Translations under genes and position numbers: made by a program | Notes under the pieces: generated by a model | Seen by the model: only the letters and a program-made list of their open reading frames with translations | Databases searched by the model: none | What the model was told of the DNA's origin: nothing | Part shown: positions 1 to 64,000 of the stretch, one piece after another | Layout: each line of letters begins with the position of its first letter | Position numbering within the stretch: the stretch's first letter is position 1 | Assembly: GCA_013334965.1 (NCBI GenBank) | Contig: JAAXWO010000006.1 | Span: forward strand, 62,001 to 126,000 | Source: Chlorobiaceae bacterium | GTDB taxonomy: Bacteria; Bacteroidota; Chlorobiia; Chlorobiales; Chlorobiaceae | DNA: 64,000 bases | Direction of reading: 5' to 3'

Positions 1-1329
1 GTCATATTTCGTCAGTCTGAGGTTCCTGACCGATACCACGCCATCGATTTCGACAAGTTCATTGATGATGTCGGAGGTGCGGAGGTGTCGCCTCAGGGTG
101 GCGGCATCGAGCTCCTCCTGTCTGATGAAGCCGTGCTCGAGGATCGGTCCTTCAAAGATATTCTCTACGGCGACACCTTGACCTAAAAGCTCCTGGAGCG
201 TATGGAACCCGACCGGCGGATTGAAATATCGCTCGATCCTGAACAGCACGGAGGCAAGCACCCGTTCGATATCTGTGTCTGCGCCCACCTCTATGTCTGC
301 ACAGACGCTCACCTCTTCGGCGCTGACCGGCTTCAGGCAGCAGAACTCCTCACACAGGTTGCGGTGAGCCTGCAGAACTCCGGCGATTTCGCCCAGCTTG
401 CGCTCGACGGCGGCAGCTTTTTTCAGGAAGGTTTCGGCTACAGCAGAGATGAGTTCAGTACTGTCGAAAAGCCCTGAATCCCATTCGGCAGGGAAGGCCT
501 GCAGGTCGCTGGCGTTCCCGAATAGCCTTATGGGCAGCGCCTCCAGTTTGACGGCAGGAACGGATGCCTTGGTGAAGGCAATGGTTGCGTCGACAAAGTA
601 CAGCCGCGGGCTCGCTGACTTTACGGGATCGGCAAACGTAAAGCTTTTTATCGGCGTCACCAGGGTCCCGTCGGTTTTGACAAGATTCGACAGGTCGCCC
701 CAGAGGGCGCTGTTCCATTCCGGAAAACGGAACTCCGCCGTTACGGTGAACAGCCGGTCTCCGCTTTTGACTGTAAACGCATGCCGGATTTTGCGGTCGT
801 TAAGGTCCCCGAGTTTCGAATCCCCTTCGAACTGAAGCATCACGTTCCATGTCCCGAGAGGCGAGACCGTGTCCGGATTTGTCTGGTATTCCGGCTTCCT
901 GAAGGTCAGGCGGTCCTCTTTGCAGTCTGCATGGACGGTTACTTCGCAGGCGCAGGCCCTTGGCGCAACCCAAGCGTTGCTCACCCGGTCGCAATCGATG
1001 AGGATGCGACGGTAGTCGTCTGCGGTAAGCGGATTGACCGTCAGGATCTGCCTCGCGGTAAAGAAGGGCTGGCAAGGTTCAGTTGCGGCGCTGCCAGGAG
1101 GTTCTGCCAGCAGGTCGCCGATATCCCATCCGGTCCGGTATCCGAGATCGGTAATCGCATAGCAGAGGGCTTCCAGAATGGTGATGCCGGGATCGTGGCT
1201 GTTGTAATCGGTCCACCAACGGCTGCTCAACTGCTCTATGAACTCGATGCCCTTGCTGCGCAGGTACGCAAAATCCTGACTCGGTTCGAGTTTCGGTTCT
1301 TTCGGTATGGTAACGGGCTTTTCGGCCAT
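1..1329 (-). CDS. eCIS baseplate protein (Afp12-like), C-terminus beyond window
   Basis: A minus-strand reading frame is open from an ATG at 1329 to the window edge (443 codons visible), so the C-terminus is missing. The N-terminus contains the W-W-T-D-Y-N-S-H-D-PGITILEAL segment (about residues 37-55), the W-x-D-x-xxxDPGI signature of baseplate wedge proteins of contractile particles. The visible C-terminal part ends in a module similar to the end of the neighbouring giant baseplate protein (self-test region with D-I-I-N-E-L-V-E-I-D-G-V). It follows that gene by 33 bases in the same operon. Known for the family: these proteins form the wedges that join the spike hub to the sheath. Assignment to Afp12 specifically is inference from gene order. 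Confidence 0.8.
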   Translation of the reverse strand, partial: MAEKPVTIPKEPKLEPSQDFAYLRSKGIEFIEQLSSRWWTDYNSHDPGITILEALCYAITDLGYRTGWDIGDLLAEPPGSAATEPCQPFFTARQILTVNPLTADDYRRILIDCDRVSNAWVAPRACACEVTVHADCKEDRLTFRKPEYQTNPDTVSPLGTWNVMLQFEGDSKLGDLNDRKIRHAFTVKSGDRLFTVTAEFRFPEWNSALWGDLSNLVKTDGTLVTPIKSFTFADPVKSASPRLYFVDATIAFTKASVPAVKLEALPIRLFGNASDLQAFPAEWDSGLFDSTELISAVAETFLKKAAAVERKLGEIAGVLQAHRNLCEEFCCLKPVSAEEVSVCADIEVGADTDIERVLASVLFRIERYFNPPVGFHTLQELLGQGVAVENIFEGPILEHGFIRQEELDAATLRRHLRTSDIINELVEIDGVVSVRNLRLTKYD

Positions 1330-1362
1330 GTCGGATTATCGTTTATCGAAATGTTTTGGCTG

Positions 1363-4300
1363 TCAGCATCCGCTTTTTGTGACGGTCGTCTCCGATTCGG
1401 CAATAGCCGTGACCATATGCTCTCCGGACGGTACTGAAACGAGGATCGAAAGGGGCATGGATGCGACGGCCTCGTCGGTATCGCCGCTTTTCTTCATCTC
1501 ACCGTCGATGTGATAGAGCCTGAAATCGGTCACGTAGTCTACATATGGGCGCTCCTCCACGAAATCGATCAATGACGACTTGTGGATTTTGCCGCCGAAT
1601 GAGATATCCCGTCCCTCCTCGAAAGCCCAGGGCGAGAGGTGTCGTACCAGCTCCTGCCTGAGCAGGTCGAGATGAAACGCCTCGTCGGTGCCCGGCATGA
1701 ACTTTACCCGGAACCCGGTCTGGATTGATTCGAAGATGGGGTTCTCCACGTGCAGTGAGATCACTCCTGAAACGTGGCGTTCGAGAAACTTTCTGATGAG
1801 GTCGAGCTCTCCGAGATTGGTGTAGGGCCGGAGCGTATCGACGGCGTTGTGGTTGCGCAGGTTTGGGATGGTCACGACGGTGACGTGTCCCGGAGCAAGT
1901 TCCCGGTAGATGCCTATGCCGGTTTCACTCGGTTCGTACCTTGTGTGGTTCAGGCACTTCACCTTGTATATCTGCGGGAACGCATCGAGCACCATTCGCT
2001 CGTAATCCCAAAGGGTGATGGCCCTGTTTTTGTGTCTCAAGCGTTCGCTCACCCTGGTGTAGAAGGCTCCGGAGTCCTCGGCCGGACGACCGCCGAAGGT
2101 GGCGTAAGGCTGTTTGACCGATTTGACGGAGACGTCGGGCGTGACCGGTTTGGTGACGGTTCCTGCAGGCAACTGTACGGAACCCGTTTCGACGGGAGCT
2201 TCAGATTTCGTCAGGGTGGCCTTTGCAGCCTGGGCGTCAACAGAGATGATCCTGCAGACGGCTTCCGGCTTTTCGGCGACCACCGCCCTCAGCCAGTGGA
2301 GGCCGTAAGGTCGGATGAGCGAATCGTCGTTCGTCGCTTCAGCAGGGACGGAAAACCTGATGATGCCTGACCGGGTGAGCTGGCCGGTATCGTCCGAGAG
2401 TTCGGTATTCTTGAACCCGATCCATTCGTTGGCGCCGAGCCAGCTCCATTGGACATGGTTGTCCGGTTTGGTGACAGTCGGTGATGCGCTCCCTTCGGCG
2501 AGCTGGAAAAGGAGCGAAAGGTTTCTTCCGGCAACCAGGTTTCGGATGCCGATGTACAATTCACCCTCAAACCTGAATGGGGCCAGAAGAGGTTGGTTCC
2601 GGTCCGGTTCCATCGCCCTGGAGCCGAATGGCGTCAGCCAGAACATCGATGTCCTGCTGAGCGATACCGTTGCGGTGTAGCTCAACGTCAGGGATTCGAT
2701 CACCGGGGTATAGGGCTCGACCGGCAAACTCTGCGAAAAGGCGCGGATGTACTGCTCGGTAAAGTTGCGCGGGTCCTTCGGCACCCAACGGTTGTTCTGC
2801 CTCGTGTAAAGCTTGTCTCGCTCCTGTTTCCAGAGCGCCATGCGGTCGGGGACCGTCGCGGCGCCTTTTGCCTTCAGCATCAGGTGGCTGCTCAGCGTCA
2901 GGGGATAGAGCCTGTGGCCGAAATCGCCGGTGAGCGACAGCCTCAGAAAGCCCCGACGGCTATCCAGGGTGTAAGCCCGTTTGTCGAAATGCATATCGGT
3001 CAGGGCCGTTTCATCCAGCTTAACCCTCGAAGCCGGAATGCTGACGTCGGAACGGAGCCACCGGAAGAGCCTGATCCCTTCGAGATCGTTCGACATTGGC
3101 CAGGATCCGTTTTTCAGGAGTGTCAGCCCGGCTTTCGGGTAAAATTCGTTGACCCAGTCGAAGTCGATATCCCCGCTCCAGAAGGGCAGTCCTTTCCATA
3201 CGACGCGTAACTGGAACCGGGCGCCCTGTTTCTGGAAAAGTTCGTCTGAACCGATGATCAGGTAATCGTCATCTTCAGGCATTGCTCCGAAAGGCTGGAA
3301 CGGCTTGTCCGTTTTGATCTCGCCGAACTTGTTGTGGACGACGAGGTTTTTCAGGCCGTTGCCGTCCGGTTCGTCGTCATCGATGTAGCCTACGCTGATA
3401 TCGATTTTTGAATCGGCAGGTTTCAGCTGAAGCTCCTGCAGCTCAGCGAGCGGGCGGCTCTCTCCTGAAGCCTGTTTCAGGACGGCTTTCAGCATCGGCA
3501 GCCCTTCAGGGAGGTCGGCGCCGTGGAGTTCGGCCGTCAGCGGTACGACAGGATGCATCGAACCGTCGATCGAGAGCAGGATATCTATTTTTGCCGATGG
3601 GGAGGAGGAGGGCGTTCCGTTGTCGACGGTTGCCTGCATCCAACCTTTTTCGCCGGTCAGGAAGAAATCGAAGCTGTCGCACAGGTCGGCCTGGGAGAGC
3701 TTTTTTTCAGCGAAAGAGAGCTTGACGACGATTTTTCGGTTACCTTCGCCGAGGAGCAGGAAATGGGATGCAATGGCAAAGCCGATGGTCGCGAGGTTAT
3801 TGTCGGCGGTCATGCCGCTGAATGGATGCCACTGTCCGTCAGGAGTGGTGAGCGGCGTGCCGAATCCGTCTGCGGAATTTGCCGCCGGATAGGCGTACAG
3901 GCGCTTCTCGTCCGCTGATAGCGAATGGTGTACCGATTTCAGTTCCGCCACCCCGGCTCGATTGGCTACGAAATCCTCGTTCAGGGCATACTGCACGGCT
4001 TTTCCGTTGCCATCCTTGCCCTGGAAGGTTGTGCCCGCTTTGAGGAGTGCGCTGTCACGGTTTTTGGCCAGCTCGAACAGAAGGTGCAGATGATTCGGTT
4101 CAGACGGTTTTTCCTTCAGCTTCAGTACCTGCCTGTAGTAAAAATCGAGGTGTCTCCGGGTCAGCGTGTTCATTTGGCTGCGGGAGAACTCGTTCAGCTG
4201 GAGAAAGGCCAGGAAGAGCCCGAAATGCGGCTGATGGTCGTTCCTGCCGCCAAGGTTCTGTTCGATTGCGGCCCTGGCATCTCCGACAGTTCGTGCATAG

Positions 4301-5076
4301 GCTTTCAGGAACGTGTCGAACAGGGAGGTGAAGAGGTTGTGATTCGCGACATGGCTGAACCGGGCGGTTTCATCTGGCGTTCCGTAGACGCTTTCATCGG
4401 CGGCGACTGCCGTCAGGAAGTCAGTCCAGCTTGTCGAACCATCGGTTATCCAGTCTGCGGAAAAGGGGGATTCGCAGATGGCCGAGAACTTTTCGGGTGT
4501 CGCCTCGAAAATGACGATCTCCGAATCGGCAGTATCGTCGATCAGTTCCAGCTTCACGCCGCCTCGGTAATAGCCCACGAGTTTCCTGAAAGCAGGGGCG
4601 AGGCGGCTGCGTACCAGGTTCTGCAGCGTGGCTTTGAGGTTCACCTCTTCAAGAAGCTCCTCTTTCAGCCGGTCGAGCTCCCTGGCAAGGGTGCCCACGT
4701 CGCTGAACATGCAGCCGAGAGAAGTCTTAAGTTCTGCTGTTACAGAGGTTTCGGACTGCTCTTTCAACTGGTCGAAACACGCCTTGAGCCTTACCCGGTA
4801 GGCGTCGACGTTTTCAATGGCCGCACCGGCCAGCCTGACAGCCGGGTCCTGGCCGAAAAAGCGTTTCCAGTCGTCGACTTCGACATTGTTCAGGTCATGG
4901 AAGCGCAGGTAGGCCGAATATCTCCGGGCGAATGCGATGTCGTGTTCCGGCATCCGTTCGTCGACGGAAGCGTATGAGGGATCGAGCGCTTCCGGGAAGC
5001 GCTGGGCCTGGCTGGTCCCTTCACGGACGAGCCTGTTCGGATCCGTTCGTCTTTGGCACTCTTTTTCAGTGGCCAT
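1363..5076 (-). CDS. eCIS giant baseplate protein, baseplate-J-like (Afp11-like)
   Basis: A 1237-residue protein with no signal peptide or membrane segment. Around residues 995-1050 it has GGRPAEDSGAFYTRVSERLR followed by H-K-N-R-A-I-T-x-W-D-Y-E-R, the recognisable core of the baseplate J/gp6-like family in eCIS and T6SS-type particles. The long N-terminal part (about 1-950) is mostly unassigned beta-rich sequence, as in other Afp11 homologues. The start codon lies 3 bases past the gp25 stop, so translation is probably coupled. Expected role: main wedge component that triggers sheath contraction. Many long open frames exist on the opposite strand here, but they are shadows of its codon use. 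Confidence 0.9.
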   Translation of the reverse strand: MATEKECQRRTDPNRLVREGTSQAQRFPEALDPSYASVDERMPEHDIAFARRYSAYLRFHDLNNVEVDDWKRFFGQDPAVRLAGAAIENVDAYRVRLKACFDQLKEQSETSVTAELKTSLGCMFSDVGTLARELDRLKEELLEEVNLKATLQNLVRSRLAPAFRKLVGYYRGGVKLELIDDTADSEIVIFEATPEKFSAICESPFSADWITDGSTSWTDFLTAVAADESVYGTPDETARFSHVANHNLFTSLFDTFLKAYARTVGDARAAIEQNLGGRNDHQPHFGLFLAFLQLNEFSRSQMNTLTRRHLDFYYRQVLKLKEKPSEPNHLHLLFELAKNRDSALLKAGTTFQGKDGNGKAVQYALNEDFVANRAGVAELKSVHHSLSADEKRLYAYPAANSADGFGTPLTTPDGQWHPFSGMTADNNLATIGFAIASHFLLLGEGNRKIVVKLSFAEKKLSQADLCDSFDFFLTGEKGWMQATVDNGTPSSSPSAKIDILLSIDGSMHPVVPLTAELHGADLPEGLPMLKAVLKQASGESRPLAELQELQLKPADSKIDISVGYIDDDEPDGNGLKNLVVHNKFGEIKTDKPFQPFGAMPEDDDYLIIGSDELFQKQGARFQLRVVWKGLPFWSGDIDFDWVNEFYPKAGLTLLKNGSWPMSNDLEGIRLFRWLRSDVSIPASRVKLDETALTDMHFDKRAYTLDSRRGFLRLSLTGDFGHRLYPLTLSSHLMLKAKGAATVPDRMALWKQERDKLYTRQNNRWVPKDPRNFTEQYIRAFSQSLPVEPYTPVIESLTLSYTATVSLSRTSMFWLTPFGSRAMEPDRNQPLLAPFRFEGELYIGIRNLVAGRNLSLLFQLAEGSASPTVTKPDNHVQWSWLGANEWIGFKNTELSDDTGQLTRSGIIRFSVPAEATNDDSLIRPYGLHWLRAVVAEKPEAVCRIISVDAQAAKATLTKSEAPVETGSVQLPAGTVTKPVTPDVSVKSVKQPYATFGGRPAEDSGAFYTRVSERLRHKNRAITLWDYERMVLDAFPQIYKVKCLNHTRYEPSETGIGIYRELAPGHVTVVTIPNLRNHNAVDTLRPYTNLGELDLIRKFLERHVSGVISLHVENPIFESIQTGFRVKFMPGTDEAFHLDLLRQELVRHLSPWAFEEGRDISFGGKIHKSSLIDFVEERPYVDYVTDFRLYHIDGEMKKSGDTDEAVASMPLSILVSVPSGEHMVTAIAESETTVTKSGC

Positions 5077-5079
5077 ACC

Positions 5080-5550
5080 TTAACTTTCCCCGGGTAATGA
5101 ATTGACGGTAATCGGAAGGTTGATGTCGGTGCCCTCCAGCCTGTAATAGGGGAATACCATATTGAACCGCGAGTTTGTGGTCTTGACCTGGTAGTCGATG
5201 CTGATGAGCACCACACCATCAAGCTCCGGGCTCTCGTCGATGGATATTTTCTCAACACGGATGCGCGGCTCGAAATAGAGGAGCGCCGATTCGATCTTGT
5301 CTGCCATGAGCGTCCTGATGCGCGTATCGAGGCTTTCGAAGAGCAACTCGTCCATGTTGCAGCCGTAAGCGGGCATCATGACCCGTTCTCCCTGTGCGGT
5401 GCCAAGCAGCACCTCAAGGCTCGATGCGATTTCCGCCTCCTGGTCCAGCATCTGCACACCGGCAGTGCTCCTGTCAAATGTCGGCGGAAAAGACCATCCG
5501 CGTCCGATAAATGGTAGTTCCATTGGTGCGTTACCGGCTTTTTCGTTCAA
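5080..5550 (-). CDS. gp25-like baseplate protein (Afp9-like)
   Basis: 156 residues. The central block runs from LDQEAEIASSLEVLLGTAQG through E-R-V-M-M-P-x-Y-G-C to LLFESLD and then an I-x-x-A-L-x-x-x-EPRI motif, the pattern of the GPW/gp25 family (T4 gp25, T6SS TssE). In contractile particles this small protein sits in the baseplate wedge and nucleates sheath assembly. The length is typical. It lies between the PAAR tip gene and the giant baseplate gene with only short gaps, as expected for an eCIS operon. The first ATG at 5550 is preceded by a 19-base gap from the PAAR stop. Confidence 0.93.
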   Translation of the reverse strand: MNEKAGNAPMELPFIGRGWSFPPTFDRSTAGVQMLDQEAEIASSLEVLLGTAQGERVMMPAYGCNMDELLFESLDTRIRTLMADKIESALLYFEPRIRVEKISIDESPELDGVVLISIDYQVKTTNSRFNMVFPYYRLEGTDINLPITVNSLPGES

Positions 5551-5569
5551 TAATCATGGTCGATTGCCT

Positions 5570-5839
5570 TCATCCCCCTATAAGCACGGTCGGCGCTCCG
5601 GGCGGTATGATCGATCCGCCGCCGGCGGTGGGATCTCCGACCCTGGCTGCCGGCATCCCTCCGATGAGCACTGTGGTCGATCCCATGGCTACGGCATCGA
5701 CGCCGCATGAATCGCCCAGCCGCGCTGCGGGCATTCCTCCGATGAGCACGGTCGGCGCTCCCGGCGGGATAATGGGAACCGGTGCCCCCTGGGTGGCGGT
5801 GCTGACGATCATGTCTGTGACGCGTGCTGCAAACGGCAT
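5570..5839 (-). CDS. PAAR-domain spike tip protein (Afp10-like)
   Basis: 89 residues made of a PAAR repeat domain: MPAARLGD and MPAARVGD occur about 35 residues apart, each beside a glycine-rich IPPGAPTVLIGG stretch, so the protein is almost a duplicated half-unit. Family knowledge: PAAR proteins form a metal-binding cone that sharpens the VgrG-like spike. It is a minimal PAAR without a C-terminal toxin extension, so cargo is probably loaded elsewhere, for example in the tube lumen. Encoded 14 bases after the spike gene. Confidence 0.95.
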   Translation of the reverse strand: MPFAARVTDMIVSTATQGAPVPIIPPGAPTVLIGGMPAARLGDSCGVDAVAMGSTTVLIGGMPAARVGDPTAGGGSIIPPGAPTVLIGG

Positions 5840-5853
5840 TAGGGTTTCATTTT

Positions 5854-7620
5854 TCAGTTTATCTGTACCATTCCGCCGCTGATGATCGTGGCGGCGCTTC
5901 CCTTGACGGTGGTGTTGGCTCCAGAAACCTCGGCAGTGGCTGAACCCGCGGCTTTGAGACTGGCCTGGGCCTTGATGTCGACATTCATCCCTTCTGCCTT
6001 GATATCTCCCGGAGCTTTCAGGATGAGGTCCTTGAAGCTTTCAATCGTAATTCCCTTATCGTCGAGCGTGATCCTGTTCCCGTTCTGGTCTTCGATCAGG
6101 ACTCCCTTTTTGTCATCCGTGAGCGAGAAGCTGTTGCCGCCGGGCGTTTCGAGTCGGATGATCTTTTTCTCGTCGTCGAAGCTCATTTTCATCTTCTCGC
6201 GGCTCACATACCCCTTGTGGTGGTTGTCGTCCTTCGCTGCTTCGGGCGCAGGATTCGAGCTGCTGTGGCACATGCCGAGCACGATCGGATGGCGAGGGTC
6301 GTCTCCAAGGAACCCGACCACAACCTCGTCGCCGATTTCAGGCCTGAAATATGTCCCGCGCTCCTTGCCGGCATCGAGAGTGGACAGTCGCGCCCAGATC
6401 CCATCGTCGGAGGCGCTTACCAGGGGGAGTCTTACCTTGATCCTCTCTTCACCGTCGGGGTCGCTTTCAAGTGCCGTCACCACTCCCATCTGAAGGCCGG
6501 AAACGCCAGGCAGAAGGCCGGACGCAGGCAGTGGACGGAGGTTGTAGGTCTCCTGAAAGCGTTCCGGGTTCAGGCCGAACTGGATGTCGGTCTCCCAGTT
6601 GCCGCCGCTCACCGTATGCCGTACTCCCGAAACGAAGAGCTTGCCCTCGAAACGGGCCCCGATTCCGGTAACCTCAATCACCTTGCCCGGCGACGCTCCT
6701 GCAAAACCCTGGCACCTTGCCCGTCCCCGCACTTTGGCAAGCCGCTCCTTCATGAGGCGTCCGTCTGCCCAGGCCTGGAGTTCCGGCTGGGTGAGGTATC
6801 CTCCATGCCGGATTCTGTCGGCTTCTCCACCGAGCACCCCAGCCAGCTCGTCGGCTGAAATGTTGCCGTTGCCGGTCGTCGACGGTTCTGTGGCGTCGGT
6901 TTCAACAAGCTCCTGCTCCGCAGGGCTCCACGAGGTGGCCGTGATTCCCCTGCTTTGCCAGCGTGCGTCCATCTCTGCATCAAGTTCGAGCAGCGTCGCG
7001 CCGTACTTCACCGTCAGGACTGGTGAGGCCGACGTATCAGGGGGGGCGACGACGATGCCTTCGTTTTCGACCATCACCAGGAACCCGTTCGCCTCTGCCC
7101 TGCAAACGACAAAATCCCAGTCGGTCGATTCGTACTGCACAACCTCCTTCAGGTCAGGAACCGAGGCCGTTACATCGCATTGCAGGCTGTACGTGCCGAT
7201 GATCTCCTCAATGATGTCGCTGTCCTTTTTGTCGACGAAATAGCGGCTTTTGATGCCACGGGTCATTTTTACGGCTTCATCCCGACACTCGACGACCAGG
7301 AGGCTTTTGTTGCTCCTGATTTTGATGCTCTGCTTGATTACCAGTCCCTTGAACACCGATTCGTTCGTTGACCGGTATCCGAGCTGGATCTCTATCTTTT
7401 TGCCGGGCATGAACAGCGTATCGTCGCTGGCCTCGAAGGTTCCCCTGGAAGCCTCTCCATCCATCAGGTGCAGAACGGCCGTCGGTATCCTGTTCAGTTC
7501 GCGTGAAACCGATGCCGAGACAAGCTGGAACCTGCCGGGGATTTCGGCGCCTTCGATCAGGACGGCTACCGTACAGACGTCCGGCGTTGCCGGCGTCGGA
7601 ATGGTGTTTTCAGGGCTCAC
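5854..7620 (-). CDS. VgrG-like spike protein (Afp8-like)
   Basis: 588 residues from a GTG at 7620-7618 that overlaps the TGA of the upstream LysM gene as GTGA. The frame is open further upstream to 7752, but that part overlaps the LysM gene and reads as non-protein-like sequence. The N-terminal two thirds resembles the gp27 hub; about residues 395-460 hold G-D-E-V-V-V-G-F-L-G-D-D-P-R-H-P-I-V-L-G, the diagnostic gp5 OB-fold of VgrG. The C-terminal part is a repetitive beta-helix (G-D-I-K-A-E-G, V-D-I-K-A repeats). Expected function: trimeric central spike of the injection particle. Confidence 0.95.
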   Translation of the reverse strand: MSPENTIPTPATPDVCTVAVLIEGAEIPGRFQLVSASVSRELNRIPTAVLHLMDGEASRGTFEASDDTLFMPGKKIEIQLGYRSTNESVFKGLVIKQSIKIRSNKSLLVVECRDEAVKMTRGIKSRYFVDKKDSDIIEEIIGTYSLQCDVTASVPDLKEVVQYESTDWDFVVCRAEANGFLVMVENEGIVVAPPDTSASPVLTVKYGATLLELDAEMDARWQSRGITATSWSPAEQELVETDATEPSTTGNGNISADELAGVLGGEADRIRHGGYLTQPELQAWADGRLMKERLAKVRGRARCQGFAGASPGKVIEVTGIGARFEGKLFVSGVRHTVSGGNWETDIQFGLNPERFQETYNLRPLPASGLLPGVSGLQMGVVTALESDPDGEERIKVRLPLVSASDDGIWARLSTLDAGKERGTYFRPEIGDEVVVGFLGDDPRHPIVLGMCHSSSNPAPEAAKDDNHHKGYVSREKMKMSFDDEKKIIRLETPGGNSFSLTDDKKGVLIEDQNGNRITLDDKGITIESFKDLILKAPGDIKAEGMNVDIKAQASLKAAGSATAEVSGANTTVKGSAATIISGGMVQIN

Positions 7621-8327
7621 GTCGGCTTGCTGGCTTTGTCGATTGGCGGAAACCTGATCTCCATACCCGGAACCAGCGTCCGGAAATCGCTCAGGCCGTT
7701 GACTGCGGCCACATCCAGATAGTATTTCGGGTTGCCGTAGATCCTGTAGCACATCAGCGGAAGGGTGTCTCCGGCCTTTACCCTGCGGATATGGGTCAGG
7801 TCTGCAGACTGCTTGTCCTCCTTGGCAGCACGCTTCTCCTCTTCGATGCTGCTCTTGAACGTCACCTTTGCCGTCGCACGTAACGGCGTGCCGTCGGGTT
7901 TGAAGAGCTTGTAGGTGATGTTGAGTTCGGTCACCCTGCCTTTAAAGATCGAGTTCTGGCCCCATACCAGTTTGAAGTGCCTCGGCTCGTGGGAGTCTCC
8001 CTTGTAGTCGATCAGGACCTGCCTGAACTTCAGGATGTCGTCGGCTATAGAGTCCCTCGGATTGTCGTCGATGATTCCCGTATTGTCGAACAGGAACTCG
8101 AAACTGATCTCTCCGGGCTCGGTGTACTCATATTTAAGTTGCTTCCCGCTGGTGCCATGCCCCTGGCCGGACTCGGAAAATTTGAGCTTGTAGCTGAGTG
8201 AATAGCTTTCCGGATTGATCAGCGCCTCGACGAACTCATCCGCCTCGGCTTTGCCTCCGATTTCTGCCTTTTTCGAATCGGAAAAGGCAAGGATCAGCAT
8301 TTTTTCCAGTTTTCCGTTGTCAGGCAT
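7617..8327 (-). CDS. LysM-containing tube/baseplate hub protein (Afp7-like)
   Basis: 236 residues. The first ~170 residues match the pattern of the CIS tube-associated N-terminal domain (N-P-E-S-Y-S-L-x-Y, F-x-F-D-N-T-G). Residues about 180-230 form a LysM domain (V-K-A-G-D-T-L-P-x-M-C-Y-R-I-Y-G...VPGMEIRFPP). Afp7/Pvc7 proteins connect the inner tube to the spike; in this context LysM is a structural module and need not bind peptidoglycan. The ATG at 8327 overlaps the stop of the DUF5908 gene (TGATG), and its own stop overlaps the spike start, so the three genes are tightly coupled. Confidence 0.92.
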   Translation of the reverse strand: MPDNGKLEKMLILAFSDSKKAEIGGKAEADEFVEALINPESYSLSYKLKFSESGQGHGTSGKQLKYEYTEPGEISFEFLFDNTGIIDDNPRDSIADDILKFRQVLIDYKGDSHEPRHFKLVWGQNSIFKGRVTELNITYKLFKPDGTPLRATAKVTFKSSIEEEKRAAKEDKQSADLTHIRRVKAGDTLPLMCYRIYGNPKYYLDVAAVNGLSDFRTLVPGMEIRFPPIDKASKPT

Positions 8328-8524
8328 CAGCGTTCAAGTTTGTTTTGCAAGACGTTGAGCACCTGCTCGACGCATTCCGATACCATCGCTTCGCGGTTCG
8401 CGCCCGAGTCGCCTCCTGCCGCGGGATTGCCGTTGCCTGCATCTGCTCTCGTACCGGCGCTCTGCGAAGGTGACGGCGCATTGACCGTCACCCTGATATG
8501 CAGCTCTTTGATCTCTACCGGCAT
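8327..8524 (-). CDS. DUF5908 small eCIS protein
   Basis: 65 residues starting MPVEIKELHIRVTVN, the highly recognisable start of DUF5908 peptides that sit between tube genes and the LysM gene in many eCIS operons of Bacteroidetes-type bacteria. The middle is a low-complexity Gly/Ala/Asn linker and the end is a short helix (S-E-C-V-E-Q-V-L-N-V-L-Q-N-K-L). Function unknown; position suggests a small structural or assembly factor. Starts 5 bases beyond the preceding stop. Confidence 0.85.
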   Translation of the reverse strand: MPVEIKELHIRVTVNAPSPSQSAGTRADAGNGNPAAGGDSGANREAMVSECVEQVLNVLQNKLER

Positions 8525-8528
8525 GAGT

Positions 8529-8972
8529 CTATCCCTTCTGGATGGTGAAATATCGGTAGCTCAACTCCATCGTCTCCACAACGATGCCGTTTTCAGTAGC
8601 GTTAAAATCGCTGACGAGCCACTTTTTCGGAATGGCATGGGCCACATTCCATGACTGCAGCGGCTCGCCGCGTTCGTTCATCAGGTTGACGGTTATGCCT
8701 GCCGGCTTGAATATCCGGTTCTGGAAGGCATCAAGAGCCCAATTGATGACGCTCGAATCGGTCAGCAGTCCCCGTTTGAGCACAAGGTCCGAGTACTTCG
8801 TCCTTACTGGCAGTTTGTGCTCGAAACGGTTCTCGCCTCCCTCCTTGAACGACTCAAAATCATATTCGACCGACAGACCTGAGACCGACTGGAATCGAAT
8901 GTCGTTCTTGTCCTGGCTGATATCGAATACAACCCTGAAATAGAACCCCCATGGCGGATAGTAGTCAACCAT
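8529..8972 (-). CDS. eCIS inner tube protein 2 (Afp5-like)
   Basis: 147 residues of the phage tail tube family. Signature: YYPPWGFYFRVVFD at the N-terminus, then F-Q-S-V-S-G-L-S-V-E-Y-D-F-E, a R-T-K-Y-S-D-L-V-L-K-R-G-L block near residues 57-69 and P-K-K-W-L-V-S-D-F near 115-123. Tube subunits stack as hexamers inside the sheath. Two non-identical tube genes in a row are usual for eCIS; this second one probably forms the ring next to the baseplate. Twelve bases separate it from the first tube gene. Confidence 0.9.
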   Translation of the reverse strand: MVDYYPPWGFYFRVVFDISQDKNDIRFQSVSGLSVEYDFESFKEGGENRFEHKLPVRTKYSDLVLKRGLLTDSSVINWALDAFQNRIFKPAGITVNLMNERGEPLQSWNVAHAIPKKWLVSDFNATENGIVVETMELSYRYFTIQKG

Positions 8973-8984
8973 CGCGGTAACGGT

Positions 8985-9422
8985 CTAAACCTTCATCAGT
9001 TTCAGCCCTTCATGGGCGAGTTCGATGCTCTCGATCGCGATCTCGTTGGCATCCGATTTGAGGTCCGGCGCCGTGATCTTGACCGGGAAGCACCTCGCAG
9101 CAGTCCACGCAGCAACCGGCGAATGTTTCTCGTTGAGCAGGCGGATGGTCACGTCACGCCTGTTCTGGACCCGTTCGTTGGCTACATCCTCCATCCACGT
9201 GTTGAAGTCGAAATCGTTCTCGAACTTTCCACGCTTGAGGGTGATGTTGTTGTTTTTCACCATTCCCGGCATGCTGATCTTGTTGAAATCCTTGCTGTCG
9301 CTGTGACGGTATTCGATCTTTTCGCGCTCCATCACAAGGCCGGTGACTTCGGTAAAGCTGATTTTCGCGCCTCCCCAATCGACCTGAAAATGGAACCGCG
9401 GTATTGGATATTCCTGTGCCAT
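8985..9422 (-). CDS. eCIS inner tube protein 1 (Afp1-like)
   Basis: 145 residues, a paralogue of the next gene in the operon. Starts M-A-Q-E-Y-P-I-P-R-F-H-F-Q-V-D-W-G, then F-T-E-V-T-G-L, and N-N-I-T-L-K-R-G-K-F in the middle, typical of the gp19-like tube family. This is the likely bulk subunit of the inner tube through which cargo passes. It follows the sheath gene by 64 bases. That is the longest gap among the structural genes apart from the operon leader, and may hold its own ribosome-loading site. Confidence 0.92.
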   Translation of the reverse strand: MAQEYPIPRFHFQVDWGGAKISFTEVTGLVMEREKIEYRHSDSKDFNKISMPGMVKNNNITLKRGKFENDFDFNTWMEDVANERVQNRRDVTIRLLNEKHSPVAAWTAARCFPVKITAPDLKSDANEIAIESIELAHEGLKLMKV

Positions 9423-9486
9423 AATGTGTGAGGTTTATGAATTGAAAAAATCTGGGACGAATTTTAGCTCTCTTGTTTCATCACGG

Positions 9487-11517
9487 TTACGATTCAACCA
9501 TCTTGTGTGAGAATTTCAGGATGATGAACTCTGCCGGTCTTACGGCGGCCATCCCTATTTCGATGATCAGTCGGCCTTCGAGGATGTCGAGCGGGGTCAT
9601 CGTTTTGCCGAGGCCTACCGAAACATAGAACGCATGTTCCGGCTTGATGCCCTGGAGAGCACCCTGTCGCCAGAGGACGGTCAGGAAGTTCTCGATCATT
9701 GCCTGGATCCGTACCCATGTATTTGCGTCGTTGGGTTCGAACACAAACTGTTCGGTCGCTTTCTTGACCGACTCCTCCACGAAATTGAACAGTCGCCGGA
9801 CGTTGACATACCTCCATTCGTTGTCGTTTCCCGCCAGGGTCCGGGCTCCCCATACGAGCACGCCCTTGCCGGTGAAGCTGCGGATGATGTTGATCGATTT
9901 TCCTGCATTGACATCCACATTGTATTCGGCCTGCTGCTCCTGGGAGATTTTGTCGGAAGGACTGATCACGGAGTTCAGGCTGACGTTGGCAGGAGCCTTC
10001 CAGACGCCGCGGTCACGGTCGACAGATGCATAGACGCCAGCAATCGCACCGCTCGGCGGAAGAAGGTTGAGTGACTCGACCGCTTTTGCGACGATGCTCT
10101 TGTATGCCCCGAAGCCGTTGAGCAGCGCGTCATTGAACTTTTTCTCGTACTCGGCAGCCGTGCTTTCCGCAAACCGGTAGAGCGCGATGATAGCGGTTCC
10201 GGCCTGGACGGCAGCGTTTTTCGCAAGGTCGGCCTTGCCTTTTGCCGTGATGCCGGGAGCCGTATATCTGGTCGCGACATCGGTCGTGGGTACGGCCAGG
10301 AAGGCTGCCGAATCGGCGTAGCCCAGCAAGGCGATCGCTTTGGCCAGGTCGGTCGTGGCGGTTGCCGGATTGTCGGCGAAGAGCTTGATGTCTCCGTTGG
10401 CGGGTACCTTGAGATAGTTGTAGTGTGCCGCCAGAACGTCGAACACACTCGCCTTCAGGCCCGAGTTTTTGATGTACTGGTCGACGTCAGCCTTCAGCAA
10501 TAAATCCTTCGACTGGTTCGCTGCCGGATCAGGCGAGGCGGAAACGACCGTAGGGAGGGCATCGACCATCTTTTTCACTTTCGATACTATCTGCGCGAGA
10601 AGGTTGTAGACGCCCTGCAGTTCGTCCTGAAGGTCGGTGAGCGTCGTGCCGGTGCTTGCGCTGTAGAGATCGGATTGCTTCTTGAGCTCGTCCGACCAGG
10701 TTTTTCCGGTTCCTGCTCCGGCAGTTTCATCGGTATTGAGGGAATCTACGGCGCCCTGTGATCTGGTCACATCGAACAGGAGCTGCAGGATCGACTTGTC
10801 GTTTGTAAGGCTTTGCGCCTGAATGGTGTCGCCTCCGGAGTTCTTGAGGGTCAGGTCGCGGTAGTAGAAGGTGCGCGGGAGGCTCGTGTTGATCCATGGT
10901 CCGTATGCGGCGCCATATTTCAGGTTGTTGATGCCGATAAAGTCCCGCAGGTTTTTTACTGCCGTGCCGAAACCGTCCGGTTTCTGCGTATCGCAAAGGG
11001 TCACCCTGTCCTTGAGCTTGTTGCACTGGGAGAGTGCGGCGATCTGGACGTCATGCAATTCATTGCCAGGCAGGTTCACTGCGTCCGGGAAGGTGAGGAT
11101 GGTCGGTTCGTCCTCGTTTTCCAGGGCAGCCAGCCCGTCGATGAAGTCCTGTTTCTTGATGCTCTCCTCGTAGCTTCCGACAGAAACGATATAACAGTTG
11201 CCGCCGCCGTTCGAATAGAACATCCTGAGGCTGTCGTACAGCAATCCGCCCTTGTTTTCTGACTTTTTCGCGCTGACGAAGTTGTTGTCCGAGTCGAGGC
11301 AGACCTCCATTTTCTGTGGCGGGGCTCCTCCGAAAATCTCTTCGTACTCTGCAATGGACTCAATCCTGACAGGCTTTTTCTTGAGCGATTCGCCTTTACG
11401 GAGAGCCGTTGCCGTGTAGCCGACAAACGCTGGGATTGCCGTTTCTACAGGGGCGATCGAAGGGGGGAACTTCGGGATCTCTTCGATATAGACGCCGGGG
11501 GTCTTATACATTGTCAT
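9487..11517 (-). CDS. contractile sheath protein (Afp2/3/4-like)
   Basis: 676 residues. The N-terminus M-Y-K-T-P-G-V-Y-I-E-E-I-P-K-F-P-P-S-I and the C-terminal block V-L-V-W-G-A-R-T-L ... F-E-P-N-D-A-N-T-W ... IIEIGMAAVRPAEFI are the hallmarks of phage tail sheath proteins. At 676 residues it is longer than minimal sheaths; the additional ~250 residues in the centre (about 250-500, rich in A, D, K) form an inserted domain likely exposed on the particle surface. Only one sheath gene is visible, whereas Afp has three, so this is a compact eCIS type. Confidence 0.95.
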   Translation of the reverse strand: MTMYKTPGVYIEEIPKFPPSIAPVETAIPAFVGYTATALRKGESLKKKPVRIESIAEYEEIFGGAPPQKMEVCLDSDNNFVSAKKSENKGGLLYDSLRMFYSNGGGNCYIVSVGSYEESIKKQDFIDGLAALENEDEPTILTFPDAVNLPGNELHDVQIAALSQCNKLKDRVTLCDTQKPDGFGTAVKNLRDFIGINNLKYGAAYGPWINTSLPRTFYYRDLTLKNSGGDTIQAQSLTNDKSILQLLFDVTRSQGAVDSLNTDETAGAGTGKTWSDELKKQSDLYSASTGTTLTDLQDELQGVYNLLAQIVSKVKKMVDALPTVVSASPDPAANQSKDLLLKADVDQYIKNSGLKASVFDVLAAHYNYLKVPANGDIKLFADNPATATTDLAKAIALLGYADSAAFLAVPTTDVATRYTAPGITAKGKADLAKNAAVQAGTAIIALYRFAESTAAEYEKKFNDALLNGFGAYKSIVAKAVESLNLLPPSGAIAGVYASVDRDRGVWKAPANVSLNSVISPSDKISQEQQAEYNVDVNAGKSINIIRSFTGKGVLVWGARTLAGNDNEWRYVNVRRLFNFVEESVKKATEQFVFEPNDANTWVRIQAMIENFLTVLWRQGALQGIKPEHAFYVSVGLGKTMTPLDILEGRLIIEIGMAAVRPAEFIILKFSHKMVES

Positions 11518-11545
11518 GGGTTATCCCGTTTAGGTTGAGGAAAAA

Positions 11546-12562
11546 TTATTCAAAGATCTCCGATACAAGCCTGGTGATGTTGCCGCCGCTCTCTTTTTCA
11601 GCTTTTACCAGCCCCGCAGAGGGTTTCTTTTTCGTGCCGGAAGCGTTCCCTGAAAAGGTGAGAGGCAACGGTTCTGCAGACATCGTCTCCGTCCGGTTCC
11701 TGTCGATGTGTTTCCACCATGTCAGACGGTTTTTGAAGCGTACATGGAACACCGGAGGATTCGATCTGGCAAGGCCGCTTCCGTCAGCGAAACTGAAGTC
11801 ATCGTCATCCTCCCTGACCGGGCAGAGCCTCACAAGGGCGAAGGTATCCTCTGGTATTCCGGCAGTAAGGCCCACACCCCGTCCAGGTGCTCCGGCAATA
11901 CCTTCAGGCGGAACGATTTCAGGCACGTCGTCCTGGTTGGCGAATACCGGCAGAAGGGTTTTATCGTCCTCGAGCTTCAGCATGCCCGTCATGCCAGGGG
12001 CCGCCTGATCGGTGGTCAGCAGGTAAAGCGCCCCATCCTTGTCGATAATGGATTCTATCCTGTCTGAAGGCTTTAATGCAGGAATCTCCCTTGACAAAAA
12101 GAGCGTTTTGTCCTCCCCGGTTCCTCTTGCCGCCCCGGTCACATTTGAAAAGACCGGCACATTCTCCTTGAACCTTATTCGCGAGTTGTCCTTTTCTGAA
12201 TAGAGCTCGCGGACAGTTTGCGGGAAAAGCGTCATGGCGGTATAGTTGAAGAATTCGCCGCTTCTGACCTTCAGTATGAACTCGAACATGATATCGGAAG
12301 GCAGGTTTGCCTCCCCGGCAATGGCTGCGATGAAACCGGTCGGTGTGTTTCGCCAGATGCAGCCCAGACCGGTCATTAGTTTTTTCGTCTCCTCTGCAGG
12401 AGCGATGTCGATAAAGGCTTGAACGTCGTAAGCCATGAGCAGCTCCTCCTTTTTCTGCCCACTGATCCGGTCGAACGCCATTGCTCCGTCGTCCAGCCAA
12501 TAGTGGTGGAGCAGGCGGACTTCGAACAGCTTTTTATATCCCGTGACGATTTGCTCGGCCAT
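11546..12562 (-). CDS. unknown protein encoded in the eCIS operon
   Basis: 338 residues, soluble, no signal peptide or membrane segment. I do not recognise a named domain. The start V-T-G-Y-K-K-L-F-E-V-R-L-L-H-H-Y-W-L-D-D-G is distinctive, and I have the impression that similar starts recur in eCIS loci, but I cannot confirm this. The C-terminal third reads like a beta-rich domain followed by a charged tail. It sits between the cap-type gene and the sheath gene with gaps of 11 and 28 bases, so it is co-transcribed and probably part of, or needed for, the particle. Confidence 0.75.
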   Translation of the reverse strand: MAEQIVTGYKKLFEVRLLHHYWLDDGAMAFDRISGQKKEELLMAYDVQAFIDIAPAEETKKLMTGLGCIWRNTPTGFIAAIAGEANLPSDIMFEFILKVRSGEFFNYTAMTLFPQTVRELYSEKDNSRIRFKENVPVFSNVTGAARGTGEDKTLFLSREIPALKPSDRIESIIDKDGALYLLTTDQAAPGMTGMLKLEDDKTLLPVFANQDDVPEIVPPEGIAGAPGRGVGLTAGIPEDTFALVRLCPVREDDDDFSFADGSGLARSNPPVFHVRFKNRLTWWKHIDRNRTETMSAEPLPLTFSGNASGTKKKPSAGLVKAEKESGGNITRLVSEIFE

Positions 12563-12573
12563 AAATGTTTCGC

Positions 12574-13194
12574 TTATGAGGTTTTATGGCTGAAATCGGT
12601 GACAATCTCCGTGATCAGGCCACCCTCCTTCGGCAACGACCTGAATTTCAGGTCAAGCATCCTCATCCAGTAAATCACGAACGGATACTGCTTTCCTCCG
12701 AGCGTTCCCCAGATATGGTTGACCTCCTCCATCGATGGGGAGTAGAGGTCGAAAATCAGCTTGAACGATTCAAGGCAGTCGATTGAATTTTTCGGGGCGC
12801 TTGTCGTTATCGACGACGGATCGACATTGTCCTGGGTGAAGACGTTCTTGAACTGGAAAAACCGGAGTACCCTGGAAAGCAGAAGCAGGCCGTCAGCATA
12901 AATTTCATGGGGCGCTATCGCCAGAATCTGGAAGTTCAGGAAGACGGGCGGATTTTCATACAGGGCTTTGAGGGTCACCAGGTCCCGCACATGATTCGGC
13001 TGGTTTTTCAGTGATTTTTCCTCTTTGATATTGATCACGGAAAAAATCACGGCATCTCGCGACAACCCGCCCTTGCCGGTGTCGAAACCATCCGAGGGAT
13101 TTCCCAACAGAGCCTTTCCTGAACTCCCGCCATAGATATCGGCGAGGTGTGTGTTCAGCTCATTGACGATGATGGTCAACGCATGAGAAATCAT
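12574..13194 (-). CDS. DUF4255/Pvc16-type tail terminator (Afp16-like cap)
   Basis: 206 residues. M-I-S-H-A-L-T-I-I-V-N-E-L-N at the start, V-I-F-S-V-I-N-I-K-E-E-K-S-L-K-N and P-V-F-L-N-F-Q-I-L-A-I-A follow the pattern of the Pvc16 N-terminal/DUF4255 family. Afp16 caps the distal end of the particle and fixes its length. It is the first gene of the visible operon; upstream lie more than 600 bases without a convincing gene. Start ATG at 13194. Confidence 0.85.
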   Translation of the reverse strand: MISHALTIIVNELNTHLADIYGGSSGKALLGNPSDGFDTGKGGLSRDAVIFSVINIKEEKSLKNQPNHVRDLVTLKALYENPPVFLNFQILAIAPHEIYADGLLLLSRVLRFFQFKNVFTQDNVDPSSITTSAPKNSIDCLESFKLIFDLYSPSMEEVNHIWGTLGGKQYPFVIYWMRMLDLKFRSLPKEGGLITEIVTDFSHKTS

Positions 13195-13258
13195 AAGCCG
13201 CTTTCTTGTTTACGAAATGACGGACTGATGCCTGCGACGAATAAAACACTGAGACCAG

Positions 13259-13283
13259 CGTTCACAGAACATGCTGTGGAACG
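13259..13283. promoter_or_regulatory. palindromic candidate operator before the eCIS operon
   Basis: Arms CGTTCACAG and CTGTGGAACG enclose a 6-base spacer AACATG; pairing is complete except for one additional G in the right arm. It lies 65-90 bases upstream of the first eCIS start codon. Function as a binding site for a dimeric regulator is inference. Confidence 0.4.
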
Positions 13284-13748
13284 TTATCGGCCTGTATGGT
13301 ACGTCTGGTGACTCATGCCTCCAGATGCAAAAATGAATAAGACAGATCTGATAAACATTGCTGCAGGAAGAGGTGGTTGACAACATGGTCTTCAGAGTCA
13401 CTCACTGCTTGTTTAAACATCCGGTCCAATCTTTATGCTGGGCAGGATGTAATACCTAAGAACGGTTCTTATATCCGTCTTATAAATGAAATAACCATTA
13501 ATACAGGTTGTATCAAAATGCAAAAAAATGGCCGTACAGGGATTTTATGTATGTATAAGCTGTTTTCTCGGTGTGGCTTGTGGGTATCGTATATGTTTTG
13601 GGGTGCGGAACGAAAATTTTATTTCACGTTCGTTACAGCGTCTGCGTTGAGGCGCTTTTGAGTGGTTTGTCCGTGCCATGTTGGCTGCATGGGGAATGGG
13701 GTCGTCATCTGGTGAAAGAATCAGGAGTGCGGGGGAGGGGAGGTGATG

Positions 13749-13768
13749 CCGTTCGGCGAACGGTTTTT
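13749..13768 (+). terminator. plus-strand terminator-like hairpin without an upstream gene
   Basis: CCGTTC-GGC-GAACGG stem-loop followed by five T residues on the plus strand. No plus-strand gene precedes it, and it has no T-tract in the minus-strand direction used by both flanking genes. Confidence 0.4.
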
Positions 13769-13831
13769 CAACAGATGTGACAGGAGGTGAAATGGCAACG
13801 ATTACTGGGGAAACATCCATGATACATGGTG

Positions 13832-14500
13832 TCATGGCTTCACTTGAACATCGGTCATGAACGCGCCGTTTTCGTCAAGCTCAGGATATGGCTTTCCCTG
13901 TTCGCGAAGCACTTCGCCCAGTCGGGGATAGGTGTATTCGAAGAGCAGTTTTCGATATTCCTCGTCAGAGAAATGTCTTGTCCGGTAAAGGCCTGCAGCC
14001 TCTCTCTGCCGCTGCGCCTCAAAAAGGATGATGGCCGCGGCGACCGACACGTTCAGGGATTCCACTATGCCGCACATCGGGATGTAGACGCATCGATCAG
14101 CCATACGCAGGGCATCTTCCGATGGGCCGGTAAGCTCTTCCCCGACGATGATAGCCGTTGGTTTCGTATAATCGATCGACCTGAAATCGACTGCGTCCGG
14201 CCGGAATGTGGCGACAAGTATCTGCATGCCCTCCTGCCTGAGATTGCTGCAGATCGGGACGACTGAATCCCCGAGGTTTACCTTGACCCATTTGCTTGCG
14301 CCGGCCGCCGTATTCTGCCTTGTCCGGATAAATGAGCGGAATGAAACGGCATGTATCTGGTGGATGCCGACGGCGTCGCAACTCCTGATGATGGCGGCAA
14401 GGTTGTGCGCCTTGTTCACGTTCTCCATGACGAGAGTCATGTCGGTCTGCCGCTGTTCAAGAAGCCGTCGTATCTTGTGGAATCGTTCCGGTGCGATCAA
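13832..14500 (-). CDS. trmH: tRNA (guanosine-18-2'-O)-methyltransferase
   Basis: 222 residues of the SpoU/TrmH (SPOUT) family. Motif 1: N-x-x-K-A-H-N-L-A-A-I-I-R-S-C-D (residues 28-42) with the catalytic Arg near 39. Motif 2: A-I-I-V-G-E-E-L-T-G-P. Motif 3: I-P-M-C-G-I-V-E-S-L-N-V-S-V-A, which forms the S-adenosylmethionine-binding trefoil knot. The C-terminal extension beyond the knot is typical for TrmH, which methylates the ribose of G18 in the D-loop. Monocistronic as far as visible; ATG at 14500. Confidence 0.92.
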   Translation of the reverse strand: MIAPERFHKIRRLLEQRQTDMTLVMENVNKAHNLAAIIRSCDAVGIHQIHAVSFRSFIRTRQNTAAGASKWVKVNLGDSVVPICSNLRQEGMQILVATFRPDAVDFRSIDYTKPTAIIVGEELTGPSEDALRMADRCVYIPMCGIVESLNVSVAAAIILFEAQRQREAAGLYRTRHFSDEEYRKLLFEYTYPRLGEVLREQGKPYPELDENGAFMTDVQVKP

Positions 14501-14817
14501 TGTTGAAGGGTTTGATTGACGGTAAATGGTTGTGAATACAAGACAAAGAAAGCTATTTTTTCATAATGTTTCAATCCGGCGATCCCGGTCAACGATTGTC
14601 GGGCAGCGACATGTCCGGCAGATTCGCGATGTTTCCTGCGTATTTGGTTATATTCCCTGCAGTTGTCAATTTCTGCATTCATGAACGGAAGGGATATGAT
14701 CGCATACCCGGAAGTTGAATGACCTCGTGTCCTGAACCTTCAAACCTTCGAACTTGTTGAACCTTCTGGTGTCGATCATCAACAGTCGGAGTGTGGCACC
14801 AGTACGATTGTGAAACA
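14501..14817. other. divergent intergenic region between trmH and metallophosphoesterase 1
   Basis: 317 bases without a supported gene. Two copies of TGAACCTTC lie 20 bases apart at about 14733-14763, a possible operator pair; otherwise nothing distinctive was seen. Confidence 0.4.
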
Positions 14818-15891
14818 ATGAGCCTGCATCAGAAAAAACATCCGCACCTTGAACGGCTGCTGACAACTGCCAAGACGATCTCTCTCGACAGCTCGTCAAG
14901 GGTGCTGATTCTCAGCGACCTGCATATGGGAAACGGCGGGCGGCGGGACGAGTTCAGGCGAAACGCTGAGATCGTCAGGTCGATGCTGCAGGAGTACTAC
15001 CTTCCTGAAAAGTTCAGCCTGGTGCTCAATGGTGATGTTGAGGAGCTGTTCAAGTTTTCAGTCGAGAGCATTGCTGAACGCTGGGGGGCGGTCTACGACC
15101 TGTTTCTCCGGTTCGAAAAGAACGGCTTTTTCTGGAAGACCTATGGAAATCATGATGCGGACCTTTTCGAGGAGCGCAACTACAGGCTTTCAGGGCATCT
15201 TCTTGAGTCGATCAAATTCATGTACGGCGATGAGGTGATGCTGCTGTTCCATGGTCATCAGGCCTCGATCCTCCTGTGGGAGACATATCCCATCGTCAGC
15301 CGCGCTGTAGTCATGTTCCTCAGGTACATCGCCAAGCCCATGGGCATCAGGAACTTTTCATCTGCCTACAACAGCCGGAGGCGTTTCGCCATCGAGAAAT
15401 CGATCTACGATTTCTCGAACCAGGCCAAGATCGTCTCCATCATAGGACACACCCACCGGCCCCTGTTCGAATCCCTATCTAAAGTCGATCACCTTAACTA
15501 TCGCATTGAAGAGCTTTGCCGGGCTTATCCATCGGCAACTCCCGATGAACGGATTGCGATACAGGCCCGGATATCCGATCTGAAAGTCATGCTCGATGCA
15601 TGTTTCACCGAAGGCAAGAAGATCGGTCTGCGTAGCGGACGATACAACAACATCGTCATCCCGAGCGTGTTCAATTCAGGATGCGCCATAGGCAAGCGGG
15701 GAGTTACGGCGCTCGAAATTGACGGTGACAGGATACGTCTCGTCTACTGGTTCAAGGGAAAGCAGGGTCGCAAATTCGTAAGCGACCGGAACAGCGATCC
15801 GGAGCAGCTCGGCAACACCGGCAATTACCGCATCGTGCTCAACGAGGATCATCTCGATTATGTTTTTTCACGCCTTCGCCTTTTGGCCTGA
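14818..15891 (+). CDS. calcineurin-like metallophosphoesterase, paralogue 1
   Basis: 357 residues from the ATG at 14818. An in-frame GTG at 14791 is possible, but the ATG aligns with the start of the paralogue downstream. All metal-binding motifs are present: D34-x-H36, G72-D73, N111-H112-D113 (GNHD), H145-G-H147 and G-H211-T-H213. The layout resembles LpxH/UDP-diacylglucosamine hydrolase-like phosphoesterases, but the protein is longer, with a ~70-residue helical insert before the C-terminal strand. No signal peptide, so cytoplasmic. The substrate is not predictable. A second copy follows 238 bases downstream, showing a tandem duplication. Confidence 0.85.
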   Translation: MSLHQKKHPHLERLLTTAKTISLDSSSRVLILSDLHMGNGGRRDEFRRNAEIVRSMLQEYYLPEKFSLVLNGDVEELFKFSVESIAERWGAVYDLFLRFEKNGFFWKTYGNHDADLFEERNYRLSGHLLESIKFMYGDEVMLLFHGHQASILLWETYPIVSRAVVMFLRYIAKPMGIRNFSSAYNSRRRFAIEKSIYDFSNQAKIVSIIGHTHRPLFESLSKVDHLNYRIEELCRAYPSATPDERIAIQARISDLKVMLDACFTEGKKIGLRSGRYNNIVIPSVFNSGCAIGKRGVTALEIDGDRIRLVYWFKGKQGRKFVSDRNSDPEQLGNTGNYRIVLNEDHLDYVFSRLRLLA

Positions 15892-15946
15892 TCGCAACCC
15901 CCATTCTTTCATTCTTCATATCCCTTCCTGACGAGTTTTCCTGATG

Positions 15947-15963
15947 TTCACAAAACATTAAGA
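15947..15963 (+). promoter_or_regulatory. candidate Pho-box-like repeat before metallophosphoesterase 2
   Basis: TTCACA-AAACA-TTAAGA: two related hexamers with a 5-base spacer (11-bp period). The second hexamer is degenerate, so this is a weaker match than the sites at 21330 and 25334. About 170 bases upstream of the gene. Confidence 0.3.
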
Positions 15964-16129
15964 AACCTCATCATAACTTGAGATTGGGTATGTCGGAAAT
16001 CTCCTGTTCTGAACGCACTCGTCTGGAGCTCTCATCGATATAAAAGCCCCCGCCGGAGGGATGATCGCGATGTTCCCGTAAACATCGCAGTGACGGTTTT
16101 AAAGCGCCTTGGAAATCCATCAATGTCAT

Positions 16130-17266
16130 ATGAAAAAATACTTCCGTCGACGATATCCGGAACTTGAACGCCTCATGGAGTCGGCAAGGCCTGTTCCCAT
16201 AGATAATTCGTCACGGGTAGTCGTATTCAGCGACCTTCATATGGGGGACGGAAGCCGGAAAGATGAGTTTCTGCGCAATTCGGAGCTGCTTGAGACAGTA
16301 CTGGAAAATCATTATCTGACGAAGCGTTTCAGCCTTGTGCTCAATGGTGATATAGAGGAGCTGATGAAGTTCACCAGCAGAAGCATCGAACGTGGGTGGG
16401 GGCGCTTTTACGATCTGTTTCTCCGTTTCAGGGAAAATGGCTTTTTCTGGAAGATTTACGGGAACCACGACCTTGGCCTTCTTCAAGAAAAGGGGTATCG
16501 ACTTATGCCGTGGCTTGTCGAATCGATCGCATTTCGATATGGGGTTAACACAATCCTTCTTTTTCATGGACATCAGGCTTCGGAATTTCTCAAGAATCCT
16601 TGTTCCCTGATCAGTCGTTTACTTTTCTATCTGTTGCGTTACATCGCCAAACCTGCAGGCATCCGCAATTATTCCGTGTCACACAAAAGCCGTAAGCGGT
16701 ATGCCATTGAGCAGGCTGTTTATGATTTCTCTAACCGGACCGGAATTATCTCCATCATCGGTCATACTCATCGCCCGCTATTCGAATCGTTGTCTAAAGT
16801 CGATTACCTGAACTACCATATTGAGGATCTTTGCAGGGCTTACCCATCAGCCGATCCTGAACGACGGGTGCAAATCGAGACAGAGATAGGTTCCCTGAAA
16901 GACGAACTCGATGCATGTTATCGTAAAGGTTTCAGGAAAAGCCTCCGTACCGGTCGATATGCCAACCTGACCATTCCGAGCATTTTTAACTCCGGTTGCG
17001 CAATCGGTAAACGAGGGGTTACTGCCATTGAAATCGAGGATGGGATGATCAGGCTGGTATATTGGCACAAGGGGCTCATGGAGGGAGGTGTCTCCAGCGA
17101 TGCCTGCTTTTCTGAAGAACTTGGAAAAAGCGGCTTTTTCAGGGTCGTGCTCAATGAGGATAGACTTGATTACGTTTTCTCGAGAATCAGGCTGCTTTCG
17201 CGAAGTCAACATGAATCCGGGGCGTATGAAGAGGAGGCGCTGAACGTTGCCCCAACCTTTATTTAA
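16130..17266 (+). CDS. calcineurin-like metallophosphoesterase, paralogue 2
   Basis: 378 residues from ATG 16130; a TTG at 16109 in the same frame is less likely because the ATG matches the start of paralogue 1. It shares with paralogue 1 the motifs S-D-L-H-M-G, L-N-G-D-x-E-E, Y-G-N-H-D, F-H-G-H-Q-A-S and I-I-G-H-T-H-R-P-L-F-E-S-L-S-K-V-D, and is similar along almost the whole length. The C-terminus carries about 20 more residues (S-R-S-Q-H-E-S-G-A...). The two coding sequences differ at many silent sites, and this copy uses more A/T-ending codons, so the duplication is not recent or the copies came separately. Confidence 0.85.
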   Translation: MKKYFRRRYPELERLMESARPVPIDNSSRVVVFSDLHMGDGSRKDEFLRNSELLETVLENHYLTKRFSLVLNGDIEELMKFTSRSIERGWGRFYDLFLRFRENGFFWKIYGNHDLGLLQEKGYRLMPWLVESIAFRYGVNTILLFHGHQASEFLKNPCSLISRLLFYLLRYIAKPAGIRNYSVSHKSRKRYAIEQAVYDFSNRTGIISIIGHTHRPLFESLSKVDYLNYHIEDLCRAYPSADPERRVQIETEIGSLKDELDACYRKGFRKSLRTGRYANLTIPSIFNSGCAIGKRGVTAIEIEDGMIRLVYWHKGLMEGGVSSDACFSEELGKSGFFRVVLNEDRLDYVFSRIRLLSRSQHESGAYEEEALNVAPTFI

Positions 17267-17363
17267 CCATAACGTTTCGTGAACGTCACAGCTCTCCAAC
17301 ATTCGTTTGCTATTCTTGCATGTGCTCTCAGATATAAATAGTCAATCACGCAAAACGAAGGCG

Positions 17364-17864
17364 ATGCATCACAAAAGAATATCAATGGTGAAGGACAAGA
17401 GAATAGCTCTGGTCGCTCACGACAACAAGAAGAGGGATTTGCTCGAATGGGCAAAATACAATCGTACGCTGCTGGACTGCCATGAGTTATATGCTACCGG
17501 TACGACAGGTGAGACGCTGATACGGGAACTCGGCCTTGTGATCAATCGCCTTCAGAGCGGGCCGCTCGGCGGAGATCAGCAGATCGGGTCAAAGATAGTA
17601 AGCAACGAGATCGATTTTCTGATTTTTTTCTGGGACCCTCTCGAGCCGCAGCCTCACGATACCGATGTCAAGGCGCTTCTCAGGATGGCGGTGGTCTGGA
17701 ACATACCGATAGCCTGCAACCGCGCGACCGCAGATTTCATGATCTCGTCACCACTGATGGATGGTGAGTATTTCCGCCTTGTGCCGGATTATGACGAATA
17801 TCACTCACGGAGATCTGTGAAAAATTCCGGATTGGTGACCAGCTCCTTCAGAGCTGATTTCTGA
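17364..17864 (+). CDS. mgsA: methylglyoxal synthase
   Basis: 166 residues from ATG 17364 (GAAGG just upstream); an ATG at 17385 giving 159 residues is an alternative. Numbered from the second ATG, the residues matching E. coli MgsA are H12-D13 (E. coli 19-20), D64 in G-P-L-G-G-D-Q-Q (71), D84 in FFWDPL (91), H91 (98) and D94 (101), so the full active site is kept. The enzyme converts dihydroxyacetone phosphate to methylglyoxal and phosphate, a glycolytic bypass that releases inorganic phosphate. Its place beside phosphoesterases and the phosphate genes fits a role under low phosphate, but that link is inference. Confidence 0.95.
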   Translation: MHHKRISMVKDKRIALVAHDNKKRDLLEWAKYNRTLLDCHELYATGTTGETLIRELGLVINRLQSGPLGGDQQIGSKIVSNEIDFLIFFWDPLEPQPHDTDVKALLRMAVVWNIPIACNRATADFMISSPLMDGEYFRLVPDYDEYHSRRSVKNSGLVTSSFRADF

Positions 17865-18067
17865 GTGAAGGGAGCTTTGTATTGACGGATATCCCGGTCT
17901 TCCTTCCCCTGTGCAATGCAGGCCCGGACATCGTTTCCGCATCATCCCCTTGCGGTTATGATTCCACGGCAGGGATATTCGTTATTTTCAGTCCTGCGGC
18001 TTTGACTGTTACGCTGTTTTTGTCGACGCAGTCTATCATGCTTGACATCCCGGATGGGATGTATGCA

Positions 18068-18808
18068 TCAAATGAGATTTGCCCGAAGTTCATTCCAGAG
18101 ACCAATGTATGCCTTTGCGGCTAAACAACCCGGGCGTGCGGCATTGAGCGGCTTCCGGTAAATGCCCATTTTTTCAACTTCGGAATTGTACGGAATGCTA
18201 TGTGAAAAAACCCCGGGGGTACTGTGGTAACTATCGATGATATCCCTGTGCATGGTTTTTCTTTTTTCTTCCATTGAGAAAAATGCACGGATTTTAGACG
18301 TGTCGATTTTGTTGTCTTTAAAAAATGTTATCAACTGATTGAATGTCCTTATGGAGAGCGTCGTCGGTACCAAGGGTACCAGGATGATGTCCGAAGCTGT
18401 AAAAACGCTTTCAGAGAGAAGAGTCAGGTTTGGCGGGCAGTCAAAAAAAATGTAATCGTATTCCTCGCTGAGGTCAGCAATGTTTTTTTTTAATTTTTTC
18501 TTTGGGTTTTTTTCTTCTGCGAGATCGATATCGAGATTCCTGTACGTGATATCAGAAGGGAGCAGGTCGAGATGTTCGAAATCAGTAGCCTTGATATTCC
18601 TGTAGATCTTTTTGCTGCCTTTCAGGAATTTGTCGCTGTTATACTTTTTAGGGGCTGTGATTCTGAAGTAATATGAGCTGGCTCCCTGAGGATCGAGATC
18701 GCATATAAGTGTCGGTATCTTTTCCTGGGCGGCAAGATACGATAGGTTTACTGCAGCGGCCGTTTTCCCGACGCCGCCCTTGATGCTGTAAAGCGCTATG
18801 GTTTTCAT
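18068..18808 (-). CDS. ParA/Soj-like partition ATPase
   Basis: 246 residues. Deviant Walker A K-G-G-V-G-K-T at residues 10-16, Walker A' C-D-L-D-P-Q-G-A-S, Walker B F-F-D-C-P-P-N-L, and the D[12 protein letters not shown] block of ParA proteins. There is no ParB gene nearby and no plasmid or chromosome-origin context, so this is an orphan ParA of the kind that positions other cargoes. It starts 1 base after the CHAD-protein stop, so translation is coupled to it. A lysine-rich loop (N-P-K-K-K-L-K-K-N) near residue 110 could aid DNA or polyanion binding (inference). Convergent with mgsA. Confidence 0.9.
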
Positions 18809-18809
18809 G

Positions 18810-20378
18810 CTACTGCAGGCTGGTTACAATTTCATCGAAAAGATTACCGGTTTCTTCGTTGTCAAACCCGATGAAGGTTTCATGGAATCGCTCCCTTGCC
18901 TTTTCCTGTTCCCTGTAAAGTGAAGCGAGTAGGGCTCCTGTTGCGGCAGCTTCCATAATTTTCCCTTCACCGGCCTGAAGCGAATCCAGTCGGTTTTGCA
19001 GGAATTTCAGTTGAACCGTCATGTCAACGAATGTTCCAAGATTTTCCTGAAGTTCCTTCAACTGCCGGCCAAGTCGGATTGCACTTTTCTGGGGGAAAAG
19101 CGAGGAGAAGAATTCTAAAAGGTACCGGAGTTTCTTGCAGTCTATACGCAGTGCGTGAAGAGCCCGGTCATCGGCATCTGTTCCGATCCGACGTCCATGT
19201 GAGAGCGCTTTTTTCCATGCTTTCCTGAGAGCCGTCGCAGCCATAACTTTTGTCGAAAGGGCTGATTTCGGCGCTGACTCCTGCTCGGGCAGTTCATCCT
19301 GACCGATGAAATCGTTCAGGGAGGCCATGAACGCAACATATTCATCGCTCGAAAGGTAAAGACAGAGCCGCTTGTGAAGTATGCGCCTTGCGCTCTCTAA
19401 ATCTTCGAAAAACGGGGAGAGCGATTCCCGCAGTGTCGGAGGAAGAAGCCTGCAATATTCATTTTTCCGGAGAAGGAAGACATCACAGTCTCGCAGTTCG
19501 TTGGTGCGTTTGCCAAGGTCGCGTAATCCGGAAAGAATCAATTCCGTCTGGTCGGGGGCCAAAACACCATTCAGCAAACTGAGCATAGACCTTGTCCGAC
19601 GGATTGCGACACGGTAATCGTGCAGGAATTCCGAATCGACATTCTTGCGAATGCCGTGTTCGTTCAATTGCATAATCGATGTGGTGAACTGCAAGAGTCG
19701 TCGGACGTTTTCATGGATTGTCGCATCCGCATCAAGCTGAAGACGCATTTTTGGTGAGTAACCCCTTGTTGCAGGACCTGTTTCTTTCATGATCATGAGG
19801 AAGCGATCCCTTACGCCCATGATACGGTAGGAATCGATTTGCTCCGGCAGGGCCTTGAGTATATTGGCCAACTCCCTGTGGTAACCCTTGAGTGGCGTGA
19901 TCGTAAAAAATTTTGCGAAAGGTGCTGAATTGTTTCCGCGCGTGCCCTGCATCGATTCTGAATTCAGGATGGCGACTGTTTTCTTGTCGTCGTCGAGAAC
20001 CTTCCATGAAGATACGAACACATCGACGACGCAGGTGCGGATGAAGGCCCTTATCCTGCTGCACTGTTCAAGAACGCTCCTAAGTTTGCCGTCAGGCAGG
20101 GCAGATGGAAAGAAGGTTGTCGGAGTACCCGGAAAAACGATTTCAGCCTTGACCATGCCTGTATCCAGATCTATCAGTTGGAGGCAGCCTTTTTTCCGGG
20201 CGACGATCAAACCCCTGTTGAAAGCCTGTTCTTCAAAGGTGTCATAAAATAGATGTCGTTCCCTGTACGATGAGTTTTTCCTGATACTCCAACCGGACGG
20301 AAGGGAGTTTCCGTCTGGGAGGTCAAGCGGTGAGTTGTCGCTGACTCTCAAATAGAGTGTTTCAGAAAGCGTTTTCAT
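18810..20378 (-). CDS. CYTH-like/CHAD polyphosphate-associated protein
   Basis: 522 residues from ATG 20378, which overlaps the stop of the repeat-protein gene as TGATG. The C-terminal half (about 225-515) is a CHAD domain: [12 protein letters not shown] (253-264) and a second [16 protein letters not shown] block carry the conserved His/Arg/Lys residues that bind polyphosphate. The N-terminal ~200 residues look like a degenerate CYTH/triphosphate tunnel domain (L-F-Y-D-T-F ... [10 protein letters not shown]), but I do not see the ExE motif, so catalysis is doubtful. CHAD proteins are known to localise to polyphosphate granules. ppk1 lies just upstream. Confidence 0.88.
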
Positions 20379-21247
20379 CAGCAGGCATAGAGATGAGATA
20401 TGGGTATGGAAAGATGAGCATGTTCGTTTATCCCCTGACGGCAATAACTTCCGGCAACTTCATAAACAAGCTTTAAACAGCTTCTGTCAGGAGCTTCATG
20501 GTTTGTGTGTTTCTTCACGTTTTCGCAAGGCATGATCGGGTTATCGGCGAAGTTGACTCTGCCGGTCACTATTTTCGGCGACCTTTTTAGCGTTGTGATG
20601 CGGTTCCCGGAACAGTCGAAATCGCCATACACTTCGACAGGGCCGTGCTTGAGATTCTCAAGGCGGTTACCTGCACAGATGAAGTGGCCATGGACAAAAT
20701 CCGGACTTCCCGCAAGTGACGACAATAGGTTATGTGAACAGTCGAAATCGTGTCGCACTTCATCAGGCGCGCCGTCAAGGCTGAGCAGCAGGTTGTTCGA
20801 GCAGTTGAAAGATCCGGTTTCGAGCGGTGAGCCGTAAAGGGATACCAGTTTGTTGTTTGAACAGTTGAAAGCGCCTTTCATTTTTTTCGGTGCGCCCTTG
20901 AGGGAGATCAATCGGTTCATGGAGCAGTCAAAAGCTCCCTTTACCTTTGATGGCGCTCCTTTGAGGCAGGTAAGCAGGTTGGCTGAGCAGCTGTAATTGC
21001 CGTCGACTATTTTAGGTCCCCCGTCGAGCGATGCCAGGATGTTATTGGAACAGTCGAAGCTGCCGGTGATTTGGGGCGCACCGTCGAGCGACGTCAGTCT
21101 ATTGCCTGAACAATTGAAGTTCCCATCGACATGTTCCGGGCAGCCTTCCAGTGATGTCAATCCCATATTGGAGCAGTCAATGTCTCCGGTTCCGTCCAGC
21201 GTTCCCATTACGTCCCTGAAAGTACGTGTCATTGTTTGTCTGTGCAT
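20378..21247 (-). CDS. Cys/Asn-ladder repeat protein (LRR-like solenoid)
   Basis: 289 residues, of which about 15-235 are eleven tandem repeats of 20-21 residues with the consensus G-x-F-[DN]-C-S-x-N-x-L-x-S-L-x-G-A-P. This resembles a leucine-rich solenoid with a stacked Cys and Asn in each turn. No signal peptide or membrane segment, so cytoplasmic. The C-terminal ~50 residues are non-repetitive and rich in His and Cys. Function unknown; such solenoids usually bind proteins. First gene of a coupled operon with the CHAD protein and the ParA ATPase, which suggests an adaptor role. Start ATG 21247; the ATG at 21232 is possible. Confidence 0.82.
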   Translation of the reverse strand: MHRQTMTRTFRDVMGTLDGTGDIDCSNMGLTSLEGCPEHVDGNFNCSGNRLTSLDGAPQITGSFDCSNNILASLDGGPKIVDGNYSCSANLLTCLKGAPSKVKGAFDCSMNRLISLKGAPKKMKGAFNCSNNKLVSLYGSPLETGSFNCSNNLLLSLDGAPDEVRHDFDCSHNLLSSLAGSPDFVHGHFICAGNRLENLKHGPVEVYGDFDCSGNRITTLKRSPKIVTGRVNFADNPIMPCENVKKHTNHEAPDRSCLKLVYEVAGSYCRQGINEHAHLSIPISHLYAC

Positions 21248-21329
21248 TTGTTTATAATCGGGCGGATAATCTTCTGTTCCTCATCAAGATAGATGAACAT
21301 TGATGCATTCCTTTCTGTGTTGCATATTG

Positions 21330-21346
21330 TTAACACAACATTAACA
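21330..21346 (-). promoter_or_regulatory. Pho-box-like direct repeat upstream of the repeat/CHAD/ParA operon
   Basis: On the plus strand TTAACA-CAACA-TTAACA; on the coding strand TGTTAA-TGTTG-TGTTAA. Two identical hexamers with an 11-bp period, like the half-sites of PhoB/PhoP-type operators (the Bacillus PhoP site is TT[A/T/C]ACA repeated with about 5 bases between). It lies about 85 bases upstream of the first start codon. Confidence 0.5.
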
Positions 21347-21444
21347 AAGACGTTGCAGTCGATTGTGCAATGCCTGTACAAACCTGTCGGCACTCCTGGT
21401 AATCAACAGGGTGTCTGAAAATGATTTCTGCCCCGACTTCGTGA

Positions 21445-23613
21445 TCAATGTTTTTCGGGGCCGGCCATGCGGCCTGCTTTTGAACCGTATTGCATGAATC
21501 GCTTCTGGCTGTTTATTCCAGGAACATCATTGGGAACCTTTGAGTATGAGGCATCCCGAGCCATCTGCCATGACTTTACATTGTCGCTTAGCTGAATCTC
21601 CAGGTCATCCTTGACCCGATCGACCAGTGTTCTGTCGAAGATGGGGAATAGGGTTTCAACCCGGTCATCAAGATTTCTCGGCATGAGGTCAGCACTGCCG
21701 AGATAGAGTTCAGGGACTCCTCCGTTTTCGAAATAATAGATCCTGCTGTGTTCGAGAAAACGCCCAATGATGCTGAAGACCCTGATGTTGTCGCTTATTC
21801 CAGGGATTCCTGGCTTCAGGCAGCATATCCCCCTCACGAGCAGATCAATACTGACGCCCGAACATGAGGCGGCATAGAGTGCGCTTATCGTTTTCTGGTC
21901 TACCAGAGAGTTCATCTTCATCATGATACGTGCGACATTGCCTGTTCTTTTCCATTCGGATTCGCGCTTGATCATTTCGATAATGCGTTCCCTGGTGTTG
22001 ATTGGCGAAACCAGGAGATGACGGTAATCGGTATGCCTGAAATAGCCGGTCAGCGCATTGAAAAGTTCTGAAACCTCATCTGCTATATGGTCGTCGTCGG
22101 TAAAAAAACTGTAATCGGTATAGAGTTTTCCTGTTGACGGGTTGTAGTTTCCTGTGCCGAGATGCATATAGCGTTTAATTCCTTTCCTTTCACGGCGAAC
22201 GACCATGGTAAGTTTTGCATGGGTTTTGAGGCCGGGAAGTCCATAAATCACATGAGCGCCGACATTTTCCAGTGCGCGTGCCCAGACGATGTTGTTTTCT
22301 TCGTCGAATCTCGCTTTGAGCTCGACCAGTACGGCCACCTGCTTGCCCATTTCAGCAGCCTTCATGAGGGCCTTGACGATTGGAGAGTTGCTTCCGACCC
22401 TGTAGAGGGTCTGCTTGATTGAAAGAACATCAGGATCCGAGGCCGCCTTGTTGATGAAATCGACGACAGGCTGGAACGAATCGTACGGGTGGTGGAGAAG
22501 CTGATCCTTTTTGCTTATCGCTGCGAAAATATTGAAGTCACGCTTTTCATCGAAAGCATTGAAGGGTAAGAACGGTTCATCCTTAAGGACTGGGCGGTCT
22601 ATTTTCAGAAGTTCAGTCAGGCAACTGAGGCCAAGTGTTCCTTCAATCTCATAAACGTTTCTTTCTTCAAGTTCCAGGTTTTTCATCAGCAGATGCTTGA
22701 CGAACGGTGGCATTCCGGGGTGGATGTCAAGCCTTACGACATTGCCGTAACGTCTTGACCGTACTCCTTTTTCAATTGTTTCGAGCAGGTCTCCGGCCTC
22801 ATCCTCTTCGATTTCTATATCTGCATCACGGATAATCCTGAATTGGTGGCTCTGGATTATCTTCATTTTCGGAAACAACATGCCGAGGTTGTTTTCTATC
22901 AGATCCTCGATCCACATGAACCGAGAACCGCTCGTCCCGATGTCGAATCCTTCGATGTCGTTCAGTTTCAGGAGCCTCGGAAGGATATCGGGCACTTTGA
23001 CGCGTGCAAATTTCATGCACTCTTTTTTTCTGTCCTCGAGCTCGATCGCAAGGTTAAGGGAGAGGTTGGACATGAACGGAAAAGGATGGCCGGTATCGAA
23101 AGCCAGGGGAGTGATTACCGGATAGATCTCTTTACTGAAATAGTCGTTCAGCGCAAGTTGCTGGACGACCAGAAGCTCAGAATAGCTGACAAGTGATATG
23201 CCGTCGTTGGAGAGTGCAGGAATGATGTCGTTATACAGACATTCGTGCTGTTGCTGCAGTTGCCCAAGGACAGCTTCCCTGATTATTTCAAGCTGCTCAG
23301 AAGGCGTGAAGCCGTCGACGGTTCTTTTCTGAATCCCGGCATCAACCTGGTTTTCAATACCGGCAACCCGAATCATGAAGAATTCGTCAAGGTTGGAACT
23401 GAAAATCGAGACGAATTTCGCCCGTTCAAGCAGTGGATGTAGTCCCGGTCGACTTGCTTCTTCAAGTACTCGTTGGTTGAAAAGCAGCCAACTCAGCTCC
23501 CTGTTGATGTAAAGCGAAGGATCTGAAAAATCGGGCAAAGATCCATTGCAATTCAAATCATGGGGGTTTGAAACGACTTTTGCAGGAAGGGTTTCCAGAT
23601 TTTTTTGCTCCAT
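21445..23613 (-). CDS. ppk1: polyphosphate kinase 1
   Basis: 722 residues from ATG 23613; the frame extends to a TTG at 23655, but the added part has no support. N-domain: [19 protein letters not shown]. Catalytic C1 domain: L-K-T-H465-A-K-L, the His that is phosphorylated (equivalent to E. coli His435), followed by [12 protein letters not shown]2 domain: [15 protein letters not shown]. It makes polyphosphate from ATP reversibly, at the membrane. Length is normal. It precedes, in the same direction, the repeat/CHAD/ParA operon, whose CHAD protein should bind its product. Confidence 0.96.
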
Positions 23614-23819
23614 GGTTGACACGGGATACTGAATATTGATCACTGATCTGGTCAAGACAGGCCATATCCTGGAACTCCCTGCAGATGCTTGTGTGTCGCA
23701 CGGAATCAGATATCCATTTACAGTCTCGATTGATTACAGGGAACTTAGCCAATCGAGGCTGTTTGGAACGTTAAGGGCGTGTTAAATCTGTTCGAGTTGG
23801 GTGGTATGAGGGGTTGATA

Positions 23820-23840
23820 TGTGTGGGCGTCGCCCACACA
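23820..23840. other. perfect hairpin after the HAD phosphatase gene
   Basis: TGTGTGGGC-GTC-GCCCACACA, a 9-bp perfect stem just past the end of the HAD gene. No T-tract on the minus strand, so it is at best a processing or pausing hairpin. Confidence 0.4.
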
Positions 23841-23843
23841 CCT

Positions 23844-24539
23844 TCAAATCTTTTCGGATGGACTGAGCATGGCGATGATCTCTTCAGGAGAAGAAACCAG
23901 ACTTGCGGCGCCTGAATCAAGCAACTCCTTCTCAGGCCTGAACCCCCAGAGAACTCCAAGGGGATACATCCCGGATGCCGTTGCGGTCTGCATGTCGATG
24001 CCGCTGTCGCCGACGTACAGGATCGAAGAAGGATCTTCGCCAAGGAATTCTGATACGAACAGTGCGCCTTGCGGATCCGGTTTGTGGGTCATTCCCTCCC
24101 GATGGCCCAATACCATGTCAAATGTCCAAGATGAAAGAAGTTCGTCGGCACACAGGCGGGTGAACCGGTCGGGTTTGTTGGATAAAATCGCTTTTTTCAG
24201 GCCCAGCCGGTCGATGGAGTCAAGCAGGCGGTCTATGCCTTCATACGCACGGGAATTTACCTTCCAGTTTTTTTCATACGACTCCTGCATCTCCTTCATC
24301 AGTGGTTCGACTATGGAGTCGTCACGGCTTTCTTCAGGAAGAGAGCTCCTGACGAGCGCTTTCATTCCAAAGCCTACCAGCATGCGGCATTCGTCGAGTG
24401 AATGGGTCGGATAGCCGTGCTTTTCAAGGATTGAGTTGAGGCTGACGGCAAGATCTTCGAGTGTGTCGAGGAGGGTTCCGTCCAGATCGAACAATACCGC
24501 TTTAAATGGTCCCGGTGATTTATTGATGATGGAAGTCAT
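23844..24539 (-). CDS. HAD-family phosphatase, phosphoglycolate phosphatase-like
   Basis: 231 residues with all four HAD motifs: F-D18-L-D20-G-T-L-L-D, I-L-S-N-K-P (motif II region), H-K-P-D-P (Lys), and Y-V-G-D-S-G-I-D-M (motif IV). The helical cap after motif I (L-E-D-L-A-V-S-L-N-S-I-L) fits subfamily I, Gph/PGP-like. The natural substrate could be 2-phosphoglycolate or another small phosphoester, and sequence alone cannot decide. The start overlaps the methyltransferase stop by 4 bases (ATGA), so the two genes form an operon. Confidence 0.88.
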   Translation of the reverse strand: MTSIINKSPGPFKAVLFDLDGTLLDTLEDLAVSLNSILEKHGYPTHSLDECRMLVGFGMKALVRSSLPEESRDDSIVEPLMKEMQESYEKNWKVNSRAYEGIDRLLDSIDRLGLKKAILSNKPDRFTRLCADELLSSWTFDMVLGHREGMTHKPDPQGALFVSEFLGEDPSSILYVGDSGIDMQTATASGMYPLGVLWGFRPEKELLDSGAASLVSSPEEIIAMLSPSEKI

Positions 24540-25195
24540 GACATTGGTTTTACTGCAGTGAGGAGGAAAACCGGATAGGAGCCAGTTCGGCCTTCGCGGT
24601 TCTTTTTTTCGATAATATGGGCGGTCATGAACGCGGCGTTGATGAACCCGGTTGTTTCCAGTATTTCTTTCAGGCTGTTCCTGTCGAAGCCATGATGGAC
24701 TTTTTCAGCTTCGTCATCATGAAAAAAACCGTCCTCCTGGTCAAGGTCGGCTATTGAAATAGTCGCTCCGGGGGCCATGTGTGCATAGAGTTGCCGAAGG
24801 AACCGGGCAGTATCGGGGATATGGTGCAGCGTCATGCTGCTGAATACGAAATCGAAGGATTCGCCGAGTTCATCGACAGACTCCGGAGCGCTGAGGTCGA
24901 TGAAGGTCGGCTTGATATTCCTGATCGCCCCTGCATCGATTTTTTCATTCAGAACATTCAGCATCTCTCTCGAGCTGTCTGCGGCCGTAACCTGGGCACA
25001 GTGTTCTGCAACGCGGATTGTCACCAGTCCGGTGCCGCATCCGAATTCAAGTGAATTTTGAGGCTGTCCCACCGGAAGGTGGGCAATAATGGCTCGTGAT
25101 ACTGCATCGGCAAGAGCTGCCCGAAGGGCGTTTGCGTCCCATTCGGATGCCTTTTTGTCGAATCGATCCGCATCAGTCCAGGAAATATTGGTCAT
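24536..25195 (-). CDS. class I SAM-dependent methyltransferase
   Basis: 219 residues. Motif I L-E-F-G-C-G-T-G-L-V-T (49-59), the acidic end of strand 2 (T-A-A-D-S-S-R-E-M-L), and F-S-S-M-T-L-H-H-I-P-D (post-motif) are typical of the UbiE/Methyltransf_11 group. The C-terminal G-F-I-N-A-A-F fits as well. The substrate is unknown; the family acts on small molecules and quinone or pigment precursors. Transcribed with the HAD phosphatase gene through a 4-base overlap. Confidence 0.85.
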   Translation of the reverse strand: MTNISWTDADRFDKKASEWDANALRAALADAVSRAIIAHLPVGQPQNSLEFGCGTGLVTIRVAEHCAQVTAADSSREMLNVLNEKIDAGAIRNIKPTFIDLSAPESVDELGESFDFVFSSMTLHHIPDTARFLRQLYAHMAPGATISIADLDQEDGFFHDDEAEKVHHGFDRNSLKEILETTGFINAAFMTAHIIEKKNREGRTGSYPVFLLTAVKPMS

Positions 25196-25311
25196 TCAAA
25201 TCTTTGTGGTTGATCTGGAAAATCTCTCCATCTGCACTTAACCCGATATTTAATATACGGCACATCAGAAAAAAGATCGAATTAATCTGCTTGTTGCCGG
25301 TCGACGTTTTG

Positions 25312-25355
25312 TTTGCACTCTCTTTGCACTCCCTCAACAATTCCTCAACACTTCA
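25312..25355 (+). promoter_or_regulatory. four 11-bp direct repeats (Pho-box-like) before the porin
   Basis: Two copies of TTTGCACTC[TC]C are followed immediately by TCAACAATTCC and TCAACACTTCA, giving four 11-bp units in phase. The TCAACA-N5-TCAACA core matches the spacing of the site at 21330. It is about 95-140 bases upstream of the porin start, where an activator such as PhoB would sit. Confidence 0.5.
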
Positions 25356-25414
25356 TCCTGTAAATTGATCGCGTAGAAAGGAAGGCCCGTTGGTCTTCCA
25401 TGTTCATGAGGTGT

Positions 25415-25444
25415 CAACACAACACAGTACAACACAACACAATC
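25415..25444 (+). repeat. A/C-rich tandem repeat in the porin leader
   Basis: Two 15-base units starting CAACACAACACA directly before the porin start codon. No Shine-Dalgarno sequence lies between this repeat and the ATG at 25451, so the A/C-rich leader may itself be the ribosome-loading or regulatory element. Confidence 0.5.
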
Positions 25445-25450
25445 GATATT

Positions 25451-26626
25451 ATGAGAAAAGCAATGTATTTCGTGGCGCTTGCTTCAGCTTTCGGGTTCAA
25501 TGCCGCAGAGGCTGCGGATCTGAACTGGAACGGTGATGTTCGCTTCCGTTACGAATCCCAGCAGGTTAAAAAAACGAGCGACGTGAAAGATTATTCGCGT
25601 GACCGCTACCGTACGAGGGTTCGTTTCGGTGTCGACGCATGGATCAACGATGAACTTTCTGCAACGGTTAAGCTTGCAAGTGGCGACATAGGAAACGCAA
25701 TCAACGATACCGTTTCCAGAAACGAGACTTACGACGGACTGTTCAGGCCTAAATCCATTTACCTGAACGAAGCTTTTCTTGATTATCATCCGATGAGCTA
25801 TGGACTCGACGGCAAAGTGAATTTGGTATTCGGTAAACGCGATGTGGCAAAATCACTCGTTTGGGTCAACGACCTTGTGTACGACGGGGATATCTCACTT
25901 GAGGGTGTTACCGTACAGTATGGCAAGGATTCTGCTGGTAAGGAGAAGGATGGCCTGATGTTTGTCGCCGGATACTATTTCCTCGATGAGCAGTTCAACG
26001 CCACCAACGGTGCTTTTGAGAACGATCCGTTCCTGACCATCGCCCAGGCAGCTTACAGGGGCGAGATATACGATATGGGTTACACGATTGGTATCGGTGA
26101 CAATAACTTCCGGAACCTCGGCCATTTTTCCAGCTCGGTTCAGTCCCTTTCAGCTTATCCATACAGCATCAATGTGGCCGACCGCAACGTTGTTGAGCTG
26201 TTCGGCACCCTTGGTGGTCAGGTCACCGAGACCCTTCCCTGGAAGCTGTATGGTCAGTATGCCTTCAATACCAGTTCCAAAACTGATGATGCAAGGATTG
26301 ACAACAGTAAGAGAAAAGCATGGTTGGCCGGTATAAACGTAGGTGATGCGAAACAGCCGGGTCAGTGGGCACTCGATTTCAATTTCAACCACATTGAGCG
26401 TGATTCAGTCTTCCCGATCTTTACTGACTCTGACAGGAAGGTCAGTAACTGGAATACGAACACCGAAGGTTGGGAAGTCGGCGCCACATATCATCTCGTA
26501 CAGAACATGACTGTCGGAGCAAAGTATTACAACTATCGTCAGCTTGACCATAGCGGTTTCACGGGTGCGGATTCCACGAATCCGAGGCTGCATACCCTCC
26601 AGGCCGACCTGGTGGTGAAGTTCTGA
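25451..26626 (+). CDS. putative outer-membrane porin
   Basis: 391 residues from ATG 25451, chosen because a clean signal peptide follows (MRKAMYFVALASAFGFNAAEA, with cleavage after A-E-A). The frame opens earlier, at 25400, but that would bury the signal. The mature part begins D-L-N-W-N-G-D-V-R-F-R-Y-E and alternates polar and aromatic residues in many strands, ending L-Q-A-D-L-V-V-K-F with a terminal Phe, a beta-barrel signal. It resembles generic putative porins rather than a named family. Next to the pst genes and behind Pho-box-like repeats, so a phosphate-starvation porin is plausible (inference). Confidence 0.8.
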   Translation: MRKAMYFVALASAFGFNAAEAADLNWNGDVRFRYESQQVKKTSDVKDYSRDRYRTRVRFGVDAWINDELSATVKLASGDIGNAINDTVSRNETYDGLFRPKSIYLNEAFLDYHPMSYGLDGKVNLVFGKRDVAKSLVWVNDLVYDGDISLEGVTVQYGKDSAGKEKDGLMFVAGYYFLDEQFNATNGAFENDPFLTIAQAAYRGEIYDMGYTIGIGDNNFRNLGHFSSSVQSLSAYPYSINVADRNVVELFGTLGGQVTETLPWKLYGQYAFNTSSKTDDARIDNSKRKAWLAGINVGDAKQPGQWALDFNFNHIERDSVFPIFTDSDRKVSNWNTNTEGWEVGATYHLVQNMTVGAKYYNYRQLDHSGFTGADSTNPRLHTLQADLVVKF

Positions 26627-26704
26627 TTTCAGTGTGCGTGTTCTTTGAGTGTGCGTGTTCTTTCTCCGTTGGGTGAGTGTGTGGTGTGCTCATCCTGATT
26701 GTTG

Positions 26705-26744
26705 ACTGGCCGCTCAGTATGAATAGGGAGCGGCCAGTATTTTA
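26705..26744 (+). terminator. hairpin terminator or attenuator after the porin
   Basis: ACTGGCCGCTC pairs perfectly with GAGCGGCCAGT (11 bp, loop of 12), followed by ATTTTAAA. The T-tract is short, so partial read-through into pstS is possible. Two copies of AGTGTGCGTGTTCTTT lie just upstream at 26631-26664. Confidence 0.6.
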
Positions 26745-26815
26745 AACCTCTGCCTGTTTGCAGGCATTATCGACATTGTATTTACTATTGATAACTCCCA
26801 ACAAGGAATATGATT

Positions 26816-27634
26816 ATGAAACATTTCAGGAAAATTCTTTTAAGCGCTGCATTGTTCGGCTTAATGAGTTCAGGCACTGCTTCTGCAGCAGGTAAACTCG
26901 TTCTGGATGGCTCGACGACAGTTGGGCCTATCGCAAAGGCGTTTGCTTCGCATTTCTACAAAGAGACCGGCACTCAGGTTACGGTCAGTGAGTCCGGTTC
27001 GGGCAACGGCGCGAAGAGCCTGATCAACAAAACCTGCGACATCGCAGATATGTCCAGACCAATGAAGGACAATGAACTTGCCGCAGCCAGGAGCAAGGGC
27101 GTAAACCCGGTGGAGCATGTCGTTGCGCTCGACGGTCTTGCAATGGTCGTACACCCGTCAAATCGCGTCAACGCCCTTTCAAAGGCACAGGTTCGCGGCA
27201 TTTACATGGGCAAATATACCAACTGGAGCCAGATTGGCGGTCCGAATGCTCCTATCATCATGATCCAGCGTGAATCGAACAGCGGCACCCAGGACTCTTT
27301 CAAGGAGTTGGTCATGGGTAAGGATAATCCGATTTCAAAGAGGACAGAGACCCAGTCGAGCAATGGAGCCATCAAGAGCCGAGTCGCCTCCACGCCTGCG
27401 GCAATAGGTTTCATCGGCCTTGGTTTTGTGGACAATTCAGTGAAGGCGCTGCTCATCGATGGCGTCGATCCTGATGCAAAAACGGTGAAGAATGGCACAT
27501 ATCCCCTTCATCGTCCGTTGTTTATGTACACCAATGGTCAGGCGACCGGCAGTGTCAAGCAGTTTATCGATCTTCCGAAAACAGCTGAAGGCAAGAAAAT
27601 CATCAGCGAGATCGGTTTTGTGAACTATTACTGA
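26816..27634 (+). CDS. pstS: phosphate-binding protein PstS, copy 1
   Basis: 272 residues from ATG 26816. AAGGA at 26803-26807 is well placed for it and too near the ATG at 26810. Signal peptide M-K-H-F-R-K-I-L-L ending T-A-S-A-A. The mature protein starts G-K-L-V-L-D-G-S-T-T-V-G-P-I, followed by S-E-S-G-S-G-N-G-A-K-S-L and Q-R-E-S-N-S-G-T-Q-D-S-F, the anion-binding loops of PstS-family proteins. It captures phosphate in the periplasm for PstCAB. A strong terminator follows, so it can be made in excess over the permease. Confidence 0.95.
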   Translation: MKHFRKILLSAALFGLMSSGTASAAGKLVLDGSTTVGPIAKAFASHFYKETGTQVTVSESGSGNGAKSLINKTCDIADMSRPMKDNELAAARSKGVNPVEHVVALDGLAMVVHPSNRVNALSKAQVRGIYMGKYTNWSQIGGPNAPIIMIQRESNSGTQDSFKELVMGKDNPISKRTETQSSNGAIKSRVASTPAAIGFIGLGFVDNSVKALLIDGVDPDAKTVKNGTYPLHRPLFMYTNGQATGSVKQFIDLPKTAEGKKIISEIGFVNYY

Positions 27635-27655
27635 GCGTTTCCTTAAAGCGTTCCA

Positions 27656-27690
27656 AAGCCTGCAGGAGTTCGTACCTGCAGGTTTTTTTG
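27656..27690 (+). terminator. rho-independent terminator after pstS copy 1
   Basis: AAGCCTGCAGG pairs with CCTGCAGGTTT (11 bp including one G-T) around an 8-base loop, then a run of seven T and more T. It separates the two pstS genes transcriptionally. Confidence 0.9.
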
Positions 27691-27795
27691 TTTTTCCAGT
27701 AAGTAGCGTCCTGGAGTGTGACGAGCCCATGTTTTTAAAATCGGATGCCCATCGTTAACTTTCCACACGAAAACCAATCAACAAATGAGGTGATC

Positions 27796-28617
27796 ATGAT
27801 AAAACAATGGGGTAAAGCGCTTTCAGTACTCGCCATTATTTCACTTGTAACGGCAGGTCGGGCCGAGGCAAAAAGTGGTATTGTAATAGACGGTTCAACC
27901 ACCGTAGGGCCATTGGCCAAGTCCTTCGCAGCCTATTTTGACAAAAAGTACAAGGTTCCGGTGACCGTCAGCGAATCCGGCAGCGGCAATGGCGCAAAAA
28001 GCCTGATCAATAAATCATGTGACATCGCGAGCATGTCCCGTTCGATGAAGCCGCAGGAACTTACCGCGGCAAAATCGAATGGAGTCAATCCTGTTTCCAG
28101 TATCGTAGCCCTCGACGGCCTGGCAATCGTGGTGCATCCCTCGAATCCTGTTCGATCGCTCACCAAAGCACAGCTTGCCGATATCTACACCGCAAAGATT
28201 ACCAATTGGAGTAAGGTCGGAGGACCTAATGCCCAGATTGTTGTCATTCAGCGTGAATCAAACAGCGGTACTCAGGAGTCTTTCAAGGAGCTTGTCGTTG
28301 GTAAGGAAACTCCCGTTACCAGAAGCGCCGAGACCCAGGCAAGCAATGGGGCAGTTAAAAACAGGGTTTCTCTTACTCGTGGGGCGATTGGGTTCATTGG
28401 CCTTGGTTTTACCGATTCATCTGTCAAGAAGGTCGCTGTTAATAATGTCATGCCGAGTTCTGCAACCGTGAAAAACGGGAGCTATCCGCTGTCACGACCA
28501 CTCTTTTTTGTTACCAACGGTCAACCGACTGGCCTGATAAAGCAGTTTGTCGATTTCCCGAAAACTTCCGACGGGAAACTCATCATCAAGGAGCTTGGTT
28601 TTGTAGGTAAGTATTGA
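27796..28617 (+). CDS. pstS: phosphate-binding protein PstS, copy 2
   Basis: 273 residues from ATG 27796 with GAGG five bases upstream. Signal peptide M-I-K-Q-W-G-K-A-L ... G-R-A-E-A. Mature start S-G-I-V-I-D-G-S-T-T-V-G-P; the loops S-E-S-G-S-G-N-G-A-K-S-L-I-N-K and Q-R-E-S-N-S-G-T-Q are identical or nearly so to copy 1. Overall the two are clearly a tandem duplication with moderate divergence, mainly after residue 180. Which copy serves the downstream PstCAB, or whether they differ in affinity, cannot be read from the sequence. Confidence 0.95.
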   Translation: MIKQWGKALSVLAIISLVTAGRAEAKSGIVIDGSTTVGPLAKSFAAYFDKKYKVPVTVSESGSGNGAKSLINKSCDIASMSRSMKPQELTAAKSNGVNPVSSIVALDGLAIVVHPSNPVRSLTKAQLADIYTAKITNWSKVGGPNAQIVVIQRESNSGTQESFKELVVGKETPVTRSAETQASNGAVKNRVSLTRGAIGFIGLGFTDSSVKKVAVNNVMPSSATVKNGSYPLSRPLFFVTNGQPTGLIKQFVDFPKTSDGKLIIKELGFVGKY

Positions 28618-28825
28618 CTTGAATATATCCGGGATGCGTTGTTCTTGCGGCCCGATGGTTTGAGTCCGGCCTCGCCAAGTCCTGGCATTCTCTCTGTTCT
28701 GGTGTAATGTTCCAAAATCGTAACAATGGTGTCATTGTTTTCCTGCAATAAAGCACATACATTTCTCGCGTCCTGAAAAAAGGAGCAACGGTCAGCCGGG
28801 GCCTTAACCTGAAAACAGCAACGAT

Positions 28826-29989
28826 ATGAGTAGTGAAGATACGGCCAGGCAAGTCAGGTCATCGGCTTTTGTCGTGAGTGCCCGAAAGCGCAAGCTGCAG
28901 AAGATCAGCAAAATGGCAGGCGAATCTACCCTGCTGCTTATTGCGTCGTTCGTAGCTGTAGTTGTGCTCTTCATATTCTTCTTCGTGGCTCGTGATGCCG
29001 TTCCGTTTTTTCAAATCCGAGGCTTCAGTGAGTTCTTTACAAGCACCAACTGGTATCCGGCCGACGATCCTCCAGGATTTGGTTCCCTGGCGATTATTTA
29101 TGGTAGCTTGATGGTGACCGTTGGTTCTGCACTTATTGCCATTCCGATGGGCATTACCGCCGCAATTTGTCTTTCCGACGTTCTTCCGTTTTCCGTTCGT
29201 CAGTATGTCAAGCCGATCATCGAGATGCTTGCCGCGATACCATCGGTAGCATTCGGCTTTTTTGCTCTCGTGATTCTCGCTCCGCTTCTCCAGAACTTCG
29301 GAGGCCCTATCCTTATGTGGACATGGTGGTTGATTGTTTCGCCATTTCTGCTTCTTGCGATTATCGTCGTCTCAGAGTTGCTGACTGCGAATATTGCCAG
29401 TGAAAAAAAACGGAAAATTCTCCATGCCACTTCGCTTGGCGTGTTTGGGCTTATCGCTTTGGCTCTCCTTTTTTTTGTCGGACGTAAACTCCAGGGCATA
29501 GAGATTCTGACCGGCACCAATGCCCTGAACGTATCGATCATCCTGAGCTTCATGGCCCTGCCCACGATTGTCAGCGTGTCCGAAGACGCCCTTCAGGCGG
29601 TCGGGCGTGAACTTCGTGAAGGCAGTTACGCACTTGGAGCCACAAGGGCTGAAACCATCGTCAAGACAATTCTTCCTGCCGCGAGCAGCGGCATTCTTGC
29701 TGCGGTGATTCTCGGTATCATGAGGTCTCTCGGTGAAACCATGGTCGTCTGGATGGCGTCAGGAAACTCGTCGCACATTCCGGATCCATGGTTCAATTAT
29801 CTCGAATCAGTTCGCACCTTGACGGCGACCATTGCCGGTGATATGGGGGAGGCCGATCAGGTTACCGGTTCGGCCCGTTTCCATGTGCTGTTCGCCATGG
29901 GCCTTTTGCTTCTCGTTATCAGTTTTGTCAGCAATTTTATCAGCGAACGGATCATCGTTCGTCAGCGAAAGGTTCTTTCCGGTCAATGA
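28826..29989 (+). CDS. pstC: phosphate ABC transporter permease PstC
   Basis: 387 residues. An N-terminal cytoplasmic stretch of ~30 basic residues precedes the first membrane helix (L-L-I-A-S-F-V-A-V-V-V-L). The ABC permease loop is E-G-S-Y-A-L-G-A-T-R-A-E-T-I (EAA-type motif), followed by S-L-G-E-T-M-V-V-W-M-A-S-G-N. About 60 residues are inserted between the permease helices (E-K-K-R-K-I-L-H-A-T ... G-I-E-I-L-T-G-T-N), with one additional hydrophobic segment, making it longer than E. coli PstC (~319). First permease gene of the operon pstC-pstA-pstB-phoU. Confidence 0.94.
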   Translation: MSSEDTARQVRSSAFVVSARKRKLQKISKMAGESTLLLIASFVAVVVLFIFFFVARDAVPFFQIRGFSEFFTSTNWYPADDPPGFGSLAIIYGSLMVTVGSALIAIPMGITAAICLSDVLPFSVRQYVKPIIEMLAAIPSVAFGFFALVILAPLLQNFGGPILMWTWWLIVSPFLLLAIIVVSELLTANIASEKKRKILHATSLGVFGLIALALLFFVGRKLQGIEILTGTNALNVSIILSFMALPTIVSVSEDALQAVGRELREGSYALGATRAETIVKTILPAASSGILAAVILGIMRSLGETMVVWMASGNSSHIPDPWFNYLESVRTLTATIAGDMGEADQVTGSARFHVLFAMGLLLLVISFVSNFISERIIVRQRKVLSGQ

Positions 29990-30043
29990 TATGAGTTCCA
30001 TTTAGGCTGCCTGCTGACAAAATCAACTTAATTTATTGGTGTT

Positions 30044-31390
30044 ATGAATCTTGGAACCAGAAAATTACTTGACCGTGCGTTTACCGCCCTGGGATTAGGT
30101 TCCATTGCCGTCATGGCCATGATGCTTCTTGTCGTTCTTGTGCCTATCGTAAGCAAAGGTTTCAGCGCAATTGTTTTCAAGTCTACGGTAGAACACCGAA
30201 AAATGGTTTTTAACGAGTTTCACCGAGGCAATCGTAGTGCGCTTGAGAAGGAAATCGCCGCGTCGGATGCCGCTCGCAGGAACGTGTATGATATGCTTTC
30301 CCGCTTCGAGTCTGAGCTCATGCTGATGAATGAGGATAAACAGCAGGAGTACACAGAAAAATACGATCAGGTTAAATCGGCTCTCAGGGGATTGCTCGGA
30401 CCTCTTCCCGGTGATTCTGAACCGGCTTTGACAAGGTTGACGTATGGGCAGAACCGATGGGAAAAAGCCGAAGAAAAACTGCAGGAACTGCTCTATGAGA
30501 AAAAGTGGGACTATTCCAATCCTGATGTCGTTGCCAAGGAGTATTTTGTCAGTCGTTCCGCTGGTTTCGAAGGAACTTCCCTCGCAAGGCTTTTTCCTTA
30601 CGTAGAAAAAAACATAGACAGGATGCTGTTGCCTGAATGGACATTCTACTGGGGCTTCATTACTGATAGTTCTGTCGATTCACACATTTTCGGAGGTATA
30701 TGGCCGGAAATCCAGGGCACCCTTTTTCTTGCAATCGGAGCTATGCTGTTTGCATTTCCGCTTGGTGTGATTGCTGCGATATATTTCACGGAATATGCCC
30801 GTGAGGGATTTTTCAACAGTCTCCTGCGCAGTGCCAACAGTACGCTCGCCGGTGTGCCGAGCATCGTGTTCGGTCTTTTCGGCCTTGCCTTTTTCATCAA
30901 TACCCTCAAGGTTTCTGAATCGAAGAGTGTGCTGGCTGGTTCACTTACCCTGGCAATAATGATCTTGCCAACGATCATTCGGGCAGCAGAAGAGGCGATT
31001 CTCGCAGTCCCGAAAACCTACCGGGAAGCATCACTTGGATTGGGATCGACGAAATGGAACACCATTGTCACCGTTATTCTTCCTGCCGCACTACCAGGTA
31101 TCCTGACAGGAGGGGTTATCAGCCTTGGCAGGGCAGCAGGGGAGACTGCGCCGATCATCTTTACGGCTGCCGTCAGCGTCGGTTCTGCCATTGGCCTTGC
31201 CGATGTCTTCACATCGCCGACGCCAGCGCTATCCTGGAACATATACAACCTTGCCAGCGAGCATGAAGCAGCTGCCGAGATCCGCCATGTCCAGTACGGG
31301 ATGGTTCTATCCCTGATCTCCATTGTGCTGCTGCTCAATTTGTCTGCAGTTATCCTGAGAGCAAGAATTTCCAAAAAATTAAAAGGGTGA
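30044..31390 (+). CDS. pstA: phosphate ABC transporter permease PstA with large periplasmic insert
   Basis: 448 residues against about 300 for typical PstA. After the first membrane helix (about 17-40) there is a hydrophilic insert of roughly 150 residues (45-205), rich in charged helices with coiled-coil character (A-L-E-K-E-I-A-A-S-D-A-A-R-R ... E-K-A-E-E-K-L-Q-E-L-L-Y-E-K-K). The permease core follows: E-A-S-L-G-L-G-S-T-K-W-N-T-I, the ABC-contacting loop, and S-L-G-R-A-A-G-E-T-A-P-I. The insert should lie in the periplasm, where it could touch PstS; that placement is inference. Stop is 6 bases from the pstB start. Confidence 0.94.
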   Translation: MNLGTRKLLDRAFTALGLGSIAVMAMMLLVVLVPIVSKGFSAIVFKSTVEHRKMVFNEFHRGNRSALEKEIAASDAARRNVYDMLSRFESELMLMNEDKQQEYTEKYDQVKSALRGLLGPLPGDSEPALTRLTYGQNRWEKAEEKLQELLYEKKWDYSNPDVVAKEYFVSRSAGFEGTSLARLFPYVEKNIDRMLLPEWTFYWGFITDSSVDSHIFGGIWPEIQGTLFLAIGAMLFAFPLGVIAAIYFTEYAREGFFNSLLRSANSTLAGVPSIVFGLFGLAFFINTLKVSESKSVLAGSLTLAIMILPTIIRAAEEAILAVPKTYREASLGLGSTKWNTIVTVILPAALPGILTGGVISLGRAAGETAPIIFTAAVSVGSAIGLADVFTSPTPALSWNIYNLASEHEAAAEIRHVQYGMVLSLISIVLLLNLSAVILRARISKKLKG

Positions 31391-31396
31391 GACAAT

Positions 31397-32251
31397 ATGC
31401 AATCGTCTCCTGAAGTCGTCGAGACATCGCAGAACGCATCAAAATCCGTCAGGGAAATCTATCTGCCCCCGGAACGGAAAAAGGTCTCCGGTGGTGGGGT
31501 TCCGCACGTTTCGGCGAAGAATTTTTCAGTTTACTATGGCGAATTTGAGGCCGTCAAGAAGGTCAATGCCGATATTCTGTCAAAATATGTCACGGCGATC
31601 ATCGGCCCGAGTGGTTGCGGAAAGAGTACCTTTCTTCGTGCAATCAACCGTATGAATGACCTTATTCCTAACAGTCATACGACCGGGTCGCTCATGTTCG
31701 ACGGCGAGGATGTTCATGGTAAATTCACTGACGAGGTGCTTCTTCGCAAAAAAATCGGCATGGTGTTCCAGAAACCCAATCCATTTCCGAAATCGATTTT
31801 TGACAACATCGCCTATGGGCCCCGTTTGCATGGCATAAAGGATAAAAAGACTCTCGAAGGTATCGTTGAAAAGAGTCTTCGCAAGGCAGCGCTCTGGGAC
31901 GAAGTGTGTGATCGTCTCGACAAAAACGCGCTGGGCATGTCGGGCGGTCAGCAGCAGCGTCTCTGCTTCGCCAGGACTCTTGCCGTCGAACCGGAGATAC
32001 TTCTTCTTGACGAGCCGACATCTGCGCTCGATCCGAAAGCTACTGCGAAGATCGAGGACCTCATCCAGGAATTGCGCGGAAGCTATACCATCATGATCGT
32101 TACGCACAACATGCAGCAGGCTTCGAGGGTGTCGGATTTCACGATGTTTTTTTATGAAGGGGTTCTTGTCGAACATGCTCCGACGGCTCAATTGTTTACC
32201 AAGCCAAAAGACAGCATGACTGAAGATTATATAACCGGAAGATTCAGCTAA
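31397..32251 (+). CDS. pstB: phosphate ABC transporter ATPase PstB
   Basis: 284 residues. Walker [10 protein letters not shown] at 70-78, Q-loop in [11 protein letters not shown], signature [11 protein letters not shown], Walker [13 protein letters not shown] and the H-loop [15 protein letters not shown] is characteristic of PstB. An N-terminal extension of ~30 residues precedes the usual start of PstB. Couples ATP hydrolysis to phosphate import through PstC/PstA. Confidence 0.97.
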
Positions 32252-32262
32252 CGAAAACATAT

Positions 32263-32955
32263 ATGTCCATGTCGGAAAGACCGGTACACGAACAGATCAG
32301 GGAATTGTCCGGAGAACTCGTTCAACTTTCGGACAAAGTGCTGAATAATTTCAACGATGCACTTGTGGCCGTGAGGGTTCAGGACGCGCAGGCAGCCAGA
32401 AAGATCAGGACGATTGATGATGAGATCAATCTGGCCGAAGTCAGGCTTGAGGAGCAGTGTCTGTCATTTCTTGCCCTGCAGCAACCAGTAGCAAGAGATC
32501 TCAGGACCATCGTTACGATATTGAAAATCAACGACGACCTGGAGCGCATCGGAGATCTGGCGGTTCACATCATCGAGCGCATGCCTGAACTCGGCGCCGA
32601 GGTCATGGACCGATATGAGTTCGACAACATGGGGCAGGTCGCAGGAGAGATGGTCAGGAAGTCCCTCGAAGCGTTCGTCAATCGAGACCAGCATCTCGCA
32701 GACAACGTCTGTAAATCGGACGAACAGGTCGATACCATGCACCGTCTTGTGTTCAGGAAGGTTGCAGACGCGATGAAAAAGGACGGATCGAGTACGGAAC
32801 AGCTCCTCGCCGTACTGAGCGTTTCCCGCTACATCGAGCGCATGGCCGATCACGCCACCAGGATCGCCCTCGAGGTGATTTACCTTGTCACCGGCGAGAT
32901 CGTTCGCCACTCGGAGGACTCATTCGAGAAACTGATCCAATCGCTGAAGGATTGA
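32263..32955 (+). CDS. phoU: phosphate signalling protein PhoU
   Basis: 230 residues, all-helical, with two PhoU domains, each with an E/D-rich metal-binding motif (E-R-I-G-D-L-A-V-H and E-R-M-A-D-H-A-T-R). PhoU links the Pst transporter to the PhoR-PhoB two-component system and represses uptake when phosphate is ample. Begins 11 bases after pstB; no phoR/phoB is seen in the window. Confidence 0.95.
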   Translation: MSMSERPVHEQIRELSGELVQLSDKVLNNFNDALVAVRVQDAQAARKIRTIDDEINLAEVRLEEQCLSFLALQQPVARDLRTIVTILKINDDLERIGDLAVHIIERMPELGAEVMDRYEFDNMGQVAGEMVRKSLEAFVNRDQHLADNVCKSDEQVDTMHRLVFRKVADAMKKDGSSTEQLLAVLSVSRYIERMADHATRIALEVIYLVTGEIVRHSEDSFEKLIQSLKD

Positions 32956-32964
32956 TTCGACAAT

Positions 32965-32995
32965 GCCCTGGTGTGTCATCCGGGCCGTTTTTTTT
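32965..32995 (+). terminator. terminator after phoU
   Basis: GCCC-T-GG pairs with CC-GGGC with one bulged T and a loop of about 8 bases, followed by CG and eight T residues. Probably ends the pst operon transcript. Confidence 0.6.
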
Positions 32996-33114
32996 AGCTT
33001 CTTATGCTTGATATAACCCCTTCGGAGGCTTAAATTAAGTTCGCTTCCCCGAAAGAGCGTGCCAGGGGCAAAGAATCATGTAATCAATCAACCAAAGCAA
33101 CGAGCTTCATCACT

Positions 33115-33846
33115 ATGGCTAAACTTTTTGGCAAGATGTTCGGCGATGCCCCGAAATCCGGCGATATTCCAAAGGCCTTCAGCATTCAGATCGATCCGTC
33201 AAAATTCAATCTCGCCACCAAGCCGTCCGGCCCTGTGCATGAGCAGCTCGAAACACTGAAACAGAAGCTCACCAAGCTCTCTTCGAACGTCGAGAACAAC
33301 GTCATGCTCGCCGTCAGGGCCTCGACCAAGAAGAACCGCGAACTGGCCGCCTCTGCATTTACCTTTGACGAACAGTATATCCAGAAAGGCAAGTTCGAGG
33401 TCGAGTACCTTACTCTTGCCTATTCGAATTTCCAGCAGCTCAGCGAAGCCGACCACAAGACGGTAGTCGATGCCCGCATGATTCTGAAAGAGCTCGAAAA
33501 ACTTGCCCAGTTTGCCCTCAACATCGCAGACAAGACCGAGTTCATACAGCTTGCAAACGTACAGGAGCTGCACAAGGATGAATATGGCCTTAAACCGATG
33601 GGCGATATCACTGCCGAAATGATCAAGAAAGCAGTTGAGGCTTTTGTGAGCGGCAACTCGAAGCACGCAAGCGAAACGCTCGACATGATGAAGGAGATCG
33701 ACGGACTTTACGAGGCGGCCGTTAAAAAGCTGAAGAGTGACGTGAATGACCAGAACATCACCAACCTCACCGGAATACTTTCCGTGGTTGAGCATGTCAG
33801 GGCATCGGCTCAGATCTCCTGTACGATTGCCAGTCACTTCTGCTGA
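33115..33846 (+). CDS. second PhoU-like protein
   Basis: 243 residues. The segment S-G-P-V-H-E-Q-L-E-T-L-K-Q-K-L-T-K-L-S (40-58) matches the PhoU start P-V-H-E-Q-I-R-E-L of the neighbour, and the alternating helices continue (E-L-E-K-L-A-Q-F-A-L-N-I-A-D). The first ~35 residues (M-F-G-D-A-P-K-S-G-D-I-P-K-A-F-S-I-Q-I) are an added tail. The metal-binding E-R-x-x-D pattern of the second repeat is replaced by V-V-E-H-V-R-A-S-A-Q, so metal binding may be reduced or lost there. It has its own leader and terminator and may be a divergent regulator. Confidence 0.85.
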   Translation: MAKLFGKMFGDAPKSGDIPKAFSIQIDPSKFNLATKPSGPVHEQLETLKQKLTKLSSNVENNVMLAVRASTKKNRELAASAFTFDEQYIQKGKFEVEYLTLAYSNFQQLSEADHKTVVDARMILKELEKLAQFALNIADKTEFIQLANVQELHKDEYGLKPMGDITAEMIKKAVEAFVSGNSKHASETLDMMKEIDGLYEAAVKKLKSDVNDQNITNLTGILSVVEHVRASAQISCTIASHFC

Positions 33847-33877
33847 GCCCCAGGCAATGTAAGTTACTGTTGTATGA

Positions 33878-33909
33878 AAAGGCGGGCACATGGCCCGCCT
33901 TTCATGTTT
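33878..33909 (+). terminator. terminator after the second phoU-like gene
   Basis: AAAGGCGGGC pairs with GCCCGCCTTT around a 5-base loop, followed by CATGTTTTC. Ten perfect pairs. Confidence 0.75.
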
Positions 33910-34020
33910 TCGACGGAAGGACCCTGGAAGTCCGGACTAATTTTGTTGATAGGATATTCCCGGTAAACGGCTTCGCAGCGGGGCCGGGAGTTCCGGTTTG
34001 CATCAAAGACAAAGAGACCA

Positions 34021-35112
34021 ATGAACAGGTTGATCGATATGTTCCGCTCCAAACGGATAATGATTCCGGCGATCATTGCTGCTGTCGCCATGGTGTTCTG
34101 GGTGATTCAGCAGAAGCCAAAGGCACAGCCGGAAAAGAGGGCCGGCTTTCTGGCGAAGGTTCCGGTAAGCGTGGCCATAGCCACAAAAGGCTCGGTGCGT
34201 GACAGCTTTACCGTGGTTGGGCTCAGCGAAGCCTACAGGGACGTTGAAATCAGTTCCGAGGCAGGCGGAGTCGTCCGTTCCATATCTGCCGAAGTAGGCC
34301 AGAGGAAAAGTGCCGGGCAGACGCTCATAAAGATAGATGACGACGTCGCCGCATCCGCACTCAGAAAGGCCGAGGTCCGGCGTGACCTTGCCAGACGGGA
34401 TTTCGAGCGCTACAAGGCGCTTCAGCAGGAGGGCGCCGTGGCCGTTACGAGCTTCGACGCCATGCGGCTCAAGCTCGAGGATGCCGAAGCCGACCTGGTT
34501 TCTGCGAGAAGGAGGTATCAGGACACTCAGATAAAAGCCCCTATTTCCGGAACCGTCACTTCGCGTCATGTCGATGTGGGCGCATTTCTCCAGCCCGGTA
34601 CGAAGGTCGTCGGCATGGTGGACCTGTCAAAGGTAAGGATCCGGTCGTCCGTGCCTGAGAAGCAGGTTTCGAAGCTTTCCGAAGGTTTTCCGGTGCTCGT
34701 CACCACAGATGTCTATCCCGGACGCGTATTCCGTGCGACCATCGCAAGCGTCAGCGCAAAATCGTATCGTGACCACACCTATCAGGTCGAGGTCATCATG
34801 GACAATCCGAAGGACACCCCGTTCCGGGCAGGCATGTTTGCACGTACGGGATTTGTGGCCGGGACTTCACGGGAGGCGTTGGTCATACCTCGCCAGGCCC
34901 TTGTCGGCAGCGTACGGAGTCCTGAAGTGTTCGTCGTCAGCATGGGGGTCGCCCGCCTCAGGAAAGTCATGGTCGGCTCCGATCTCGGCGGCAGCCTCGA
35001 AGTCATTCAGGGCGTCGCACCCGGCGACAGCATCATCGTCAGCGGACAGAACGAGCTCAGCGAAGGTCTTCCGGTCAGCGTCGTCAAAAAGGCAAGCGTA
35101 CCCGGATCATGA
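34021..35112 (+). CDS. RND efflux periplasmic adaptor (membrane fusion protein)
   Basis: 363 residues. An N-terminal membrane anchor (R-I-M-I-P-A-I-I-A-A-V-A-M-V-F-W-V-I) is followed by the split biotinyl-lipoyl domain (A-G-G-V-V-R-S-I-S-A-E-V-G-Q and A-P-I-S-G-T-V-T-S-R-H-V-D-V-G) around a short alpha-hairpin, then the beta-barrel and membrane-proximal domains. It links the inner-membrane pump to an outer-membrane channel. Its stop overlaps the pump start (ATGA). No TolC-like gene is in the window, so the channel must come from elsewhere. Confidence 0.93.
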   Translation: MNRLIDMFRSKRIMIPAIIAAVAMVFWVIQQKPKAQPEKRAGFLAKVPVSVAIATKGSVRDSFTVVGLSEAYRDVEISSEAGGVVRSISAEVGQRKSAGQTLIKIDDDVAASALRKAEVRRDLARRDFERYKALQQEGAVAVTSFDAMRLKLEDAEADLVSARRRYQDTQIKAPISGTVTSRHVDVGAFLQPGTKVVGMVDLSKVRIRSSVPEKQVSKLSEGFPVLVTTDVYPGRVFRATIASVSAKSYRDHTYQVEVIMDNPKDTPFRAGMFARTGFVAGTSREALVIPRQALVGSVRSPEVFVVSMGVARLRKVMVGSDLGGSLEVIQGVAPGDSIIVSGQNELSEGLPVSVVKKASVPGS

Positions 35113-38100
35113 CCATTACCGGCCTTGCAATCAAACGGCCGACCCTGGTCGTCGTGCTGTTCTCTATCCTGGGAATTCTCGGGTTTTTCAGCTATCGCCA
35201 GCTCAAATACGAGCTTCTGCCGAAAATGACCCCGCCGGTCGTAACCATTTCGACCGTCTATGAGGGAGCATCCCCGAACGAGGTGGAGACATCGGTGACC
35301 AAACCGGTCGAAGAGGCCGTGTCTGCCATCGAAAAGATCTCGACGCTCAACTCAAGCTCCACTGAGGGGCACTCGCTGGTCACGATAGAGTTCACCAATT
35401 CCGCAGATATCGACAAGTCCCTGCAGGACGTTCAACGCAAGGTCAACGAATCGAGAGGGAAGCTGCCGGACGAGGTCAAGTCTCCCATCGTATCCCGCTT
35501 TGCGCTCGACGAAACGCCGGTGCTTCGCATCGGGGCCACGGCCAACCTTTCCGATACGGAGTTCTACCAGTTGCTCAAGAACGAGGTCAAACCTGCCTTG
35601 TCAAGCATCGACGGCGTGGGACAGGTGACCATACAGGGCGGTCGGGAACGTGAAGTCAGGGTCAACCTCGACATCCAGAGGCTCGAGAGCAGCGGACTGA
35701 CCGTCAACGATGTGCTCAGCGCCGTCCGGAAGGCCAATCTCGACTTTCCGACAGGAAAGGTGGATGCCCAGGATCGCCAGTTCGTCCTAAGACTCGCAGG
35801 CAAGTTCACCAGCCTCGACGAGCTCAACAACCTCGTCATCCGCTCCTCTTCGCCTTCCGGGGCGATCTATCTGAGGGATGTCGCCGAGGTGCAGGACACC
35901 TTCAAGGAGATCACAACCATGTCACGCGTCAATGGGCGCAACTCGGTCGGCATTGTGATCATGAAACAGAGCGACGCCAATACGGTCGACGTCAGCAGGC
36001 TTTCGCTCCTGCAGCTCCAGAAGCTCGAAAAACTCTATGCAAACAGGGGACTGAAGTTCGAGGTCGCACAGGACGCCTCGACCTTTACACTGGACGCGGT
36101 TAACGCCGTCCAGCACGACCTGATCCTGGCGATTGTGCTCGTGGCCCTGGTCATGCTGCTCTTCCTGCACAGCCTCCGCAACTCCATGATTGTGATGGTG
36201 GCCATCCCCACATCTCTGGTCACCACCTTTATCGGGATGTACCTGTTCGATTTCTCGCTCAACCTTATGACCCTTCTCTCGCTGTCGCTGGTTGTCGGCG
36301 TGCTGGTCGACGATTCAATCGTGGTGCTTGAGAACATCTACCGGCACCTGGAACAGGGTGACGCTCCCCGGGATGCAGCCTTGAAGGGCAGGAACGAGAT
36401 CGGATTCACAGCCGTTTCGATCACGCTGGTCGACGTGGTCGTCTTTCTGCCGCTCTCACTGGTGAGCGGACTGGTCGGCAACATCCTGCGGGAGTTTTCG
36501 GTCGTGATGGTTATCTCGACCCTGGTCAGCCTTTTCGTATCGTTCACGGTTACGCCGCTTCTCGCATCCCGTTTTTCGAAAGTCGAACACCTGACCGGCG
36601 ACACTCTCGGAGGACGTATCGCCATCGGTTTCGAGCGTTTTTACACCCGGGGTCGGGATATGTACATCAGTATGCTCGGATGGAGCCTCAGGAATCCGCG
36701 CAAGGTCATTTTTTCGGCGTTTATGCTTCTGGTATCCTCATTTTCCCTCGTTGTGCTCGGTCGCATCGGGGGAGAGTTCATGTCGGTCTCCGACAGGGGT
36801 GAATTTTCGGTCATGCTTGAACTTGAACCCGGAACCAGCCTTCAGGAGACCAACCGGATCACGAGGCAGGTGGAAGAGCGGTTGCGCAGCTACCCCGAGA
36901 TCACCCGGCTGCTGGTCAACGTAGGTGTGTCGAGCGAAGGACTGCTGAACCAGAGCGCCGACAATGTCGCAGAGCTCAACGTACACCTGTTGCCGAAAGG
37001 AGAGCGCAAGCGCAGCACTGACGAAATCATGCACAGCATTCGCACGAGGCTTCAGGATATTCCAGGGCTCAAGTTGAGCATCAACCCGATCGGCATCTTC
37101 GGTACGGCAAATGAAACTCCGGTCGCAGTGGTCGTCACCGGACCGTCGAGAGGCCCCGTGACCAGGGTGGCGAAGGCGCTTCAGGACAGCCTTAGGCAGA
37201 TACAGGGAGCCGTCGACGTGAGGCTTTCATCACAGGTCGGGAGCCCCGAAATGCGCATAGACGTCGATCGCGAGCAGATGTCTTCGTTCGGGCTTACCAT
37301 GGCCGATGTGGGTGCAGCAATGCGTGTCGCCTATGCAGGTGAGGACGTCGGAAAGTACCGTGTCGGCGAGGACGACTACGACATCAGGGTTATCCTCGAT
37401 GAACTTTACCGCAGCAAGACAGGGGAGGTCAGCGACCTTTCTTTCCGGTCAGGAAGCGGTGAACTGGTTCGGCTCGGCCAGTTCTCCACGCAGGAGCAGT
37501 CGAGGGGCTACTCGGTCCTTCAGAGACGGAACCGCAATAGCGCCATCTGGGTCAAGGCCCAGGTGGTCGGACGCCCGGTCGGCAGCGTCGGGAAGGATAT
37601 CGAGCGCGTCATCACGGGCATGAAACGATCCGGCATCATGCCTTCGACGGTTACGCACTCCTACGAATCGGATCTCAAACGTCAGGGGGAATCCTTCTCG
37701 ACCCTGCTGTACGCGTTCATGGTCGCGATCATTTTCGTCTATCTGATCATGGTGGCGCTCTACGACTCATACGTGTGGCCCATGGTGGTCATGTTCTCCA
37801 TCCCCCTGGCCATCATCGGCGCGCTCTATGCCCTTGCCCTATTCGGCAAATCGCTGAGCATCTTTACGATTCTCGGCATCATCATGCTCGTAGGTCTTGT
37901 CGGCAAGAACGCAATCCTGCTGGTCGATTTCATCAACAAGTTCCGGGAAGAGGGAATGGGGATCACCGAAGCGATTTTCGAAGCCGGAAAAGACCGCCTG
38001 AGACCTATCCTTATGACGACCCTGACTCTCGTTTTCGGGCTCATGCCTATCGCCCTGTCGGGAAGCTCGGGCTCCGAATGGAAATCCGGCCTTGCCGTAG

Positions 38101-38207
38101 CCCTCATCGGAGGCCTTTCAAGCTCCATGTTCCTGACGCTGCTGGTCATCCCCGTCGTCTATGTATGGTTCGACAAGCTCCAGGCCCGGATGAAGAAAAA
38201 AAGATGA
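35109..38207 (+). CDS. RND-family efflux transporter (HAE-1-like)
   Basis: 1032 residues, the usual AcrB/MexB-family length, with 12 membrane helices in two blocks and large periplasmic loops. Helix 4 carries V-D-D-S-I-V-V-L-E, the proton-relay Asp pair; helices 10-12 contain G-L-V-G-K-N-A-I-L-L-V-D and the R-P-I-L-M-T-T loop. Hydrophobic or amphiphilic substrates are more likely than metals, because no CzcA-type acidic motif (DFG-x-D-G-A) is visible. Co-translated with the adaptor through a 4-base overlap. Confidence 0.95.
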   Translation: MTITGLAIKRPTLVVVLFSILGILGFFSYRQLKYELLPKMTPPVVTISTVYEGASPNEVETSVTKPVEEAVSAIEKISTLNSSSTEGHSLVTIEFTNSADIDKSLQDVQRKVNESRGKLPDEVKSPIVSRFALDETPVLRIGATANLSDTEFYQLLKNEVKPALSSIDGVGQVTIQGGREREVRVNLDIQRLESSGLTVNDVLSAVRKANLDFPTGKVDAQDRQFVLRLAGKFTSLDELNNLVIRSSSPSGAIYLRDVAEVQDTFKEITTMSRVNGRNSVGIVIMKQSDANTVDVSRLSLLQLQKLEKLYANRGLKFEVAQDASTFTLDAVNAVQHDLILAIVLVALVMLLFLHSLRNSMIVMVAIPTSLVTTFIGMYLFDFSLNLMTLLSLSLVVGVLVDDSIVVLENIYRHLEQGDAPRDAALKGRNEIGFTAVSITLVDVVVFLPLSLVSGLVGNILREFSVVMVISTLVSLFVSFTVTPLLASRFSKVEHLTGDTLGGRIAIGFERFYTRGRDMYISMLGWSLRNPRKVIFSAFMLLVSSFSLVVLGRIGGEFMSVSDRGEFSVMLELEPGTSLQETNRITRQVEERLRSYPEITRLLVNVGVSSEGLLNQSADNVAELNVHLLPKGERKRSTDEIMHSIRTRLQDIPGLKLSINPIGIFGTANETPVAVVVTGPSRGPVTRVAKALQDSLRQIQGAVDVRLSSQVGSPEMRIDVDREQMSSFGLTMADVGAAMRVAYAGEDVGKYRVGEDDYDIRVILDELYRSKTGEVSDLSFRSGSGELVRLGQFSTQEQSRGYSVLQRRNRNSAIWVKAQVVGRPVGSVGKDIERVITGMKRSGIMPSTVTHSYESDLKRQGESFSTLLYAFMVAIIFVYLIMVALYDSYVWPMVVMFSIPLAIIGALYALALFGKSLSIFTILGIIMLVGLVGKNAILLVDFINKFREEGMGITEAIFEAGKDRLRPILMTTLTLVFGLMPIALSGSSGSEWKSGLAVALIGGLSSSMFLTLLVIPVVYVWFDKLQARMKKKR

Positions 38208-38311
38208 GCTTTCCCTTCATCCGCCTTGCCTACGTTCGCTTTGCGGGCGTGTAGGTGTATTTGTCCTGTAACTGTTATCTTTGAATATATGACCCGGAAA
38301 TCACTATTGCC

Positions 38312-38719
38312 ATGAACCTGTTTTCACCACAGGCGCCGACGTTGCTCATCTGCCGCATCTCGATCGCATTTGCCTGGATCTATCAGGGACTGGTGCCCAA
38401 GATTGTCTGCAAGAGCCCCGGCGAGGTCGACCTGCTCGCTCCGGTTACGCCTGTTTTCCAGATCGCCTGCAACCTGATCACCTATATGGGGTACGGAGAG
38501 ATCCTGTTCGGCATGGCTATCCTCATCGTCGCAAAGCGATGGATGTTTCAGCTTAACATCGTGGTGCTGGTGATGCTTCTCGGATATGTCGCATTTGTCG
38601 AACCCAGCATGTTCACATTGCCTTTCAATCCGTTCACGCTCAACGTATCGCTCATAGGACTTTCACTTATTGCGTTGCAGGATTTGAAAAAAAACTCTCG
38701 CGACGGAACCGCATCATGA
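38312..38719 (+). CDS. DoxX-like small membrane protein
   Basis: 135 residues with four membrane helices (about 10-30, 50-75, 80-98, 105-125). The pattern A-W-I-Y-Q-G-L-V-P-K-I-V near the start and G-Y-G-E-I-L-F-G-M-A-I-L in helix 2 fits the DoxX-like family. Function in this subfamily is not known. Its stop overlaps the start of the next gene by 4 bases (ATGA), so it probably works with the following membrane protein. Confidence 0.75.
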   Translation: MNLFSPQAPTLLICRISIAFAWIYQGLVPKIVCKSPGEVDLLAPVTPVFQIACNLITYMGYGEILFGMAILIVAKRWMFQLNIVVLVMLLGYVAFVEPSMFTLPFNPFTLNVSLIGLSLIALQDLKKNSRDGTAS

Positions 38720-40047
38720 ACTGCTCCACATCAGCTGACCTGGCGGCATATACCCTCCGGGATATTTCAAGGCTGTTTCTCACCTTCACGGTGATGGTGA
38801 TCGTAACGGCCTCTTTTGCAGGAGCTTATGGCGCCTTGACTGGTAACGCCTTCCTGAACAAGGTTCATCCCTATATTTTTTTTACCGGGTTCGGCAATGC
38901 AGCCATTCTTCTGCTGAACCGTTACCTGACCGCTTCGATATTCCCTGAACTCAGGATCGATCCCTTGCGGCAACGTCTCTACCTCATTGCCGTTCTGACA
39001 GCGCTCATCCTTGTCACGCTGTCGATTCTCTTCGATATGCCTCTTTTGAAAGCTGCGGCGGGTCTGCTGATGATGGTCGTCGTGATCCAGCCGTTGTGGG
39101 AGATCCTCACCACTCTCCCGTTCGCTGAAATATGGCGGAACGTTTCCGGGCGTTACTACATTTTCGACGTGATCTTTCTGTTGAACGCCAACCTCGGCCT
39201 CTGTACCCTCGGTTTGAAAGAGGCGTTTCCCTCAAACGGCATCATCCCGTTTTTCGTCACCAAGTCAGCCTATTTCCTCGGCTCCTCCTTTCCCCTGAGC
39301 ATCAGCGTCATGGGGTTTCTCTACACCTACGCATGGCGCCAGACTGCAAAAATGGAGCTCGCCAGAAAGCTTTTCAGCGTATGGTTCAACATCTTCGTCG
39401 GGGGTGTGCTCTTCTTCCTTGTGGTGATCCTCATGGGCAACTACCTGAGCATGATGCTCATCAGCCATCTTCTTACTTTCGGCGTGATAACCCTCCTCAT
39501 CACGTTTGCAGTTTTCCTTTACAATTATTTCAAAAATAACTTCGCCCATCCGGCGCTCGCGTTTCTGCTCGGCGGACTCGCCTTCCTGCTTGCGACCAGT
39601 TCTTTCGGTATCCTGAACATCTATTTCGGCAAAGGGATCCTTTTCGGGAGCTACCCTCCCATCATGGCCGACAAGATGTGGAACTATCACTCCCATACTC
39701 ATGCAGCGCTTCTCGGGTGGATCACGCTCTCCTTCACGGGCATGATCTACATCGTCATTCCGGCCATTCAGAACAGGGGCACACTGGAACTCCTTCAGTC
39801 CGGAGATCCGCTCGCGCAGTTGCTTGACCACTCCTCCATGTCGAGGGCCTTTTTGCAGCTCACCGTCATGCTGCTTTCGGCGTCGCTTATCCTGGTCAGT
39901 TTTTATACGGGTGACAAGGTCACGCTCGGAATAAGCGGCATCGTTTATACGGCCTCGGTATTTTATCTCAGGATGAACCTTTTTCATGACAGCGCCATTG
40001 ATATCAGAGGACGCCTGAGGAACCCGGAAGAGAGCCCGGTAGAGTGA
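38716..40047 (+). CDS. polytopic membrane protein with oxidase-subunit-I-like histidines
   Basis: 443 residues with about 12 hydrophobic segments. The motif [23 protein letters not shown] (residues ~331-353), together with H-P-Y-I-F-F-T-G-F in helix 2 and S-H-L-L-T-F-G in a middle helix, recalls the haem/copper-ligand layout of heme-copper oxidase subunit I and NorB-like proteins. I cannot align the complete six-His set, so I do not call it an oxidase. Alternatives are NnrS-like or another haem-binding membrane protein. Coupled to the DoxX-like gene by overlap. Confidence 0.6.
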
Positions 40048-40117
40048 TTCAATAATATATTTATCAGCGCAGGGCCGGGAAGTTTCAAGGGCGCCTGCTG
40101 CAAAGGTCTGTAAAAGC

Positions 40118-40984
40118 ATGGGATACAACGCAAAACCACTGGTAAGCGTCGCCATACCGCTTTACAATAACGAGCGCTTCATCGCAGAGACCATCGAATC
40201 GGTACTCTCCCAGAGCATGTCCGATTTCGAACTGCTCATCTACGACGATTGTTCGACGGACAACTCACTTGAGATCGCCCGATCGTATACCGACAACCGT
40301 ATGCGCGTCGTCACCAGCGACAGGAACCTCGGGCCCGAAGGCAACTGGAACCGCTCGGTCAGCGAAGTTCGCGGTCGCTGGGTCAAGCTTGTCTGCGGCG
40401 ACGACCTGCTCTATCCCGAATGCCTCGAAAAACAGGTCGAGATTTTCGAACGCCCTGACAACGCAGGCCTCAGTCTGGTTTCATGCCAGCGTACCATCAT
40501 CGATCCGGAAGGAAAGACGCTTATAAAAAAAGTCAATTTCATCGATGGCGGTCGCAAGGAGCCGTCCGACCTGGTCAGGAAAATGGTCCGCATGGGCACC
40601 AACATCATGGGCGAGCCGGTCTGCGGCCTTTATCCATCGGTCCTTATCGGCAAAACGAGGGGGTACAGCGCCCGTATTCCTTATACCATCGATCTCGAGT
40701 ACTGGATTCAGCTTCTCCGGCTGGGTGATTTCTGGATGATCGACGAACCCCTCTGCGCGTTCAGGATATCGAACGTTTCATGGTCTTCCCGGATCGGGGA
40801 GATGAGGCATGAGCAGTTTCTTGCTTTCATGGAAGAGGTGTCGGGCATAGAGCAGTTCAAAATCAATGACCTCGACCTTTTTATCGGCAGGTTCAACTCT
40901 GCGGTCCAGTCCATGACGAGCCTCATGGGTTTCAGGCTTTTCGCCGGCTCACCAGAAGATAACAAGGAGGTTGTCGAAGGGTAG
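40118..40984 (+). CDS. family 2 glycosyltransferase
   Basis: 288 residues. [16 protein letters not shown] at the start, Y-D-D-C-S-T-D-N-S and the nucleotide-sugar metal motif C-G-D-D-L-L (equivalent of DXD) define a GT-A fold inverting transferase. A weaker C-terminal part ([12 protein letters not shown]) fits acceptor binding. Soluble or peripheral, no membrane helix. Acceptor unknown; lipopolysaccharide or exopolysaccharide is usual. It is not in a polysaccharide cluster here. Confidence 0.88.
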
Positions 40985-41044
40985 GGAGCTTCCAGTCAGG
41001 TATCTGCAGAATTTTCTATAACCGCAACACAAAGGAGAACCGGC

Positions 41045-41803
41045 ATGAGGTTATCGGGTAAAATTGCGCTGGTCACAGGAGCAGCTGGCGGAATCGGTGG
41101 CGCTACGGCGCGCTGTTTCGCACGGCAAGGCGCAACGGTCGTGCTGGTCGACATCGATGAAGTCCGATGCGAGGATGTCCTCAGACAGATTCTTCAGGAG
41201 GGGGGGACGGCATCATGTGCTGTCGTCGATCTTACTTCGGAACCGCAGGTCGTCGAACTGTTTGCGAACGTTCGTCGTACCCACGGTCGACTTGACATCC
41301 TGGTAAATATCGCCGGTGGCGATTGTGAACCGGCAGCTTCAGTCGAAGAGATCGATCCGGAACGCGCCATGAGGAATCTCGACATGAACCTCAAATCCTG
41401 CATGCTCTGCTGCCGTGAGGCGGCCAAGCTCATGAAGCCGCAGGGATACGGGCGCATCGTCAACATGAGTTCCCTGGTCTATCGCGGCAGTCCGAACCAG
41501 TTCAGTTATTCGGCTTCAAAAGGCGGAATCTATTCCTTTACGCGTTCGATCGCCATGGCTCTCGGCAGTTTCAACATCACGGCAAACGCCCTCGCTCCCG
41601 CCCTGGTTGAAGTCGACGCCTTTGTCCGCGCCCTCGGGCCAGAGCGATGGAAAGCCCTGGCCGAAGCCTCAGCTGAGCGCTACCCACTGAAACGCATTGC
41701 AACACCTGACGACATAGCCAAGGCTGCGCTCTTTCTCGCTTCCGACGACGCAGCGTTCATCACGGGACAGATACTTGAAATATCAGGAGGGGCAAGACTC
41801 TGA
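41045..41803 (+). CDS. short-chain dehydrogenase/reductase
   Basis: 252 residues, classical SDR. NAD(P) site T-G-A-A-G-G-I-G (11-18), active-site N-I-A-G-G near 88-92, Ser 142/143, Y155-S-A-S-K159. An Asp at the end of strand 2 (L-V-D-I-D) favours NAD(H). A strong AAAGGAG Shine-Dalgarno precedes the ATG. The nearest named enzymes would be 3-oxoacyl-ACP reductase-like (FabG) proteins, but the substrate cannot be assigned. No obvious partner gene. Confidence 0.88.
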   Translation: MRLSGKIALVTGAAGGIGGATARCFARQGATVVLVDIDEVRCEDVLRQILQEGGTASCAVVDLTSEPQVVELFANVRRTHGRLDILVNIAGGDCEPAASVEEIDPERAMRNLDMNLKSCMLCCREAAKLMKPQGYGRIVNMSSLVYRGSPNQFSYSASKGGIYSFTRSIAMALGSFNITANALAPALVEVDAFVRALGPERWKALAEASAERYPLKRIATPDDIAKAALFLASDDAAFITGQILEISGGARL

Positions 41804-42013
41804 TGCTTGGGGACAACGGGAAGCCTTGTCGCTCACCTGAATTGATTCGAGGCGTTGCCCTCCTCCGCGGTATTTATATGTGGCGTCAGTAAGCTTTCGA
41901 GATATTTGTGTTTGCAGTAGATATAATAATTTACGGATATTTGATTTAGAGCTGCTGTGCCTGCAGCGGCATATCATGTCGTAGTTGTTGAACCTCAAAA
42001 GAAAGAGACCGTC

Positions 42014-42277
42014 ATGTCACACTTATCAGCCCGTGCGTTTCTCGGGAAAATCATCGACGAGGAGGGCTTCCGCAAAAATCTCGTATCCGAACTCTCCAAA
42101 AAGCGTTTCGAACTCATCAGGGAGGCAGGATTCGATTTTTCAGAAGAGGAGCTTGAACAGGCAAAGGCGGACTTCCCGCCAGGTGCGTTTGGACATGTCG
42201 CAGCATGGTTCTGCAACATCGTAACCGAGCAGCCGCCAAAGAGCGGGCACTGTTGCAGCAGCGGCCTCTGGCACTGA
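42014..42277 (+). CDS. Nif11-domain (Nif11-like leader) small protein
   Basis: 87 residues from ATG 42014; the frame is open further upstream to 41957 but without support. S-A-R-A-F-L-G-K-I-I-D-E-E-G-F-R-K-N-L followed by E-A-G-F-D-F-S-E-E-E-L-E-Q-A matches the Nif11 domain, also found as the leader of Nif11-type ribosomal peptide precursors. The last ~25 residues (W-F-C-N ... G-H-C-C-S-S-G-L-W-H) hold three Cys and could be a core, but there is no double-Gly cleavage site, and no lanthionine or radical-SAM maturase is nearby. It may instead be a stand-alone Nif11 protein linked to nitrogen fixation. Confidence 0.7.
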   Translation: MSHLSARAFLGKIIDEEGFRKNLVSELSKKRFELIREAGFDFSEEELEQAKADFPPGAFGHVAAWFCNIVTEQPPKSGHCCSSGLWH

Positions 42278-42299
42278 ACAATGCATCATGGGCGGATAG

Positions 42300-42349
42300 C
42301 CATCCGAAAAAATTAGATCGTACTTTTTTTCGGGATGGCGTTCATCCCG
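42300..42349 (+). promoter_or_regulatory. two mutually exclusive hairpins after the Nif11 gene
   Basis: Hairpin A pairs CCATCCGAAAAAA (42300-42312) with TTTTTTTCGGGATGG (42324-42338). Hairpin B pairs CGGGATG (42331-42337) with CATCCCG (42343-42349). The shared CGGGATG makes them alternatives. Either termination of the Nif11 transcript or a switch before the hydrolase gene is possible. Confidence 0.45.
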
Positions 42350-42428
42350 TTACGTTGACCATCTGGCAGCGGTGGCTTTTGTTTGGTATTTGTACATCAG
42401 TTTATAAACTCCAAAGAGCGGAGAAATC

Positions 42429-43652
42429 ATGATCCCTATCCAGATCGGCGATTACTGTTTCAAAAGGATGTATCTATGGCTGCAGTACTCGAAATCTTCC
42501 CCGCACTTCACGGAAATCGTGATTGAGGTGTTCTATCCCAATGACCGTCAGGCCGAGGGCCTGGTCATGTTCAACCACGGATTCCTCATTGGCGTCGATC
42601 TCACCTTTTATCCGAGGCAGATCATCAGCAAGGTGACTGGGGATGACACCCCGCTGTATCAGATCAACCCATCATGGTACTACAACTATTCTGAGGCGGC
42701 CATCAGGAACCACTGGGCCCTGGCATTTGTCACAGCCTGTCACCAGCAGGTCGAAATTATGCCCTGGACCTCTTTCGGAGGTAACCCGAGGGTTGGTCAG
42801 GAGGCGTATGCCGCGGCCTCCTATCTCGTCCGTTATGGTGCGACTTACAAGTATAACGACTCCTCTGAGGTCGCGGCATCGAAGTTCATGAAAGAGAGCT
42901 CGATGCGGAACCGGGTCATTTTTGCCGGTCATTCCGTCGGCGGAGCCCAGGCTCAGGCTGCGGCTACCGGTTTCGACCATCTGCAGCGTATCGGAAAGGA
43001 TCAGTGGATGCCGTTCGATCCAGTTCTTTACAACAGGGAGGTGTTTCCCGGTAGCACCCCGCCCATGTCTTCCTGGGAGAGTTCGCAGCGCGCGAATCCG
43101 GTCGGCCTGTTACAGCTTTCGCCAGTCGACAACAAATTCCCGTTCCTCTTTCCAGGAATGGAGGCATACCGAAAGCAACTTGCGGCAATGCCGTTGCCGA
43201 ACCTGATGGTTACTGGTCAATGTGATTCTACCACCCTGAAGTCCTCCACACCTCCTTCATGGATTGATGAAAGCGACAGGTCAGTGAGTCAGTTCGCACA
43301 AATGGCTTATACCGTCAGCAATTCATGGGCTGCGACGTGCATGGTCGAAAAGGGCAGTCATTGCGGTTACCTCAGGCACAGCAACGATTTGTGCAGCCTG
43401 GCGGATAAGGACAGCAAAACATGTGATGGATGCAAGGATGTCAAGCCATATGGCGCCAATCAGGAGGAGTTTGTCTTTACCAACGAGCTGCTGAGCCGTT
43501 TTATCGATTTTACTTCTTCAACGCCCTCTTCCGGCTGCTCAATCAATGACTGGAAGGGCGGAAGCCTTGTTCAATGGCTCAACAAGAGCACTCCGGATGG
43601 AACGGGAATTACGTTGAAAAAGTTTTCTGACGGTTACGTTCACTTTGCCTGA
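42429..43652 (+). CDS. alpha/beta hydrolase, substrate unknown
   Basis: 407 residues with no signal peptide. The nucleophile elbow is G-H-S169-V-G-G-A-Q; likely partners are D266 (V-T-G-Q-C-D) and H311 (E-K-G-S-H-C-G-Y). The oxyanion region is M-F-N-H-G-F near 47-52. The overall plan (L-V-M-F-N-H-G ... G-H-S-V-G-G) recalls chlorophyllase/PETase-type hydrolases, and a role in pigment or ester turnover would suit a phototroph, but that is a guess. The long region from 190 to 255 is a lid-like insertion. Confidence 0.75.
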   Translation: MIPIQIGDYCFKRMYLWLQYSKSSPHFTEIVIEVFYPNDRQAEGLVMFNHGFLIGVDLTFYPRQIISKVTGDDTPLYQINPSWYYNYSEAAIRNHWALAFVTACHQQVEIMPWTSFGGNPRVGQEAYAAASYLVRYGATYKYNDSSEVAASKFMKESSMRNRVIFAGHSVGGAQAQAAATGFDHLQRIGKDQWMPFDPVLYNREVFPGSTPPMSSWESSQRANPVGLLQLSPVDNKFPFLFPGMEAYRKQLAAMPLPNLMVTGQCDSTTLKSSTPPSWIDESDRSVSQFAQMAYTVSNSWAATCMVEKGSHCGYLRHSNDLCSLADKDSKTCDGCKDVKPYGANQEEFVFTNELLSRFIDFTSSTPSSGCSINDWKGGSLVQWLNKSTPDGTGITLKKFSDGYVHFA

Positions 43653-43687
43653 TTCTGGATTTTTTTGCCGGTGAACGAAGAGTCTTT

Positions 43688-43715
43688 ACTGAATCTGTTC
43701 AGGAACAGGTTCGGT
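43688..43715. other. long hairpin before the P-type ATPase 1 gene
   Basis: ACTGAATCTGTTC and GAACAGGTTCGGT form a 13-bp stem (two G-T pairs) with a 2-base loop. No T-tract on either side, so not a standard terminator. It ends 37 bases before the ATPase start and could affect its translation. Confidence 0.4.
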
Positions 43716-43752
43716 AGAGGCTGTTCGCGGCGATTCTTCTAACTGCCTTTTC

Positions 43753-46422
43753 ATGAACAAGCCTTTTCACGCATCGTCTCCTGACGAGCTGTTCGACCGA
43801 TTCGATGCATCCCCCTTCGGACTGGCTTCTCCCGAAGCGGAACGGCGTCTTGAAGCTGACGGCCCGAACCGCATCGAATCAGCTCGCACCAGAAGCCGCT
43901 GGCTGCTTCTGCTCGACCAGTTCAGGAACGTTCTTATCCTGACGCTGCTCTTCGCCACCGTCCTGTCGGCTTTTCTCGGCCACACCGTCGAAGCCGTTGC
44001 CATTACCTTTATCATCATGTTTGCCGTACTGCTCGGCTTTTTTCAGGAGTTCCGCGCAGAAAAGGCGATCGAGGCGCTCCGGGTCATGGCGGCTCCGAAC
44101 GCCAGGGTTATCCGTGACGGGCGGGAACAGTCGATTCCAGCCTCAGGGATCGTGACCGGAGATATCATCCTGATGACCGCCGGCGACAGGATTCCTGCTG
44201 ACGCTCGCCTGCTGGAGTCCGTGAACCTGCGGATCGAAGAGGCCTCCCTGACCGGAGAGTCACTTCCTGTTGAAAAAAACTGTACGCTGTTGCTTCCTGA
44301 AGCCACGGGCATCGGGGACAGGTTGAACATGGTTTTTGCAGGTACGGCGGTCGTTAACGGACGGGGCCGGGCCATCGTCACCTGCACAGGCATGGCCACC
44401 GAGTTCGGGCGTATCGCAGGGATGCTCCAGCAGGTCGAAGCTGAAAAAACCCCGCTTCAGAAGAACCTCGACAAGGTGGGTTCATCACTCGCCCGGGCGG
44501 CGCTGGTGATCGTTCTCGTCATCGTGGCTCTCGGTATCGTTCGGGGTCAGCCGTTCATCGAGATGCTCATCTTCGGCATCGCGCTTGCAGTTGCCGTCGT
44601 TCCCGAAGCGCTTCCTGCCGTCGTCACCATCTCCCTCGCCCTCGGGGTGCAGCGCATGACCAGGCGCAACGCCCTCATGCGTCGTCTTCCCGCAGTCGAA
44701 ACCCTCGGAAGCACCACCGTCATCTGTTCGGACAAGACCGGCACCCTGACTCGCGATGAAATGACGGTGCGCGTTCTTTACGCTGAGGGGATCGTTTTCC
44801 AGGTAAGCGGATCCGGTTATCGCCCGGAAGGCTCCATATCGTTGCCTGACGGTCGCACGGAACTTCCTGAATCCTTACGCCAGCTTCTGGAAGCAGGCTT
44901 GATGTGCAACGATGCCCGCCTTGAAAGAAACGCAGCGGGGGAGTGGATCATCAGGGGTGACCCCACCGAGGGCGCGCTGATCGTAGCGGCCAGGAAAGTC
45001 GGGATAGATGAAGCACTTCTCTCGGATCGCTATCCCCGTATCGACGAGCAGCCATTCTCCTCTGAAACCCGTCGCATGGTAACGGTTCACAGGACTGGCG
45101 AAGGAGTGAAAACCATTGTCAAAGGCGCGCCGGAGGCTATTCTTGCTTCATGTACGCACCAATCAGGCCCAGATGGGCCCACGCCGCTTGACGGGGCCTC
45201 CAGGGAGGCAATCATGCATCAGGCAGAGCTCATGGGCAGGGATGCCCTAAGGGTTCTCGCCATGGCAACGAGTGATGGGGGAGGGATTGCGGGAGCTGAT
45301 AACGGCCTCCTGTTCCTCGGATTCGCCGGAATGATCGATCCTCCGAGAAGCGAAGCACGCGAATCCATCCGGAGGTGTTTTGAAGCAGGCATCCGACCTG
45401 TCATGATCACCGGCGACCATCCGGTTACGGCTGCGGCCATCGCTCGTGAGCTTGGAATCCTGGGTGATGGGCGGGTGGTGACCGGTGCCGAACTGGCCGT
45501 CATGGGAGATGATGAACTAAGGAAAATAGTCGGAAGCATCGAGGTTTTCGCCAGGGTGGCGCCCGAACACAAACTTCGGATCGTCGAAGCCCTGCAGTCC
45601 AACGGGGAGATTGTCGCCATGACCGGTGACGGAGTCAACGACGCCCCGGCCCTCAAGAAGGCAGACATCGGCATCTCCATGGGTATCACCGGCACCGATG
45701 TGTCGAGGGAGGCTTCTGCCATGACCCTGACCGACGACAACTTTTCCTCGATCGTCGCAGCCGTGGAGGAGGGGCGCGGGATTTATGACAATATCAGGAA
45801 ATACCTTACCTACCTGCTCTCGTCGAACATCGGCGAACTCGGCGTGATGGCCGGGGCCACACTTATGGGTCTTCCTCTGCCGCTTACCGCAGTACAGCTG
45901 CTCTATGTGAACCTCGCGACAGACGGCCTGCCTGCGCTCGCCCTTGCGGTCGATCCTGTGGAGCCAGGCATCATGAAACGCCATCCGTACAATCCGGCAA
46001 AGGGGGTTTTTACCCGTCCCCTGATAGCCCTGATGATGGCAGGAGGCATCTGGTCGACCATCGTGAACCTTGCGCTCTTTCAGTGGGCCCTGAGTTCAGG
46101 TCGTCCCATGGCGGAGGCGATGACCATGACCTTCGTCTCGCTTGTGCTCATCCAGTTTTTCAAGGCCTATAATTTCAGGTCGGACAAGGCGCCGGTCTTC
46201 AGGGCTCCTTTTGCAAACCGTTGGCTCAACCTTGCGATAGTCTGGGAACTGGTCATGCTTGCGGCGATCGTGACCGTACCGTTGATGCGGGTTCCTTTCG
46301 GCACCACGCTGTTGCCGCTTGAGGACTGGCTTATCGTCATCATCGGCGCCTTGACCGTAATCCCGGTCATCGAAGCCGTAAAGTGGTGCGTCCGAAAAGG
46401 ATTGTTTGGTCTCAAGGCATAA
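43753..46422 (+). CDS. PII-type cation-transporting P-type ATPase 1
   Basis: 889 residues. Phosphorylated Asp327 in S-D-K-T-G-T-L-T, actuator loop L-T-G-E-S, hinge [11 protein letters not shown]. Helix 4 has P-E-A-L-P-A-V-V-T and helix 6 has [12 protein letters not shown], which keeps the N-x-x-T-D pattern of Ca2+-ATPase site II, so Ca2+ export is the best guess. The N-terminal ~50 residues match the cation-ATPase N domain ([12 protein letters not shown]). Cytoplasmic membrane. A second, different P-ATPase lies 2 kb downstream. Confidence 0.93.
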
Positions 46423-46474
46423 AAATATCGTAATTTGCACACATCACTCATAATCAATCTTTCCCCCCATCCCC

Positions 46475-47962
46475 GTGAATAACAGCTTCCGGAAAAAACC
46501 GCTCTCTCTTCTGCTTGAAGAGATGAAGGACGAGCACCGGCTGAATCGGGTGCTCGGACCCGTGGCTCTTACCAGCCTTGGCGTCGGGTGCATCATCGGT
46601 ACAGGCATTTTTGTGCTCATCGGCGTTGCCGCCCACGACAAGGCAGGCCCAGCCGTCATGCTTTCGTTTGCACTTGCCGGGATGGCATGTGTTTTCGCCG
46701 CCCTCTGTTACGCCGAATTCGCCTCCATGGCTCCCGTGGCCGGATCGGCTTACACCTATGCTTACGCCACGCTTGGAGAGCTGTTCGCGTGGATCATCGG
46801 TTGGGACCTCACGCTCGAATACACCGTCGCTTCCGCCAGCGTGGCCCATGGCTGGTCGCACTATTTCCAGGATTTCATAGGGATATTCGGATTATCGTTA
46901 CCGGCAGCCTTTTCACGGGCGCCGATCGATTTCGACTCTGCCTCCGGCATGTTCACCACAAACGGGGCCCTTTTCGACCTTCCTGCAGTCCTGATCACGC
47001 TCGTCGTCACCTTTTTCCTGGTCAAGGGCATACGTGAAAGCGCAGGTTTCAACACAGCCATGGTGATCGTCAAAGTGGCCGTCGTACTGCTGGTCATCAT
47101 CCTCGGAGCGATGTACGTCAATCCCGCCAACTGGCAGCCCTTCGCTCCGTTCGGCTATTCCGGCCTCAGCGTATTCGGCAAGACCATTCTCGGACATGAG
47201 GGCTCTTCAGGCGCACCTGTCGGAGTGCTTGCAGGCGCCGCCATGATTTTTTACGCCTACATCGGTTTCGATTCCGTATCGACCCATGCCGAAGAGGCCC
47301 GCAACCCGCAGCGCGACGTGCCGATCGGCATCGTCGCGTCCCTGATCATCTGCACCGTGCTCTATATCGCCGTAGCGGCAGTCATCACCGGCATGGTGCC
47401 GTATGATCGCATAAGCATCGACGCCCCGGTTTCAGACGCTTTCAGGCAGGTCGGTCTCGGATGGGCCCAGTTCCTCATATCGCTCGGCGCCATTGCAGGC
47501 ATCACGTCAGTGCTGCTCGTCCTGATGCTCAGCCAGCCGAGGGTATTCCTTGCCATGGCGCGTGACGGGCTTGTCCCGAAAAGCTTCTTCGGCGCCATCC
47601 ATGAAAAGTTCAGGACGCCCTGGAAGTCAACCATACTGACCGGCATTCTGGTTGCGGTGCTGAGCGCGCTCCTGCCCCTCAGGCTGCTTGCGGAGCTTGT
47701 CAACATCGGGACCCTGTTCGCGTTCGTCATCGTCTGCGCGTCCGTGCTTATCATGAGGAAAACGAATCCGGATGCCGAACGGCCGTTCAAGGTGCCGCTG
47801 GTACCCTTTATCCCGATCGCCGGCATATTGACCTGCCTGCTGCTCATGTTCTCGCTTCCTGCAGAGAACTGGCTGCGTCTCGTCGTCTGGCTCGTTATCG
47901 GGTTCGGCATCTACTTTTTCTATGGACGCCATCACAGCATCCTGACCAGGCACAAGGGGTAA
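46475..47962 (+). CDS. APC-family amino acid permease
   Basis: 495 residues from a GTG at 46475. The N-terminus K-K-P-L-S-L-L-L-E-E-M-K-D-E-H-R-L-N-R-V-L-G is the usual pre-helix segment of cationic amino acid transporter-type APC proteins, which supports this start over the ATG at 46523. Helix 1 carries S-L-G-V-G-C-I-I-G-T-G-I-F-V-L (substrate-binding unwound segment), and about 12 helices follow. F-Y-A-Y-I-G-F-D-S-V-S-T-H-A-E-E is typical for the family. Substrate class: cationic or broad amino acids (inference). Confidence 0.93.
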   Translation: MNNSFRKKPLSLLLEEMKDEHRLNRVLGPVALTSLGVGCIIGTGIFVLIGVAAHDKAGPAVMLSFALAGMACVFAALCYAEFASMAPVAGSAYTYAYATLGELFAWIIGWDLTLEYTVASASVAHGWSHYFQDFIGIFGLSLPAAFSRAPIDFDSASGMFTTNGALFDLPAVLITLVVTFFLVKGIRESAGFNTAMVIVKVAVVLLVIILGAMYVNPANWQPFAPFGYSGLSVFGKTILGHEGSSGAPVGVLAGAAMIFYAYIGFDSVSTHAEEARNPQRDVPIGIVASLIICTVLYIAVAAVITGMVPYDRISIDAPVSDAFRQVGLGWAQFLISLGAIAGITSVLLVLMLSQPRVFLAMARDGLVPKSFFGAIHEKFRTPWKSTILTGILVAVLSALLPLRLLAELVNIGTLFAFVIVCASVLIMRKTNPDAERPFKVPLVPFIPIAGILTCLLLMFSLPAENWLRLVVWLVIGFGIYFFYGRHHSILTRHKG

Positions 47963-47976
47963 GGCCACAATCGCAA

Positions 47977-48008
47977 GCCGGGTCGGGAGCATCGGGTTCC
48001 CGCCCGGC
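47977..48008 (+). terminator. candidate terminator after the permease
   Basis: GCCGGG-T-CGGGA pairs with TCCCG-CCCGGC with a bulged T (11 bp); the downstream sequence has only scattered T residues, so termination may be weak. Confidence 0.4.
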
Positions 48009-48137
48009 TATCCCTGCTTGTTTTGCATTCCCGACCGCGAATCTCTTTAGCAAAACCATTCTGACTTTGCGTATATTGACGCCTGATTTTGCATCACAAA
48101 AAAACATCTCAACCCCTATCCTCTGGAGGAAACTCAT

Positions 48138-48371
48138 ATGCAGACCATTTATGCTGACGGCATCGCCAACATGATCCTTATTGACGGCGTCGTACGCGTC
48201 GACCTGATCAACATCACCCAGGTTGAAGAGGGTGCGACCAATGTCCGCCCGGTCAGCACTATCGCACTTTCGATCCCGGCGCTTATCCGTACCCACGAGC
48301 AGCTCGGCAAAATCATCGAAAAGATGGTGGAAGACGGTATCCTGACAAAGAACAACCCTTTGGAGAACTGA
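48138..48371 (+). CDS. small conserved-looking protein, unknown
   Basis: 77 residues with an excellent ribosome site (TGGAGGAAACTCAT before ATG). Regular alternation of beta residues (I-Y-A-D-G-I-A-N-M-I-L-I-D-G-V-V-R-V-D-L-I-N-I) is followed by a helical C-terminus (I-R-T-H-E-Q-L-G-K-I-I-E-K-M-V-E-D-G-I-L). No domain recognised. It has its own terminator, so it is a separate transcription unit; the strong start signal suggests high expression. Confidence 0.8.
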   Translation: MQTIYADGIANMILIDGVVRVDLINITQVEEGATNVRPVSTIALSIPALIRTHEQLGKIIEKMVEDGILTKNNPLEN

Positions 48372-48418
48372 TCACTATCTGACCTCCTTCTGCTGAACGT
48401 TTTCAGCCGACGCTTTCG

Positions 48419-48458
48419 AACCCCTGCACTTCTTTTATTGCAGGGGTTTTTGTTTTTT
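48419..48458 (+). terminator. rho-independent terminator after the 77-aa gene
   Basis: AACCCCTGCA pairs perfectly with TGCAGGGGTT around a 10-base loop, followed by T-rich TTTGTTTTTT. Confidence 0.92.
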
Positions 48459-48569
48459 CCATTAAAGCGATAGTCCCTGTCGCCATACTTCGAGAGATAA
48501 CCTGTCCCGGAGTGCAATAACCCGGATAAGCCGATATGGAGTGGCTGAATTTCTGAAAGGAGCGTTGTC

Positions 48570-51122
48570 GTGCCTGAATTGAATGGAGTTCCCTCGGGTT
48601 TGAGCGCCGACGAGGTAAACGCAAGGCTTGAGCGCGATGGATGGAACGAACTTCCCTCAGGGGGGCGACGTTCATTTTTCGTGATTCTGTTCGACGTGGT
48701 CCGTGAACCAATGTTCCTCATGCTGATCGCCTGCGGGTTGATCTACCTGTTTCTTGGCAGCGTCGAGGACGCCCTTATGCTCCTGGGGTTCGTGGTGGTC
48801 ATCATCGGCATCGCCATTGTACAGGAAGGCAGGACGGAACGAGCCCTTGAAGCCTTGCGAGATCTCTCGAGCCCGCGGGCCCTGGTCATGCGCGACGGAG
48901 AACAGCAGCGGATTGCGGGTCGCGAGGTCGTTCAGGACGACATTCTCCTGCTCTCCGAAGGGGATCGTATTCCTGCTGACGCCGTCCTGCTCTCGGCGAG
49001 TTCCGTCAGTACCGATGAGTCGCTGCTGACGGGCGAGTCCTTCGCGGTGCGCAAAACGTGCCGGACGGGGATGACGCCTCCTGCCGTGCCTGGCGGAGAT
49101 GATCTTCCCTTCGTCTATTCAGGGACGCTTATGGTGAAAGGGCACGGGATTGCCAAAGCGATTCAGACCGGGCCACGCACCCAGATCGGCAGGATCGGCA
49201 TAGCCCTCGGCTCACTCAGCCAGGAGGAGGGGCTCCTCCAGCGCCAGATGCGAAAGGTCGTTCAAACGATAAGCATCTACAGCCTGCTGCTCTGCATCGT
49301 CGTGGCCGTCGCCTATGGTTTTACCCGACATGACTGGCTCAACGGCCTGCTGGCGGGCCTGACCCTCGCCATGGCGACCCTTCCTGAAGAGTTTCCGATG
49401 GTTCTGGTCATATTCCTGGCTCTCGGCGCATGGCGGATCTCGCGGTTCAACGTGCTCACCCGACGCGTGTCAGCGGTCGAAATGCTCGGCGCGGCAACCG
49501 TGCTTTGCGTCGACAAGACCGGCACGCTCACCGAAAATCGCATGACCGTCAGGCAGGTCTATGCCGAGGGCGCCATTTACGAGATTGACGGAAAAGGGAA
49601 TAGCCTTCCCGAAGAGGTGCACGAGGCGGTGGAATACAGCATTCTCGCAAGCCCTCCGGATCCATTCGACCCTATGGAAAAGGCCATGCGCGAGCTTGGT
49701 GAAAAAGCGCTCTCCAATACTGAACATCTTCACCGCGACTGGGAGCTCCAGAGAGAGTACCCCCTGTCGGATCAGCTGCTGGCCATGTCCCATGTCTGGC
49801 GCTCGAAAGCCGGAAGCGGCTACATCATCGCCGCCAAAGGCGCCCCTGAAGCCATAGCCGACCTCTGCCATCTGGACGAACTCCAGACAGCCTCTCTCCA
49901 ATCGGTAATCGATACGATCGCCTCCTCCGGCATGAGGGTGATCGGAGTGGCCAGGGCCACTTTGGGAAGCCAGCCCCTTCCCGAAGAGCAGCACGATTAC
50001 GACTTCACCTTCGTAGGATTGCTCGGCCTTGAGGACCCGGTTCGGGAGGGGGTCCCGGAGGCCCTGAAAGAGTGCCACGAGGCGGGTATGCGGATGATCA
50101 TGATCACCGGTGATTATCCGTCGACTGCACGCCGGATAGGTGACCAGATCGGCCTTGCGGGAACGGAGCGCATCATTACCGGGCCGGAGCTTGAAGGTAT
50201 GGGGGATGAGGAACTGGGCGAGCGCATCGACAGTACCTCCATTTTCGCGCGTGTCCATCCGGGCCAGAAACTGCGTATCGTCGAGGCCCTGAAACGCAGG
50301 AACGAGGTCGTGGCGATGACCGGCGACGGCGTGAATGACGCCCCCGCGCTCAAGGCGGCCCATATCGGCATCGCCATGGGAGGGCGCGGCACCGACGTGG
50401 CCCGCGAGGCAGCTTCGCTTGTGCTTGTCGACGACCACTTCGACTCCATCGTCCGTGCGGTCAAGATGGGGCGTCGAATCTACGACAACATACAGAAAGC
50501 GATGGCATTCATCCTCTCGGTGCATCTGCCTATAGCCGGCATGTCGCTGCTGCCCGTTCTCCTTAACTGGCCGCTGGCCCTGCTGCCCGCGCATATCCTT
50601 TTCCTTGAATTGATCATTGATCCTTCGTGCAGCATCGTCTTTGAAATGGAACAGGAGGAGCGGGGCATCATGAAACGACCTCCGCGCAAGCTTGACGAGG
50701 CGCTGCTCGGTCGTAAGATTGTCATCCGCTCACTTGTTCAGGGATCGCTGATTTTTCTTTTCGTTCTTGTAATGTATGCCATCATGCTGCAGAACGGTTA
50801 CGGCGAGGCTGAATCGAGGATGATCGCATTTGCGGGGGTGGTAGCGGGTAACATAGGGCTCATTTTTACCAACCGCTCATGGAACGAACCCATGTTGAGG
50901 TCGATGAAGGTGCCGAATCCGGCGATGTGGTGGGTGACCGTCGGGGCGCTGCTCTTTCTGGGCATCGTGGCTGGCGTGCCTCTCATGCGGGATCTGTTCC
51001 GGTTCGCTGTCCCTGAATGGCATCACCTGCCGCCAGCGCTTTTCAGCATCATCATCTGCTTTCTGTTGCCCGATGTCGTCAAACGCCCCATTTTTCGATC
51101 CTTATTTCCGTCGATGGGCTGA
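48570..51122 (+). CDS. PII-type cation-transporting P-type ATPase 2
   Basis: 850 residues from a GTG at 48570 with AAAGGAG upstream. Asp315 in V-D-K-T-G-T-L-T, actuator L-T-G-E-S, hinge [15 protein letters not shown]. It differs from ATPase 1 in ion-binding helices: helix 4 is P-E-E-F-P-M-V-L and helix 6 is L-E-L-I-I-D-P-S-C-S-I-V-F-E, so the N-x-x-T-D signature is absent. The transported ion is therefore uncertain (Ca2+, Mn2+ or Mg2+ are possible). Its end is 17 bases from the convergent metacaspase gene. Confidence 0.92.
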   Translation: MPELNGVPSGLSADEVNARLERDGWNELPSGGRRSFFVILFDVVREPMFLMLIACGLIYLFLGSVEDALMLLGFVVVIIGIAIVQEGRTERALEALRDLSSPRALVMRDGEQQRIAGREVVQDDILLLSEGDRIPADAVLLSASSVSTDESLLTGESFAVRKTCRTGMTPPAVPGGDDLPFVYSGTLMVKGHGIAKAIQTGPRTQIGRIGIALGSLSQEEGLLQRQMRKVVQTISIYSLLLCIVVAVAYGFTRHDWLNGLLAGLTLAMATLPEEFPMVLVIFLALGAWRISRFNVLTRRVSAVEMLGAATVLCVDKTGTLTENRMTVRQVYAEGAIYEIDGKGNSLPEEVHEAVEYSILASPPDPFDPMEKAMRELGEKALSNTEHLHRDWELQREYPLSDQLLAMSHVWRSKAGSGYIIAAKGAPEAIADLCHLDELQTASLQSVIDTIASSGMRVIGVARATLGSQPLPEEQHDYDFTFVGLLGLEDPVREGVPEALKECHEAGMRMIMITGDYPSTARRIGDQIGLAGTERIITGPELEGMGDEELGERIDSTSIFARVHPGQKLRIVEALKRRNEVVAMTGDGVNDAPALKAAHIGIAMGGRGTDVAREAASLVLVDDHFDSIVRAVKMGRRIYDNIQKAMAFILSVHLPIAGMSLLPVLLNWPLALLPAHILFLELIIDPSCSIVFEMEQEERGIMKRPPRKLDEALLGRKIVIRSLVQGSLIFLFVLVMYAIMLQNGYGEAESRMIAFAGVVAGNIGLIFTNRSWNEPMLRSMKVPNPAMWWVTVGALLFLGIVAGVPLMRDLFRFAVPEWHHLPPALFSIIICFLLPDVVKRPIFRSLFPSMG

Positions 51123-51139
51123 GTGCTATCGTGCAGGGG

Positions 51140-51979
51140 TCATTTTATCACGGTCGATCCAGGGCTTTGCTTGCGCTGGGTTGCCTGGGTTTCAAGTTGC
51201 GGCACCTGGGTATAGTGGGCACTCTTCAGGCCTTGACGAACCTTTTTCAGCAGCTCGGCTCTTGAGAGGCTGTTGTTGGAGGCGCGCATCTCCTTGCAGA
51301 AAAAGTAGGTGAACGCGCCGTGCCACGAGCCGTCGATCTGGGCATCGGCACTGGTCTGATCCGAACGGCATCCGGACCAGAGGATCTGGTGGGCCACCCC
51401 TTTCTTCAGCAGCAGGTCGTTCAGCGCCCTCGGCGACCGCTGTTCGATGTTCAGGAAGGCCTTAAGTGACGGCGGAGGCAGATATCTGGGGCGGCGATCG
51501 AGAAGCATGTCCACTGCCTTCAGTCCTGTGCCGCTATGGCAGGTGTCAAAATAGACTTCAAGCAGCACGTTTTTCGGGAGCTTGATGAACAGGTCGTGCA
51601 GTTCGTCATCAGTGATGATGTGGTCCGGATGCCAGTTGCCTTTGGATTCGGCGAGGTCATGGGGACAGAACGCTTCATCGGCTTTGTCAGGCTCGTCTCC
51701 ATTGGTATCCGGAACCTGCGTGCCGTGGCTCGACAGGGAAAATACCAGATAGTCGTACGACCCTTTGAGAGCTCCGTCCACCATCTTTTCAAGGCATGTC
51801 ATTATCGCCGCCTTGGTCGCCTTCGCATCGGTCAATACCTTGATCTCCTTGTCTGTAAAACCGTTGTAGGTTTTCAGTATCGACTGCATGTCGGTGGCGT
51901 CGTTGACGCAGCCGTTGAGTGTGGCATCAGGATAGTTTTTGAACTTGTTGATCCCGACGCACAGCGCTTTTTTGCCCAT
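51140..51979 (-). CDS. caspase-like peptidase (type I metacaspase, C14)
   Basis: 279 residues. Start K-K-A-L-C-V-G-I-N-K-F-K-N-Y and G-C-V-N-D-A-T-D, catalytic His85 in L-S-S-H-G-T-Q and Cys147 in Y-F-D-T-C-H-S-G define the caspase fold. An acidic D-E-A-F-C-P-H-D segment, the usual metacaspase S1 region, is present. There is no signal peptide, prodomain or toxin partner; the C-terminal part (H-Y-T-Q-V-P-Q-L-E) is that of free-standing bacterial metacaspases, which cleave after Arg/Lys. Role in cell-death or stress defence is only an analogy. Confidence 0.9.
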   Translation of the reverse strand: MGKKALCVGINKFKNYPDATLNGCVNDATDMQSILKTYNGFTDKEIKVLTDAKATKAAIMTCLEKMVDGALKGSYDYLVFSLSSHGTQVPDTNGDEPDKADEAFCPHDLAESKGNWHPDHIITDDELHDLFIKLPKNVLLEVYFDTCHSGTGLKAVDMLLDRRPRYLPPPSLKAFLNIEQRSPRALNDLLLKKGVAHQILWSGCRSDQTSADAQIDGSWHGAFTYFFCKEMRASNNSLSRAELLKKVRQGLKSAHYTQVPQLETQATQRKQSPGSTVIK

Positions 51980-52207
51980 GATGGATGCTCCGTTTGATTA
52001 GTAAAAAGGGGTACTGCGAAACAGCTCTGCCTCAGATAGGGACGGTATTGATGAAGAGGCGTCATGGAAACCCATAAAGGGGTGGGTATCCGTAAAAAAG
52101 GTAGCAACAGCATAAGTTAAAACCAAGGATTACGCCGATTATAGGCTCCCATCACGGGCTTATGGGCAGGATATTGGGGCTTAAGGCTAAAAACATATAT
52201 TTGAAGG

Positions 52208-52227
52208 CACCGGAGAGAGTTCCGGTG
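52208..52227 (+). other. hairpin in the leader of the MurB-DOMON gene
   Basis: CACCGGA-GAGAGT-TCCGGTG, 7 bp, 28 bases before the start codon. Small, no terminator features; may influence translation. Confidence 0.3.
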
Positions 52228-52255
52228 ATGCCGTCATCCTCCAATCAGCAAAGAG

Positions 52256-53848
52256 ATGCCTGAACAGATATTTCCCTGTCCATGTGAAGACAACGTCCCT
52301 CTTTCCACGGTCGGCTATTATGCCATCGGCGGCATTGCACGATGGCTTGCCTCTCCGCGGAGCGTCAGCGAGCTTGCCGCGCTGCTGAATTGGTGTCGTG
52401 AACACCGGAGGCCGGTGATCGTGGCGGGAAAGGGGAGCAACATGCTCTTTTCCGATGAGGATTTTCCCGGTGTGGTGATCTCGCTGGCGTCGATGAACCG
52501 CATCTGTCGCATTTCAGAACACGGTTTTTTCTGTGAAGCAGGAGTTGAGAACAGCGAAGTGGCCATCGCGCTGCAAAAAGCGGGCAGAAGCGGCGGTGAG
52601 TGGCTGTTCAGGTTGCCGGGAATGATCGGTGCCACGGTCAGGATGAACGGCAGATGTTACGGACGAGAGATATCCACGGTCACGAAGGGTGTCGTGACGG
52701 TCGGCCTTGACGGCACGGTCAGGTGGCGATCACCGCAGGAGGTTTTCCTTGGTTACAAGCAGACCAGCCTGATGCAAAGCCCGGAAATCGTCGTCGGGGC
52801 GCTGCTCGAATTTCCTGATGGCGGAGAACCGTCAGGGATCGGCCTGACGATGCAGGGGTATGCCGATGATCGCGAATCGAAGCACCAGTTTGATTTTCCG
52901 AGTTGCGGTTCAACTTTCAAGAACAACTACGAGGCCGGGCGTCCGAGCGGGCAGATCTTCGATTCGCTCGGCTTCAGGGGGCGCAGGGAGGGGGGGGCGC
53001 AGGTGAGCGGGCACCACGCCAACTTCATTTTCAACACTGGTGATGCAAAGGCCGTCGACGTGCTGAGGCTTGCCGGCTCCATGCGAAGCGCAGCCAGGCA
53101 GTATGCCGGCGCACTTCTGGAGCTCGAACTTCAATGTGCAGGGCTGTTCGATGTATCGCTGCTTGAAGGGGGCGGCATTTCAGGAACACCGGAACCGTCG
53201 CGCCCCGGCTTCGCCTGGGCCGGTCTCCTTCATGCGCCCGATGATGCGGCGGCATTATTCCCACGGATGCTCATGCAGGGGCTGATGCTCGACTACACCG
53301 TCGAAGATTGCCATTTTCCCGACGGCATTTCGGTCGAAGTGCAGCAACTCGCCTCGCTCGCAGAGGCCCGACGATCTCCTGATAGTCCCTTTATCCGCTG
53401 GAGCACTCACGACGCATCAGGGAACTCCTTTTCGCTGCGTCCGCAGGCCCCAGGAGGGACGTTTGTCAATGAATTGTGGAACTGCAGCGTCTCGGAGCTT
53501 TTCGTCGCAGACGGCGGTTCTGGCAGCTCATATCTTGAGTTCGAGGAAACCCCGGACGGGCACTGGGTGGCCTTGGGCTTTGACGAAAAGCGTCAAAGGT
53601 CGGCTGGGCATGGTGACCCATCCGAAACTCTCTGGGAGGACAGCGTGAAGCGGTTCACGGGCCCATCAGGTTTCGGCATGGAGCTCTCCTATGCCCTCCT
53701 CGAACCATTCATTCACAACGGCCACCTCAAGCTGCAATGCTGCGCCAGCCTCGGAAAGCAGCAATACGGCCTCTTCCCCTGGTGGCACGATCCCGGCACT
53801 CCCGACTTCCACCAACCCGAGAGATTCTGCCCGGTCAGGCTGGTTTAG
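52256..53848 (+). CDS. MurB-like reductase fused to a DOMON-like domain
   Basis: 530 residues, nearly twice the usual MurB. Residues 1-300 are MurB: FAD-binding G-K-G-S-N-M-L-F-S-D, catalytic Ser219 in G-S-T-F-K-N, H-H-A-N-F-I-F-N, and Glu near 289-291. One change stands out: the usual Y-R-x-S is Y167-K-Q-T-S. Residues ~315-530 show F-V-N-E-L-W-N ... Y-L-E-F-E-E-T-P-D-G-H-W-V-A-L-G-F-D, the pattern of DOMON-like carbohydrate-binding proteins that are normally separate. MurB makes UDP-N-acetylmuramate; whether this copy does, or acts on another sugar nucleotide, is open, and the genome's standard murB is not in the window. Confidence 0.82.
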   Translation: MPEQIFPCPCEDNVPLSTVGYYAIGGIARWLASPRSVSELAALLNWCREHRRPVIVAGKGSNMLFSDEDFPGVVISLASMNRICRISEHGFFCEAGVENSEVAIALQKAGRSGGEWLFRLPGMIGATVRMNGRCYGREISTVTKGVVTVGLDGTVRWRSPQEVFLGYKQTSLMQSPEIVVGALLEFPDGGEPSGIGLTMQGYADDRESKHQFDFPSCGSTFKNNYEAGRPSGQIFDSLGFRGRREGGAQVSGHHANFIFNTGDAKAVDVLRLAGSMRSAARQYAGALLELELQCAGLFDVSLLEGGGISGTPEPSRPGFAWAGLLHAPDDAAALFPRMLMQGLMLDYTVEDCHFPDGISVEVQQLASLAEARRSPDSPFIRWSTHDASGNSFSLRPQAPGGTFVNELWNCSVSELFVADGGSGSSYLEFEETPDGHWVALGFDEKRQRSAGHGDPSETLWEDSVKRFTGPSGFGMELSYALLEPFIHNGHLKLQCCASLGKQQYGLFPWWHDPGTPDFHQPERFCPVRLV

Positions 53849-53861
53849 GGAAAGAAAGAAA

Positions 53862-53893
53862 TGGACGGGATGGACGGGATGGACGGGATAGAC
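53862..53893 (+). repeat. short 9-bp tandem repeat
   Basis: Three perfect TGGACGGGA units plus a partial one in the spacer between the MurB-DOMON gene and the flx operon. Slippage-prone; no coding role seen. Confidence 0.8.
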
Positions 53894-54054
53894 AAAACAG
53901 GGGATAATGTGTTTGATTTGCACGTGGTTAGCTAAGCCCATAAAATAACAAGGCCCAGCAACATGGCCGGACCCTGAAAAAGTTTGACAGAAAATTCGCG
54001 ATCTCTTCGCGGCATCTTCCGTCCCTTTGGTTTCTTTCTTCTTACGCGTTCCCC

Positions 54055-54924
54055 CTACAGATCACACTGCGGCATCGCAGAAACCTCCGCAGCAGTAAAC
54101 ACAGGCCCCTCCTTGCAGATATACACAGAGCCGACGTTGCAGCGGCCGCACTTGCCGACGCCGCACTTCATGCGGTTTTCGAGTGTCGTGTAGACGTTCG
54201 ATTCGCTGAACCCGAGCTTGCCGAGGGCGTTCAGGGTGAACTTGATCATGATCGGCGGTCCGCAAAGGACGGCGATCGTGTTCTCCGGAGACGGGGCGAC
54301 CTTTTCGAGAATCGACGGCACGAAGCCAACGTGGTCCTGCCAGTCGGGGGTTTCTCCTCCCGGATCGACCGTCAGCACAAGGTTGACGTCGTCACGCTGC
54401 TTCCACTCCTCAAGTTCGTGCTTGTAGACCAGGTCGGCCACGGTGCGTGCTCCGTAGACGATGGTCACGTTGCCGTACTTCTCCCGTTGGTCAAGGCACG
54501 ACCAGATGACGCTGCGCGTCGGGGGCAGGGCGATGCCGCCAGCGATGAAGAGGAGGTTTTTACCCTCGAACTCCTCGATCGGGAAGCGGTTGCCGTAGGG
54601 TCCGCGGAAGGTCACGATGTCGCCCGCATCGGTGTTCGCCAGCGTGGTGGTCACGCGGCCCGACTGGCGGAAGGTACATTCGATGTACTCCTTCCTGGTT
54701 TCGGGACTGGCTACGCAGAAGGTGCTCTCGCCTTCGCCGAAAATGCCGTACAGACCGAACATGCCGGTCTTGTAACTGGCCTTGAAGAATTCATGATCCT
54801 CCTGCCTGACGAACTCAAGTTTGAGCGTCCTGACGCCGGGAGCCTCCTCGCGCTTCGATACGACACGCATCGGGAAGGGGCTGTAGATCATGCTGCTGTT
54901 GCTGTTGTAACGGTCTTGTGTCAC
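54055..54924 (-). CDS. flxA: FlxA, FAD/NAD-binding subunit of the Flx-Hdr complex
   Basis: 289 residues from a GTG at 54924 that overlaps the flxB stop as GTGA; an ATG at 54891 (278 residues) is the alternative. The open frame can be followed to 55647, but that upper part is a shadow of flxB. Ferredoxin-reductase-type fold: FAD-binding barrel, then R-G-P-Y-G-N-R-F-P and the NAD domain (L-L-F-I-A-G-G-I-A-L-P-P-T-R-S). The C-terminal C-G-V-G-K-C-G-R-C-N-V-G-S-V-Y-I-C holds a 2Fe-2S cluster, as in HydG and dihydroorotate dehydrogenase electron-transfer subunits. Takes electrons from NADH. Confidence 0.9.
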   Translation of the reverse strand: MTQDRYNSNSSMIYSPFPMRVVSKREEAPGVRTLKLEFVRQEDHEFFKASYKTGMFGLYGIFGEGESTFCVASPETRKEYIECTFRQSGRVTTTLANTDAGDIVTFRGPYGNRFPIEEFEGKNLLFIAGGIALPPTRSVIWSCLDQREKYGNVTIVYGARTVADLVYKHELEEWKQRDDVNLVLTVDPGGETPDWQDHVGFVPSILEKVAPSPENTIAVLCGPPIMIKFTLNALGKLGFSESNVYTTLENRMKCGVGKCGRCNVGSVYICKEGPVFTAAEVSAMPQCDL

Positions 54925-55934
54925 CCTTGTAAATTTGAAATAGCTTGCAATGTTTCGGTAATACCCATGTCCACCGGGCACTGGCGGGTGCATCGGCCGC
55001 AGCCGCTGCAGCTGTTGACGCCGAATTTTCCGCGGTAGTAGTTGAATTTGTGCATGATTCGCTGGCGCCACCTGGTCGACTGCGTGTTCCTCGGGTTGTG
55101 GCCGGAGGTGTGCATCGTGAACATGGTGAACGAGCAGCTGTCCCAGTTCTTGCGCCTGATGCCGGTGTAGGTGTCTCCTTCGTCCTGGATGTCGAAGCAG
55201 TGGCAGGTCGGGCAGAGGAAGGTGCAACTGCCGCATCCGATACAGCGCAGCGAGATCTCCTTCCAGAAATGGCTTTCGAAATTGGCCGGATCCGCCAGCC
55301 ATTCCATCGCCTTGTCGACATCGAACTTGACCGGGACAGAGGCCGGGGGCGCAGGCGTTTCGGAACTCTCCTGCAGGATAGAAGAGACCGAATCGAGCAG
55401 TGCCGTACCGCGATCGCTCAGCGCTTCGACCTGCCATCCCGTGCCGTTCTGCAGCGGCCGGAGCATGACGTCCGAACCCTTTGTGCTGTCCGGGGCAAGC
55501 TTTACCGAGGTGCACATACAGAAGTCGTCTGAAGTGGTGCACGCGATGGTCACGATCACCGCGTTGTCGCGACGTTTGAACCAGTACTGATCCTTGTAAT
55601 CCCAACCGAAAAGCGGATCGTCGATAGCCAGGCCGGAGGCATCGCATGGGCGCACGCCGAAAAATACCCGCCTGATGTCGGGAGGCAGCATCTCCTGGCT
55701 GTCGAGGTCATGTTTCTTGATCGTGTACCTGAGCAGCGGTTCGGTCTGCGGGAAAAAGTGGTCCTTGATGGTGCGTTCCGTGATTTGCAGGTCCAGCGCC
55801 ATGTCGGCCGATCTCTCCACCTCTTCGAAGCGAGAAAGATCGTTGCGTTTAACAGGCGCAAGGACGCTGAAGCCGGCGGAACGCCATGCCGCAATGCACT
55901 CGTCGAGTTTGTTCTTAAGGAGTATTCTGGTCAT
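54921..55934 (-). CDS. flxB: FlxB, iron-sulfur subunit
   Basis: 337 residues. Two ferredoxin motifs in the C-terminal third: C-I-G-C-G-S-C-T-F-L-C-P-T-C-H-C and C-S-G-C-G-R-C-T-R-Q-C-P. The N-terminal ~200 residues match the HydB/4Fe-4S dicluster subunit of sulfhydrogenases (R-V-F-F-G-V-R-P-C-D-A, D-D-F-C-M-C-T-S-V). Family knowledge: it passes electrons from FlxA towards FlxD/HdrA. Fourteen bases separate it from flxC and its stop overlaps flxA. Confidence 0.88.
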   Translation of the reverse strand: MTRILLKNKLDECIAAWRSAGFSVLAPVKRNDLSRFEEVERSADMALDLQITERTIKDHFFPQTEPLLRYTIKKHDLDSQEMLPPDIRRVFFGVRPCDASGLAIDDPLFGWDYKDQYWFKRRDNAVIVTIACTTSDDFCMCTSVKLAPDSTKGSDVMLRPLQNGTGWQVEALSDRGTALLDSVSSILQESSETPAPPASVPVKFDVDKAMEWLADPANFESHFWKEISLRCIGCGSCTFLCPTCHCFDIQDEGDTYTGIRRKNWDSCSFTMFTMHTSGHNPRNTQSTRWRQRIMHKFNYYRGKFGVNSCSGCGRCTRQCPVDMGITETLQAISNLQG

Positions 55935-55948
55935 ACAACTCTGGATGC

Positions 55949-56779
55949 TTAAAGAATGAAGGTCTCAGGATCGTCCTGCCTGAAGGTCGCAAGTACGGGT
56001 TTCTGGTCGGTGCTCTCTCCGGCATAGTAATCGAAGGCGTCGAGGACCTCCTTGGCCATGCGGTGGTTGATCAGCCTGAGCGGGATGTTGACGGGACATG
56101 ACCGGTCACAGCCTCCGCAGGCTACGCAACGACCTGCGAGATGGAACGCCCTGACGATGTTCCATTCGAAGTTGCCGAGCGTGTGGGACGATGTGTTGAT
56201 CCACTGCGGCTGGTTGACGTCGACAATGCAGCGGCGGCAGTAGCACATCGGGCAGACCTGGCGGCAGGCATAGCACTTGATGCATTTGGAGAACTGCTCT
56301 TTCCAGTACTCGAATCGCTCAGCGGCGCTGATATGGTCAAGCCGTTCAGCCTCCTTCTGCAGCTCGGGGGAGAGCCCGGCGGCTTTGGCGGCTTCGACGA
56401 CCTGCGTGAAATCCGATGCTTTGCGTCCGGCGAGCGGTCTGGCTTCACCGTTTTCGATGTCGAACCCGAATATCACCACCTGTTCGGGGTTCAACTGTGC
56501 CTCCGCCGCGAGGATGTTGATGCTCCTGATGCCGTCCGGCTTCAGGAAAACGGCTACGTTTTTGCCGTCGCTCAGCAGACCCTCGCTGATCAGGTAGGTC
56601 GAAAGGTTGGCCACGCAGGCGCCGTCAAGCACAAGCCGCTCCGTCTCGGCGGGCGTGCGAACAAAAACCGGACGACGACGCTCCGGGGTCGATCCTTCCC
56701 CGTAGCCTATTACCAGCTTAACTGCGCCTGAGGAGAGCAGCTCGGCAGCCTCTTTTCTGAATTGTACCTGTATTCCCAT
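55949..56779 (-). CDS. flxC: FlxC, iron-sulfur subunit
   Basis: 276 residues with four Cys clusters: C-I-K-C-Y-A-C-R-Q-V-C-P-M-C-Y-C-R-R-C (residues ~167-185) and C-V-A-C-G-G-C-D-R-S-C-P-V-N (~220-233). The N-terminal half is an FrhB-like/unknown domain with V-I-G-Y-G-E-G-S-T-P-E-R-R. The order flxA-flxB-flxC-flxD-hdrA-hdrCB is the one described for FlxABCD-HdrABC in sulfate reducers and other anaerobes. Confidence 0.85.
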   Translation of the reverse strand: MGIQVQFRKEAAELLSSGAVKLVIGYGEGSTPERRRPVFVRTPAETERLVLDGACVANLSTYLISEGLLSDGKNVAVFLKPDGIRSINILAAEAQLNPEQVVIFGFDIENGEARPLAGRKASDFTQVVEAAKAAGLSPELQKEAERLDHISAAERFEYWKEQFSKCIKCYACRQVCPMCYCRRCIVDVNQPQWINTSSHTLGNFEWNIVRAFHLAGRCVACGGCDRSCPVNIPLRLINHRMAKEVLDAFDYYAGESTDQKPVLATFRQDDPETFIL

Positions 56780-56789
56780 GGATGATTCC

Positions 56790-57239
56790 TTAATACGTAG
56801 ACTGGGTTTCGATGACTGTCTGCAGCTCGTGGTATTGTTCGAACGGACCGAGCTTGCGGATATCCTCCGTCAGCGAATTGATCAGCTCTGCGAATTTTGC
56901 GCCTTCAGCGGCGCTGATCCACGAAAAACGGATACGCTGTTCCGGTATTCCCGTGAAGGCCAGAAGGGCGCGGAACACGGTCCATCGGCGACGTGCGTGG
57001 TAATTTCCCTGTGCGAAGTGGCAATCGCCCGGATGGCACCCGCTGACGAGTACGCCGTCCGCGCCTTTCTGCAACGCCTTGAGAATGAACATCGGACTGA
57101 TGCGCCCAGTGCAGGGAAGGCGGACGATCCTGACGTTCGACGCATATTTCATACGGCTCGTGCCTGCAAGGTCAGCTCCTGCGTAAGTGCAGTAGGTGCA
57201 GACAAAAGCTACTATTTTCGGTTCGAATGGTTCACTCAT
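56790..57239 (-). CDS. flxD: FlxD, MvhD-like electron-transfer subunit
   Basis: 149 residues of the MvhD/hydrogenase delta family: I-V-A-F-V-C-T-Y-C-T-Y-A-G-A-D at the start, V-R-L-P-C-T-G-R-I, and G-V-L-V-S-G-C-H-P-G-D-C-H-F, with Cys residues for a 2Fe-2S cluster. In methanogens MvhD connects hydrogenase to HdrA; here it should connect FlxABC to HdrA. Ten bases upstream of flxC. Confidence 0.92.
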   Translation of the reverse strand: MSEPFEPKIVAFVCTYCTYAGADLAGTSRMKYASNVRIVRLPCTGRISPMFILKALQKGADGVLVSGCHPGDCHFAQGNYHARRRWTVFRALLAFTGIPEQRIRFSWISAAEGAKFAELINSLTEDIRKLGPFEQYHELQTVIETQSTY

Positions 57240-57302
57240 CGGCTACTTCGGTCGCTTGGTTTATTGCTGTTACAGTTTTGCTTCTGGTTGGCTCAATGAT
57301 TT

Positions 57303-59273
57303 CTACAGAGCCATAACCTCAGCGAAAATCTGTTTTTCGGTGAATCCGGCAAGGTCAATGCTGTTGGAACGGCAGAAGCTTACGCAGGTGCCGCAACCCT
57401 GGCAGAGTCCGGGGTTAACGCTGGCCACCCGCTTGATGACGTTTCCGTTCCTGTCGGTGATGTCCCTGCGGTCGATCGCGTTGTAGGGACATGCAGTCAC
57501 GCAACCCCAGCAGCCTGCGCAGGTCGAGTCGCTGACCAGTGCCACCACGGGTTCGCGTTCGAGATGCTCGCGGCTGAACAGTCCGAGAATCTTTGCCGCA
57601 GCCGCAGACGCCTGGGCGACCGAATCCGGAATATCCTTAGGTGACTGGCATGCGCCGGCAAGGTAGATGCCTGCCGTAGCCGTTTCTACCGGGCGAAGTT
57701 TCAGGTGTGCTTCGTTGAAGAATCCATACTCGTCATATCCGATGCCGATCTTCTTGGCGAACTCCTTGGCGTCAGGCTGCGGCACCATGGCCGTGGCAAG
57801 CACCACCATGTCAGCCTCGACCTCCACAGGCCTGCCGAGCAGCATGTCGACGCCCCGGACAATGAGTTTGCCGTTCTGCTCGAACACCTTGCTCACGCGA
57901 CCCCTGACATATCCGGCCTGGTCCTCCTCGATGGCGCGACGGGTGAATTCATCATAACCCTTGCCGGCAGCACGGATATCCATGTAGAAGATCTTGGTGG
58001 TGCCATGGTGTACCTTATGGGCGTAAAGCATGGCATGCTTCGCGGTGTACATGCAGCAGATCTTTGAGCAGTACTTGACGCCCTTTGCCGCATCCCGCGA
58101 GCCTGCACACTGGATGAAGACTACGGTTTCCGGTTCCTTGCCGTCCGAAGGGCGCTTGATCTTGCCTGCGGTCGGTCCGCTGGCTGAAGCAAGCCTTTCG
58201 AAATGCAGCCCGGTGATCACATCCTTGTAGCGGCCATATCCGTACTCGCCGTAAAGGCTCGTGTCCTGTACCTGGAACCCGGTCGCCACGACGATGGCTC
58301 CGACCTCGATGCTCTCAATCGTGTCCTGCTGGTCGAAGTCGATACTGTCGATCTGGCAGGTCTTCTTGCAGATGGCGCACTTGCCGTTCTTGAAGTAGGT
58401 GCAGCGCGAACGATCGATGACCGGCACGTTGGGCACAGCCTGCGCGAACGGGGTGTAGATGGCCGTCCTGTTACCGAGTCCGCATTCGAATTCGCTCGGA
58501 ATCTTCTTGACAGGGCACTTCTGGATGCAGTCTCCGCAACCGGTACAGGTCTCCATTCGGACGTATCGGGCTTTTCGGCGCACCTTGACTGTGAAATTGC
58601 CGATATAGCCGTCGACCGACTCAACCTCGGAGTAGGTCATGACCGTGATGTTCGGATGCTGTACAGCCTCGACCATACGCGGCGTCAGGATGCACTGTGA
58701 GCAGTCGAGTGTCGGGAACGTTTCCGAAATCTGCGACATGTGCCCGCCTATTGACGGTTCCCGCTCGACAAGGACCACTTCGCGGCCTGCCGATGCGATG
58801 TCGAGTGCAGCCTGAATGCCTGCAATGCCGCCGCCGATGACCATGGCGCGTCGGGTGACCGGCACTGAAATGGGTTGAAGTTCGTTGTTGCGCTTGACCT
58901 TTTCCACAAGGGATCGGGTGATCTCGATCGCCTTTGCGGTGGCCTCATCCTTGTCCGTGTGGACCCAGGAGCACTGCTCCCTGATGTTGGCCAGTTCGAG
59001 CATGTATGGATTAAGGCCGGCTTCGGCGCAAGCCTTGCGGAACGTCTGCTCGTGCATCCTCGGGGAACAGGCAGCCACCACGACGCCTGTCAGGTTATGC
59101 TCCCTGACGGCTCTCTTGACGGTCTCCTGTCCGGGGTCGGAACAGAAATACTTATACTCGGTGCATATCTCTACGCCCGGATGTTCTGATATTGCCGCGA
59201 CCAGATTGGCGGTGTCGACCATCGAGGCGATATTTTCACCGCAGTGACAGACGAATACTCCTATTTTTGCCAT
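57303..59273 (-). CDS. hdrA: heterodisulfide reductase-like subunit A
   Basis: 656 residues. N-terminal C-H-C-G-E-N-I-A and A-A-C-S-P-R-M-H-E-Q-T-F, FAD site G-G-G-I-A-G-I-Q-A-A-L-D, T-L-D-C-S-Q-C-I-L-T-P-R-M. Fe-S motifs: C-T-G-C-G-D-C-I-Q-K-C-P, an inserted C-x-x-C-K-K-T-C, and two C-terminal ferredoxin clusters (C-A-G-C-W-G-C-V-T-A-C-P and C-Q-G-C-G-T-C-V-S-F-C). HdrA carries the bifurcating flavin in Hdr complexes. Sixty-three bases separate it from flxD, 334 from hdrCB. Confidence 0.95.
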   Translation of the reverse strand: MAKIGVFVCHCGENIASMVDTANLVAAISEHPGVEICTEYKYFCSDPGQETVKRAVREHNLTGVVVAACSPRMHEQTFRKACAEAGLNPYMLELANIREQCSWVHTDKDEATAKAIEITRSLVEKVKRNNELQPISVPVTRRAMVIGGGIAGIQAALDIASAGREVVLVEREPSIGGHMSQISETFPTLDCSQCILTPRMVEAVQHPNITVMTYSEVESVDGYIGNFTVKVRRKARYVRMETCTGCGDCIQKCPVKKIPSEFECGLGNRTAIYTPFAQAVPNVPVIDRSRCTYFKNGKCAICKKTCQIDSIDFDQQDTIESIEVGAIVVATGFQVQDTSLYGEYGYGRYKDVITGLHFERLASASGPTAGKIKRPSDGKEPETVVFIQCAGSRDAAKGVKYCSKICCMYTAKHAMLYAHKVHHGTTKIFYMDIRAAGKGYDEFTRRAIEEDQAGYVRGRVSKVFEQNGKLIVRGVDMLLGRPVEVEADMVVLATAMVPQPDAKEFAKKIGIGYDEYGFFNEAHLKLRPVETATAGIYLAGACQSPKDIPDSVAQASAAAAKILGLFSREHLEREPVVALVSDSTCAGCWGCVTACPYNAIDRRDITDRNGNVIKRVASVNPGLCQGCGTCVSFCRSNSIDLAGFTEKQIFAEVMAL

Positions 59274-59335
59274 CCTGAAGCCTTGATTTAAGGTGTTTCC
59301 GGTACCGACGGGCTCAACCGCCGTGTACCGACAGA

Positions 59336-59533
59336 CTATTGGACAATCAATCCTTCATGCCGCTGTTTCGTTAGCCATTCAGCGGCGTATTGCAGGATTT
59401 GCGTATTGAGAGCAGGTTCATTCACCATGCTGTTGCCTGCCAGGCCGGACATGTACGGGCGATTTCCGGCAAGATGACCAAGACAAAAACATTCAGGGTC
59501 TATATACTGAGGTTTGGATGCCACGGTTAACAT
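59336..59533 (-). CDS. possible small protein between hdrCB and hdrA
   Basis: 65 residues from ATG 59533, with a weak GAGTG upstream. The sequence (P-E-C-F-C-L-G-H-L-A-G-N-R-P-Y-M-S-G-L-A-G-N) reads as protein-like and contains C-F-C, but there is no recognisable domain. It fills much of the 334-base gap in the hdr operon. It could be a real accessory peptide or chance. Confidence 0.4.
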   Translation of the reverse strand: MLTVASKPQYIDPECFCLGHLAGNRPYMSGLAGNSMVNEPALNTQILQYAAEWLTKQRHEGLIVQ

Positions 59534-59607
59534 CGGTCACTCAAACGTTCAGTGGCAAACTTTCAATGTACGAATCAAACCCTCTTTTTTCATACACAGG
59601 GAGCAGA

Positions 59608-61110
59608 TTAAAGGTTTCTGACCATGTCTATCGCCTGCACGAAATGTTTGTCCAGCGCGACCTCTTCAGGGGTTGCGCCGCATGCCAGGCCGACAAGATC
59701 CGATATATAGTAAACAGGCATCGCGTTCACATCGCTGTACCGCTTTCTCATACTCTCCTGACGCATGTCGAGGTTGGTGTGGCAGAGCGGACAGGCCACA
59801 ACAAATGCGCGGGCTCCGTTTGCCGCTGCGTTGTCGGCGATTTTGTGCGTCAGGTCTTCGATCATCTCCTGCTGGGCCATCGTCAGTCCCGCGCCGCAGC
59901 ACTCGACCTTGTAAGCCCAATCCACCGGTTTTGCCCCGAGAGCCTCGATGATCTTCTCCATCTTGGTCGGATTTTCAGGGTCATCGTAGCCCATGGATTC
60001 GAAAGGACGGACGAGTAGGCAACCGTAGTAACAGGCCAGCGAAAGATCCTTCAGGGGCCTGGTTACCCTGTTCCTGATCTGTTCTGTGCCGATTCCTTCG
60101 AGCAGTTGCATGACGCCGATGAACTGGGCCTTGCATACCGGTTCGGTGCCCGTGACGCTCTTAAGGTCTGCACGAAGCTCTTCCGATTCTATGAGCGCCT
60201 TTCGTGCGGTAACCTGTCGGTTCAGGCACGCTGCGCATGGAGCGAGTACGTATTCCATGCCCTGGGCGTCGGCCAGCGCCTGGTTCCTTGCAGGCAACAG
60301 CATGGCGAGTTTATGGTTGGTCGCGTGGGCCGAACTTGCGCCGCAGCAGTTCCAGTCCTCAATCTCCCTGAGCTTGATGCCGAGGTGCTCGCACATGTTG
60401 CGGACAGAGATATCGTAATCCTTGGCTGTGCCCGAAAGCGAACAGCCGGGGTAGTACCCGATCGTCATGCCGGGAGTGATCCTTACTGGCTCATCCGGCT
60501 TGAAGGTTCTCTTTACAGGCTTCCGTCTTGGGGCCAGCGAATGGCTCTCCTGTTCGGAAAGCTGGAAAATCTTCTCTATCTGATCTTTGCCTTCGACGCT
60601 CTCTTTGGAAGTAAACGCGCTGAGCGGGTGGATCTTGCCCTGTTTGATCATCTTGATTCCGGCACCGGCATCCTGCATGAAGGTACGGGTACGCAGCTTG
60701 TAGCTGTTGACGAGAGCCAGCTCCTGCAATCGGCCGCTTTTACGTACCGTGGCAAGGAATGAGGAGTGGAAGGCCGTGACCAGCTTTTTGGACCGGTCGG
60801 AAGAGATGATGTCGCTCTTGATGGCCATCTCCCTCAGGGAATCCATGGTCCCGGCGATCTCAAGGTTCTGCGGGCACCTTGACGTACATGTCATACATCC
60901 GATGCAGTACCAGAGAGAGTCGCTTTGCATCGCTTCCTCGACGTATCCGGCCTGAATAAGGCGCATGATCCTGGCCGGAGGATTGTCCATGAACCCGCCG
61001 GCAGGACAACCGGCGGTACATTTGCCGCATTGGTAGCAGCAGGCATAATTATTGCCTGTCGTCTGTTCGAGCTGCTGCTTCAATGAATCTGTACGAATAT
61101 TATGCTCCAT
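59608..61110 (-). CDS. fused HdrC-HdrB (HdrD-like) heterodisulfide reductase subunit
   Basis: 500 residues. Residues ~20-95 are the HdrC part, with two 4Fe-4S motifs (C-C-Y-Q-C-G-K-C-T-A-G-C-P and C-I-G-C-M-T-C-T-S-R-C-P). Residues ~215-495 are the HdrB part with two CCG domains: G-C-S-L-S-G ... W-N-C-C-G-A ... A-P-C-A-A-C and C-Y-Y-G-C-L ... E-C-C-G-A-G ... C-P-L-C-H. These bind the non-cubane clusters that reduce disulfides. The single chain resembles HdrD of Methanosarcina. It is first in transcription order for the whole flx-hdr operon. The acceptor disulfide is unknown. Confidence 0.9.
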   Translation of the reverse strand: MEHNIRTDSLKQQLEQTTGNNYACCYQCGKCTAGCPAGGFMDNPPARIMRLIQAGYVEEAMQSDSLWYCIGCMTCTSRCPQNLEIAGTMDSLREMAIKSDIISSDRSKKLVTAFHSSFLATVRKSGRLQELALVNSYKLRTRTFMQDAGAGIKMIKQGKIHPLSAFTSKESVEGKDQIEKIFQLSEQESHSLAPRRKPVKRTFKPDEPVRITPGMTIGYYPGCSLSGTAKDYDISVRNMCEHLGIKLREIEDWNCCGASSAHATNHKLAMLLPARNQALADAQGMEYVLAPCAACLNRQVTARKALIESEELRADLKSVTGTEPVCKAQFIGVMQLLEGIGTEQIRNRVTRPLKDLSLACYYGCLLVRPFESMGYDDPENPTKMEKIIEALGAKPVDWAYKVECCGAGLTMAQQEMIEDLTHKIADNAAANGARAFVVACPLCHTNLDMRQESMRKRYSDVNAMPVYYISDLVGLACGATPEEVALDKHFVQAIDMVRNL

Positions 61111-61405
61111 CGATTCGATGACTGCCTGATTTTATGACACTCTGAAAACTGCTGCGCGACTCTGTTGCTCGGTTGGGTATTACCCACTTTGCTTCCTGAC
61201 CGCGCTAATGCAAAGGCTCAGAAGTGCCTTATATTTTGGATGAATTCGTGCGGGTTCAACAAGGGAATGAGGTTTTATTTTAATAAAAAATACACTAATG
61301 TCCAATTAAGGGGGTTTATTTTGTTTCTGGTATCGCAGTTATAACCCCTCAAAAGTTTCTGCTGCTTTATAAATCTACTGTATCATTAAATAACCAACGA
61401 AACAT
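61111..61405. promoter_or_regulatory. divergent promoter region, hdrCB and mscL
   Basis: 295 bases between the divergent genes, A+T-rich towards mscL. AGGGGGTT at about 61308 and AACCCCTC at about 61346 are complementary and could form a hairpin. No sharper operator was found. Confidence 0.5.
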
Positions 61406-61861
61406 ATGCTGAAAGAGTTCAAAGAGTTTGCATTGAAGGGCAATGTGGTTGATATGGCTGTAGGCATAATCATCGGAGGTGGTTTCGGGGCGCTCGTCAA
61501 CTCCCTGGTCACCGATATGCTCATGCCGCCGCTTGGCCTTCTCCTGAAGGGGGTTGACTTTTCCAACCTGTTCTTTGTTCTCAGGGATGGAGCCCAGCCG
61601 GGCCCCTACCTGGCTCTCGCCGAAGCCAAACGTGCGGGCGCTGTTACGCTCAATTACGGCCTGTTTTTCAATGCAGTAATCGGATTTCTCATCATGGCTT
61701 TTGCCGTGTATCTGCTGGTTCGTGCGGTCAACAGGTTGCGCACTCCAAAAGCCTCAGCAGCGCCGGCATCAGCTCCTGTAACCACAAAAGAGTGTCCCTT
61801 CTGCTGCTCGACAGTGCCTTTAAAAGCCGTCAGGTGTCCGAATTGCACGTCTCAGCTCTAA
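61406..61861 (+). CDS. mscL: large-conductance mechanosensitive channel
   Basis: 151 residues. N-terminal amphipathic helix and pore helix (E-F-A-L-K-G-N-V-V-D-M-A-V-G-I-I-I-G-G-G-F-G), P-P-L-G-L-L, and a second membrane helix near 85-105. At the C-terminus a linker rich in Ala/Pro leads to C-P-F-C-C-S-T ... C-P-N-C-T-S-Q-L, a zinc-ribbon-like C-x-x-C / C-x-x-C motif not found in E. coli MscL but present in a subset of homologues. Opens under hypo-osmotic shock. Monocistronic. Confidence 0.96.
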   Translation: MLKEFKEFALKGNVVDMAVGIIIGGGFGALVNSLVTDMLMPPLGLLLKGVDFSNLFFVLRDGAQPGPYLALAEAKRAGAVTLNYGLFFNAVIGFLIMAFAVYLLVRAVNRLRTPKASAAPASAPVTTKECPFCCSTVPLKAVRCPNCTSQL

Positions 61862-61971
61862 AAAAAGCGCGAATTTATGGAGATCAACGCCTTTTTGTTT
61901 ATGATAAGTACTGTTCGACTGCGCTCAGGCAGTGAATTATTACCGTATTAACGAATACCCGGATATCAGCC

Positions 61972-63183
61972 ATGTTCGACGAAATTGAATTTGACAAGAT
62001 CAAGAGGCTTCCAAAATATGTTTTTGCTGCCGTGAACGAGCTGAAGATGGCTGAGCGGAGAGCAGGGGAGGATGTCATCGACTTTTCGATGGGCAACCCG
62101 GACGGTCCCACTCCGCAGCACATCATCGACAAACTCGTCGAAAGCGTCAACAAGCCCAAGACGCATGGTTACTCTGTCTCCAAGGGCATCTACAAGCTTC
62201 GCGGAGCCGTTGGCTCCTGGTACCGGAACAAATACAACGTCGATCTCGATCTCGACAGGGAGGTCGTCGTGACCATGGGTTCCAAGGAGGGGTATGCCCA
62301 CCTCGTACAGGCCATCACAAATCCTGGCGACCTTGCCATCGTGCCCGACCCCTGCTACCCGATCCACTCCCAGGCGTTTATCCTCGCAGGCGGCAACGTG
62401 CATCGCATGAAGCTCGAAATGAACCCTGACTTCACTCTCGACGAGGAGGCATTTTTCAGCAATATCGAAACGGCTTTACGCGAATCGTCGCCCAAGCCGA
62501 AGTACCTGGTGGTCAACTTCCCGAACAACCCGACAACCGCCACCGTCGAGCTTCCTTTCTACGAACGGCTGGTCGAACTGGCCCGTAAGGAGAGGTTCTA
62601 CATCATCAGCGACATCGCCTACGCCGAAATCACCTTTGACGGCTATGTCACCCCCTCCATCCTGCAGGTCCCCGGCGCCAAGGATGTCGCCGTCGAAAGC
62701 TACACCCTCTCGAAGACCTACAACATGGCAGGATGGCGCGTCGGTTTCATGGTCGGCAACGCCAAACTGATCGGAGCGCTGGAAAAGATCAAGAGCTGGC
62801 TCGACTATGGAACCTTCACCCCGATCCAGGTGGCATCGACCATCGCGCTCACCGAAGACCAGAGCTGCGTCAGGGAGATCAGCGAAGTATACCGCAAACG
62901 CCGCGACGTGCTCATTTCCAGCTTCGCCAACGCCGGCTGGAACATCGTGACTCCACGCGCATCTATGTTCGTATGGGCGAAGATTCCTGATCCGATGCTC
63001 AGCATGGGAAGCCTCGAATTCAGCAAGAAACTGCTTATCGAAGGCAAGGTAGCCGTCAGCCCGGGCATCGGGTTCGGCAACTACGGAGACGACTATGTCA
63101 GGGTAGCCATGATCGAAAACGAAGAACGCATCCGCCAGGCCGCCAGGAACATCAAGAAATTCCTGAAAAACAACGGCTGCTGA
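61972..63183 (+). CDS. class I/II aminotransferase, alanine transaminase-like (AlaC)
   Basis: 403 residues. Substrate-end motif R-L-P-K-Y-V-F-A-A-V-N-E-L-K, M-G-N-P-D-G-P-T-P, N-F-P-N-N-P-T-T-A-T, and the PLP Lys in S-Y-T-L-S-K-T-Y-N-M-A-G-W-R-V-G-F. The set of motifs fits the AlaC/YfbQ group of fold-type I aminotransferases that make alanine from pyruvate and glutamate. Other class I activities such as LL-diaminopimelate aminotransferase are possible, but the N-terminal signature favours AlaC. Followed by the repeat array, with no terminator of standard form. Confidence 0.92.
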   Translation: MFDEIEFDKIKRLPKYVFAAVNELKMAERRAGEDVIDFSMGNPDGPTPQHIIDKLVESVNKPKTHGYSVSKGIYKLRGAVGSWYRNKYNVDLDLDREVVVTMGSKEGYAHLVQAITNPGDLAIVPDPCYPIHSQAFILAGGNVHRMKLEMNPDFTLDEEAFFSNIETALRESSPKPKYLVVNFPNNPTTATVELPFYERLVELARKERFYIISDIAYAEITFDGYVTPSILQVPGAKDVAVESYTLSKTYNMAGWRVGFMVGNAKLIGALEKIKSWLDYGTFTPIQVASTIALTEDQSCVREISEVYRKRRDVLISSFANAGWNIVTPRASMFVWAKIPDPMLSMGSLEFSKKLLIEGKVAVSPGIGFGNYGDDYVRVAMIENEERIRQAARNIKKFLKNNGC

Positions 63184-63821
63184 GTACCTTGAAGCTTCGT
63201 TGAATCGCTTGAAGGATGTTGGACTGAAGTCCTGATTATAATATTGAGTCAGCTGACCCCGGACTGAAGTCCGGGGCAACTGAAGAGGGGTAAGATATTA
63301 TATCTACTACATTTCATTAGCCTCGGGCATCAGACCTTCCATATTCAAGAGGGCGTCATTCCTCTGGACATTAAGACCTCATACATCCCATTTGCTCCGG
63401 GCATCAGACCTTCCATATTCAAGAGGGCGTCATTCCTCTGGACATTAAGACCTCATACATCCCATTTGCTCCGGGCATCAGACCTTCCATATTCAAGAGG
63501 CCTTCATTCCTCTGGACATTAAGACCTCATACATCCCATTTGCTCCGGGCATCAGTCCTTCCATATTCAAGAGGCCTTCATTCCTCTGGACATTAAGACC
63601 TCATACATCCCAGTAGCCCCGGACTTCAGACCTTCCATATTCAAGAGGGCGTCATTCCTCTGGACATTAAGACCTCATACATCCCATTTGCTCCGGGCTT
63701 CAGTCCTTCCATATTCAGGAGGCCTTCATTCCTCTGGACATTAAGACTTCTTGCATTCAGTTGCCCCGGACTTCAGTCCGGGGTGACAGGCAAAAAAATC
63801 CTGGGCTTTAGCCCAATATCT
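63184..63821. repeat. 74-bp tandem array flanked by inverted hairpin elements
   Basis: 638 bases with no gene. From about 63325 to 63771 six near-identical 74-bp units lie head to tail (starting ...GGGCATCAGACCTTCCATA), period exactly 74 except the last (73). They are bracketed by two inverted copies of a ~28-base element containing CCCCGGACT-GA-AGTCCGGGG (63257-63276 and 63764-63783). Units 5 and 6 show intermediate forms (GGACTTCAG, GGGCTTCAG), which link the array to the hairpin element. Not CRISPR: the units are contiguous with no variable spacers. Confidence 0.92.
63791..63817 (-). terminator. terminator of the transposase-like gene
   Basis: On the minus strand TGGGCT-AA-AGCCCA followed by GGA and seven T residues, 7 bases past the stop codon at 63822. 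Confidence 0.7.
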
Positions 63822-64000
63822 TCATTCCGTGTTCATGCCATCCGTCCTCCCATCTACCTCCCTGAACCCGAATTTCTCAATGAATTCCTTGTACTCATCG
63901 GCGAAACTTTTCACCCGGTGATGCTCTGTCTGACCGTTGATGTAGTTGCGCACGTTATCTGCCTGCGACTCACTGACCGAAACAGCGAAATAATCTTTCT
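63822..64000 (-). CDS. REP-associated tyrosine transposase (RAYT/IS200-like), C-terminus only
   Basis: Only the last 59 codons are in the window; the gene continues past the right edge. The reading frame gives A-V-S-V-S-E-S-Q-A-D-N-V-R-N-Y-I and then N-G-Q-T-E-H-H-R-V-K-S-F with E-Y-K-E-F-I-E-K-F-G-F, the diagnostic C-terminal helix of Y1-transposase proteins of the RAYT type. The catalytic HUH and Tyr motifs lie outside the window. It is immediately next to the hairpin/tandem array, which is the expected partner of a RAYT. Whether the gene is intact cannot be judged. Confidence 0.85.
   Translation of the reverse strand, partial: KDYFAVSVSESQADNVRNYINGQTEHHRVKSFADEYKEFIEKFGFREVDGRTDGMNTE

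Follow-up and report, generated by a model that had tools for sequence, protein, structure and literature searches.

A conserved CHAD-ParA gene pair in green sulfur bacteria as a candidate system for positioning polyphosphate granules

The window analyzed here is a 64-kb stretch of a 2.48-Mb Chlorobiaceae genome. Three open reading frames on its minus strand lie 3′ of ppk1 in the order repeat gene, CHAD gene, and ParA gene. They encode an LRR-like protein with 21-residue repeats (positions 20378 to 21247; NCBIfam LRR-type matches and alignment), a CYTH(TTM)-CHAD protein of 522 amino acids (18810 to 20378; Pfam CHAD, 7e-54), and a ParA-type ATPase of 246 amino acids that has no cognate ParB (18068 to 18808; Pfam AAA_31/ParA, 4e-36). 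The tight packing described in the first-pass annotation was confirmed: the stop codon of the repeat gene and the start codon of the CHAD gene share 1 base (TGATG), and the spacing between the CHAD and ParA genes is 1 base. The CHAD start was placed at the ATG at position 20378; a longer open reading frame from a TTG at 20444 was rejected because the extension has no counterpart in most relatives. The trio does follow ppk1, and this polyphosphate kinase 1 gene is complete (21445 to 23655, minus strand; TIGR03705, 1.9e-259; four Pfam PPK domains).

Pho-box-like sites were found 5′ of both the repeat gene and ppk1. The one before the repeat gene, a direct repeat with an 11-bp period (TTAACACAACATTAAC, 21330 to 21345), bears out the earlier claim of such a site, and a second one precedes ppk1 (TTAACACGCCCTTAAC, 23770 to 23785, minus strand). 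These are the only two exact TTAAC-n6-TTAAC sites in the 64 kb. The element upstream of the repeat gene has a recognizable form in many of 17 relatives, with GTYAA-n6-GTTAAC-like elements at this place in many of them, and elements with an 11-bp period likewise occur 5′ of ppk1 in many relatives. They may be PhoB sites. Beside the locus, a phosphate cluster with the gene order porin-pstS-pstS-pstC-pstA-pstB-phoU-phoU (Pfam matches) occupies positions 25400 to 33846 on the plus strand; its pstS duplicates are in tandem (26810 to 28617), and its two phoU-type genes lie at 32263 to 32955 and 33115 to 33846. Two metallophosphoesterase paralogs, also in tandem (14791 to 15891 and 16109 to 17266), are convergent with the ParA operon, and this pair is kept beside the operon in many Chlorobiaceae.

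The CHAD protein is an ortholog of Chlorobium tepidum CtCHAD, whose structure is known with bound polyphosphate. Both its profile and its predicted structure (pLDDT 87.7) match CtCHAD (PDB 6qv7, 6qva, and 3e0s), and one of the loci examined (L032) encodes the exact CtCHAD sequence. CtCHAD binds polyphosphate in vitro and forms higher oligomers on it, and mutations at H253, R256, R260, R296, R418/Y419, and R438/K441 weaken this binding (PMC6537752). Among 23 aligned relatives from several phyla, H253, R256, R260, R296, R418, Y419, and K441 are invariant (23/23), and only R or K occurs at position 438. These conserved central-pore residues fit the basic pore of polyphosphate-binding CHAD proteins, and the initial assignment of the protein to that group is well founded. 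In Ralstonia, CHAD proteins are located on the granules of living cells (cited in PMC9239181 and PMC6537752). The N-terminal half of the window protein has a CYTH/TTM fold, which in Foldseek matches E. coli YgiF (5A60, 3e-8) as well as thiamine triphosphatases (probability 1.00), with THTPA and AtTTM3 among the matches; Pfam CYTH was not detected in the window protein by sequence. It is reasonable to regard this CYTH-like domain as catalytically dead, as had been suggested, since the ExExK motif is absent from the N terminus of the window CHAD and from all but possibly one of the 23 aligned proteins.

The window ParA gene encodes a complete ATPase of the deviant-Walker type, which is not the chromosomal Soj. 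In all 24 aligned sequences, K10, K15, and T16 of the deviant Walker A motif KGGVGKT are invariant, as are the acidic residues D37, D39, and D123, and the mean column identity in the alignment of relatives is 80%. The predicted structure (pLDDT 90.7) folds like Soj, ParA, and McdA, with Foldseek matches to Soj/ParA at 4e-20 and TM scores of 0.85 to 0.88 and with the McdA structures 6non and 6nop among the nearest matches. It thus shares the fold and motifs of the ATPase of ParABS (Soj-ParB) systems, but it is only 30 to 33% identical to the genome's own Soj, and no linked ParB of the kind found in ParABS lies near it. The sole ParB of the genome (C12:149396) adjoins the Soj-like ParA, so the description of the window ParA as an orphan holds. 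In a tree, the CHAD-linked ParAs inside and outside the Chlorobiaceae (see below) belong to one clan, and the branch that divides this clan from Soj has full support.

Structures of BcsQ and FleN were also among the Foldseek matches of ParA. BcsQ acts for cellulose synthase and FleN for FleQ. The main rival to a role in positioning is a function of this type, in which ParA would use ATP to assemble or regulate polyphosphate metabolism, controlling the recruitment or activity of CHAD, PPK, or PPX while the granules stay unmoved. The neighbors of the pair, which are genes for polyphosphate enzymes and phosphatases and not for segregation, would suit such a factor. However, Soj, ParA, and McdA match more closely than BcsQ or FleN, and the distribution of the pair (see below) also argues against this explanation, which we consider unlikely.

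A survey of 86 Chlorobiaceae genomes showed that CHAD and the dedicated ParA are present and absent together. Both were found in 79 genomes and neither in 6; the remaining genome (G009) carries part of a ParA gene at the edge of a contig. The two genes are adjacent in 72 pairs (71 measured pairs and the window). Spacing in the 71 measured pairs ranges from −23 to +15 bases, and the genes of 39 of these pairs overlap by 4 bases. In seven genomes, ParA (73 to 76% identical) has moved to another site, yet it persists along with a CHAD gene; an additional unlinked case (G077) is a contig break. Across the family, CHAD identity falls to 37 to 69% while ParA holds 63 to 81%. The joint absences in metagenome-assembled genomes (MAGs) are weak evidence alone because one assembly gap can remove neighbors together. 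In the nearest relatives outside the family (G086 and G087), CHAD is short and a dedicated ParA is missing. Given this conservation, the three-gene arrangement in the window is not a chance observation.

The pair is not strictly bound to ppk1. Many CHAD-ParA loci have no ppk1, and ppk1 outlasts the missing pair, being present in 6 of the 7 genomes without CHAD and retained in 5 of the 6 that have neither CHAD nor ParA. Such independent keeping and loss argues against ParA as a regulator of the polyphosphate enzymes. The expectation that the trio would be conserved beside ppk1 was therefore met in part: the CHAD-ParA pair is conserved, the repeat protein is not, and adjacency to ppk1 is frequent only. 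In some Chlorobium lineages, ppk1 occupies the place of ParA 3′ of CHAD, and in a few genomes a second CHAD paralog adjoins ParA (L075, L081, L085, L088 to L090, L095, L097, and L106). A comparison of ParA-linked with ppk1-linked CHAD paralogs, made to look for a segment that could dock ParA, showed no clear difference. In one MAG (G082), a frame change or stop interrupts the ParA gene (L132:2769-3534), which may be an assembly error.

Conservation thus applies to the CHAD-ParA pair rather than to the trio. Many Chlorobiaceae have the repeat protein, some with two copies beside ppk1. Its N terminus is short and basic, but the protein is not universal. It is missing genome-wide in G026, G029, G046, and G049, all of which keep CHAD-ParA, and several of the genomes without it are near-complete. 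Nor was it found in any of 16 CHAD-ParA loci outside the family; it was seen only in Chlorobiaceae. Because it is absent from near-complete genomes and from all 16 outside loci, the repeat protein is not an essential adaptor, and the first-pass view of a solenoid adaptor linking the other two proteins is unsupported, the protein being absent from several CHAD-ParA species. It is a lineage accessory of the Chlorobiaceae.

These 16 outside loci were among the best 80 matches when GTDB contigs were scanned with the ParA profile. In every one of them (16/16; ParA identity, 51 to 59%), CHAD lies 5′ of ParA on the same strand, usually at a distance of 25 bases or less (55 in L206 and 503 in L197). 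The taxa include Desulfobacterota, Dadabacteria, KSB1, Gemmatimonadota, “Deferribacteres,” Bacteroidota, and a Methanophagales archaeon; many of these records are MAGs, and the archaeal case is one MAG contig. Most of the 16 loci have ppk1, ppx, CYTH, NUDIX, or SixA genes as neighbors. Several outside loci have, just 3′ of ParA, a gene for a small stand-alone CYTH protein. A gene for a SixA-type histidine phosphatase recurs beside CHAD-ParA or ParA (L207, L210, L212, L249, and L267), and the gene order in the Bacteroidota genome G121 is SixA-CHAD-ParA. The recurrence of SixA, CYTH, and NUDIX genes suggests that CHAD-ParA belongs to a larger phosphate-signaling neighborhood.

The CHAD partnership is tight in the core of the clan and not universal, since more distant members have no adjacent CHAD. 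Clan ParAs at 38 to 45% identity in Chitinophagaceae-type Bacteroidota (L244, L246 to L248, L250, and L251) and Marinobacter are not beside CHAD, and neither are those of Sphingomonas and Novosphingobium. The clan ParA on Marinobacter pMAQU02 is beside phbB, acetyl-CoA hydrolase/transferase, and pyruvate kinase genes, and a Halomonas copy is also near a pyruvate kinase gene (L256:4980-5747 and L257:101-835); these ParAs possibly serve other storage-related cargo.

A search of plasmids returned distant ParA copies only, at 48% identity or less. Among them are plasmid-borne copies in Paracoccus, as might be expected if ParA were a relict partition gene of a plasmid or mobile element that had entered the polyphosphate operon by accident. 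However, the two Paracoccus plasmids inspected retain CHAD, CYTH, and NUDIX neighbors in the order CHAD-ParA-CYTH-NUDIX (ParA identity, about 41 to 42%). No ParB is nearby, ParA is very strongly conserved, and CHAD adjoins it across phyla and in an archaeon. This cross-phylum conservation with CHAD largely refutes a plasmid-partition origin, which we regard as highly improbable.

CHAD and ParA probably form a dedicated two-protein system that has polyphosphate as its cargo and positions the granules. Several lines of evidence were counted in favor of this. First, neighboring genes gave the clue to what ParA/MinD ATPases carry in H. neapolitanus (PMC10241942), and ParA here has a conserved adjacent partner gene, CHAD, as do cargo-positioning ATPases. 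Second, the two genes are present and absent jointly in Chlorobiaceae and adjoin each other across phyla, mostly in a polyphosphate gene context, and their ATPase and polyphosphate-contact residues are invariant. Third, seven genomes keep both ParA and CHAD despite their separation. Finally, a cell of Chlorobium thiosulfatophilum can contain as many as three polyphosphate granules (PMC11269200), which provides a physical target for spacing or sharing. Three observations were counted against it. Distant clan ParAs have no adjacent CHAD, and ParA is unlinked from CHAD in seven genomes. The third is the N terminus of CHAD. A basic N-terminal ParA-activating peptide was looked for in CHAD and not found; the first 30 residues are mostly neutral or acidic, with a net charge mostly of 0 to −5, and partly strand, unlike the basic disordered N terminus typical of ParA partners. 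The lack of this signature also speaks for ParA as a regulatory factor. A basic C terminus in some non-Chlorobiaceae CHADs is no more than suggestive.

In the positioning system that we favor, contact between ParA and CHAD, nucleoid binding, and granule movement would work together as follows. CHAD would coat polyphosphate granules via its basic central pore, and this coat would mark the granules as ParA cargo. ATP-bound ParA dimers would bind the nucleoid, and CHAD clustered on a granule would release or activate them. The resulting ParA gradient could then move and space the granules and share them out, in the manner of McdA with carboxysomes, with the repeat protein acting as a lineage-specific helper where present. 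A more specific version, offered tentatively and at somewhat less than an even chance, is an ATP-driven ParA ratchet in which polyphosphate itself is the “partition site”: CHAD oligomers on long chains would replace the ParB-centromere complex and activate ParA only on the granule, and the mechanism would be common to several bacterial phyla and an archaeon.

Comparison with known systems shows both likenesses and differences. McdAB likewise combines an orphan ParA-type ATPase with a cargo-bound partner. However, the McdA-type Walker A motif is SGGQGKT (PMC9178275) compared to the invariant KGGVGKT here, and McdB and a protein-shell cargo contrast with a CYTH-CHAD partner and a proposed polyphosphate cargo. 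CtCHAD and the CHAD phosins (Lorenzo-Orts 2019; Tumlirsch and Jendrossek 2017) compare closely, the window CHAD being the ortholog of CtCHAD with the pore residues kept, but here CHAD is half of a conserved pair with ParA; a check of the text of the CtCHAD paper turned up neither ParA nor an ATPase. YgiF of E. coli has the same CYTH-CHAD (TTM-CHAD) architecture but is an active short-chain polyphosphatase, whereas the window protein lacks ExExK and is followed by a ParA gene. AlgP of Pseudomonas aeruginosa affects the number and spacing of polyphosphate granules, the function proposed here, but it is a histone-H1-like nucleoid tether that has no ATPase and is unrelated to CHAD or ParA.

Known positioning of polyphosphate and PHB uses nucleoid tethers such as AlgP and PhaM (PMC9239181, PMC13052382). 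By analogy, ParA-CHAD could be a passive link between nucleoid and polyphosphate or could condense DNA, with ParA acting as a tether that can be switched and with the chromosome, not the spacing of granules, as its physiological target. The invariant Walker residues argue against a tether, which would have no need for a conserved ATPase cycle, and the chromosome is already served by a separate Soj-ParB. This explanation therefore appears quite improbable, more so than a regulatory role.

The claim that no system of such composition had been described was upheld for the CHAD-ParA pair: in full-text searches, mostly of open-access papers, no CHAD-ParA or polyphosphate granule-ParA system was found. 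In a 2025 review, the positioning of polyphosphate is presented as tethering to the nucleoid, with AlgP as the known example, and it is stated that the granule-positioning proteins of Caulobacter are unidentified and that the use of energy in placing polyphosphate granules remains to be seen (PMC13052382). The CHAD-ParA unit is present in green sulfur bacteria and several unrelated microbes, and it is most likely a previously undescribed machine that places or shares out polyphosphate granules. This means that a widespread gene pair is now a concrete candidate for energy-driven granule positioning. The structurally best-known CHAD protein would thereby gain a partner, and the ParA family would gain a new class of cargo.
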